DNA of 35,368 nucleotides from a virus. Shown here in pieces: positions 1 through 35,368 of this stretch. The notes beneath the pieces are model-generated. The model was not told where the DNA came from and did no database searches. It saw only the letters and a program-made list of their open reading frames with translations. The DNA lies in IMG/VR virus record IMGVR_UViG_3300047554_000798, positions 1-35,368 of that record, one strand, 5' to 3'. Made by a program: the position numbers and the translations under genes. The stretch's first letter is position 1. Each line of letters opens with the position of its first letter.

Positions 1-69
1 GCGTTGTGCGATGTAGACCGTTCCGTTCAAATGACTTTCCAGGACCGTAACTTTAAAATGTAGACTCAT
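1..69 (-). CDS. 5' fragment of the 73-aa operon gene (repeat copy)
   Basis: This is the duplicated start of the minus-strand gene at 35089-35310, cut by the window edge. The start codon is the complement of CAT at 67-69, preceded on the minus strand by an AAAGGAG ribosome site. It is not a second gene. Once the 127-base overlap is collapsed it merges with the full copy. Confidence 0.9.
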   Translation of the reverse strand, partial: MSLHFKVTVLESHLNGTVYIAQR

Positions 70-90
70 TGTATATTCTCCTTTAGTAGA

Positions 91-127
91 GGACCGAGCC
101 GGGTTGACCCGGTCCCTATTTTTTATT
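91..127 (+). terminator. GC-rich hairpin plus T-run between ardC and the 73-aa gene
   Basis: GGACC at 91-95 can pair with GGTCC at 111-115, with a CCGGGT/ACCCGG element inside. On the plus strand a T-rich run follows, so it would work as a plus-strand terminator. On the minus strand, the coding direction here, no T-run follows and the hairpin sits between the ardC stop and the next ribosome site. It could therefore be an mRNA processing or stability element. A similar hairpin lies at 35051-35073. Confidence 0.55.
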
Positions 128-962
128 CTTCGCCTAAGAAATGTTTAACCGCTTTTTCGGCTTGGGAACTTGCAGAGATTAAAAGTTTGTTATCGTTCTT
201 TAGAGCGGACAACCAACCTTCGATATAAGAAGCCGAATTTTGAATAGTGTAGTCAAGGATATTAGCCATTCCACAAAGCATTGATGCCCCAAGTTCGGCA
301 ACCAGTTCTTCCTTGCTGTATGTAGCAGAACCGAAGGAAGCAAGTTTTGTGATGCCGTCACGATTCAAGCGAGATGCATGACCCGTGCTGTGAATAAGTT
401 CATGGAAGAGAACCGAGTAGTAACCTTCGCTTGTATTGAATTGTGTTTTTTTCGGCATTGTCACCGAATCAAGTGATGGTTGGTAGTATGCGTGTTCTTG
501 TTGTACGTGTCTTACTTTTGGACCGTTTGTATATTTGCTTAGAAGTAGTTCAGCAAGTTCGTTGCTATTCACTTCTTCTGTTTTTTCTGGTTGGCGTTTT
601 GGTTCGATGCCTTCGCATTGTGTCGCTACATTGAAAACGTTGTAGTATTTAAGAAGCGGAATTGTTTTGATAACCGTTTGATTTTTTTCGTCTTTCTCTT
701 CGACTTTCAACATTTGCCAGTAGACCACGATTTGTGACTTTTCACCTTTTTTAACTTTGCCCCCTGCGTCAGTCACTTGTTTAAATGTGGCATATTCGCC
801 AGTTTCTAGCAACCATAAGTTGATGCCACGGTAAGGCTTTTGTGTTACCCAGTTAACTGGTGTTGTGTTAGCCGACCAAGGACGTGCCCAAGGGATAGTA
901 CCTGCTTTCAATGTATCCATGATGCGGTTTGTTACGATTTCATATACGTTTACTTTTGACAT
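123..962 (-). CDS. ardC: ArdC-type antirestriction protein (ssDNA-binding N-terminus plus zincin metallopeptidase)
   Basis: Predicted 279 aa from the ATG at 962, which has an AAGGGGG ribosome site. The longer reading upstream has no such site and overlaps the preceding gene. The N-terminal half has the pattern of ArdC-like ssDNA-binding domains: an opening helix with NVYEIVTNRI, then a tryptophan-rich IPWARPW, and NVFNVAT near the domain end. The C-terminal half has a zincin motif HELIHSTGH followed by EELVAELGA, which supplies the third glutamate ligand. In known members ArdC protects incoming DNA from host restriction, and the peptidase part may cut host proteins. It is the third gene of a minus-strand operon starting at 1414. 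Family call firm; role in this phage inferred. Confidence 0.88.
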   Translation of the reverse strand: MSKVNVYEIVTNRIMDTLKAGTIPWARPWSANTTPVNWVTQKPYRGINLWLLETGEYATFKQVTDAGGKVKKGEKSQIVVYWQMLKVEEKDEKNQTVIKTIPLLKYYNVFNVATQCEGIEPKRQPEKTEEVNSNELAELLLSKYTNGPKVRHVQQEHAYYQPSLDSVTMPKKTQFNTSEGYYSVLFHELIHSTGHASRLNRDGITKLASFGSATYSKEELVAELGASMLCGMANILDYTIQNSASYIEGWLSALKNDNKLLISASSQAEKAVKHFLGEE

Positions 963-975
963 TTTAATTTCCCCC

Positions 976-1188
976 TTAATTTTGAGAAGCAAGAAATTCA
1001 ACCGCTTCACTTCTTGTCCAGAATTCAATTGTTTTTCCGTTTTTGATAACTTCCCAAACCGTGTTGTTTCTTGCAAATCTTTTGAATGTTTTGTAAACAC
1101 CACCAACAAATTCCCCATCTTTGTAAACTTCATAAGCACTTGTGATATAACCATCAATTTTTTTTAATTTAACCTTTGAGTTAGCCAT
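976..1188 (-). CDS. Small hypothetical protein in the ArdC operon (70 aa)
   Basis: Family not recognised. The ATG at 1188 has a GAGAGGAG ribosome site, while a longer reading to 1254 would overlap the preceding gene. The protein is basic at its start (KVKLKKIDGY) and rich in aromatic and beta-forming residues (AYEVYKDGEFVGGVYKTF, WEVIKNGKTIEFW), suggesting a small all-beta or alpha/beta domain with a repeated turn. No membrane segment or cysteine cluster is visible. It ends 13 bases before the ardC start, so the two are surely co-transcribed. An anti-defence role is possible by association only. Confidence 0.75.
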   Translation of the reverse strand: MANSKVKLKKIDGYITSAYEVYKDGEFVGGVYKTFKRFARNNTVWEVIKNGKTIEFWTRSEAVEFLASQN

Positions 1189-1189
1189 G

Positions 1190-1414
1190 TTAGTTTTGCT
1201 CCTCTCCGATGTAGTGAAGTTCGTATTGCTTTGTGCTCCAGTTGAAGAATGCAATGTAGCCGATGATGAAAAGTGTTGATTTTGATTCTTTTAATCTTTC
1301 TTCAAAGTTTCTTTTCATTTGCGTGTCGTTTGCTTGTTGTGCTAGTTTGCGAAGTTCCAATAGTTCGTTGATGTTCGTAGTTAGCGCTTGAAGTTGTCTG
1401 TTAGTAAGTTTCAT
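1190..1414 (-). CDS. First gene of the ArdC operon, small helical protein (74 aa)
   Basis: Family not recognised. The ATG at 1414 has a textbook GGAGGT ribosome site seven bases upstream. The first two thirds is charged and helical (LTTNINELLELRKLAQQ, KRNFEERLKESK) and likely to form a coiled coil. The C-terminus is hydrophobic and aromatic (LFIIGYIAFFNW), possibly a buried strand or a short membrane-facing segment. It is the promoter-proximal gene, directly behind the sigma-A-like promoter at 1454-1482. Its stop is two bases from the next start, so translation of the two is probably coupled. Confidence 0.75.
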   Translation of the reverse strand: MKLTNRQLQALTTNINELLELRKLAQQANDTQMKRNFEERLKESKSTLFIIGYIAFFNWSTKQYELHYIGEEQN

Positions 1415-1423
1415 TTGTATGAC

Positions 1424-1474
1424 CTCCGAAAAAGTAGTTGTTTTATTAACCTTAGTATATCAACTCCGAAAAAG
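1424..1474 (-). repeat. 11-bp direct repeats flanking the -10 of the ArdC-operon promoter
   Basis: CTCCGAAAAAG occurs at 1424-1434 and 1464-1474 on the plus strand, 40 bases apart. One copy lies between the -35 and -10 hexamers; the other covers the ribosome site of the first gene. Repeats so placed suggest a repressor operator or coincidental purine-rich leaders. The operon's own helix-turn-helix protein (34467-34673) is a candidate binder, which is inference. Confidence 0.45.
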
Positions 1475-1482
1475 GAGGTCAA
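1454..1482 (-). promoter_or_regulatory. Sigma-A-like promoter for the ArdC operon
   Basis: On the minus strand TTGACC (complement of 1477-1482) is followed by 17 bases and then TATACT (complement of 1454-1459). This is near-consensus and lies about 40 bases upstream of the first gene. It is the strongest promoter I can read in the window, consistent with early, independent expression of the operon. Confidence 0.75.
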
Positions 1483-1537
1483 GGGGTTTTGTGAAAATAA
1501 TTTAAAGAAATTTAAACTTTTTTTTGCGTTCACAAAT

Positions 1538-1553
1538 CGTGCACTATTGCACG
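1538..1553. promoter_or_regulatory. Perfect 16-bp palindrome, candidate late operator
   Basis: CGTGCA CTAT TGCACG is a perfect inverted repeat with 6-bp arms. Its right arm overlaps the -35 of the putative late promoter (1547-1576). Such a site could bind the ArpU/RinA-like activator encoded at 33041-33481 or a repressor. The binder is inferred. Confidence 0.5.
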
Positions 1554-1576
1554 TTAAATGGATGATAAAGTATATA
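1547..1576 (+). promoter_or_regulatory. Putative late (packaging/structural) promoter
   Basis: TTGCAC at 1547-1552, an 18-base spacer and TATATA at 1571-1576 form a modest sigma-A-like promoter reading toward the terminase genes. The less than ideal hexamers fit an activator-dependent late promoter. Confidence 0.45.
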
Positions 1577-1595
1577 GTGAGAAGATATATTCGAA

Positions 1596-1626
1596 GGGCA
1601 TCCGCTAAGCGTGGGTGTCTTTTTTT
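1596..1626 (+). terminator. Leader terminator-like hairpin upstream of the terminase operon
   Basis: GGCATCC (1597-1603) can pair with GGGTGTC (1613-1619), allowing two G-T wobbles, and seven Ts follow (1620-1626). It lies just downstream of the putative late promoter and ahead of the first late gene. This resembles the lambda pR'-tR' layout, where late expression needs antitermination. The hairpin is weak because of the wobbles. Confidence 0.45.
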
Positions 1627-1705
1627 CATGGGCATAAAGGGAAAAACGCTACCATTTAGAAAAAAGCAGGGTGGGGGCTTGTAGCGATAATAAGAAGCCA
1701 GAAGG

Positions 1706-1891
1706 ATGGATAAGGAAATGATTCACTTTATACCTAAAGTAGTAGCAGAGAGGAATATAGAGGAAGCATTGTCCTATATGATGGCACTGGCAAAGATGGA
1801 CCTAATAGACGGAGAGGGACAAATTACCTTTAAGTTTATAGAAGATTATGAAATCGAAGCAGGTGAAAGATATGTCAGACTTAACGGCTAA
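1706..1891 (+). CDS. Small hypothetical protein ahead of terminase (61 aa)
   Basis: Family not recognised. The ATG at 1706 directly abuts an AGAAGG sequence, so the in-frame ATG at 1718 (starting MIHFIPKVV, 57 aa) may be the true start with better spacing. The protein is acidic and helical (NIEEALSYMMALAKMDLID), then KFIEDYEIEAGERY. It overlaps the terminase small subunit start by 20 bases, so it belongs to the packaging operon and is probably translationally coupled to it. No catalytic motif is seen. Confidence 0.55.
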   Translation: MDKEMIHFIPKVVAERNIEEALSYMMALAKMDLIDGEGQITFKFIEDYEIEAGERYVRLNG

Positions 1892-2258
1892 ACAGAAAGC
1901 CTTTTGCGATGAATATTGTATAGACCGCAACGGGAAACAGTCCGCTATTCGGGTAGGATACAGCGAGAAGACAGCCGAACAACAAGCGAGTAGATTGTTA
2001 AGCAATGTGAAGGTTCAAGCGTATATCAATAAGCGCTTAGAATCGCTATCAGAGCGCACAGGATTGACCGCAGAATGGGTTTTAAATGAACTTAAAGGGA
2101 ATCATACTACCGCTAAGGAACTGGGCGAATTACACGCATCTAACAAGGCGTTAGAATTGCTTGGGAAGCATCTTCAATTGTTCACGGATAAGGTGAACGT
2201 TCAAGGTTCGGTCAATGTGGCTGTAACAATTATTGATGATGTGGTAGATGATGAATAA
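1872..2258 (+). CDS. terS: Terminase small subunit
   Basis: The small subunit recognises the packaging site in phage DNA and regulates the large subunit at the portal. 128 aa from the ATG at 1872 (AGGTGA ribosome site); the start MSDLTAKQKAFCDEY is the canonical opening of Terminase_2/XtmA-type small subunits. The N-terminal helix-turn-helix reads KQSAIRVGYSEKTAEQQASRLL, with VQAYINKRL after it; the C-terminal half ends in a beta-strand portal/large-subunit-binding tail (VNVAVTIIDDVVDDE). The longer reading from 1848 is less likely. It overlaps the large subunit gene by 11 bases. Confidence 0.9.
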   Translation: MSDLTAKQKAFCDEYCIDRNGKQSAIRVGYSEKTAEQQASRLLSNVKVQAYINKRLESLSERTGLTAEWVLNELKGNHTTAKELGELHASNKALELLGKHLQLFTDKVNVQGSVNVAVTIIDDVVDDE

Positions 2259-3612
2259 ACACATTAGTGAAGTGTTGTTACCATCTTTTAAGTCATTCTG
2301 GTTAGCGTCTAAAAACGATGACATATTGCGCATCGTGTGTAAGGGCGGACGTGGAAGCGGGAAATCGTATCATATTGCGCTTAGATTGATATTAGATGCG
2401 ATGAAGTACCCTATATCGATTTTATGTGTACGTAAGGTAGAACGAACGCTAGAGGGGTCTGTATTCGAACAATTGCGGGATGCTATCGAAGTTTTGGGCG
2501 TTAGTGCACATTGGAAGGTTTCCAAGTCCCCACTCAAGTTGACGTATACCCCAAGGGGTAACAGCATCATATTCCGTGGCGCAGATGACCCGGCAAAGAT
2601 TAAATCGATAAAAATGAGTCGCTTTCCAATTGCCCGTTTATGGGTGGAGGAGATAGCAGAGTTTAAGAGCGAAGACGAAGTAAGAACAATCGTCAATTCT
2701 ATCGTGCGTGATGAACTCAAGAAGGGTATCACCTACAAACTATTCTACTCTTACAACCCACCTAAACGTAGGAATCACTGGGTTAATAAGTTGTATGATA
2801 CACGCTTAGGACAGCCTAACACGTTCATTCATCATTCAACCTATATAAACAATACCTATATATCCCAAGCGTCCAGGGACGAAGCAGAGAGCCTTAGAGA
2901 ACGTAACGAAGCATTATATCGTTGGGAATACTTAGGCGAACCCATAGGGAATGGGATAGTGCCATTTAACAACCTCACATTCCGAGATATAACAGATGAA
3001 GAGGTAGAACAATTCGATAACTTACGAGCAGGGGTTGACTGGGGATATTCAGTTGACCCTTTTTCATACGTGTTATGGCATTACGACAAGACACGAAGAA
3101 CCATTTACGCCATAGCCGAAGCATATGGGGTGAAAATGAGTAACCGAGAAGCATTTGAACAAATACAAGCCATTGGACACGCAGACGTCAGAATCATTGC
3201 AGACAGCGCAGAACCGAAGTCAATCGATGAAATGCGTATGTTAGGGCTAAAGATTATGGGAGCCATTAAAGGCAAAGGGTCCATCGAGTATGGTGAAAAG
3301 TGGTTAGATGATTTGGATGAAATCGTGATTGACCCAAGACGTACACCAAACATAGCCAGAGAGTTCGAAGAAATCGATTACAAGGTGGATATGCAAGGGA
3401 ATACCATCGCTAAACTAGAGGAAAAGAACAACCATACAATCGATTCAACACGATACGCATTATCGCAAGATATGCGGTTAAGTGTTACACCGAAACCGGT
3501 TGAACTTGAAGACGAAGACGGTAACCCAACAAAGGAAAAGTTATATCGAAATAACGTGCAATCTATTGTTGGAAGCGGGATTGATAGAAACTTCTTTAAA
3601 GGTGGGATATAA
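2248..3612 (+). CDS. terL: Terminase large subunit, PBSX/Terminase_3 type
   Basis: ATPase and nuclease that pumps DNA into the prohead and cuts the concatemer. 454 aa. Walker A is GGRGSGKS (residues 33-40), Walker B is in ARLWVEEIAEF, and the coupling region reads YSYNPPKRRNHWV. The RNase-H-like nuclease half has acidic residues in GVDWGYSVDPFS, IIADSAEPKS and HTIDSTRYAL. The length is usual for the family. Related PBSX/SPP1-type enzymes commonly use headful packaging, which fits the absence of an obvious cos site, but the packaging mode cannot be read from the gene. The start overlaps terS. Confidence 0.95.
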   Translation: MMNKHISEVLLPSFKSFWLASKNDDILRIVCKGGRGSGKSYHIALRLILDAMKYPISILCVRKVERTLEGSVFEQLRDAIEVLGVSAHWKVSKSPLKLTYTPRGNSIIFRGADDPAKIKSIKMSRFPIARLWVEEIAEFKSEDEVRTIVNSIVRDELKKGITYKLFYSYNPPKRRNHWVNKLYDTRLGQPNTFIHHSTYINNTYISQASRDEAESLRERNEALYRWEYLGEPIGNGIVPFNNLTFRDITDEEVEQFDNLRAGVDWGYSVDPFSYVLWHYDKTRRTIYAIAEAYGVKMSNREAFEQIQAIGHADVRIIADSAEPKSIDEMRMLGLKIMGAIKGKGSIEYGEKWLDDLDEIVIDPRRTPNIAREFEEIDYKVDMQGNTIAKLEEKNNHTIDSTRYALSQDMRLSVTPKPVELEDEDGNPTKEKLYRNNVQSIVGSGIDRNFFKGGI

Positions 3613-3831
3613 ATGCAATTCTTCATTGGGATTATGACAGGTTTATTTGTGGCGGTCATTGTAGCCGTTGCCTATGTAGCAGGGTTACATGACAGGAAGG
3701 TTAAGCCGACACTTCCACAAGTGGATAACGCATCAGAACTAGAGAAGCGAAGAACCGAACAATTACGCAAAGACTTTAATAGCATCATGAACTATAACGC
3801 AGAACAAGCACTAGCACAGCGTGTAGAATAG
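3613..3831 (+). CDS. Small N-terminally membrane-anchored protein between terminase and portal (72 aa)
   Basis: Family not named. Residues 3-24 (FFIGIMTGLFVAVIVAVAYV) are a clear transmembrane helix. The rest is a charged helix containing EKRRTEQLRKDFNSIMNY. Its ATG follows the terL stop with no gap, and GGTGGG upstream serves as ribosome site. Small proteins with a membrane helix plus an EQxRKDF-like helix occur between terminase and portal in several Bacillota phages; their role is unknown. Confidence 0.75.
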   Translation: MQFFIGIMTGLFVAVIVAVAYVAGLHDRKVKPTLPQVDNASELEKRRTEQLRKDFNSIMNYNAEQALAQRVE

Positions 3832-3840
3832 GGGTGAAAA

Positions 3841-5631
3841 ATGAGAAGCAACGATAATACGACTAAAGATTGGAACCTATACCTAAGAGGTAGACAGTAT
3901 AACCAACGTTTAAAGCCAAGTTACTACGAAACGGTTAACGCAAACTTAGATTTCTTTTCCGGTAACCAATGGCGAAATAGTGAGTCTACAACGCTTGAGA
4001 AGCCCGTATTTAACATTATTAAGCGAATCCTTACCTTCTTTGTTGCAACGCTAACATCGGCAAATGTAGCGGTTAAATTTGAACCGTTAGCCTATACCGA
4101 CAATGCAGGTGACAAACATAGTGAGGGCGCAGAGATTGCCAATGGTGAAATTGCAAACTTACTAGAAAAAATGAAGTTCTCAAACAAACTTAGGGATGCT
4201 TACTTCCAAGCCGGACAGACGGGGGATGTAGCATTCCATTTTTATTTCGACCCAACAAAGAAGCCATACCGTGGAAGTATGGGAATGGATATCCAAGGCG
4301 AAATATCACTTGAGTTAGTGTCTGGAACAAATGTATTTTTCGGAAATGCAAACAACCCAGAAGTGGACCTACAACCTTATATCATCATTAGTGGTAGAGA
4401 TATGGTTGAAAACCTTAAAGCAGAAGCAGAGCAATACAAGGAATATAACAGCGATGAAATCAATTCCGACTATGACTTTATGTATGAAGCGGGAGATGCA
4501 TCGCAAATCGAAGTGAATGCCGATGAATTTGGCAAAGCCTTGTATATCATCAAGTACCACAAGGACAAGAAGACAGGCACAATCAAAGTTAGTAAGTGTG
4601 TGCAAAACACCTACATTTATAAGGATGTAGATACAGGGTTAAGTTACTACCCGATTGCATGGTTACCGTGGGAGAAACAACGTAACCAGTATCATGGACG
4701 TGCACTTGTAACAGGCATCATTCCAAACCAAATTTTCATCAACAAAATGTTTGCAATGTCCATGTTTAACATGATGCATACCGCATTCCCGAAGGCTGTA
4801 TATAATGCCGATGTCATTACAAGTTGGAACAATGAAATCGGACAAGCCATTCCAGTACATGGGTTTGACCCTTCAATGAACTTAGGTAACATCGCAACTT
4901 ACCTGGAAGCGGGTAACATGTCCAGTCAAATCACAGGTTTGATTGATATGGCTATGGCATACACAAAGGAAACATTGGGTATCAGCGATGCTTCGATGGG
5001 TAACGTTAACCCAACCAATACTTCCGCAATCATTGCTGTTCAGAAATCGACTTCGATTCCACTTGAGAACATCAAGCACAACGGCTATGAAGCGGTTGAA
5101 GATATCGGCAAAATTCTTCTCGATATGATTGGGACCTACTACGGTACACGTCCAATTATTAAAGATGTAGAAGAACAAGACCCGATGACAAACGAAGCCA
5201 TTAAGAAGAAAGAAGTAACGATGTATGACTTTAGCCAGTTGAAAGATTTATGGCTATCTACTTCGGTAGACGTTGGCGAATCTTCCTACTGGTCCGAGTT
5301 AGCAAGTGTTCAAACTTTAGATAACTTACTTAAGAACAAATACATTGATGTGGTCCAATACCTGGAGCGTATGCCAGACGGGTACATTGACGAGAAGACA
5401 GAACTCATTAATGAAATCAAAGACCGCATGAAAGCCGAACAAGATGCAATGAATGCACAACAACAAGCACAAAGCCCAACACAGCCTACACCATCAACAC
5501 AACCTCAAGTTGATTATGAGGAGATGGCACAATTCTTTGAGTCTTTACCGCAAGAGGTACAGGACCAGTTAAAAGAGTTGCCACCAGACCAGATGGAACA
5601 AGCCGTAAATGAATTGATGCAACAACAATAA
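3841..5631 (+). CDS. Portal protein (P22-like fold suspected)
   Basis: Dodecameric ring at one capsid vertex through which DNA enters and leaves. 596 aa from the ATG at 3841 (AGGGGTG site). Supporting features: position between terminase and scaffold, length, an N-terminal DFFSGNQW followed by KPVFNIIKRILTFFVATL, a central beta segment (NVFFGNANNPEVDLQPYIII) and a C-terminal helical, glutamine-rich tail (EMAQFFESLPQEVQDQLKEL) like the barrel helices of P22-type portals. The first third shows the NxxxP pattern of P22_portal-like proteins. The call as portal is firm; assignment to the P22-like subfamily is tentative. Adjacent scaffold and capsid genes support it. Confidence 0.85.
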   Translation: MRSNDNTTKDWNLYLRGRQYNQRLKPSYYETVNANLDFFSGNQWRNSESTTLEKPVFNIIKRILTFFVATLTSANVAVKFEPLAYTDNAGDKHSEGAEIANGEIANLLEKMKFSNKLRDAYFQAGQTGDVAFHFYFDPTKKPYRGSMGMDIQGEISLELVSGTNVFFGNANNPEVDLQPYIIISGRDMVENLKAEAEQYKEYNSDEINSDYDFMYEAGDASQIEVNADEFGKALYIIKYHKDKKTGTIKVSKCVQNTYIYKDVDTGLSYYPIAWLPWEKQRNQYHGRALVTGIIPNQIFINKMFAMSMFNMMHTAFPKAVYNADVITSWNNEIGQAIPVHGFDPSMNLGNIATYLEAGNMSSQITGLIDMAMAYTKETLGISDASMGNVNPTNTSAIIAVQKSTSIPLENIKHNGYEAVEDIGKILLDMIGTYYGTRPIIKDVEEQDPMTNEAIKKKEVTMYDFSQLKDLWLSTSVDVGESSYWSELASVQTLDNLLKNKYIDVVQYLERMPDGYIDEKTELINEIKDRMKAEQDAMNAQQQAQSPTQPTPSTQPQVDYEEMAQFFESLPQEVQDQLKELPPDQMEQAVNELMQQQ

Positions 5632-5643
5632 CCAGTTGACTAG

Positions 5644-5676
5644 ACCCTATTTCCTTACGAGGAGATGGGGTTTTTT
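5644..5676 (+). terminator. Rho-independent terminator after portal
   Basis: ACCCTATTTCCT (5644-5655) pairs with AGGAGATGGGGT (5660-5671) over 12 bp with two G-T wobbles, loop TACG, followed by six Ts. It sits 12 bases after the portal stop and before the scaffold gene. Partial readthrough would keep capsid genes in the same late unit and could set portal:capsid stoichiometry. Confidence 0.8.
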
Positions 5677-5716
5677 CATATAAAAATTTTGGTCACCATG
5701 CCAAAGGAGCGATTTT

Positions 5717-6478
5717 ATGAACGAGTTAGATGATGTGATTCTACCCGATGATTTCGACACACCAGTTGAAACAACCGAAGAATCCGACAATTCCATTGAT
5801 TTAGACACAGACACTACGGAGTCCACCAACGAAGTAGAAAATGTCGAACTCACGGAATCCGTGCAAGAAACCCCGCAATCTTTACGTGTGAAATACAACC
5901 ACGAAGAACGTGACATTTCACTGGATGAAGCAAGGGAACTTGCACAAAAGGGCTTGAACTACGAAAAGGCGGTTGAACGTGCAAGACAAGAAGCACGTGA
6001 CGCTTATATCGCAGAACAAGGGTACACATGGAACGGAAAGCAGATTGCAACCGAATCCGAATACCAACAAGCCTTGCGTGAACAAGAGTTGATTCAAACG
6101 TATCAGAACCAGGACCTACCAGAGGAAGTTATCCAAAAGTTGTTACAGGTTGATGCGCTTGAGAATCGATTCAATGAACAGCAAATGGAAGCAGAACGTC
6201 AAGCCAGTGAACGCAAACAGTTCGAGGATTTCGTTCAAGCATTCCCAGAAGTGGACCCAACCACGATTCCAAAAGAAGTGTGGGACAAAGTCGGTGAAGG
6301 TGTGCCTTTGAAGTACGCCTACATGGAGCGGGAAGTATCGCAATTGCGAACTCTTGCAAAAGTGCAAACACAAAACAAATTAAACAAACAAAAACCAATT
6401 CCGAGTGTTACCTCATTCGGAGAGAACGAACCCGAGAAGAGCAAAGACGCTTTCCTTGAGGGGTTCGATTCATACTAA
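5717..6478 (+). CDS. Scaffold protein
   Basis: Internal scaffold that guides capsid assembly and leaves before or during packaging. 253 aa from the ATG at 5717, with an AAAGGAG site. The N-terminus is strongly acidic and low-complexity (ELDDVILPDDFDTPVETTEE, repeated D/E/T), the middle is a long charged coiled coil (EKAVERARQEARDAYIAEQ through EAERQASERKQFEDF), and the C-terminus is basic with short helices (KVQTQNKLNKQKPIP). This acidic-coiled-coil-basic plan and its place just before the capsid gene match known scaffolds. No protease signature is visible. Confidence 0.82.
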   Translation: MNELDDVILPDDFDTPVETTEESDNSIDLDTDTTESTNEVENVELTESVQETPQSLRVKYNHEERDISLDEARELAQKGLNYEKAVERARQEARDAYIAEQGYTWNGKQIATESEYQQALREQELIQTYQNQDLPEEVIQKLLQVDALENRFNEQQMEAERQASERKQFEDFVQAFPEVDPTTIPKEVWDKVGEGVPLKYAYMEREVSQLRTLAKVQTQNKLNKQKPIPSVTSFGENEPEKSKDAFLEGFDSY

Positions 6479-6502
6479 ACCCACAAATAGGAGTGATTTA
6501 TA

Positions 6503-7330
6503 ATGGCAATTAATTTAGCGACTAAGTATTCGAACAAGGTAGACGAGCGTTTTAAACTTCAATCTTTAACAGAAATCGGTGTAAACCGTGACTATGACTG
6601 GACAGGCGTAAAAACGGTATCCGTTTATTCCATCCCAACAGTTCCGTTGGTAGATTACACACGTACAGGTTTGAACCGTTACGGTACAGCAACAGAATTG
6701 CAAGACGTGAAACAAGATTTGACTCTTGCAAACGACAAAGCATTTAACTTCACAATTGATAAAGGTAACTACGAAGAGCAAAACATGATTAAAGAAGCAG
6801 GTAAAGCACTTGCTCGTGAAATCGATGAAGTTGTAACACCTACAATTGACATCTACCGCCTTGCTGTAATGTCCGCTAGTGCCGTTGCAAACGGTGGTTC
6901 TGTAACTGGTGCGGTATCCGCTACAAACGCTTATTCCAAGTTCTTGGCAGGTGCAGAGTACCTTTCCGACAACAAAGTACCATTGGCTAAACGTGTAGCA
7001 TTCGTATCCCCATCTTTCTACTCTTTCATTAAACAAGACTCTTCTTTCTTGAAAGCATCCGATATGGGTCAAGCAATGTTAAACAAAGGTGTAGTTGGTG
7101 AAATTGACGGTATCAAAATCGTTCAAGTTCCATCTTCCTACTTACCTGCTAACACAGCATTCATCATGGCGCATCCTTCCGCAGTAGTGTCCGCTTCCAA
7201 ATTGGAAGATTACAAGACTCATGACAACCCTCCTGGTATCAATGGTTGGTTGGTAGAAGGACGCATCATCTTCGATGCATTCGTATTGAACAGCAAAGTT
7301 AAAGGTGTATACACACACAAAACGGCTTAA
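6503..7330 (+). CDS. Major capsid protein
   Basis: Forms the icosahedral shell. 275 aa from the ATG at 6503 (AGGAGTG site). It follows the scaffold and precedes connector genes, as in most tailed phages. The sequence shows an N-arm (INLATKYSNKVDERFKLQ), an extended DYTRTGLNRYGTATEL region and a spine-helix-like segment (EEQNMIKEAGKALAREIDEV), consistent with an HK97-type fold of about 30 kDa. Codons are highly biased toward AAC/GGT/GCA, as expected of the most strongly expressed gene. There is no cleavage site I can identify. Confidence 0.85.
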   Translation: MAINLATKYSNKVDERFKLQSLTEIGVNRDYDWTGVKTVSVYSIPTVPLVDYTRTGLNRYGTATELQDVKQDLTLANDKAFNFTIDKGNYEEQNMIKEAGKALAREIDEVVTPTIDIYRLAVMSASAVANGGSVTGAVSATNAYSKFLAGAEYLSDNKVPLAKRVAFVSPSFYSFIKQDSSFLKASDMGQAMLNKGVVGEIDGIKIVQVPSSYLPANTAFIMAHPSAVVSASKLEDYKTHDNPPGINGWLVEGRIIFDAFVLNSKVKGVYTHKTA

Positions 7331-7347
7331 TTTAAGGAGTCTTTCTA

Positions 7348-7497
7348 ATGGTTGAAATTAAATTTAAAGCAGAAAACGGTGAAATCCTTATCGCACGTGA
7401 CGAAATCCAAGCACTTGCATTTAAAAATGTAGGTTTGGAAGAAGTTGTCGAAAAGGCTTCCACGAAGAAAACGAAAGTAGAAATTGCTTCCGAGTAA
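7348..7497 (+). CDS. Small hypothetical protein after capsid (49 aa)
   Basis: Family not recognised. 49 aa with an AAGGAG ribosome site at a normal distance. It reads as a short beta-hairpin domain (MVEIKFKAENGEILIARDEI) followed by a basic, lysine-rich tail (KASTKKTKVEIASE). The position between capsid and connector genes and the small size suggest a head decoration or completion protein, but this is inference from place only. A terminator hairpin follows within ten bases. Confidence 0.7.
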   Translation: MVEIKFKAENGEILIARDEIQALAFKNVGLEEVVEKASTKKTKVEIASE

Positions 7498-7506
7498 TAC
7501 ACACCA

Positions 7507-7540
7507 GGCGGATAGGGGTTTTCCTTATCCGTCTTTTTTT
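7507..7540 (+). terminator. Rho-independent terminator after the capsid unit
   Basis: GGCGGATAGGG (7507-7517) pairs with CCTTATCCGTC (7523-7533), allowing wobbles, followed by a run of Ts to 7540. It closes the scaffold-capsid unit, probably producing an abundant capsid mRNA with partial readthrough into the connector genes. Confidence 0.8.
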
Positions 7541-7564
7541 ATATCAATTAAGGTGGTGAGAAAA

Positions 7565-7942
7565 TTGGCAACCACAGCATTACAAGTGTTCGAGTACACA
7601 ATGGCATTGCTTGACGAGATACAAGATAACGGGCAAATTTCAACGCAAAACACACAAAACTACAAAGCGAAAACACCGAGGTTGTTGACGATATTGGAAT
7701 TTGATTTATGCCGTAAGAATGGTGTAACACAAGTTCCGATTACAAGCATCGATGATGAGATGAATGTATCCGATGATGTGGCACTTCGCATTCTTCCTTA
7801 TGGATTGGCTAGTGTTCTACTTATCGTTGAGGACCCACCAACCGCTTCTTTCTATAATGACAAATACAATGAATTAAAACGCCAAATCTCTACTTCATTT
7901 GTACAAATGGAAAACGTTTATGCAGATGGGAGTGTTGATTAG
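7565..7942 (+). CDS. Head-to-tail connector/adaptor protein (125 aa)
   Basis: Probable head-completion adaptor that attaches to the portal. The start is most likely TTG at 7565 with an AAGGTGGTGAG site; upstream codons of the frame run through the terminator and are not credible. The protein is alpha/beta: an N-terminal helix (ALQVFEYTMALLDEIQDNGQ), a central RLLTILEFDLCRKNG, and a helical end (FYNDKYNELKRQISTSF). Size and place just after capsid match gp4/gp15/gp6-type adaptors. The motif SIDDEMNVSDDVALRILPYG is typical of packaging adaptors that contact DNA-filled portals, so the role is moderately supported. Stop and the next start overlap by one base. Confidence 0.65.
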   Translation: MATTALQVFEYTMALLDEIQDNGQISTQNTQNYKAKTPRLLTILEFDLCRKNGVTQVPITSIDDEMNVSDDVALRILPYGLASVLLIVEDPPTASFYNDKYNELKRQISTSFVQMENVYADGSVD

Positions 7943-9731
7943 TGGCAGTCATTCGCACGAACCAAGGACCTCCTCCTACGGTTATTAATAACTTTCTAGG
8001 ATTAAACGAGGATACAGCAGGGGACACGCAATTAAAACTTGGTGAATCCCCAGAAATGAATAACTTTCGATTAACCGAAAACTACAAACTAGAAAAACGA
8101 AATGGCTACTTAAGCATCTTTGATAGTTTGGGTGCATTGTCTATTCGTGGTATGTGGTATGGGAAAGTAGGAAGTAACTATCATTTGCTATTTTCAGCAG
8201 GTGGTCACATTTATAAACACAACACATTCACTGGAATCAATACGATTATTGGTTCTTGTACCGATACAAAAGCAAACTTCTTTTCATTTGGTCAAAAAGT
8301 GTACTTCATTAACGGAAATGAGTACCTAAGTTGGGATGGAACAGGCACATTTGCTTCGGTAACAGGTTATATTCCGTTAGTCGCAGTCGCTACACAGCCT
8401 TCTGGTGGCGGTTCCTTGAATGAACAGGTGAATTTGCTAAACGGCAATAAAAAACAGTCATTTTCTGGCGATGGAACGGCAGTTTATACGCTACTTGAGT
8501 CCAATGTTGATTCGGTAGATAGCGTTTATGTAGATGGGGTACTTAAAACAGTTACTACACACTACACCGTGAACCTTGCACAAGGAAAAATCACGTTTAC
8601 AGCAGGGAATATCCCAACAACTGGTGTAGACAATGTGGTGATTGCGTGGAAAAAAGGGAATGGTTCACGTTCCGAGGTCACTTCTTATAAATATGCAATG
8701 TATTACGGGGGTCAAAACGACACACGGGTATTTTTATATGGAAACGGCACAAACAAATACCATTACACAGGACTTGCAAATGGGGTCCCATCCGCAGAAT
8801 ACTTCCCGGCTCTTAACTACCAACAAGTTGGAACAGATGAGTTTGCTGTAACCGATATTGTTCGTCAATATGACAGACAAATCATCTTCACAAACGGCAA
8901 AGAAGCCTATTATTCCTACTATGAAACAGTGACAGACCAAGCAGGTAACGTTATCCCATCATTCCCTACATTTCCATTGAATGATGCCATCGGTAACGTG
9001 GCATATGGACAAGCCCAAATCATCCAAAACAACCCATTCACGTTACAAAGTGGCGTATACGAGTGGGGTTCTACAAACGTTAGGGATGAAAGGAATGCGG
9101 TATTCAAATCTAAGCGTGTACAGCCTTCCCTTAGCCAAGAAATGCTAGAGAATGCAATCACCATTGATTTTGAGTATAAGAAGGAATATTGGGTGGCGGT
9201 TGGTAACCGAGTATGGGTCTATAACTACCTATTGGATGCTTGGTATAAGTTCACATTAAACGATACCCCAACTTGTTTCTTAATTCTCGATGAACAGTTA
9301 TTTTTCGGAACAACTTCCGGAACAATCATGCAATTTATTGAGGATGAACTCACAGATGACACAACACCAATAAATTCACATTGGGAAATGGGATTTTATG
9401 ATTTTGGTGCAGAGTGGTTACAAAAATTCTTGAACCGTACATGGGTTTCGATGAAACCAGGAACATCAAGAAAATTAGACGTGTCATGGGAAACAGATGC
9501 AGGTGTATCCAGTGAATCCACAACGATTAAATACCGCTTATATGGATACAAAGATGTCCACTATGGTGATTGGTCCTATGAAACACAATACAATCCACAA
9601 CCGTTCTTACTAAAGGTCAAAGCGAAGAAGTTTGTTTACTTCAAATTGATACTAGAGAACAACTATGCGGATGCAAATGTAACAGTTCTTTCAATTAACT
9701 TATTAAGCAGAATGGGTGGTGAATCCAAGTA

Positions 9732-9732
<1 letters not shown>
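7942..9732 (+). CDS. Tail hub/stopper-like protein (596 aa), P22 gp10-like role suspected
   Basis: Likely the protein that plugs the portal after packaging and joins the tail. GTG start overlapping the previous stop; no other start has better support. The sequence is almost entirely beta: the opening has [18 protein letters not shown] and [19 protein letters not shown], an established opening of phage proteins with an NNF...RNGY pattern, followed by many [28 protein letters not shown] blade-like repeats suggesting a beta-propeller. P22 gp10 and related stabilisation/hub proteins have this architecture. The C-terminal part ([10 protein letters not shown] through [19 protein letters not shown]) looks like a jelly-roll. 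Exact role inferred from fold and context. Confidence 0.6.
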
Positions 9733-11545
<1,813 letters not shown>

Positions 11546-11546
<1 letters not shown>

Positions 11547-13339
11547 TGAATAGCGTTGCTTATGCAATCGCAAGTCAGTTGCAAACGTATACAGATAGTT
11601 GGATAGGAACAGCAGGTTGGAATTCTGGAACATCAATGACCACAGCACGAAGTTATACATCATCATCAATAATTGGTGATAAAGTATATGTCATCGGTGG
11701 ATACGCTCCATCAACCGTTAGAAACATTAATGAAATGTATGACACCACACTAAATACATGGACAACTAAAACAGCAATGATTACTTCACGTTCAGATTTA
11801 ACTTCAAGTGTAAATGGAACTAATATTTATGCTTTTGGAGGGTATAACGGAAGTATATATCTTGACAAGAATGAAATGTATGACACAGTGGCAAATACAT
11901 GGACAACAAAGGCTGTAATACCAACATTTAGGTCACAATCCACATCACAAAACGTAAATGGACTTATTTATCTAATTGGTGGTTCAAGTTCATCAAATGA
12001 TAAAAATGAAGAATATAATCCAATTACAAACACATGGGCAACTAAGACTTCAATGCCTACGGCTAGGTATGCATTAACTTCATGCGCTTATAATAATAAG
12101 ATTTATTGTATTGGCGGATATAGCACTTCAATATCAAATGTAAACGAAGAATATACACCAAGCACAAACACGTGGTCAACAAAATCGCCTATGACCACAG
12201 CAAGGTATTTTTTGACATCAAGTATTATTGGGACAAAAATTTATACGGTTGGTGGTTATTCATTGACACCTTCTGGTGCAAATGCAATTAACGAAGTTTA
12301 TGACCCTACATTAAATTCTTGGTCCAGTGGTATTGCTGTTCCAACGGCAAGATTTGCATTAACTTCGCAATCCTATGGCACTAAGATTTTCGTTTTTGGT
12401 GGAACAACTACATCGTCAAACGTATTCAACAACGTGGATATTTTACAAACAATTGGACAAACATCTATTCCAGTATCGAGAGCCGAAGCAGGTGCAACAA
12501 TATTAAATAATGTCATCTATGTCGTTGGCGGAGCAGATAGTTCTGGTAGTTACAACAGAAATGACGCATATAATGTGACAACAAACACGTGGTCAACAAA
12601 AGCAAATTTAACTTATGCAAGATATGGAACAACAGTTGCAGTTGCAAATAACAAAATTTATACATTTGGTGGACAATATAGTTCTACTTATTATGGGTAT
12701 TTAGAAGAATATGACCCCGGAACTAATACAATGAGTTTTAAATCAAACATTTCTGGCGGAAGAAAATACGCAACAATGCAAAGTGTGAATAACAAACTTT
12801 ATGTTTTTGGTGGTGCAAATGGAGCAACAAATTATGCAGACACATATGAATACGTTCCATTAACTAACACTTTAACGACTAAAACAGCAATGATTACCGG
12901 AAGAAGCGGACTTTCTTCGGCAGTTGTAGGAACTAAAATTTTTACTATTGGTGGTTATTCCAGTAGTGCAACAAACAAGAATGAAATGTATGACACAGTG
13001 GCAAATACATGGACAACAAAGGCAAATATGACCGGTTCTGTATACCACGGAACAGCAGAATCAATTGGAACAAAGGTTTACTATATTGGCGGTTATAATG
13101 CATCAAATACAGTGTATGTATATGATAGTTCAACAGATAGTTGGACAACCGGTGTGTCAATGTTGACAGGAAGGCACAATTTAATGAGTGCAAAAACAGA
13201 AAATAAAATTTACGTTTTAGGTGGATATTCGGCAAGTTCTGTACCTGTAAACTTAAATGAAGTTCTTGATTACAATTCAGTAAAAGTCACAAATCAAACA
13301 TTAGATTTATTGCTATCTATATTAGCAATATCCAATTAA
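11546..13339 (+). CDS. Kelch-repeat adhesin/receptor-binding protein (597 aa, 12 kelch units)
   Basis: Predicted virion adhesin, probably binding host surface glycans or proteins. Twelve kelch units are readable from their GG pairs: VIGGYAPS, AFGGYNGS, LIGGSSSS, CIGGYSTS, TVGGYSLT, VFGGTTTS, VVGGADSS, TFGGQYSS, VFGGANGA, TIGGYSSS, YIGGYNAS and VLGGYSAS, each followed by an (E)YD..TNTWT segment. Twelve units would make two six-bladed propellers. A 25-residue N-terminus and about 25-residue C-terminus are unrelated to the repeat. Its start overlaps the collagen fibre stop, so it may form the fibre tip. Units 2 and 10 share a 49-bp identical DNA stretch, a recombination substrate. The gene looks more AT-rich than its neighbours, hinting at acquisition or fast exchange. 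Confidence 0.85.
11865..11913 (+). repeat. 49-bp direct repeat inside kelch gene, copy 1
   Basis: Identical to 12975-13023, 1,110 bases (370 codons) away and in frame. It encodes a KNEMYDTVANTWTTK segment of kelch unit 2. Nucleotide identity rather than mere protein similarity suggests recent duplication or gene conversion between blades. Confidence 0.9.
12975..13023 (+). repeat. 49-bp direct repeat inside kelch gene, copy 2
   Basis: Second copy of the 49-bp identity, in kelch unit 10. Recombination between the copies would delete or add eight blades in frame. Confidence 0.9.
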
Positions 13340-13352
13340 AAGGAGTGTTTAT

Positions 13353-13832
13353 ATGATTACATTGCAAGAAGTAAAACAAGCATTAATTAATGAAAAATAT
13401 TTTGTATTAGAATCAGATATTGAAACAGCATTTAATGCAATAGACCAATCGGCTCTTTATAACACAATCCGAAATGAATTATCAGTTGAAGAATGGGACA
13501 AAATTTCACCTATTAACGGAACAAATGCACAAACAGTATTAGAAAACATTTCTATTCCAGACGGTGGAAGTGCTTATATCATTAAAAAAGGTGGACAGGC
13601 TTTATACTTTCAATATCACAAACCACATGTTGAAGGACACCAACAAATCACAGATGCGTTGAAAGAAGGAAATGTTCATGCAGATGAGATTGCTAATTCA
13701 CAAGTTATTCAAATTGTTCTTGAGGTCATCAAAGAAGGTTTGAAACCGTCAAAAGAAGGATACGAAGAAGCGACTAAAAAAGAAGCACAAGATGCATTGG
13801 TTCTTGAACTTATCCAAGGAGGAATCCTATAA
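13353..13832 (+). CDS. Hypothetical tail-associated protein (159 aa)
   Basis: Family not recognised. A strong AAAAGGAGTG ribosome site precedes the ATG. The N-terminal half is helical and acidic (EVKQALINEKYFVLESDIETAF), then a beta-rich stretch (GGSAYIIKKGGQALYFQYHK), then a helical C-terminus (SQVIQIVLEVIKEGLKPS). It lies directly after the kelch gene and overlaps the XkdX-like gene stop-to-start. It could be a fibre-assembly chaperone, as these often follow adhesins, or a baseplate-type component; the sequence shows neither. AT-rich like the kelch gene, so perhaps acquired together with it. Confidence 0.7.
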   Translation: MITLQEVKQALINEKYFVLESDIETAFNAIDQSALYNTIRNELSVEEWDKISPINGTNAQTVLENISIPDGGSAYIIKKGGQALYFQYHKPHVEGHQQITDALKEGNVHADEIANSQVIQIVLEVIKEGLKPSKEGYEEATKKEAQDALVLELIQGGIL

Positions 13833-13957
13833 TGAGTAAATTTGTAGAATCCTTAAAACGTTTGTTTGTAGCAGGTAGTATTAATGAAGCAAAATTGCAA
13901 GAATTGATTGATAACGCAAAGATTAATCAAGCAGAATTCGACTACATCAAAGGTTAG
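13832..13957 (+). CDS. XkdX-like small tail protein (41 aa)
   Basis: 41 aa, ATG overlapping the previous stop (TAATG), with a CCAAGGAGG-type site. The pattern SLKRLFVAGSINEAKLQEL followed by KINQAEFDYIKG is two short helix-turn units with glycine/isoleucine turns, the pattern of the XkdX family found after tail fibre genes in Bacillota phages. Its molecular role is unknown in the family. A terminator follows at once, so this closes the adsorption gene unit. Confidence 0.6.
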   Translation: MSKFVESLKRLFVAGSINEAKLQELIDNAKINQAEFDYIKG

Positions 13958-13966
13958 TAAATCATT

Positions 13967-13995
13967 AAGCCATCTCTTCGGGGGTGGCTTTTTTA
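13967..13995 (+). terminator. Rho-independent terminator after adsorption genes
   Basis: AAGCCATC pairs with GGTGGCTT around a TCTTCGGG loop, followed by a run of Ts to 13995. It separates the fibre unit from the ejection-protein unit. Confidence 0.85.
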
Positions 13996-14014
13996 ATACA
14001 AAGGAGTGATACAT

Positions 14015-15400
14015 TTGGCAATTATTAGTGCGGGTGGAGTTTACATTGACCCAAAAACAGGAAAAATTGCAAATCCACAAAATGCAACGCCAATTACACC
14101 TGCTCCAACATGGCAGGACAAATTAACATCGTATAAAACGGATACCGCATCAGCAGAAGCAGAAATTGCACGTGCGAAACAAGTGTATAACACAAAAATG
14201 GCATCCGGTGATATTGCAGGTGCTAATTCCGCTCACGTTTGGGCAAATCAAATTCGTGATGCACAAGGATTAAAAGCAGGTACAGATTATGATGCCAAAA
14301 CAGGTTCTGTTATTCCAAAGGTAGAAACAGCAAAAGTAGAAACACCAAAAGAAGTTGTGCCACCTACAACAAGTTATATTAATAAAATTTACGATGCACA
14401 ACAAAATGCGAATATTCAGAAGTTTTACGATGCACGAAACCAAGCATCCGCACAAAATGCACAACAAGCACGTAATTTTGCGGAATTCATGGCATCCCGT
14501 GGAAACACTTCGAGCGGTGCAAATGCACAAGCAGAATTATCTCGAAATAGTGTTTATCAAGGAAACTTAACGTCATTAAATAATCAACAAATTCAAGAAG
14601 CAAATGCCATTGATGCGAACAAAGCAAATGCATTACGTGACCAATTTAATACAGATAGACAGGTTGCAATTCAAGAAGCAGGTTTAACTGGAAATTATAA
14701 CGGTCAACGTACACTTGCGGGTTCAGAAGCGGATTGGGCGAAAAATGAAAACAACCCGGCATATGCAAAGTCTTTGATTGACTTACAAATTTCTAAGATT
14801 GATTTGAAAAACTACCCGGCTGTACAACAAGCACAAATTGCTAAACTTCAAAACGATGTTGAAACTGGGAAAGTTAGTCTTAAAACAGCGCAATACCAGT
14901 TAGGTGAATTAACAAATCCAAATAGCGTAACAAATCAAACGTTACGTGCGGGACTTGCTAAAGCAACCGAGGAAGTAAATACACAAAAATCAGCAACCGC
15001 ACAGAATTGGGCACAAACAAACAGCGCTAATGCAAGTGCCGGTTATTACAACAAGAAAGCCAGTGCCGTTGGTGTAGCAAAACCAAAAACAGCATCAGAT
15101 GTTGATAAATCTATTAAGACGCAGTTTACAGTGCTTGTATCCAAGGGTGATAAAGGACCAAAAGGCACTACTTACGTCCAAGATAAAACAGGTGTAACAG
15201 ACTTGGTTGCACGTTCTGGTATGAGTAGCCCGACAGAAGCAAGAAACTTGCTTGGTAAATATGGCGTTGATGCAGTAACAGTTGGAAACTACTTAAAGTC
15301 ATTAAATAAAAGTGGTTTAACAAACGAAGAAGTTACACAAGTCCAAAAGTCGCTTGGTTATAGCGATAAGGAAATTAAGAAGGCACTAGGTATTAAGTAA
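14015..15400 (+). CDS. Internal virion/ejection protein, alanine- and glutamine-rich (461 aa)
   Basis: Probable protein packaged in the capsid and ejected with DNA. The start is TTG at 14015, eight bases after AAGGAG; an in-frame GTG at 14006 lies inside that site and is rejected. Composition is dominated by Ala, Gln, Asn and Lys with long helices (QQARNFAEFMASRGN, IQEANAIDANKANALRDQF), resembling P22 gp7/gp20/gp16-type ejection proteins more than tape measures, which are longer and hydrophobic. The C-terminus contains a small helical domain (GLTNEEVTQVQKSLGYSDKE). It immediately precedes the giant ejection protein gene with 12 bases between them. Function inferred from composition and place. 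Confidence 0.6.
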   Translation: MAIISAGGVYIDPKTGKIANPQNATPITPAPTWQDKLTSYKTDTASAEAEIARAKQVYNTKMASGDIAGANSAHVWANQIRDAQGLKAGTDYDAKTGSVIPKVETAKVETPKEVVPPTTSYINKIYDAQQNANIQKFYDARNQASAQNAQQARNFAEFMASRGNTSSGANAQAELSRNSVYQGNLTSLNNQQIQEANAIDANKANALRDQFNTDRQVAIQEAGLTGNYNGQRTLAGSEADWAKNENNPAYAKSLIDLQISKIDLKNYPAVQQAQIAKLQNDVETGKVSLKTAQYQLGELTNPNSVTNQTLRAGLAKATEEVNTQKSATAQNWAQTNSANASAGYYNKKASAVGVAKPKTASDVDKSIKTQFTVLVSKGDKGPKGTTYVQDKTGVTDLVARSGMSSPTEARNLLGKYGVDAVTVGNYLKSLNKSGLTNEEVTQVQKSLGYSDKEIKKALGIK

Positions 15401-15412
15401 AGGAGTGTTCAC

Positions 15413-18400
15413 ATGATTGATTGGGACAAGGTTGATAATGCAAATTCCGGTGATGGTTCTAAGTCTTCCGGGATTGATTGGTCAGCATTAAATGCAGGTA
15501 AACCTAAAAAAACAACAACCGTTCAAAAAAGCACTTCGAATGCAACAAAGCCTACCAGTGCTAAAACAAATAAGTTACCAAGTAGTCCATTTAACGCTGT
15601 TTCTAATTTGCCGACTGGACCTGCTAATATCACAACAAACTTTGATACAAATACACTTAAAAAGAATGTTGGTAAAAAGCAAACAGGTGTAGACAAACAA
15701 ATCAGTGGTGCGATTGGTGGTTTCTTAGATTCGGCAACGTTTGGTTTATACAACAAAAACCTTGAAGACACTTACGGAAAAGAAGCAACGAAAAACCAAA
15801 AGTCCGTTGGTGGAGTTGTTGGCAACATCGCAGGTTCTTTATTGCCAGTTGGTGGCGCTTATAAGGTTGGCGGTAAAGTATTATCAAAAGTTTCTCCCGC
15901 AATGACAGGAATCAAGAAAACAGGTGCACTTGGTGCACTTGCAATGGGTGCATATGAAACAGGAAATCAAATTCTTGACGCTACATTAGACACAAAAAAC
16001 GATGGTAAACAAACACTTGGCGAACGTTCATTAGAAGTAGGGAAACAGATGCTTTATGGTGCAGGTGGAGATATCGGATTCCAAGCGCTTGGTAAAGTAG
16101 CAAAAATCCTTACACCAAAAGCCAAGGCATATTTGAGCAAACTTAAAGGGAACACACAAGAAGTTGTTCAAAGCGTTGAAAAAACAGTCCCTTCTGTTAC
16201 TAAAGACACGCAACCTTTGTTATTGATGGAAGGTAAAAAACCAAGAGTTCCTAAGCCTAACGAAAATAAGGTTGGTGATTTGGGAACAATTGCAATTGAT
16301 GGACCAGTTATTGGTCAAGTTGGTAAAAAAGCAGACGGGACACCGTTACTCGGATTGCCTTCTGGTTTACCAAAACAAGGTATCAAAGCAACACAAAGTG
16401 CACTTCGAATTGAGAGCAAATCATTAAGAGCAGATACACAAGCAAAACTGGATGCATTTGTTGAACATATTAAAGACCTTGGACTTCAAAAAATCAAACC
16501 AGAAGAGCAATATTTATGGGATAACGAGTGGTCTAAAATCGCAGGACCTAAAGACCCATCGTTACAAGATGCAATTGACATTGCTTTTACAAGCGAAAAT
16601 AAATTCAATCAAAACAATTTAGATGCATTAAGAAGTGCAAGAGAATTGCAACGTATGCGTGAGGTTTCTGGCATCTCGAAAAACCGACTAATTCCGGAGC
16701 CTAAGAGCATTATTAATGCAGGTGAATATATTCCTCCATCAAGCGTTCCGGTAAGAGCAGAAGCAGAATTCCTTGGTTCAAATGTAGGATTTAGAAAACC
16801 AACACCAGAGGAAATTAGAGCAGGTTTTGAACAAAAAAACACACTAAATCGCACTGGATTGGCAAATAACCCATTACAAAACCAGGGGATTCGTGATACG
16901 ATTGTAATTAACGAGAATCAAGCAGGAGGAATGAACAATGGAAAACAACCAGACACAAACATCGACTATCCTTTCGACACCACAGCCACAGAAGGAACTG
17001 GCACAGGTACTGGACGAACAGGCGATGGCGTTCGTGGAAATACTAATGAACAAGGGGTACAGCCTGGAGGACGCACAACAAATGGTCCAAAATCTTATGT
17101 AGCCTACGAGAAGACAACAGATAATGTTGGATTCCACGATGCAATTCGTATTGCAAAAGAGAACAACCCTCATGGCGCATATGTAAACCTTTATGATGTA
17201 GGTGAATATGCAAATAAAGAACTATTCCTATCCCCAGACGGACAAGCAGGTATGGCTGTGACCTCCGATGGGGATATTGTGTCTGTATTTAAAAATCCAA
17301 ATAACACGTCTAATGATGTCACTCATAACATCATGCTTACCGCACTTGAAAATGGCGGTAGTAAATTAGATTGCTTTGCGGGGTTTTTGCCAACTAATTA
17401 TGCAAAGTATGGATTTAAGCCGGTTGCAAGGGTAAAATTCGACCCAGAGTTTGCGCCAGATGGTTGGAACTTTAAGCGTGACGGTCAACCAGACGTTGTG
17501 ATGATGGTACATAATGGTGAGTCCCATTCCATTACAAAAGAACGTGCAGAACGGTTAACCAAAGAAGATATTTACAAACTTAATGAAGAAATAACAAAAC
17601 AGATTGAGTCTTTACCTTATTCCGATTACGATGGAGCGGTTAAAATTCAATCGATTGAACAAGAAAAGTTATTGTCCGTTCCTACATCAACACGTATGTC
17701 TACATCGGATATTGTTAGTTCGATTGCGAATTCGGATGATTGGAAGAACAAAGGAATGCTACGCACAGTACGTGAAACAATGGATAGAATTATCGAAGAT
17801 ATTGCAGGTAGCGATGCCCCGCAAATCATTAGTAAATTCTTTAATCCAGTTCGAGAATCAGAAGCAATTCGACAAAACTTCTTGTCCAAACAACGTGATG
17901 AAGTAAAATCGTTAGGAATTAAATACAAAGGTAAAGAGGATGCACTTGTACAAAAGTACGGTGAAGGTTTAATTACACTTAGCGAATTAAAAAATCTAAC
18001 ACCAAACTGGCAACAAGTTAAAGTAAGTGCCGAAACATTACGTAAGAAATACAATGAGTTTTTTGATATGGCAAACCAAGTTTTAGAACGAAATGGTTAT
18101 CCGTTGATTCCGTATCGTAAAAACTACTTCCCTCATTATCAAGAGATGGAGAACCTATTTACAAAGTTTGGTCTTAAAATGGATGACTTCTCCTTGCCAA
18201 CGGATTTAATTGGTAAGACAGCAGACTTAAAACCAGGTAAAAACTTCTTCAATAATGCACTTCGAAGACTTGGAACAAAAACCGATTATGGTGCAATTGA
18301 AGGTTTTGAACGTTATATCAATGGCGTTTCAAAAATCATCTATCAGACAGACAATATTAAAAACCTTCGCTCTCTTGAGGATGCACTTCGTGAAAAGTAC

Positions 18401-19822
18401 ACAGGTTCAAAGCACTTGGTCAATTTCGTTAGCGCATTAGCAGAAAAAACAAATGTCATTGCAGGTAAAAAAGCAATGATTGATAGAGGTTTAGAAACCT
18501 ACTTGGGCAGACCATTCTATACAGCAATGGATGCTTTGCGAAGCCGTGTTGGTGGAAACATGATTGGTGGTAGTATTTCAACGGCAATTACAAACTTTAT
18601 TCCACTTACTCAAGCAATGGCAACAACAGAGAAGAAAGCAATTTTAGCAGGAATGTTTGAGTCGATGGCACGAACATTTACACCAGATGATTTAACAAAG
18701 CGTTCAGCCTTCTTAACACGGAGATTCCCTTCGGACCCACTTAATATGAATAACTGGCAAAAGTTTTCGGATAAAATCAGTATCCCATTCCAAATGGTAG
18801 ATAGATTTGTTTCGGAATCAATTGTTCGTGGTAAGTATTACGAGGGCATTAGAAAAGGAATGAACCCAGATAAAGCGATGGCGTATGCAGATGATTGGGC
18901 AGGTCGATTAATGGCAGACCGTTCTTTAGGTCAAATGCCAATTGCCTTTGATTCTAGAACGCTCGGGTTGTTAACACAATTCCAGTTGGAAGTGAATAAT
19001 CAGTTATCCTTCCTCATGAAAGATATTCCACGTTCCTATAATAAGGTGGAAGCATCAAATAAGATTGCACAGGTCCTTATTTATGGGTTTATCTTTAACC
19101 AATTGTATGAGCCAATTACAGGAAGAAAACCTGCACTTGACCCGATTGGTGTAGCCATTGATGGCGTGAATAAGTTCAAAGAGAATAATATTTCTAATGG
19201 TGAAGCGACTTGGGAAACAATGAAGGGAATTGGTGGACAATTGCCAATTGTGTCTACTATGGTAAATGGTGGGCGTATTCCAATTAGTTCAGCATTCCCA
19301 AATATTCCAAACATGCTAACAGGTAAAACAGAGTGGTGGAAAGAGATTCAAAAGCCATTCATTTACGTGCTTCCTCCTGCCGGTGGTGGGCAACTTAAAA
19401 AGACGATTGAAGGCGCAACGGCACTTGGCTTAAATCCGATTCCTGGTTTCAAACAAGAAAAAGCGGGTGAATATCGAACAAATGTTGATGGCGAAAAAGT
19501 TTTAAAGTATCCAATTGATAGAAACCCATTAAGCGTTGCGAAAGGTTTGACGTTCGGGAAATATTCATTCAAACAAGCAAATGATTATTACGATAACAAA
19601 CGAAGAGAACTTACATTCAATCAGACAAAAGAAATTGATTCCTCTCCGAACCGAATGGATGCATACAACAATTTAATGGGAAGCAGAAGATTGGATACAA
19701 TTAATAACAAAATCGACAAAGTGTATAAGAAGATTAAAGACGGAGAAACCATTTCAAAGTCACAACAAGCAGAAGTTGATAAGTTGATGAAGGAATACAA
19801 CCGTATTAAGAATCAAAAATAA
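15413..19822 (+). CDS. Large multidomain internal virion (polyvalent-type) protein with GNAT-like segment (1469 aa)
   Basis: Likely injected with the genome. In order: a low-complexity Ser/Thr/Lys region (1-110); a glycine/alanine-rich hydrophobic stretch with zipper-like spacing (about 130-185), suited to membrane insertion; linkers and helical segments (about 190-560); a GNAT-like acetyltransferase segment (about 568-700) with strands GYVNLYDVGEY-like, TSDGDIVSVFK and the motif-B-like YAKYGFKPVARVKF; a helical region (760-1000); and a C-terminal region (about 1020-1469) with ITNFIPLTQAMATTEKK, LTQFQLEVNNQLSFLMKD and PPAGGGQLKKTIEGA. The last resembles large polyvalent-protein associated domains such as LPD38. 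Such proteins are known from ejected phage effectors. GNAT and LPD calls are from reading, not search. Confidence 0.65.
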   Translation: MIDWDKVDNANSGDGSKSSGIDWSALNAGKPKKTTTVQKSTSNATKPTSAKTNKLPSSPFNAVSNLPTGPANITTNFDTNTLKKNVGKKQTGVDKQISGAIGGFLDSATFGLYNKNLEDTYGKEATKNQKSVGGVVGNIAGSLLPVGGAYKVGGKVLSKVSPAMTGIKKTGALGALAMGAYETGNQILDATLDTKNDGKQTLGERSLEVGKQMLYGAGGDIGFQALGKVAKILTPKAKAYLSKLKGNTQEVVQSVEKTVPSVTKDTQPLLLMEGKKPRVPKPNENKVGDLGTIAIDGPVIGQVGKKADGTPLLGLPSGLPKQGIKATQSALRIESKSLRADTQAKLDAFVEHIKDLGLQKIKPEEQYLWDNEWSKIAGPKDPSLQDAIDIAFTSENKFNQNNLDALRSARELQRMREVSGISKNRLIPEPKSIINAGEYIPPSSVPVRAEAEFLGSNVGFRKPTPEEIRAGFEQKNTLNRTGLANNPLQNQGIRDTIVINENQAGGMNNGKQPDTNIDYPFDTTATEGTGTGTGRTGDGVRGNTNEQGVQPGGRTTNGPKSYVAYEKTTDNVGFHDAIRIAKENNPHGAYVNLYDVGEYANKELFLSPDGQAGMAVTSDGDIVSVFKNPNNTSNDVTHNIMLTALENGGSKLDCFAGFLPTNYAKYGFKPVARVKFDPEFAPDGWNFKRDGQPDVVMMVHNGESHSITKERAERLTKEDIYKLNEEITKQIESLPYSDYDGAVKIQSIEQEKLLSVPTSTRMSTSDIVSSIANSDDWKNKGMLRTVRETMDRIIEDIAGSDAPQIISKFFNPVRESEAIRQNFLSKQRDEVKSLGIKYKGKEDALVQKYGEGLITLSELKNLTPNWQQVKVSAETLRKKYNEFFDMANQVLERNGYPLIPYRKNYFPHYQEMENLFTKFGLKMDDFSLPTDLIGKTADLKPGKNFFNNALRRLGTKTDYGAIEGFERYINGVSKIIYQTDNIKNLRSLEDALREKYTGSKHLVNFVSALAEKTNVIAGKKAMIDRGLETYLGRPFYTAMDALRSRVGGNMIGGSISTAITNFIPLTQAMATTEKKAILAGMFESMARTFTPDDLTKRSAFLTRRFPSDPLNMNNWQKFSDKISIPFQMVDRFVSESIVRGKYYEGIRKGMNPDKAMAYADDWAGRLMADRSLGQMPIAFDSRTLGLLTQFQLEVNNQLSFLMKDIPRSYNKVEASNKIAQVLIYGFIFNQLYEPITGRKPALDPIGVAIDGVNKFKENNISNGEATWETMKGIGGQLPIVSTMVNGGRIPISSAFPNIPNMLTGKTEWWKEIQKPFIYVLPPAGGGQLKKTIEGATALGLNPIPGFKQEKAGEYRTNVDGEKVLKYPIDRNPLSVAKGLTFGKYSFKQANDYYDNKRRELTFNQTKEIDSSPNRMDAYNNLMGSRRLDTINNKIDKVYKKIKDGETISKSQQAEVDKLMKEYNRIKNQK

Positions 19823-19832
19823 CATAACTAAG

Positions 19833-19857
19833 AGCCACCTCAATCGGGGTGGCTTTT
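19833..19857 (+). terminator. Rho-independent terminator after ejection proteins
   Basis: AGCCACC at 19833-19839 pairs with GGTGGCT at 19848-19854, followed by Ts. It ends the virion gene unit; the lysis genes start 25 bases later. Confidence 0.85.
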
Positions 19858-19881
19858 CTATTTCCTTGAAAGGGCGTGAGA

Positions 19882-20196
19882 TTGTTGTCAGAAGTTCCAG
19901 ATGCAGAAAGATTAGCAAGGTTAGAAACCCAAATGATAAATATGGAAAACCATCTCAAGCGCATCGAGGGTAAAATCGACAGTTTCAGTGAATTTCATCC
20001 AACAAGAAATGAAGTAAATGAAAAGTTCAGATTGCGTGATGAACAAATAAGAAACTTACAGGACCTAATTAATGAAGTCATTAAAGGTATTAATCAAGAG
20101 AAGTTAACGAACAGGACTAATTTTCCTGCATGGGTCATGGCAATTATTAGCGCATCCGCATTAATTGTTTCTATTTTAACCGCATATAAGGGGTGA
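19882..20196 (+). CDS. xhlA-like: XhlA-like haemolysin/lysis-associated membrane protein
   Basis: 104 aa from TTG at 19882, seven bases after AAAGGG; an in-frame GTG at 19876 is too close to that site. A long N-terminal coiled coil (AERLARLETQMINMENHLK, EVNEKFRLRDEQIRNLQDL) is followed by a single C-terminal membrane helix (FPAWVMAIISASALIVSIL). This plan is that of PBSX XhlA, which associates with a holin and the membrane during host lysis. It opens the lysis cassette. Family call good; whether it helps lysis or virion entry here is not shown. Confidence 0.75.
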   Translation: MLSEVPDAERLARLETQMINMENHLKRIEGKIDSFSEFHPTRNEVNEKFRLRDEQIRNLQDLINEVIKGINQEKLTNRTNFPAWVMAIISASALIVSILTAYKG

Positions 20197-20200
20197 CTTA

Positions 20201-20398
20201 ATGAGAATTATTCTAATTTTTATTTTATTGATTCTATTAAGCGGTTGTTATAGCGGTTTTGTTCGATATGATTGCCAAAAATACGAGAACTGGAAAAAGT
20301 CAGAATGTAACCCTCCTGCATGTCTACCAGAAGGATTATGCACAAAAGACCTCTTTGATAAAGACCTATGGGAGGAAGTGAAGAAGTATGAGCGGTGA
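20201..20398 (+). CDS. Small cysteine-rich lipoprotein in the lysis cassette
   Basis: 65 aa. A signal sequence with lipobox LLSGC puts the lipid-bearing cysteine at residue 16. The mature part has a distinctive pattern: RYDCQ, then ENWKKSECNPPAC, then EGLCTKDLF, with three further cysteines. From memory, lipoproteins with an RYPCQ..NW..PEC..P.C....CT.DL pattern are recurrent in phages of Gram-negative hosts, so its appearance here is notable; this needs a search. It could be a spanin-like or superinfection-exclusion lipoprotein. It overlaps the next gene by 11 bases. Confidence 0.7.
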   Translation: MRIILIFILLILLSGCYSGFVRYDCQKYENWKKSECNPPACLPEGLCTKDLFDKDLWEEVKKYER

Positions 20399-20690
20399 AC
20401 AAGATACAAAAAACTTTGTTATTAAAGTTCTATCGCTTGTTTACGCAGGTGGCGTATTTGGTATTTTATATGCTCTCATATACGTTACCCAACCTATGCA
20501 ACAAGCCCCAAATGATAGGGACTTAATTTCACTTTTAACCAACCTTCTCACTTTTTTAACTGGCACATTGAGCGGTTATTTGCTTGGTAGCAATACAAGC
20601 AAAGCAATTAAAGCAATTAATAGAAGAAAGACGGTTCGGACAGTTAAGAATAAGGGGGTAACAAAAGATGAGCGACAACAAGTTGTTTAA
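20388..20690 (+). CDS. Holin candidate, two membrane segments (100 aa)
   Basis: Predicted to permeabilise the membrane for lysis. Two hydrophobic helices: about residues 11-34 (VLSLVYAGGVFGILYALIYV) and 46-68 (LISLLTNLLTFLTGTLSGYL), with a short polar loop and a strongly basic C-terminus (KAINRRKTVRTVKNKG). That topology and charge match class II holins. It overlaps the lipoprotein upstream and the endolysin downstream (23 bases), so expression is tightly coupled. The gene at 21255-21425 is a second candidate; the sequence does not decide which one triggers lysis. Confidence 0.65.
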   Translation: MSGEQDTKNFVIKVLSLVYAGGVFGILYALIYVTQPMQQAPNDRDLISLLTNLLTFLTGTLSGYLLGSNTSKAIKAINRRKTVRTVKNKGVTKDERQQVV

Positions 20691-21255
20691 AGATATGGGA
20701 TATAAAGTTACATCGATTTATGGATGGCGAACACTTAATGGAGCAAAGGAATTTCATCCTGGTGTCGATTTAGTAGTTGCTCCAAATGGACCACTAAAAG
20801 CATTTACGGATGGCGAAGTTGTTTGGGCGAGTGAAGGCGTTTCTGGTAGTGGTTACGGTTCTTATGGTTTAGTTGTTGCAATCAAAGACAAGAACGGTTG
20901 TTGCCATGTATATGGTCACCTTTCAAAGATTCTTGTTAAAAAAGGCGACAAGATTAAAAAAGGAACAGTTGTTGGTAACCAAGGAAATACTGGTCACTCT
21001 TTTGGACAGCATCTTCATTATGAAATTCGTAAACAAGTTGCTTATGTGCAAGATAGGGAAAAAAGATGCCACGTACCCGATGACTATTTAACTAAATTCT
21101 TAGGTGGGAGTGAAGTGGAAATGAAAGCAGAAACAGCAAACGCAATTATTAAGTATTTATCAAAAGCGCACAAAGAAGCAGATGAAAAAGAAAAGAAAAC
21201 AATTCATGCATTAGCAAACGAGTTAAGAAAAATCAGTGGACAGGAGTTGAAATAA
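20668..21255 (+). CDS. M23-family endolysin (zinc endopeptidase)
   Basis: Peptidoglycan endopeptidase that cuts cross-bridges or stem peptides at lysis. 195 aa from the ATG at 20668 with an AGGGGG site. Zinc ligands are visible: HPGVD gives H30 and D34, and QHLHYE gives H115 and H117; H84 in VYGHLSK fits the catalytic region. The fold runs to about residue 145, then a linker and a helical C-terminus (AKETANAI-like, KEADEKEKKTIHALANELR) that may bind wall or a partner. There is no signal peptide, so export needs the holin. Upstream phage lysins of this kind are usually amidases; here M23 is the only hydrolase seen. Confidence 0.88.
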   Translation: MSDNKLFKDMGYKVTSIYGWRTLNGAKEFHPGVDLVVAPNGPLKAFTDGEVVWASEGVSGSGYGSYGLVVAIKDKNGCCHVYGHLSKILVKKGDKIKKGTVVGNQGNTGHSFGQHLHYEIRKQVAYVQDREKRCHVPDDYLTKFLGGSEVEMKAETANAIIKYLSKAHKEADEKEKKTIHALANELRKISGQELK

Positions 21256-21425
21256 TGAAGTTCAACAAAGTTCTTTTAATTCCCATTGTTGCGTTTATTG
21301 CATTAGTAAGTAAAAAGTATTTCAATGTCGAATTAACAAACGCAGACCAAGAAGTTTTTATCGATGGAGCATTGGCAATCGTTACCGCAATTGGGTTCGC
21401 ATTACAACCTAAGAAACATCGATAA
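21255..21425 (+). CDS. Small membrane protein, second holin candidate (56 aa)
   Basis: 56 aa starting in the endolysin stop (TAATG). Two hydrophobic segments, KVLLIPIVAFIALVSKKYF near residues 5-22 and GALAIVTAIGFAL near 38-50, with a short basic tail (QPKKHR). The pattern resembles short phage holins of the two-span type. Position directly after the lysin supports a lysis role; it may instead regulate the holin upstream. It is below the usual length cut-off for automatic calling. Confidence 0.6.
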   Translation: MKFNKVLLIPIVAFIALVSKKYFNVELTNADQEVFIDGALAIVTAIGFALQPKKHR

Positions 21426-21435
21426 GGGGTGTCCA

Positions 21436-22257
21436 GTGAACAACCTAAAGTTATTAGAAAAGCAGATTGCAAATCACTATCAATTTAAACGAATCGATGA
21501 ATATGACAAAGTCTATTTAACGGATTTAAGTGACATTCATATTGGTCACAAAGGTTTCGATGAAAAGACCTTTAAACAAACAATTGATATCATTTCGAAG
21601 TTCCCTAATTTCCTTGTTATGCTTGGTGGAGATTCTTTCAACCACGCATCTAAAGGTTCAAAGAGCAGTGCGTTTGAGGAGAAGTTTACGCCACGTGAAC
21701 AGGTTATTGAATTAGAGCGATTGATTCAACCAATAAAGAATCAAATCATTGGTAAAATTGACGGGAATCATGATGGGACACGTGGGATTGACTTCAATGA
21801 TTTTTCTATTAGCGAGTGGTTTTGTGCACGAACAGATATTAAATACTTCCGAGAATATGCACTATTTCATTTCACTTTAGGAGAGAACGCATACACGCAT
21901 TTTTTCCATCATAGGAACGGTTCGACAGGAAATAATATGAATGTATCCAAAATGCAACAAAAGGGCGCAGAATGGCGCACAGACGTTGTGTGGGGGGAAC
22001 ATACGCATAAGCGTCATTGGGCATCGGAAGTTTATGTTGATATTGATTTAAGAAACCAAAAGCCAATTATTCGAGAACAGCATTTTGTAAATGCAAACAC
22101 TTTTTTAAGTTGGAGCGGATATGCGATTGACCAGGGATATCGTATTAATAAGACAGGAATTAATGTTGTTGAAATGACCGGTGGAACTTCCAAGAAGCGA
22201 AATGTAAGAGTTATGGACCTGGATATGTTTCTTCAATTAAATAAAGACAAGTTGTAA
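21436..22257 (+). CDS. Calcineurin-like metallophosphoesterase (273 aa)
   Basis: Predicted metal-dependent phosphoesterase or nuclease. The start is GTG at 21436 with AAGGGG six bases upstream; a longer frame overlaps the previous gene. Metal-binding motifs in order: LSDIHIGH (D33, H35), GGDSFN (D66), GNHD (N111-D113), HFFHHR (near 158) and GEHTHKRH (H189, H191). These are the five blocks of the calcineurin/MRE11-like superfamily. The substrate is unknown. It lies at the end of the late operon next to the attachment region, where lysogenic conversion or anti-defence genes are often carried. Confidence 0.85.
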   Translation: MNNLKLLEKQIANHYQFKRIDEYDKVYLTDLSDIHIGHKGFDEKTFKQTIDIISKFPNFLVMLGGDSFNHASKGSKSSAFEEKFTPREQVIELERLIQPIKNQIIGKIDGNHDGTRGIDFNDFSISEWFCARTDIKYFREYALFHFTLGENAYTHFFHHRNGSTGNNMNVSKMQQKGAEWRTDVVWGEHTHKRHWASEVYVDIDLRNQKPIIREQHFVNANTFLSWSGYAIDQGYRINKTGINVVEMTGGTSKKRNVRVMDLDMFLQLNKDKL

Positions 22258-22370
22258 CTTTAACCATATTGGAGATAAAGAGAGATGATGATAAAATGAA
22301 TTTGTGGAACCTCCTAAGATTCCAAATTCTCCCTAGTAGTCATTTTTTCTCTCTCTCTTTTCTCTCTTTT

Positions 22371-22398
22371 GAGCCACCTTCGGGTGGTTCTTTTTTTT
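22371..22398 (+). terminator. Terminator of the late/lysis operon
   Basis: GAGCCACC (22371-22378), loop TTCG, GGTGGTTC (22383-22390), then eight Ts. It is a near-ideal rho-independent terminator with a UUCG tetraloop. The 113 bases before it (22258-22370) hold only a weak TGGAA/TTCCA stem and a pyrimidine tract (CTCTCTCTC repeats), with no gene. Confidence 0.9.
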
Positions 22399-22407
22399 GC
22401 CCCATTC

Positions 22408-22432
22408 TTGCCCCGTTTTTGCCCCGTAAACT
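22408..22432. repeat. 25-bp direct repeat, copy 1
   Basis: Begins TTGCCCCGTTTTTGCCCC and ends GTAAACT; identical to 22603-22627. Candidate integrase arm site. Confidence 0.9.
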
Positions 22433-22602
22433 ATAAAAAACTATGAAATACTATGAGAAGTCGATTTTTGAAAAACGTTGATATTACGGGTTTTTTCGAA
22501 TATGTTGATATATTATGACAGTTCACCTTATAATAGGGTGATATTTTTGTTATGCACAACAAACCTTATAATAACGGGCTTTTTCTGGTTTTTAAAGTAC
22601 GT

Positions 22603-22627
22603 TTGCCCCGTTTTTGCCCCGTAAACT
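22603..22627. repeat. 25-bp direct repeat, copy 2
   Basis: Identical to 22408-22432; its last base is the end of the integrase stop codon. Confidence 0.9.
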
Positions 22628-23772
22628 TATCCCATGTACTTTTCATAACGCTCCATTGCATCGTTTTCCATTTGCTTTGTGACGTGAACGTAAATGTTTA
22701 AAGTTGTGTTAACGGATGCATGTCCAAGACGCTCGGAAACGTATTTAACTGGAATTCCCGTTTCGATTAAATGCACAGCGTGGGTATGACGTAAATTGTG
22801 AATCGTCATATGAGGAACACCAGTCATTTTGCATGTTTGAGTAAGTGCCGGGCGAATGACTTGTGGGCGAAGATATAAACCATCAGTTTGGTGAAAAATT
22901 AAGTTAAATGGAGATGGCGAAATACCCATATCGGAAATAACCCACTTCTTTTGTTCTGTGCGGTGTTTTTGTAGCAACTTGAGTGTTTTATCATCCAAGC
23001 GAATAGAACGCAAACTAGCCTTACTTTTGGGCGGTATAGCGTATGGTTTTGGTTGCTTCACATACATAAGTGTTTTATTGACAGATAACGTCTTTGTATC
23101 AAAGTCAATGTCATCCCAGGTTAAGGCTAAACATTCACCAATACGAATGCCGGTTCTGGCAATAAGTGAGAAGAAGGCGTGGTATTGGAAGTTATAAATG
23201 CTATTGAAGAGTTGTTTTTCAAATCCCGCCAATAATGTATCCAATTCTTCTTTGGATAGTGTTTTAACCGGCTTAACAACAACTTCTTCTTTTGGCATTT
23301 TAATGTTGTCTACTGGATTCTTGTATAGGAAGTTGAAATCATCAACAGCCGATTGCAAAATAAAATAAACGATACTATGCAGAACACGAATTGTGTTTCT
23401 TTTTTTAGTTTTTGACAAATCATTTATCCATCTTTGATAGTCGGTCCGGGTGATATCTTTTAGTCGCTGTTTCCCAAAACGGGGGATAATGTGATTTTCC
23501 AAATTCGCTGTATAAGAAATGATGCTGTTTGGCTTCAAGTGAGGTTTTTTGTACACTTCAAGCCAAGTACGGGCGAATGTTTCAAACAATTCATCGCCAT
23601 TCTCTTTAAACCCGTTTCTATCTAACATTTCTTCGGCTTTTCTACCCGCATATCGGGCTTCCTGCTCCGTTGCAAATCCACCTTTGGATATTTCGTCTGG
23701 CTTCCCGGTTAGTTTGTCTTTAAAACGAATGCGATATTCCCATGACTTTCCACGTTTTCGATACGTTGCCAT
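22627..23772 (-). CDS. int: Tyrosine integrase
   Basis: Integrates the phage into the host chromosome and, with a directionality factor, excises it. 381 aa from the ATG at 23772, eight bases after AAGGGG; a GTG three codons upstream overlaps that site. N-terminal arm-binding AP2-like domain (YRKRGKSWEYRIRF, GGFATEQEARYAG), SAM-like core-binding domain (about 65-160), and catalytic domain with the arginine in RTGIRIGE, lysine in PKSKASLRSI, HNLRHTH (about 325-328), LGHAS (H near 351) and nucleophile Y near 361 in TLNIYVHV. All catalytic residues are present. It is transcribed toward the late operon, leftward from the immunity region. Confidence 0.95.
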   Translation of the reverse strand: MATYRKRGKSWEYRIRFKDKLTGKPDEISKGGFATEQEARYAGRKAEEMLDRNGFKENGDELFETFARTWLEVYKKPHLKPNSIISYTANLENHIIPRFGKQRLKDITRTDYQRWINDLSKTKKRNTIRVLHSIVYFILQSAVDDFNFLYKNPVDNIKMPKEEVVVKPVKTLSKEELDTLLAGFEKQLFNSIYNFQYHAFFSLIARTGIRIGECLALTWDDIDFDTKTLSVNKTLMYVKQPKPYAIPPKSKASLRSIRLDDKTLKLLQKHRTEQKKWVISDMGISPSPFNLIFHQTDGLYLRPQVIRPALTQTCKMTGVPHMTIHNLRHTHAVHLIETGIPVKYVSERLGHASVNTTLNIYVHVTKQMENDAMERYEKYMG

Positions 23773-23833
23773 TCCATTCACCCCTTAGTAAGAATGTAAT
23801 TTTTCAGTAAATTTTCGTGATAAAACCCTATGC

Positions 23834-24074
23834 TTCGACACGTTTTGTCGAATTGTGTAGAATTTCTAAACATTTAAGTCGATTTACAGGGATATTTTGT
23901 CGAATTGTGTAGAATTTCTAAACAAATAGATGAACTTGATACACTTAGTCATGAAATAAGTGTGATAAATGTTTTGTAATTCTAAACAAAATACGACACG
24001 ACACACCAAGAAAAGTGTTATTTCGACACGTTTTGTCGAATTGTGTAGAACGATTTGTGTTGAAATACTAAACA
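23834..24074. promoter_or_regulatory. Two-motif operator array between int and cI
   Basis: The 348 bases at 23773-24120 hold no gene I would call but are rich in palindromes. Box A, TTCGACACGTTTTGTCGAA (7-bp arms), occurs exactly at 23834-23852 and 24022-24040, with a half copy at 23898. Box B, TGTGTAGAATTTCTAAACA, a 19-bp palindrome with one mismatch, occurs at 23854-23872 and exactly again at 23906-23924, with diverged forms at 23970-23988 and 24056-24074. A and B are often adjacent: 30 bases at 23843-23872 recur at 23895-23924, and 29 bases at 23834-23862 recur at 24022-24050. CGACACG-type copies recur at the cro promoter. Two dedicated DNA-binding proteins are implied. Confidence 0.75.
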
Positions 24075-24088
24075 TAAAACCTAATAAT
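24060..24088 (+). promoter_or_regulatory. Putative promoter for the 36-aa ORF
   Basis: TTGAAA (24060-24065), 17 bases, AATAAT (24083-24088). The -35 lies inside the last box B (24056-24074), so a protein bound there would block it. Moderate match to consensus. Confidence 0.4.
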
Positions 24089-24120
24089 TTAATGTAATTA
24101 ACTTTTGGGGAGCGATGTAA

Positions 24121-24231
24121 ATGGGATTGTGTTTTATTATTAGGCAATTGCTTCATGATGTTGAAATTGAAGTGTTGCGATTAGTACGAAAAATGATTGA
24201 TGAAATTATCGAAGAACGGACAGCAGTTTAA
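24121..24231 (+). CDS. Possible 36-aa peptide converging on cI
   Basis: ATG at 24121 with GGGGAG upstream, ending TAA at 24231, 26 bases inside the 3' end of the repressor gene on the other strand. The product (MGLCFIIRQLL, then DVEIEVLRLVRKMIDEIIEE) is amphipathic and helical with no signal peptide. Transcription from the promoter at 24060-24088 would run antisense through cI, which could lower repressor level. Evidence is the ribosome site, the promoter and its operators; no family recognised. It may be only an antisense-RNA leader. Confidence 0.4.
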   Translation: MGLCFIIRQLLHDVEIEVLRLVRKMIDEIIEERTAV

Positions 24232-24601
24232 TAATTTTTGAGCGTGTTTCTTCATCTACTAATTTGCCATCCATAAAAAGCGGGAGATTTTCATTTTGCA
24301 CAATTTTGAGCAAGTCGATTTTCCCGCTTTCAGAGCCGGATAAAAGGAATTCATCCGCTCCTTTGAACAAGTCATAAATATCTACATTCAATGCCTTTGC
24401 CACTTCGGTAGCACGGTTCATATCGATTTTAATTTCCCCTCGTTCATAGCGATGAATGGTTTTAGCCGTTACATTTGTACGCTCCGCTAATGTCTGTAAA
24501 GAAAACCCACGTGTATTTCTTATGTTCTTAATATTTTCCCCTACTTGTTGATAGAATTTTTTAGATGCTTCGGTTCCATCCGAACTTTGCGCTCTTGTCA
24601 T
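24206..24601 (-). CDS. cI-like: CI-like repressor, XRE family (131 aa)
   Basis: Keeps the lysogen by repressing early genes. 131 aa from the ATG at 24601, with an AGGAAG site; a GTG three codons upstream is in the site. Helix-turn-helix of the XRE type spans about residues 20-75: IRNTRGFSLQTLAERTNVTA, KTIHRYERGEIK, ATEVAKALNVDIYDLF. The C-terminal part ends with MDGKLVDEETRSKIIKLL, a pattern of short non-cleaved XRE regulators. It lacks an S24 peptidase domain, and no ImmA-like peptidase gene lies nearby, so induction probably does not use RecA autocleavage. Transcribed leftward, divergent from the cro-like gene. Confidence 0.85.
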   Translation of the reverse strand: MTRAQSSDGTEASKKFYQQVGENIKNIRNTRGFSLQTLAERTNVTAKTIHRYERGEIKIDMNRATEVAKALNVDIYDLFKGADEFLLSGSESGKIDLLKIVQNENLPLFMDGKLVDEETRSKIIKLLSVLR

Positions 24602-24641
24602 GTTTTTCACTTCCTCTCAATTTTTTTTTGGATTTTTTTCT

Positions 24642-24647
24642 ATTATA
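24642..24647 (-). promoter_or_regulatory. -10 element of the repressor promoter
   Basis: TATAAT (complement of ATTATA at 24642-24647) lies about 40 bases upstream of the cI start. No good -35 can be read (TATTTT at the right distance), so the promoter may need help, for instance from bound repressor at the neighbouring AAGACAA repeats. Confidence 0.5.
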
Positions 24648-24655
24648 CCCCTTTT

Positions 24656-24765
24656 AAGACAAGAAAAATACCTTTTTTACCAAATTTTGTGGTTTACAAG
24701 ACAAAAAAAGTCATGGTATGCTTGTCATGTCATAAAACGACACGCTTCGACAACACGTTTCGACA
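24656..24765. promoter_or_regulatory. Immunity operators and cro-side promoter
   Basis: AAGACAA occurs near 24656 and again near 24698, with CTTGTC at 24721 as an inverted copy, then ACGACACGCTTCGACAACACG and GTTTCGACAGG (24738-24765), relatives of box A. A rightward promoter reads TTTACA (24693-24698), 18 bases, TATGCT (24717-24722). This 176-base divergent region (24602-24777) is the expected genetic switch. Confidence 0.55.
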
Positions 24766-24777
24766 GGGGGTGACAAA

Positions 24778-24975
24778 ATGAAACTTACAATTAAAAACTT
24801 ACGTCAGTTGGCAGGATTATCCCAAGAGCAAGTCGCAAAGGAATTAGAACTCTCTTTGACTGGTTATGCCAATAAAGAACAGGGGAAATCGAAGTTTTAC
24901 TTTTCCGAGGTGGTAGCACTTTCGAAATTGTTTAACATTGATATCCACTTTTTTTTGGACAATGAATGTCTTTAA
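24778..24975 (+). CDS. cro-like: Cro-like XRE regulator (65 aa)
   Basis: First gene of the early operon, opposing the repressor. 65 aa from the ATG at 24778 with GGGGGTGA as site. One XRE helix-turn-helix fills the protein: IKNLRQLAGLSQEQVAKELE then LSLTGYANKEQGKSKFYFSE and a C-terminal LSKLFNIDIHFFLD. Size and position right across the divergent promoters match Cro. Likely binds the same operators as the CI-like protein. No other domain. Confidence 0.85.
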   Translation: MKLTIKNLRQLAGLSQEQVAKELELSLTGYANKEQGKSKFYFSEVVALSKLFNIDIHFFLDNECL

Positions 24976-25007
24976 AGGACACGTTTTTATAGGTGCATAT
25001 GTCCTTT
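24974..25007 (+). promoter_or_regulatory. Inverted repeat between cro-like and DUF771-like genes
   Basis: AAAGGACA (24974-24981) is matched by TGTCCTTT (25000-25007) across an 18-base loop holding GTTTTTATAGG. It is not a classical terminator, since few Ts follow. It could be an operator or weak attenuator before the rest of the early operon; note the ACACGTTTTT inside, reminiscent of box A. Confidence 0.4.
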
Positions 25008-25032
25008 TAAGTCACGAAAGGAGAAGAATAGC

Positions 25033-25302
25033 ATGGTTTCCGTACAGATTGATGAAAAGGAAGTCCTTAAACTGGCGAAGGTTGAAATTGAGCGAGTCAT
25101 TAAGGAAGTAGATGCAGAGTTGGTGTTTTGGGACAGGCAAGAATTGATGAAGCGAACATGTATGAGTTGGGTTTTTATCTTAGACCAGTTCTTTTACGAT
25201 GAACGGTTCCCAAAGCACAAGATTAATAAGAAGTGGTATTTCCCAGTAAGAGAAGCGAGAGCATTTTTAGAACTATGGTTGTCCGAACAAAAAACACGTT
25301 AG
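25033..25302 (+). CDS. DUF771-like early regulator (89 aa)
   Basis: 89 aa with an AAAGGAGAAG site. The C-terminal half reads MKRTCMSWVFILDQFFYDERFP, then INKKWYFPVREARAFLELWL: a winged-helix-like pattern seen in DUF771 family phage proteins that commonly follow cro. They are thought to be DNA-binding, perhaps excisionase-like. The N-terminus (KEVLKLAKVEIERVIKEVDA) is a helix. DNA-binding function inferred from family pattern. Confidence 0.65.
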   Translation: MVSVQIDEKEVLKLAKVEIERVIKEVDAELVFWDRQELMKRTCMSWVFILDQFFYDERFPKHKINKKWYFPVREARAFLELWLSEQKTR

Positions 25303-25313
25303 GGGATGAAGAT

Positions 25314-25490
25314 ATGAAAAAGGTCTTAGGATTCTTGAGTTTCATGTTAGTTGGATACGTAGGTTTATGGATTGCAGGTCACGTGATTGATTTCTTAGTA
25401 ACGTTATCGCTTGGTTATTCCCTTGTATTGCTTGTAAGTTGCTTTGCATTAATCGGGATTGTGTTTACGAGATTGGCGGTAAGCAAATGA
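25314..25490 (+). CDS. Small two-span membrane protein (58 aa)
   Basis: 58 aa with an AGGGGATG site. Nearly all hydrophobic: residues 4-25 (VLGFLSFMLVGYVGLWIAGH) and 27-53 (DFLVTLSLGYSLVLLVSCFA, ...GIVFTRL) form two membrane helices. In an early lysogeny-side position such proteins can act in superinfection exclusion, but no motif shows this. It overlaps the next start (ATGA). Confidence 0.65.
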   Translation: MKKVLGFLSFMLVGYVGLWIAGHVIDFLVTLSLGYSLVLLVSCFALIGIVFTRLAVSK

Positions 25491-25603
25491 GAATTTCGGA
25501 AGAGTTGTTAAACAAATTGGCAGATTATTTCGTTGCAGAAGATATTCACATGCGTACAGGTAGAACTTTTTATCAATTTTTACTAGGGGAGATTAAAGAA
25601 TGA
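25487..25603 (+). CDS. Small hypothetical protein (38 aa)
   Basis: 38 aa, its ATG inside the preceding stop (ATGA) and its stop shared with the next start (ATGA). Reads MRISEELLNKLADYFVAED then TGRTFYQFLLGEIKE, a helical, acidic mini-protein. The double overlap argues strongly that it is translated as part of a coupled operon. Family unknown. Confidence 0.6.
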   Translation: MRISEELLNKLADYFVAEDIHMRTGRTFYQFLLGEIKE

Positions 25604-25818
25604 AAAGTATCGAAAGAGTTGCTTTCTATAACAAAGAGGACGAATTAACAGATTTGCTTGTAATTGGATTAAACGGTGTTGCAGATATTATTGAGCCGTA
25701 TCATAACCCGTACTACTTTTATGCCTATGACGCACAAGACTTACAAATCAGAGTTGTAAAAAACACATACAAAGTCGTAGTGACGTATTCAGAAATGAAC
25801 AGTTACGAGGTGGATTAA
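25600..25818 (+). CDS. Hypothetical early protein (72 aa)
   Basis: Family not recognised. 72 aa, coupled to both neighbours by ATGA-type or one-base overlaps, with a GGGGAG ribosome site inside the previous gene. Predicted mostly beta: ERVAFYNKEDELTDLLVIGL, many aromatic residues around YHNPYYFYAYDAQDL, then VVKNTYKVVVTYSEMNSYEV. This suggests a compact beta-barrel-like domain. No cysteine, no membrane segment. Confidence 0.65.
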   Translation: MKSIERVAFYNKEDELTDLLVIGLNGVADIIEPYHNPYYFYAYDAQDLQIRVVKNTYKVVVTYSEMNSYEVD

Positions 25819-26345
25819 TGAAGTTCATTAAAGTACATAAACCGAGAAACAGTGGTCATGTGTGGACAGCCGTAGATGACGATATGTATGAAGAATTGAA
25901 CAAGCACAAATGGCAATTAACCAAATTAGGCTATGTTGGTAGGTCCAAAAAAAACGATGGAAAACCAACATTTATATTAATGCATCGTGTTGTGATGGAT
26001 ACACCTAAAGGAATGGTCACGGACCATATTGACCAGTCGAAATTAAATAATTGCAGAAGGAATTTAAGGATTTGCACACAGCAGGAGAACTTGAGAAATC
26101 GAGGGGCTAATAAAAACAACAAACTTGGTTACAGGGGCATCAAGTGGGTTGAAAGTGCGTTAAAATATTCAGCCCGAATCACGGTAAATAAAAAAACCAT
26201 TCATATCGGATATTTCGAATCGTTAGTTGAAGCGGTTTATGCGTGGAACCGGGAAGCAATTAAATATCATGGTGAATTTGCGCATCTAAACAAAGAAATA
26301 CCACCATTTGCAGATGGTGGTAAAGAAAATAATCTCTCACGCTAA
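25818..26345 (+). CDS. HNH homing endonuclease with AP2 domain (175 aa)
   Basis: Free-standing mobile endonuclease that likely cuts an allele lacking it, spreading itself. HNH-3-type core around residues 55-90 with the conserved DHIDQSKLNNCRRNLRICT, then an AP2/ERF DNA-binding domain: GYRGIKW, YSARITVNKKTIHIGYF and EAVYAWNREAIKYHGEFAHLN. The combination is a recurring HNH-AP2 homing endonuclease. It interrupts the early operon ahead of the ERF gene; the start overlaps the preceding stop. The target, likely a nearby phage gene, is not shown. Confidence 0.85.
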   Translation: MKFIKVHKPRNSGHVWTAVDDDMYEELNKHKWQLTKLGYVGRSKKNDGKPTFILMHRVVMDTPKGMVTDHIDQSKLNNCRRNLRICTQQENLRNRGANKNNKLGYRGIKWVESALKYSARITVNKKTIHIGYFESLVEAVYAWNREAIKYHGEFAHLNKEIPPFADGGKENNLSR

Positions 26346-26368
26346 GTATAGCAGAATGGAGCAAACAA

Positions 26369-26980
26369 ATGAACAAATCAGAAAATATTGCAAATTTAGC
26401 AACAGCATTATCCGCTTTTCAAAATGAAGTAAAGCAACCAATGAAGTCGGCAGACAATCCATTTTTCAAATCCAAGTACGTGCCATTGGAATACGTAGTT
26501 GAAGCCATTAATGAGATTGCGCATCTTCACGGGTTAAGTTTCACACAATGGGCAACAAACGATGAACATAACCGAATTGGTGTATCCACGATGGTGATGC
26601 ATACAAGCGGAGAGTGGATTGAATACCCACCGATTTACATGAAGTCAGAAAAAGACACTGCACAGGGCGCAGGTTCGGTCATTACGTATGCAAAGCGCTA
26701 CGCCTTATCCGCTGTATTTGGAATTACGAGTGATGTCGATGATGACGGCAATGTTGCAAGTGGAAACAAATCAGATAAAGCAGGGAAGCCAAAAGTCGAG
26801 CCGGTAGATATTTCGATTGAACGCTTAAAAGATGCATACGAGGAATTGGACCGGGTTCAAATTCAAGAAAAGACGTTTAGCGCTGTTTATGAAGATTTGA
26901 TTAGCAAAGGATTCACACATGAAATGATTTTAGAAGCCATCAACAAAAAGAAAAAATTAGCCGAAAAGGGGATTAACTAA
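26369..26980 (+). CDS. erf: ERF-family single-strand annealing protein
   Basis: Anneals complementary single strands for phage recombination and circularisation. 203 aa with a GGAGC site. The ERF fold shows NPFFKSKYVPLEYVVEAINE, SFTQWATNDEHNRIGVSTMV, TSGEWIEYPPIYMKSEKDTA and QGAGSVITYAKRYALSAVFG, the family's most conserved stretch. A C-terminal linker (GNKSDKAGKPKVEP) leads to a helical tail. It is followed by SSB, a usual pairing. No exonuclease partner such as YqaJ is found. Confidence 0.92.
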   Translation: MNKSENIANLATALSAFQNEVKQPMKSADNPFFKSKYVPLEYVVEAINEIAHLHGLSFTQWATNDEHNRIGVSTMVMHTSGEWIEYPPIYMKSEKDTAQGAGSVITYAKRYALSAVFGITSDVDDDGNVASGNKSDKAGKPKVEPVDISIERLKDAYEELDRVQIQEKTFSAVYEDLISKGFTHEMILEAINKKKKLAEKGIN

Positions 26981-27360
26981 TGAACTATGTCGTGATTGAA
27001 GGTCAATTGGTAAATGAAGTAGAGGTACAAGAAACAAGCAATGGATTACGTTTTCACAAGAATGAAATTGTGATTGTCGATTCCTATAACAACAAAGTAA
27101 CAGAAACATTCATCCCGATTGAAGTGTGGGGAGATAAAGCAGATTTATTTAAAACCATGTTTGGTAGAGCGTCAGAATTAAAAGTTATTGGAAAAATCAA
27201 AACACGTACATTCACAGATAAGAACGGTGTTTCGCATAAAGAATGGGCTGTTAGTGTAACGAAAATTGACGGTGTGACAACCGAGAAGAAGCAAGAGCCA
27301 AAAGAAGTATTTCCCGGTTCAAAAGAAATTCATGTGCCAGATGACTACTTGCCATTTTAG
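26980..27360 (+). CDS. ssb: Single-stranded DNA-binding protein
   Basis: Coats phage ssDNA in replication and recombination. 126 aa; start overlaps the erf stop by one base. OB-fold strands VIEGQLVNEVEVQETSNGLR, VTETFIPIEVWGDKADLF and ELKVIGKIKTRTFTDKNG, then a short linker and an acidic tip DDYLPF. The tip resembles bacterial SSB C-termini that recruit partner proteins. Shorter than host SSB, as usual for phages. Confidence 0.9.
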   Translation: MNYVVIEGQLVNEVEVQETSNGLRFHKNEIVIVDSYNNKVTETFIPIEVWGDKADLFKTMFGRASELKVIGKIKTRTFTDKNGVSHKEWAVSVTKIDGVTTEKKQEPKEVFPGSKEIHVPDDYLPF

Positions 27361-27369
27361 GAGATGCCT

Positions 27370-27630
27370 ATGTTATCTATCCATAAATCACTTCGGGATA
27401 GTTGGGAAACACACCCAACAGAGCGTAGTGCATACGGAACGCTATTATTCGAATGCATCATGATGATTCAAGACTTTCATACGGTTGATTTCTTTGAAGA
27501 AGATGTCCTGGATAAATACGAATTAGAAAATCCAGATACAGACCTGGATATGTTGAACCGTGTTTATAATGACCACGAATTCATCAACGAAGTACAGGCG
27601 TGGAAAAGAACAATTAGATATGGGGATTAA
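27370..27630 (+). CDS. Hypothetical protein (86 aa)
   Basis: Not recognised. The ATG at 27370 lies seven bases after TAGGAG; the ATG at 27364 overlaps the end of that site and is less likely. Acidic, helical: SIHKSLRDSWETHPTERSAY, CIMMIQDFHTVDFFEEDVL, ELENPDTDLDMLNRVYNDHE. In the replication block, between SSB and a second unknown gene. Confidence 0.65.
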   Translation: MLSIHKSLRDSWETHPTERSAYGTLLFECIMMIQDFHTVDFFEEDVLDKYELENPDTDLDMLNRVYNDHEFINEVQAWKRTIRYGD

Positions 27631-27633
27631 TAC

Positions 27634-27954
27634 ATGGACGTACCAACAATAAGCCAAGAAATATACGGGGTAGCAAAGCGACTGGAGAACGCCATATCAA
27701 GTCTTTTCCAGTATGCCACCTACAAAGCAACAACCGAACGAGATTATCGAATGGCATTATCTAAAACAATTCTTATTTTAAAAACAGAAGGAACGTCAAT
27801 TTCATTGATAGGTGATTTGGCTAAAGGGGCGGTTGCAGACAAGATGTTTGAACGTGACTTAGCCGAAGCCAAATACAAAGCCAATATTGAGTCGATATCA
27901 GCCTTACAAAGCCAGTTATCAGCCTTGCAAAGTTTGCTCCGCTACCATGAGTAG
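27634..27954 (+). CDS. Conserved-looking early phage protein (106 aa)
   Basis: 106 aa, almost wholly helical. Residues 1-40 include EIYGVAKRLENAISSLFQYA; the middle has MALSKTILILKTEGTSISLI; the end is a heptad coil with ALQSQLSALQSLLRYHE. Proteins of this design (an N-terminal helix with YATYKAxTERxYR and a GDLAKG motif) occur beside HNH and replication genes in many Bacillota phages; their function is unknown. It overlaps the HNH gene by eight bases. Confidence 0.65.
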   Translation: MDVPTISQEIYGVAKRLENAISSLFQYATYKATTERDYRMALSKTILILKTEGTSISLIGDLAKGAVADKMFERDLAEAKYKANIESISALQSQLSALQSLLRYHE

Positions 27955-28276
27955 ATTTGGATTTCATCCGGTCCCAAAAAACACGAAATCGACACGTGTG
28001 AAACAGACCCAAAAGCAAAAAGGCGATATATCGGACAAAGTGCGAAAAGAAGTAAAAGAACGTTCTGGCGGTGTGTGTGAAGTTCAGTTGAAGTGTACAG
28101 GCGCATTTGGTTTACAGATGGCGCATGTGATTGGACGTAAACAGATAGCGCATAAAACCACAGCAAATGACATCCTTCATTCTTGCGTGGAATGTCACGT
28201 GTATTTAGACACAACGCCAGATGGGATTCAGTGGAAGAAAGATTGGGTGAAAAAATGGCAGAAATCAAATGGATAA
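27947..28276 (+). CDS. HNH-type endonuclease/recombination protein (109 aa)
   Basis: 109 aa from the ATG at 27947, overlapping the previous gene; a longer frame reading is not supported. No clear ribosome site, so it may depend on coupling. Basic N-terminus (KNTKSTRVKQTQKQKG) then an HNH fold: GGVCEVQLKC, MAHVIGRKQ, ANDILHSCVECHVYLD. Two CxxxxxC/CxxC pairs can hold zinc. Such proteins (Rap/NinG-like or HNH recombination factors) sit by phage replication genes and cut branched DNA. Overlaps the initiator by 22 bases. Confidence 0.75.
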   Translation: MSRFGFHPVPKNTKSTRVKQTQKQKGDISDKVRKEVKERSGGVCEVQLKCTGAFGLQMAHVIGRKQIAHKTTANDILHSCVECHVYLDTTPDGIQWKKDWVKKWQKSNG

Positions 28277-29082
28277 AACTTAACACAGATATGTTTGACG
28301 ATACAAAAATCAAACTCATTGAGAACATGCCCGAAGGAGATTCGCTTCTGGTGGTATGGATTAAGTTATTGGCGTTAGCCGGTAAAACAAACAGGGATGG
28401 TTACATTTATTTGACCGAAGATATTCCGTATACGGATGAAATGTTATCTATTGTTTTTAATCGTCCGCTTCAAATTGTTCGGTTAGCCATTCAAACTTTC
28501 CAGGGCATGAATATGGTAGAGGTCGATAACGGAATCATCGCATTAGTGAATTGGGAAAAGCATCAAAACATTGATGGGATGGATAAGGTTCGTGAGCAGA
28601 ATCGACTTCGACAACAAGCCCACAAAGAAAAGAAACGATTGCAACGATTAGGTAACGTTATCGGTAACGTTACAGTAACGCAAGGTAACGCAACAGATAA
28701 AGAAATAGATAAAGAATTAGATATAGATAAAGAAATAGATAATGGCACTCATGCCATCATTGATTCAATCTATGAAACATTAACTTTGCGATTAGTAACG
28801 CTTCTCAAATTCAACAATCCTAAAGTTCGCATCCCACAGGATTTAGAAAAATGGCACAATGCGATTCGACTTCTTATTGAACGAGATGGACACACACAAG
28901 AAGAGGTATTGCGAATGATAGAGTTCAGCCAGACCGATGACTTCTGGAAATCGAACATTTTATCAGCAACGAAATTGCGAGAAAAGAAAGACACGTTATT
29001 GATGCAATCAAACCGAGTAAAGCGAATGACACCAGACAGCATCATGAGCACGTTGAATGCCATGTCAGATGAATTCTTTTAG
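28255..29082 (+). CDS. Replication initiator (phage replisome organiser)
   Basis: Binds the phage origin and starts DNA replication. 275 aa from the ATG at 28255 (GGGTGA site). N-terminal domain of the phage replisome-organiser type: EIKWIKLNTDMFDDTKIKLI, SLLVVWIKLLALAGK, GYIYLTEDIPYTDEMLSIVF, EVDNGIIALVNWEKHQ. The middle is a low-complexity linker carrying iterons at the DNA level (28651-28742), and the C-terminal domain (LRLVTLLKFNNPKVRIPQDL to TKLREKKDTLLMQSN) resembles DnaB/DnaD-like loader domains. As in lambda O, the origin sits inside the gene. Confidence 0.85.
   Translation: MAEIKWIKLNTDMFDDTKIKLIENMPEGDSLLVVWIKLLALAGKTNRDGYIYLTEDIPYTDEMLSIVFNRPLQIVRLAIQTFQGMNMVEVDNGIIALVNWEKHQNIDGMDKVREQNRLRQQAHKEKKRLQRLGNVIGNVTVTQGNATDKEIDKELDIDKEIDNGTHAIIDSIYETLTLRLVTLLKFNNPKVRIPQDLEKWHNAIRLLIERDGHTQEEVLRMIEFSQTDDFWKSNILSATKLREKKDTLLMQSNRVKRMTPDSIMSTLNAMSDEFF
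28651..28742. other. ori: Probable replication origin (iterons plus AT-rich repeats)
   Basis: GGTAACG at 28651, 28663 and 28684, with AGTAACG at 28674, forms four iterons at about 10-12 bp spacing, one helical turn. Immediately right is an AT-rich direct repeat: 18 bases AGATAAAGAAATAGATAA at 28695-28712 and 28725-28742, plus a partial copy between. Iterons followed by an easily melted segment inside an initiator gene define a classic origin. The encoded protein here is low-complexity, so the DNA sequence is free to be constrained. Confidence 0.7.
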
Positions 29083-29091
29083 GAGGAAGCC

Positions 29092-29613
29092 ATGACAAAA
29101 GAAGAGATGGGTAGAATCATTTCCGCATTAGCCACGAATTACAAGACTGAATTTAAGGACGCAACCTCCGTTGAAAATACAGCGATGTTGTGGAATCAAT
29201 TTCTTGCAGATTATACGTATGACGAAGTTAGTTTAGCGGTTAGTAAACACATGATAGATTGCACGTTCCCGCCACGTGTATCAGATATCTTTAAACAGTT
29301 AAAGACGGTCATTGGCGGACAACACAAAACAGCAGATGAAGCATGGGGTTCAGTATTAAAAGCGATTGGAAACTATGGGTATACCAGACAAAAAGAAGCA
29401 ATGGCATCCCTGGATGACGTCACACGAAAAATCGTGGAAGGTATGGGCTATTTGAGCCTATGCAGAGCAGACACAAACAACGGCTATGACCGGGCACAGT
29501 TTGTGAAAATGTATGAACGAAACATTGAGCGCATTCAAGCCGAACAAGTGACACCGAGTTTTATTAAAAAGCGTTTGGAATTGGTACAAGCAGAGAGGTT
29601 GATGCTTGAGTGA
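29092..29613 (+). CDS. Replicative-helicase inhibitor/loader-like protein, G39P type (173 aa)
   Basis: 173 aa with an AGGAGGAAG site. The N-terminal 65 residues (TKEEMGRIISALATNYKTEF, WNQFLADYTYDEVSLAV, TFPPRVSDIFKQL) match the pattern of the G39P N-terminal domain, which in SPP1 binds the DnaB-type helicase and delivers it to the initiator. The C-terminal half is helical (EKAMASLDDVTR-like, RAQFVKMYERNIERIQAEQ). No phage helicase or DnaC-type ATPase is found, so this protein probably hijacks the host helicase. Directly follows the initiator. Confidence 0.72.
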   Translation: MTKEEMGRIISALATNYKTEFKDATSVENTAMLWNQFLADYTYDEVSLAVSKHMIDCTFPPRVSDIFKQLKTVIGGQHKTADEAWGSVLKAIGNYGYTRQKEAMASLDDVTRKIVEGMGYLSLCRADTNNGYDRAQFVKMYERNIERIQAEQVTPSFIKKRLELVQAERLMLE

Positions 29614-29819
29614 AAAAAATGGACTTTGAACAAATGATTACGATGCTTGGCATCAAGATTGATGAAATTGATAGGAACTATAAACACAAATACGCATGTT
29701 GGATGTGTAGGGACAACGGGATTGTCCCTTATAAAAAAACGGGGATTGATTGGAGTCCGCAAACGAATGGGGATGGGTTAGAGTGGCACATTTGCACACA
29801 TTGCAGGGGACGGAGATAA
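29610..29819 (+). CDS. Zinc-ribbon protein (69 aa)
   Basis: 69 aa from a GTG overlapping the previous stop (GTGA); an ATG three codons on (29619) is an alternative. Two cysteine pairs, YACWMCRDNG and WHICTHCRGR, are separated by about 33 residues, forming a DnaJ-like or other treble-clef zinc ribbon. The N-terminus (KKMDFEQMITMLGIKIDEID) is helical. Location right behind the helicase-inhibitor-like gene suggests a replication accessory; inference. Confidence 0.65.
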   Translation: MKKMDFEQMITMLGIKIDEIDRNYKHKYACWMCRDNGIVPYKKTGIDWSPQTNGDGLEWHICTHCRGRR

Positions 29820-30016
29820 TGGGGCATTTCAAAAGCACGTCATTGATTGAATTGGCGTGTGATGCGGATTTATGGACGTATGCATTAAACGGTTTAACTG
29901 CCTATCAGAACGGTGGGCGTAAGCAATTAGATGTTGGAATTAGTGCTAGAAGAGTTGCAACGATTGAACTTATTGAATGCATTTATCGAAACAAATGGGC
30001 GTTTGACGGGGATTGA
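29819..30016 (+). CDS. Hypothetical protein (65 aa)
   Basis: 65 aa from the ATG at 29819 (overlaps the previous TAA) with a GGACGGAG site. Short and helical (STSLIELACDADLWTYALNG, RVATIELIECIYRNKWAFDG). No family recognised. Overlap-coupled in a run of small early genes. Confidence 0.6.
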   Translation: MGHFKSTSLIELACDADLWTYALNGLTAYQNGGRKQLDVGISARRVATIELIECIYRNKWAFDGD

Positions 30017-30018
30017 TT

Positions 30019-30270
30019 ATGGGTAAACACAAAGAACGGGAAGCCAATATAGCAAGAGAAGTGGAACATATTTACGAAAGTTGGGTTTGGCATTTAAAAG
30101 ACAAACTAGACGGGGCAGACAGAATTATTCGATTGATGATGAATGACATGGCATTGGTTGGTGCAAGTCATGAAAAAGCGGTGGCGTTCTTGCAACCTAA
30201 GTTTCTTGAGTTGATTCGGGAAATTTCAGAAGAGCAGACCATTAAAAAGGGGCGAAAAAAAAGTGAGTGA
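30019..30270 (+). CDS. Hypothetical helical protein (83 aa)
   Basis: 83 aa. ATG at 30019 after GGGGATTG; a TTG at 30013 is in frame but poorly placed. Begins MGKHKEREANIAREVEHIYE, charged helices (HLKDKLDGADRIIRLMMNDM) and a lysine-rich end (TIKKGRKKSE). Overlaps the next gene by eight bases. Not recognised. Confidence 0.6.
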   Translation: MGKHKEREANIAREVEHIYESWVWHLKDKLDGADRIIRLMMNDMALVGASHEKAVAFLQPKFLELIREISEEQTIKKGRKKSE

Positions 30271-30436
30271 AAGTTTGGATGCGTGGAAGCAAAAGAACCC
30301 GCACAAGCGATTTATGGGATGGATAAGCGAGAAGCACAGAATGATTTGGGTAGAAACGCAACCTTATATCCCAGAAGAGTATTACGAATCATTGCGACTT
30401 CAAAAGAAGAAGGAGATGAAGGCGAATGATGTGTAG
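30263..30436 (+). CDS. Hypothetical small protein (57 aa)
   Basis: 57 aa from GTG at 30263, AAGGGG eleven bases upstream; ends TAG at 30436. Reads MSESLDAWKQKNPHKRFMGW then EKHRMIWVETQPYIPEEYYE, basic and tryptophan-containing. Below usual length cut-offs but overlapped at both ends by real genes (ATG of the next gene at 30426), so probably genuine. Not recognised. Confidence 0.5.
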   Translation: MSESLDAWKQKNPHKRFMGWISEKHRMIWVETQPYIPEEYYESLRLQKKKEMKANDV

Positions 30437-30605
30437 GTTTTGTTCCAGACAAGCCGTCCGAACGTTCCGGATGAAGGTTCCAACGTGTGAAGGTCATTAT
30501 GTGGAAATGTTAAAAGAACAGCGTTCTTGGTATCGAGGAAAAATTAAAAGCAAGGACCGCATTTTGTTCAATAAGGTATGCAGAGAATGGAGGGCGAAGG
30601 CATGA
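30426..30605 (+). CDS. Small cysteine-containing protein (59 aa)
   Basis: 59 aa, ATG ATG at 30426 inside the previous gene with GAAGGAG about ten bases upstream; ends TGA at 30605. Starts MMCRFCSRQAVRTFRMKVPT with CxxC and a further C at 21, then an arginine- and lysine-rich helix (EQRSWYRGKIKSKDRILFN). Might be a zinc-binding nucleic-acid protein. Family unknown. Confidence 0.5.
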   Translation: MMCRFCSRQAVRTFRMKVPTCEGHYVEMLKEQRSWYRGKIKSKDRILFNKVCREWRAKA

Positions 30606-30628
30606 AATTTTTGCCAAAGGCAGGATGA
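30602..30628 (+). other. Possible 8-codon leader mini-ORF before rusA
   Basis: ATG AAA TTT TTG CCA AAG GCA GGA TGA encodes MKFLPKAG. It starts within the previous stop (ATGA) and its TGA overlaps the rusA ATG (ATGA). It may carry ribosomes across the gap, since the rusA ribosome site (AGGCAGG) is weak. It may also be chance. Confidence 0.3.
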
Positions 30629-30984
30629 AGCAGGTCCTCACGATTCAAGGTATCCCAATGAACTTAAATAAGTACCGCAACGCCCATTTCCACGTGTTAA
30701 GTTCCGAGAAACGAAAATGGGAACGAATTGTACAAATAGAGTCTAAAAAACAAAAAATTTTCCCAATGGAAAAGGCAATCGTAACACTTATCTTTCATTT
30801 CAATAACAAGCGAAAACGGGATGCAGATAACTATGCATTATGCGCAAAGTTTTTATTGGATGGATTGGTTAAGGCAAAAATCTTCATAGATGATAATTTC
30901 GATATCGTTGAAGAGTTAAGGGTAAAGCGTGGCGCAAACCATAAAGAGCCGTACATTGAGGTGGTTTTAGAACATGTTTCTTGA
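30625..30984 (+). CDS. rusA: RusA-family Holliday-junction resolvase
   Basis: Cuts four-way junctions made by recombination and replication. 119 aa. The family's acidic site is present: KRDADNYALCAKFLLDGL (D66, D68, with D79) and IDDNFDIVEEL (D89, D90). N-terminal LTIQGIPMNLNKYRN is a typical RusA opening, followed by the VTLIFHFNNKRKRDAD strand. Size is typical. Works with ERF, SSB and the HNH protein in phage recombination. Overlaps both neighbours. Confidence 0.9.
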   Translation: MKQVLTIQGIPMNLNKYRNAHFHVLSSEKRKWERIVQIESKKQKIFPMEKAIVTLIFHFNNKRKRDADNYALCAKFLLDGLVKAKIFIDDNFDIVEELRVKRGANHKEPYIEVVLEHVS

Positions 30985-31135
30985 GTTTGATATGGACGGT
31001 TTTATTGCTTATATGGAGAGCGAAGTTAAAGCGCTTGAAAACAAAACAGATGCCGAAGCATTGGCGATGATGAAAGTGTATGAACATATTCTAGTTTTGA
31101 TAGATTTTAGGTTATTTGAAAAGGAGATTACATGA
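30974..31135 (+). CDS. Small hypothetical protein (53 aa)
   Basis: ATG at 30974, overlapping the end of rusA by 11 bases; a second in-frame ATG at 30992 is possible. Reads MFLEFDMDGFIAYMESEVKA then ALAMMKVYEHILVLIDFRLF; acidic and helical. Ends in TGATGA overlapping the next start. Not recognised. Confidence 0.5.
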   Translation: MFLEFDMDGFIAYMESEVKALENKTDAEALAMMKVYEHILVLIDFRLFEKEIT

Positions 31136-31332
31136 TGAAACTGGACGATATTTATTTAGAAATGAGCGGGACAGAAGACGTAGATTTAAAAGCCTTTCAT
31201 TTTTTAGCAGACCCTCATATTTACTGGTTAACGATTGATGAAAAAGTGATATTCATGTTTGAAGATTTAGTGGATATTGAGCGGTTTATTGAGAAGTTAC
31301 AAAACGAAGTTGAAATCATGAAGAGGGGTTAA
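31132..31332 (+). CDS. Hypothetical protein (66 aa)
   Basis: 66 aa, ATGATG at 31132/31135 with AAAAGGAG at good distance. Reads DIYLEMSGTEDVDLKAFHFL, then IYWLTIDEKVIFMFEDLVDI, IERFIEKLQNEVEIMK: two beta strands and helices, acidic. No family recognised. Confidence 0.65.
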   Translation: MMKLDDIYLEMSGTEDVDLKAFHFLADPHIYWLTIDEKVIFMFEDLVDIERFIEKLQNEVEIMKRG

Positions 31333-31335
31333 GCG

Positions 31336-31572
31336 ATGGTGACAATGGTTGGCAAAACGCCAGTGATTACGAACACTGGTCACAGTAGCGGATGCGGAGG
31401 ACCCATGATTGAACCGACAGACCCATTATGGTGGAAGGTTTTTATTTCGATTGTAGTCGTGACGGTTTGTGTCTTGACGTTGCTTGTTTGTTTGTGGGCG
31501 TTATATCAATTTGTGGTACGTCCGGTCTTAGAGATGTTTGGATTAATTAAACGGAATTGGTGGGATTTTTAA
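31336..31572 (+). CDS. Single-span membrane protein (78 aa)
   Basis: 78 aa with a GAGGGG site. A polar N-terminus (VTMVGKTPVITNTGHSSGCG) then a strong membrane helix (KVFISIVVVTVCVLTLLVCL) and WALYQFVVRPVLEMFGLIKR. Inserted between soluble metabolism genes; role unknown. Confidence 0.65.
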   Translation: MVTMVGKTPVITNTGHSSGCGGPMIEPTDPLWWKVFISIVVVTVCVLTLLVCLWALYQFVVRPVLEMFGLIKRNWWDF

Positions 31573-32295
31573 ATGATAGATTTCAAACACGTATCCGTGT
31601 CAAATATGGAAAACGCCATTCGAGGGATTCGCAACAGTTGGGAAAGTCACGAAAAATCAGATAGCAGATTTAATTCAGTTGGCGTATTGGTAGACGGTGA
31701 ATTGCTAGAACTAGAACGGACTTTTGTATTAGGGGAAGAAGACAAAAAATTGGCGCTTAACTTAAACAAAGCAGGTGCTTCACACGCTAAATATTTAAGG
31801 CAGATTTTTGTTTCAGTAGATATCACAGCCCCTTTGTATTGGTGGAAAGAAATGGACCAACACAAAATTGCGGTAGTAACGAACAGCGAATCGACCATGC
31901 ACACGATTCAGCGTAAATCGTTTTTGATTGAAGACTGGTTTCCAAACACGGATTTGTTTTCATTGGAAGACGGGTTTTTAAGTGAAGATGACAGCAATTT
32001 TTCGCTTCATGTAAGAACCAAAGAAATGTTTAGAACCTTGGAAGATTTGAGAAGCAAATTCATCGAAACAAAGGACAAGCGATATTGGAGATTGCTAATT
32101 CAGTTGTTGCCAAGCGGATGGAACCAAATGCGCACAACCACAATGAATTATGCGACTTTAGCCGGTATTTATCATGACAGAAAAAACCATCGATTAACCG
32201 AATGGCAAGAAATGTGCAAATGGATTGAGTCATTGCCGTATGCGGTCCTTATTACAGGTAAAGAACCAGAGGGGGAACAAAACAATGATATTTAA
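31573..32295 (+). CDS. Phage protein with a possible ThyX-like fold (240 aa)
   Basis: 240 aa, ATG directly after the preceding stop. Middle: AGASHAKYLRQIFVSVDITA then PLYWWKEMDQHKIAVVTNSE and STMHTI. This RxIFVxVDIxAPLYWWKE pattern marks a widespread phage family that I recall being related to FAD-dependent thymidylate synthase (ThyX) folds; the ThyX RHRxxSxNExS signature is not intact. C-terminus has LIQLLPSGWNQMRTTTMNYA. Overlapping dUTPase supports a nucleotide-metabolism link. Treat ThyX relation as unproven. Confidence 0.55.
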   Translation: MIDFKHVSVSNMENAIRGIRNSWESHEKSDSRFNSVGVLVDGELLELERTFVLGEEDKKLALNLNKAGASHAKYLRQIFVSVDITAPLYWWKEMDQHKIAVVTNSESTMHTIQRKSFLIEDWFPNTDLFSLEDGFLSEDDSNFSLHVRTKEMFRTLEDLRSKFIETKDKRYWRLLIQLLPSGWNQMRTTTMNYATLAGIYHDRKNHRLTEWQEMCKWIESLPYAVLITGKEPEGEQNNDI

Positions 32296-32710
32296 ACCAG
32301 TCTATCCAGATGCGATTGAGCCAAAGAGAGCAACGAAGGATTCAGCAGGGTATGACTTATACGCATACGAAGCCGTCACGATTTTACCAGGTAAATTAAA
32401 GTTAGTAAAAACGGGCGTAAGTGCAAAGTTGAAGAGCCATCATGTATTGCTTGTTTGTAGTCGAAGCGGTTTGGCTTTAAAGGAAAGTGTCTTTGTTCTT
32501 AATGCGCCTGGTATTGTCGATGCAGATTATTTCCCGAACGAAATCGGGGTCATTTTATTTAACGCCAGTGAGCACTATTTTGAAGTGAATGTTGGGGATA
32601 GAATTGCACAAGCGGTCATCACGGATTATTTCGTAGCGGACAGCGAAACAGAGCGTTCATTTGATAACAACGTAGAAAGGTCGGGAGGATTTGGGAGCAC
32701 AGGCAAATGA
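32285..32710 (+). CDS. dut: dUTPase (dUTP nucleotidohydrolase)
   Basis: Hydrolyses dUTP to dUMP, keeping uracil out of DNA and feeding dTMP synthesis. 141 aa. All five trimeric dUTPase motifs are present: AGYDLYA; CSRSGLALKESV; GIVDADYFPNEIGVILFN; GDRIAQAVI; RSGGFGSTGK. The ATG at 32285 has AGGGGGA upstream and overlaps the previous gene by 11 bases. Phage dUTPases in Bacillota can also derepress pathogenicity-island or other mobile elements; not assessable here. Confidence 0.93.
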   Translation: MIFKPVYPDAIEPKRATKDSAGYDLYAYEAVTILPGKLKLVKTGVSAKLKSHHVLLVCSRSGLALKESVFVLNAPGIVDADYFPNEIGVILFNASEHYFEVNVGDRIAQAVITDYFVADSETERSFDNNVERSGGFGSTGK

Positions 32711-32714
32711 CAAC

Positions 32715-33089
32715 ATGACCCGAATGGAAGCATTAGATAGATTGTCCGTTATTGCAAAGATTTGTTCAGAGTTAAGGTGTAGTTCAAATTGTGAACACGT
32801 TCCAGAATATCGGATTTTAGCCAAGGTTTTTGAAATTGATATTTTAAAGCGCAGAGGTAAGGTATATGAGCCGGTTGTGAAAAAGAAAAACGCCTATTCA
32901 CCACGCAAGTCAAACGCAAAAGGTTTGGCAAATAATAAGTGTTTTCTTGAACTTAAAGATGCAGGAATGAGCGACAAAGAAATTGCCAAAGCAATGTCAT
33001 TAAACATTCGAACAGTGCAATCCATAAAAAAACGGGTGGGGTGGAAACCATTAGAACAAAGCACGTTGAACGAGGAAACTTCAAGTTAA
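32715..33089 (+). CDS. Helix-turn-helix protein (124 aa)
   Basis: 124 aa from the ATG at 32715; TTG at 32691 is possible with GGGAGG but is nearly adjacent to it. N-terminal LDRLSVIAKICSELRCSSNC is helical with cysteines; the C-terminal half has LELKDAGMSDKEIAKAMSLN then IRTVQSIKKRVGWKP, a clear helix-turn-helix like phage ssrA/antiterminator regulators. It lies beside the ArpU-like gene at the end of the early operon, so a role in the early-to-late switch is likely by position. Confidence 0.65.
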   Translation: MTRMEALDRLSVIAKICSELRCSSNCEHVPEYRILAKVFEIDILKRRGKVYEPVVKKKNAYSPRKSNAKGLANNKCFLELKDAGMSDKEIAKAMSLNIRTVQSIKKRVGWKPLEQSTLNEETSS

Positions 33090-33481
33090 TCGAGATTGAA
33101 CTTTATAACTATCATAAAACCAAAAAAGAATACGAGTTTTTACAAGAGGAAATCATTCAAGGAAGTGCGCCACCATCGGAAGCCATTGGGGCATCAAGGG
33201 GCATTGATGTAAGTAAGCCGACAGAGAATAAAGCGATTCAATTAACAAGTCCCGAAATCCTGGAATTAAGAAAGCGTATTGATGCGATTAAATACGCCAT
33301 CCGAATGTTAGACAACCAACCGGAACCAAAGAAAAAAGAGTTGCTAGAACTCAAATATTTTTCACAGCGTTACAGTGATATTGGCATCATGGAAAAGTTA
33401 CACATTGAGAGGAGAACACTTTATAAATGGCGGAGGGAAATCATCTCATTGATAGCAAGTCAACTGGGTTGGAAAGTTTAA
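33041..33481 (+). CDS. ArpU/RinA-like late transcription activator (146 aa)
   Basis: 146 aa from GTG at 33041, ACGGGTGG upstream, overlapping the previous gene by 49 bases. An N-terminal charged coil (YHKTKKEYEFLQEEIIQGSA) and a middle (ILELRKRIDAIKYAIRML) precede a sigma-70-region-4-like helix-turn-helix: LELKYFSQRYSDIGIMEKLH, IERRTLYKWRREIISLIA. This is the pattern of the ArpU/RinA/DUF1492 family, activators of late or packaging genes. The most likely target is the promoter at 1547-1576 with its 16-bp palindrome. Confidence 0.8.
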   Translation: METIRTKHVERGNFKLIEIELYNYHKTKKEYEFLQEEIIQGSAPPSEAIGASRGIDVSKPTENKAIQLTSPEILELRKRIDAIKYAIRMLDNQPEPKKKELLELKYFSQRYSDIGIMEKLHIERRTLYKWRREIISLIASQLGWKV

Positions 33482-33813
33482 CAATCATAGAGTTGCTAGA
33501 CTTGTATAAAGATTGTGTCATTTGGTTAAGAGTCAGACAGGGTAGAATGTTTACGTCACAAGATTTTATCCAGGCACATAATGAACTATTGAGCCGTGTT
33601 CTTATTAAAGATGACGAACAGGTTATAAAGAAAAAAGACGTGCTAAAGGCATTGGAAGAAATCGAACGTTTGAAGGTAAAGGTAAATGAACTTGAGATTG
33701 AAAATAGAACACTTATTAAGGACTTGCGAATTATTAGAAACGAAACAGCGGAAGACAGAAACAAGATTGTAAAAATAGAAGCCATCCTTAGCGGGAACAA
33801 TTACATGTACTAG
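33427..33813 (+). CDS. Coiled-coil hypothetical protein (128 aa)
   Basis: 128 aa; ATG inside the ArpU-like gene (55-base overlap), AGGAGA about ten bases upstream. N-terminal LESLTIIELLDLYKDCVIWL then a long coiled coil (DVLKALEEIERLKVKVNELE, NRTLIKDLRIIRNETAEDRN). No enzymatic motif. Could be a regulator partner of the ArpU-like protein. Family not recognised. Confidence 0.65.
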   Translation: MAEGNHLIDSKSTGLESLTIIELLDLYKDCVIWLRVRQGRMFTSQDFIQAHNELLSRVLIKDDEQVIKKKDVLKALEEIERLKVKVNELEIENRTLIKDLRIIRNETAEDRNKIVKIEAILSGNNYMY

Positions 33814-33823
33814 GTGGGATAAA

Positions 33824-34093
33824 ATGGACTATTTCAGCGAAACAAGAGTAAAGGAACTAGAGCAACAAAACGAGGTTTTACGTTACCGGGTAAACGCATT
33901 GCAAAGTGAGATTGAAACCTTGCGTAATTCATTAGCCAGACAATTTAAGGCAGGAGAATTCAAAAGGTGGGATGAACTATATGTCCACTTGCGAAAAGAA
34001 TGGAAAAAGGCAACAGACAACAACGAACGGTCAAAAGCCTATCACATTCATGCGATAACCCAAATTATGCGGGAAATCGATAACAGCAAGTAA
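33824..34093 (+). CDS. Coiled-coil hypothetical protein (89 aa)
   Basis: 89 aa with AGGTGGGA upstream. Leucine-heptad coil from the start (RVKELEQQNEVLRYRVNALQ, SEIETLRNSLARQ), then a helical, aromatic C-terminus (RWDELYVHLRKEWKKATDNN, SKAYHIHAITQIMREI). No family identified. Confidence 0.65.
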   Translation: MDYFSETRVKELEQQNEVLRYRVNALQSEIETLRNSLARQFKAGEFKRWDELYVHLRKEWKKATDNNERSKAYHIHAITQIMREIDNSK

Positions 34094-34129
34094 GGTGTTA
34101 AAAATTAAAAGTCAAGGAAGGTCAAACCT

Positions 34130-34297
34130 ATGAATAGAAATGAATTGATTGCAGGACTGGAAGAACATGCCGAAGACGTGTTGAAACTTATTTTACGCAA
34201 AGGAAAGACAGAATATAGACAAGGTTTTTATGATGGGCTTTATGGGGCTATCACAACGATAAAACTATCAGCAGGAGCCAAGCCAAATGACAATTAA
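34130..34297 (+). CDS. Small helical protein (55 aa)
   Basis: 55 aa, ATG at 34130 with AGGAAGG upstream; ends TAA at 34297. Reads MNRNELIAGLEEHAEDVLKL then GKTEYRQGFYDGLYGAITTI. Below usual length cut-offs but well supported by the ribosome site and the overlap with the next gene. Not recognised. Confidence 0.6.
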   Translation: MNRNELIAGLEEHAEDVLKLILRKGKTEYRQGFYDGLYGAITTIKLSAGAKPNDN

Positions 34298-34451
34298 AAA
34301 GTATCGTTATCTTTTCATTGATGAAGTGTTAAAGATAAAAGAACAGATTGCCGAAAAGTTGGTAGACGATGCAGAGAACGAGGAACTACTTCAAGAGTTG
34401 CATCTTATCAAAAATGAACTAAGATGGCGCAAAGGGAAAGAACTTAAATAG
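34287..34451 (+). CDS. Small helical protein, last gene of the early operon (54 aa)
   Basis: 54 aa, ATG at 34287 overlapping the preceding gene, AGGAGC upstream; ends TAG at 34451, 10 bases before a terminator stem. Reads MTIKKYRYLFIDEVLKIKEQ and ELLQELHLIKNELRWRKGKE, highly charged helices. Not recognised. Confidence 0.6.
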   Translation: MTIKKYRYLFIDEVLKIKEQIAEKLVDDAENEELLQELHLIKNELRWRKGKELK

Positions 34452-34461
34452 CAAAGAAAAA

Positions 34462-34488
34462 ACCACTCATTCCGAGTGGTCTTTTTTT
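34462..34488. terminator. Bidirectional terminator between early operon and ArdC operon
   Basis: ACCACTC (34462-34468) pairs with GAGTGGT (34474-34480) around ATTCC; T-run on the right and A-run (AAAGAAAAAA) on the left, so it can stop transcription from both sides. The stem overlaps the last codons of the minus-strand helix-turn-helix gene. Confidence 0.9.
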
Positions 34489-34673
34489 GTTCGCCAGTTT
34501 TTTGGATGTTCGGGTTGTGATGGGTTTTGTGTATTCTTTAGCATGACCCACGAGTTGCCGATTTTAACGGCTTCAATTTTTCCTTTGTTACAAAGTTGTT
34601 TAATATAATCCCGATTCAATCCCCAGGCTTCAGACGCTTCATCTACGCCCATAATTTCATCAAGTGCACTCAT
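34467..34673 (-). CDS. Excisionase-like helix-turn-helix protein (68 aa), last gene of the ArdC operon
   Basis: 68 aa; ATG at 34673 seven bases after AGGAGGG (a longer reading overlaps the prior gene). MerR/HTH_17-type fold: GVDEASEAWGLNRDYIKQLC then NKGKIEAVKIGNSWVM, the helix-turn-helix plus wing of excisionase-family DNA-binding proteins. A polar tail (KNTQNPSQPEHPKNWRTKKD) follows. It may regulate its operon (direct repeats at 1424/1464) or act as the recombination directionality factor; position far from int favours the first. Confidence 0.75.
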   Translation of the reverse strand: MSALDEIMGVDEASEAWGLNRDYIKQLCNKGKIEAVKIGNSWVMLKNTQNPSQPEHPKNWRTKKDHSE

Positions 34674-34683
34674 TGAAACCCTC

Positions 34684-35031
34684 CTATTTGTCAAAACGAA
34701 TGTTTCTTATAAAGTCTTTCCAGTTTGGACCGTATTCACACCGTGAAAGGTCTTCAAACTCTTCTAGGCTTACAAATTCCACCCTCTCAAACCATTCATC
34801 ACCGATGCACTCTTCAAAGTAGATGGGCGGTACTTTTATTTTAGCCTCTTTTGTGTAGTATTCAAGCATTAAAGTTATGGAAGTGAAGAGGGTCCATTTT
34901 TCGTGATAGATTGTTCGAAACCTGGTGTCGTCCGTTTGTTGCCACGCTTCAAAATGTGCACTGGCTTCTTTGTTTAGTTGTTCAAGGTGTTTATTTAAAA
35001 GGTCTATTGTTCTATCGTTTAAGATTTGCAT
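34684..35031 (-). CDS. Hypothetical protein in the ArdC operon (115 aa)
   Basis: 115 aa from the ATG at 35031, five bases after GGAGG; the longer reading to 35079 runs into the hairpin and is rejected. Helical N-terminus (ILNDRTIDLLNKHLEQLNKE, ASAHFEAWQQTDDTRF), acidic C-terminus (EECIGDEWFERVEFVSLEEF, EDLSRCEYGPNWKDFI). Strong negative charge could mimic DNA, as many anti-restriction proteins do, but this is speculation. Family not recognised. Confidence 0.7.
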   Translation of the reverse strand: MQILNDRTIDLLNKHLEQLNKEASAHFEAWQQTDDTRFRTIYHEKWTLFTSITLMLEYYTKEAKIKVPPIYFEECIGDEWFERVEFVSLEEFEDLSRCEYGPNWKDFIRNIRFDK

Positions 35032-35050
35032 AATATCCTCCGATTTGAGA

Positions 35051-35073
35051 GGACCCAACGTTTTGTTGGGACC
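35051..35073 (-). promoter_or_regulatory. Second GGTCC hairpin in the ArdC operon leader
   Basis: GGACCCAAC (35051-35059), loop GTTTT, GTTGGGACC (35065-35073), one mismatch in a 9-bp stem. On the minus strand it is followed by TCTCAAATCGGAGG, the ribosome site of the 115-aa gene. The hairpin at 91-115 has the same layout ahead of the 73-aa gene, GGTCCTCT then A-rich then GGAG. A shared RNA element is likely. Confidence 0.6.
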
Positions 35074-35088
35074 CCGCATTTTTATGAG

Positions 35089-35310
35089 TTATAAAAGAAG
35101 GTCATCAAAACTTGTTATTGGTGGTGTTGTTTTTTCCAGTTTGAAAAGGTCTGGACGTCTATACATGTATTGAATTGTGCCCGGGTGACTTTCCGTCCAA
35201 GTTTGACCCTCATAGAGCCAATCCCCTGCTGTTTTATAGTGGCGTTGTGCGATGTAGACCGTTCCGTTCAAATGACTTTCCAGGACCGTAACTTTAAAAT
35301 GTAGACTCAT
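35089..35310 (-). CDS. Hypothetical protein in the ArdC operon (73 aa)
   Basis: 73 aa; ATG at 35310 after AAAGGAG. Its first 69 bases are repeated at window positions 1-69 because of the circular overlap. Beta-rich: SLHFKVTVLESHLNGTVYIA, then DWLYEGQTWTESHPGTIQYM and a C-terminal TTPPITSFDDLL. Aromatic residues are unusually common. Fourth gene after ardC's promoter, expressed from it. Not recognised. Confidence 0.7.
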   Translation of the reverse strand: MSLHFKVTVLESHLNGTVYIAQRHYKTAGDWLYEGQTWTESHPGTIQYMYRRPDLFKLEKTTPPITSFDDLLL

Positions 35311-35368
35311 TGTATATTCTCCTTTAGTAGAGGACCGAGCCGGGTTGACCCGGTCCCTATTTTTTATT
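35242..35368. repeat. Terminal direct repeat, right copy
   Basis: Identical to bases 1-127. It should be collapsed to one copy to close the circle. Confidence 0.95.

Follow-up and report, generated by a model that had tools for sequence, protein, structure and literature searches.

Between the integrase gene and the repressor gene of the phage analysed here lies a cluster of short palindromes, which raises the question of which protein binds them and which genes that protein would control. The window, by which we mean the whole stretch of DNA that was analysed, is a virus record of 35,368 bases with a GC content of 39%.

Architecture of the array between int and cI

The tyrosine integrase gene int (22627..23781) and the gene for a CI-like HTH repressor from which the peptidase domain is absent (24206..24610) are both on the minus strand, whereas a Cro-like HTH protein (24778..24975) and an open reading frame of 36 codons (ORF36; 24121..24231, with the ribosome site GGGGAG) are encoded on the plus strand. 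The spacer between the int start, near 23781, and ORF36 measures about 340 bp, the stop codon of cI is at 24206, and the array (23834-24074) is flanked by the starts of the divergent genes int and ORF36, with its first box about 53 bp from the int start. No homologue or domain was found for ORF36. This reading frame converges on cI such that the 3' ends of the two genes (24121-24231 and 24206-24610) overlap by 26 bases, and no terminator was found between them. The replication genes, which encode phage_rep_org and a G39P-like loader, are located away from the array, and an ArdC-type antirestriction protein (ArdcN + MPTase-PolyVal) is encoded on the minus strand at the edge of the record (window 123-1157).

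Two palindromic boxes recur in the array, as an earlier note on this DNA had described, and exact copies of both were confirmed. Box A, TTCGACACGTTTTGTCGAA, is present in two exact copies, A1 (23834..23852) and A3 (24022..24040), each an inverted pair TTCGACA-N5-TGTCGAA, and in one half copy, A2 (23895..23904, plus strand), in which the left arm is degenerate and the right arm plus its flank, TTTTGTCGAA, is retained. Box B, TGTGTAGAATTTCTAAACA, is present in two exact copies, B1 (23854..23872) and B2 (23906..23924), and in two degenerate copies with two mismatches each, B3 (23970..23988) and B4 (24056..24074). A third palindrome, ACACTTA-N9-TAAGTGT, occupies the middle of the array (23941..23963). 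The 29- and 30-base repeats given in the earlier note, which link the boxes, are both present: the exact 30-mer TTTTGTCGAATTGTGTAGAATTTCTAAACA occurs at 23843-23872 and 23895-23924, and the exact 29-mer TTCGACACGTTTTGTCGAATTGTGTAGAA, read directly from the sequence, at 23834-23862 and 24022-24050. The ordering of the boxes into A-B pairs can be refined: the unit shared by the three A-B junctions is the 20-mer TTTTGTCGAATTGTGTAGAA, the middle A is only half a box, and behind A3 there is half a B before a diverged full B. In dinucleotide-preserving shuffles of the window the array patterns had on average 0.00-0.08 matches, and the array is real and very probably regulatory.

The earlier idea that the array controls int or ORF36 fits this layout. 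A promoter-like site for ORF36, TTGAAA-N17-AATAAT (24060..24088, plus strand), which is a sigma-A-like consensus match only (10 of 12 positions), has its -35-like TTGAAA inside B4, and the centre of A3 would be about 64 bp upstream of the start from this site. For int, the promoter scan returned no good sigma-A promoter, a result that would be compatible with a protein at A1/B1 activating the gene.

Box B was found nowhere else in the window. The earlier note had called for a search for both boxes in related prophages, and no relative of the array was found: a 17-mer spanning the A-B junction matched one viral contig that is unrelated to the array, the exact A-B composite had no match in 349 Bacilli genomes, and the box B palindrome had a single match, in an unrelated contig. 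When box B was compared by eye with known consensus sites of host regulators, it did not fit as a site for sigma-H, CodY or TnrA/GlnR, nor as parS. Either a phage protein or a host protein could bind it.

The arms of box A match the Spo0A core

Spo0A is the master regulator by which the host turns to spore formation, and its sites have the core TGTCGAA (TGNCGAA). The 7-bp form TGTCGAA is the published core (PMC3485338), and both arms of box A are perfect copies of it (0A boxes). This points to a host regulator, which had been overlooked in the earlier note. The whole window contains 15 perfect copies of TGTCGAA against about 5 expected, and 7 of the 15 are found between 23834 and 24765, five of them in the array and the other two in the cro leader. 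The resulting densities are 5 copies in 241 bp and 7 in 932 bp; when the window was simulated 300 times with an order-2 Markov model, neither span ever held more than 3. Since the array is built of repeats, however, this excess only demonstrates that the motif is repeated and does not by itself tell which protein binds it. The A/T-rich flank that extends the core to about TTTTGTCGAA(A/T) is present at 23846, 23898 and 24034, while the other four copies have G/C beside the core.

The two additional 0A boxes lie at 24746 and 24759 on the minus strand (24746..24765), where they form a direct repeat 13 bp apart. The order on this side is the cro promoter predicted by the promoter scan (TTTACA-N18-TATGCT), then the probable CI/Cro operator, and then the two 0A boxes.

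Spo0A usually binds boxes in head-to-tail orientation with a spacing of about 10 bp, the arrangement of the known dimer complex. This spacing is absent here, the array pairs being inverted with a 5-base gap and the cro-leader pair being direct but 13 bp apart, and for this reason we do not class the array as a proven member of the Spo0A regulon. It also counts against Spo0A that a 19-bp palindrome is the kind of site that a phage HTH dimer would bind. The structural relatives of the phage infect Bacillus, Brevibacillus and Geobacillus.

The wider surveys were negative. Upstream of 90 Bacilli integrases, TGTCGAA was not enriched (9 copies in 108 kb, which is below the mean of 180 7-mers of the same composition), although Spo0A is encoded in 72 of the 73 genomes of this set that were checked; 0A boxes at int are therefore not a common phage device. 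Among low-GC viral contigs, the inverted pair with the 5-base gap was found between genes in 4 of 42 cases against 2 of 46 for the control pattern, which is no enrichment, and in Bacilli genomes the inverted 0A pattern was not clearly commoner than a reversed-pattern control. These results imply that the arrangement in the window is rare and that inverted 0A boxes do not constitute a general signature.

Phage regulators and other candidate readings of the array

We give a probability of about one half to the reading in which the array and the cro leader together form a composite control region where host Spo0A~P would bias transcription of int, ORF36 and the early lytic genes. A possible alternative, to which we give less weight, is that box A is a second operator type for the regulators of the phage itself (CI, Cro or the phrog_9848 protein), the int-side array and the cro-side copy forming a pair like that of lambda, and that box B is bound by another phage protein. 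Several observations speak for it. Box A is a 19-bp dyad, as is typical for HTH dimers, and a relative that matches it at 16 of 19 positions is present in the cro leader (24746-24764, minus strand). The motif CGACACG is common to box A and the CI/Cro operator, and 4 of its 6 copies in the window fall in this control region. Moreover, A1, A3 and the cro-leader site are spaced near whole helical turns (188 bp and 724 bp). Because of the shared CGACACG and the 16/19 copy, a phage protein stays in consideration as the binder of box A. The earlier proposal that the array partners the sites beside cro fits in so far as box A has this relative there, but not for box B, of which there is no copy on that side.

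The main argument against the phage operator comes from a separate site. The probable true CI/Cro operator, ATGTCATAAAACGACACG (24727..24744), aligns with GTGTC-N6-GACAC, which is located directly before cro in four phages with related repressors (L002, L003, Paenibacillus phage Tripp and phage D6E). Its dyad (GTC...GAC) is opposite to that of box A, and no TTCGACA was found in the cI-cro regions of these four relatives. This conserved operator accounts for the CI/Cro-type site without any need for box A, and the earlier view that the boxes are extra operators for the phage repressors is consequently not favoured. One-armed copies of box A also count against a phage operator. In the five phages with GTGTC-N6-GACAC directly before cro (the window, L002, L003, L077 and L078), the repressors share the N-terminal HTH and differ beyond it, and the extra C-terminal part is absent from the window's repressor.

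Two phages with 0A boxes beside int bear on the same question. The first, G357 (IMGVR_UViG_3300046501_000349), shares the head lineage and was selected by capsid and integrase, independently of the motif. Its tyrosine integrase is 30% identical to that of the window and its repressor 29% identical over 70 residues. Only three TGTCGAA copies occur in its 39 kb, two of which form an inverted pair with a 15-base gap in the 174-bp spacer between int and cI, where about 0.015 copies are expected at a background of about one per 12 kb. By our estimate, two copies would arise by chance in about 1 in 10,000 spacers, or with a chance of about 1 in 100 over the roughly 120 spacers examined. The second, L279 (IMGVR_UViG_2738543010_000001), was found by motif search. 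Its 42 kb contain 5 TGTCGAA copies, of which 3 are packed into 41 bp of the spacer between int and cI, one pair having the 5-base gap of box A, while the repeats on its cro side are of the TTGAA/TTCAA type. In both phages TGTCGAA is present in the int spacer and absent on the cro side, which counts against the phage-operator reading. As judged by reading, the cro side of G357 carries a putative repressor operator of the TTTCC-TTATA-GGGAAA type, and a like site lies by the int promoter, so that the 0A pair is separate from the repressor operator. On the other hand, one CI operator type seems to be present at the cro side of G357 as well as at its int promoter, which speaks for the phage-operator reading. 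The site beside the int promoter of G357, TTTCCC-TCTAA-GGAAA, resembles the cro-side TTTCCTTATAGGGAAA (L181:6240-6440, 6830-6990), and in this phage CI may repress int directly.

The capsid relatives as a whole had been gathered without the motif, and no close inverted 0A pair was found in the other records of this lineage; G357 had been overlooked in the search for close pairs because of its 15-base gap. Over the aligned parts, the repressors of the window, G357 and L279 are only 29-38% alike; for the integrases the values are 30-43%.

It is improbable that the array is part of attP, in which case boxes A and B would be arm-type sites for Int, or sites for Xis, with a role in shaping the integration complex. 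The array does adjoin int and its sites are repeated, and downstream of cro there is a gene for a small protein whose family is found together with integrases of this type. However, the probable attP lies on the other side of int (22397..22627, downstream of the gene), where the arm-type direct repeats TTGCCCCGTTTTTGCCCCGTAAACT are found at 22408-22432 and 22603-22627, and in SPbetaL5 and YPHTV-1, which share the window's integrase type and the neighbouring phrog_9848 protein, comparable repeats likewise lie downstream of int. On account of these repeats, here and in the relatives, the array was rejected as attP, and the copy of box A in the cro leader is moreover distant from it. A possible core near 22525-22587 is flanked by the TTGCCCC direct repeats, which are paired at a distance of about 200 bp.

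A role of the array as RNA, in which hairpins in a long int leader would control int after initiation, appears very improbable. The 339-nt minus-strand leader folds better than its shuffles (z = -1.98), with hairpins from box A and from the palindrome at 23941-23963, but a hairpin is obtained from any DNA palindrome, the fold is little better than expected, with 2 of 100 shuffles doing as well, and a search of Rfam gave no family match. The least probable of these readings, in which an iteron-like or centromere-like site would serve the partition or replication of a phage capable of living as a plasmid, would suit the phased, repeated palindromes and the AT-rich spacer, but no partition gene was recognised among the scanned proteins and the replication genes lie elsewhere.

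Spo0A as a candidate input to the lysis-lysogeny decision

Some genes with a known or expected link to Spo0A also have inverted 0A boxes upstream. In the phage record L007 (IMGVR_UViG_2716885053_000001), found by motif search, TTCGACA-N5-TGTCGAA lies 82 bp upstream of a Spo0E-like gene (PF09388, E 1.7e-11). Spo0E proteins remove the phosphate from Spo0A~P, so that a gene of this kind would be expected under Spo0A control, and it is possible that it serves as a phage sporulation brake regulated in this way. This phage (L007:827-1124, also L183) combines replication genes with the Spo0E-like gene, and its twin of box A reads TTCGACAAATGTTGTCGAA. Inverted 0A pairs with a 3-base gap are also present upstream of abrB, a classical Spo0A target, in two Bacilli (L132 and L205).

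Further observations are recorded here separately. In six genomes (G314, G340, G269, G057, G349 and G224; L186-L191), an inverted TTCGACA-N3-TGTCGAA is shared between the same two divergent genes, which by eye are leucyl-aminopeptidase-like and PTS enzyme I-like. At L006:3314-4799, a large XRE regulator is followed by a small signal-peptide-like ORF that ends in an inverted TTCGACA/TGTCGAA pair, and the two may form a peptide-signalling pair. The high-GC viral contigs L212, L214, L219, L237, L268, L274, L285 and L294 share a repeated block, TTTCGACATTTTGTGTCGAAAATAG(G/A)CCTCATTCTGATAC, which precedes ORFs starting LPPKPAKRKPAGF or LHPKPAQRKPAGF and looks like a mobile cassette or a promoter block. 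A match to box A between genes of phage TP-84 (22/24) was set aside because of its E value of 0.6 and one broken arm.

In the composite control region that we favour, Spo0A sites (box A) would alternate in the int-cI spacer with sites for a second regulator (box B). Upon starvation of the host, Spo0A would become phosphorylated and would occupy A1, A2 and A3 together with the two 0A boxes of the cro leader. Bound just past the predicted cro promoter, Spo0A~P would block early lytic transcription, and bound beside int it would alter, most likely increase, the expression of int. It is the position of the 0A boxes past the cro promoter together with the lack of a good sigma-A promoter for int in the scan that leads us to propose that Spo0A~P holds back the lytic genes and probably raises int. 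In infected or induced cells that enter sporulation, integration or dormancy would thus be favoured over lysis. The proposal builds on the observed repeats, the perfect match of the box A arms to the 0A core, the positions of the sites, the separate conserved operator and the like clusters in two other phages, from which we infer Spo0A binding, the direction of its effect and the involvement of box B. Somewhat more tentatively, we suggest that the lysis-lysogeny switch of this temperate phage is wired to sporulation, Spo0A~P and the box B protein together setting int and early lytic transcription, and that similar clusters beside int evolved or were retained in phages whose repressors have diverged.

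A precedent for the exploitation of Spo0A by a phage is Bacillus phage phi29 (PMC9437464). In phi29 the lytic cycle is suspended by way of 0A boxes at the early promoters, and the genome is thereby trapped in the spore. The window resembles phi29 in having 0A boxes at phage control regions and in the predicted hold on lytic growth in sporulating cells. Unlike phi29, the window's phage is temperate, and its predicted Spo0A sites are located in the int-cI spacer and the leader of cro, where most of them form inverted pairs within repeated composite units. The likeness to the OL and OR operators of lambda, with their looping by CI, lies in repeated dyads on either side of the repressor gene that are roughly helically phased; in contrast to lambda, box A differs from the operator conserved in this CI family and no box B is found at the cro side. 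The CtrA-dependent deferment of the lytic cycle in phages of Alphaproteobacteria is supported by experiments (PMC9437464). As is proposed for the window, it involves sites for a host developmental regulator that cluster at phage promoters, but the regulator and the hosts differ. A host transcription factor is also wired into the lysis-lysogeny switch through the LexA sites of temperate phages such as GIL01, although the boxes in the window are not LexA boxes and would sense sporulation rather than DNA damage.

In a literature search outside which most subscription papers fell, no description of 0A boxes at the integrase and cro genes of a temperate phage was found. The use of Spo0A is already known from the lytic phi29 group, and the present case would be its temperate-phage variant. 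If this reading is true, the lysogeny decision would respond directly to the cell's entry into sporulation, as it does to DNA damage via LexA.
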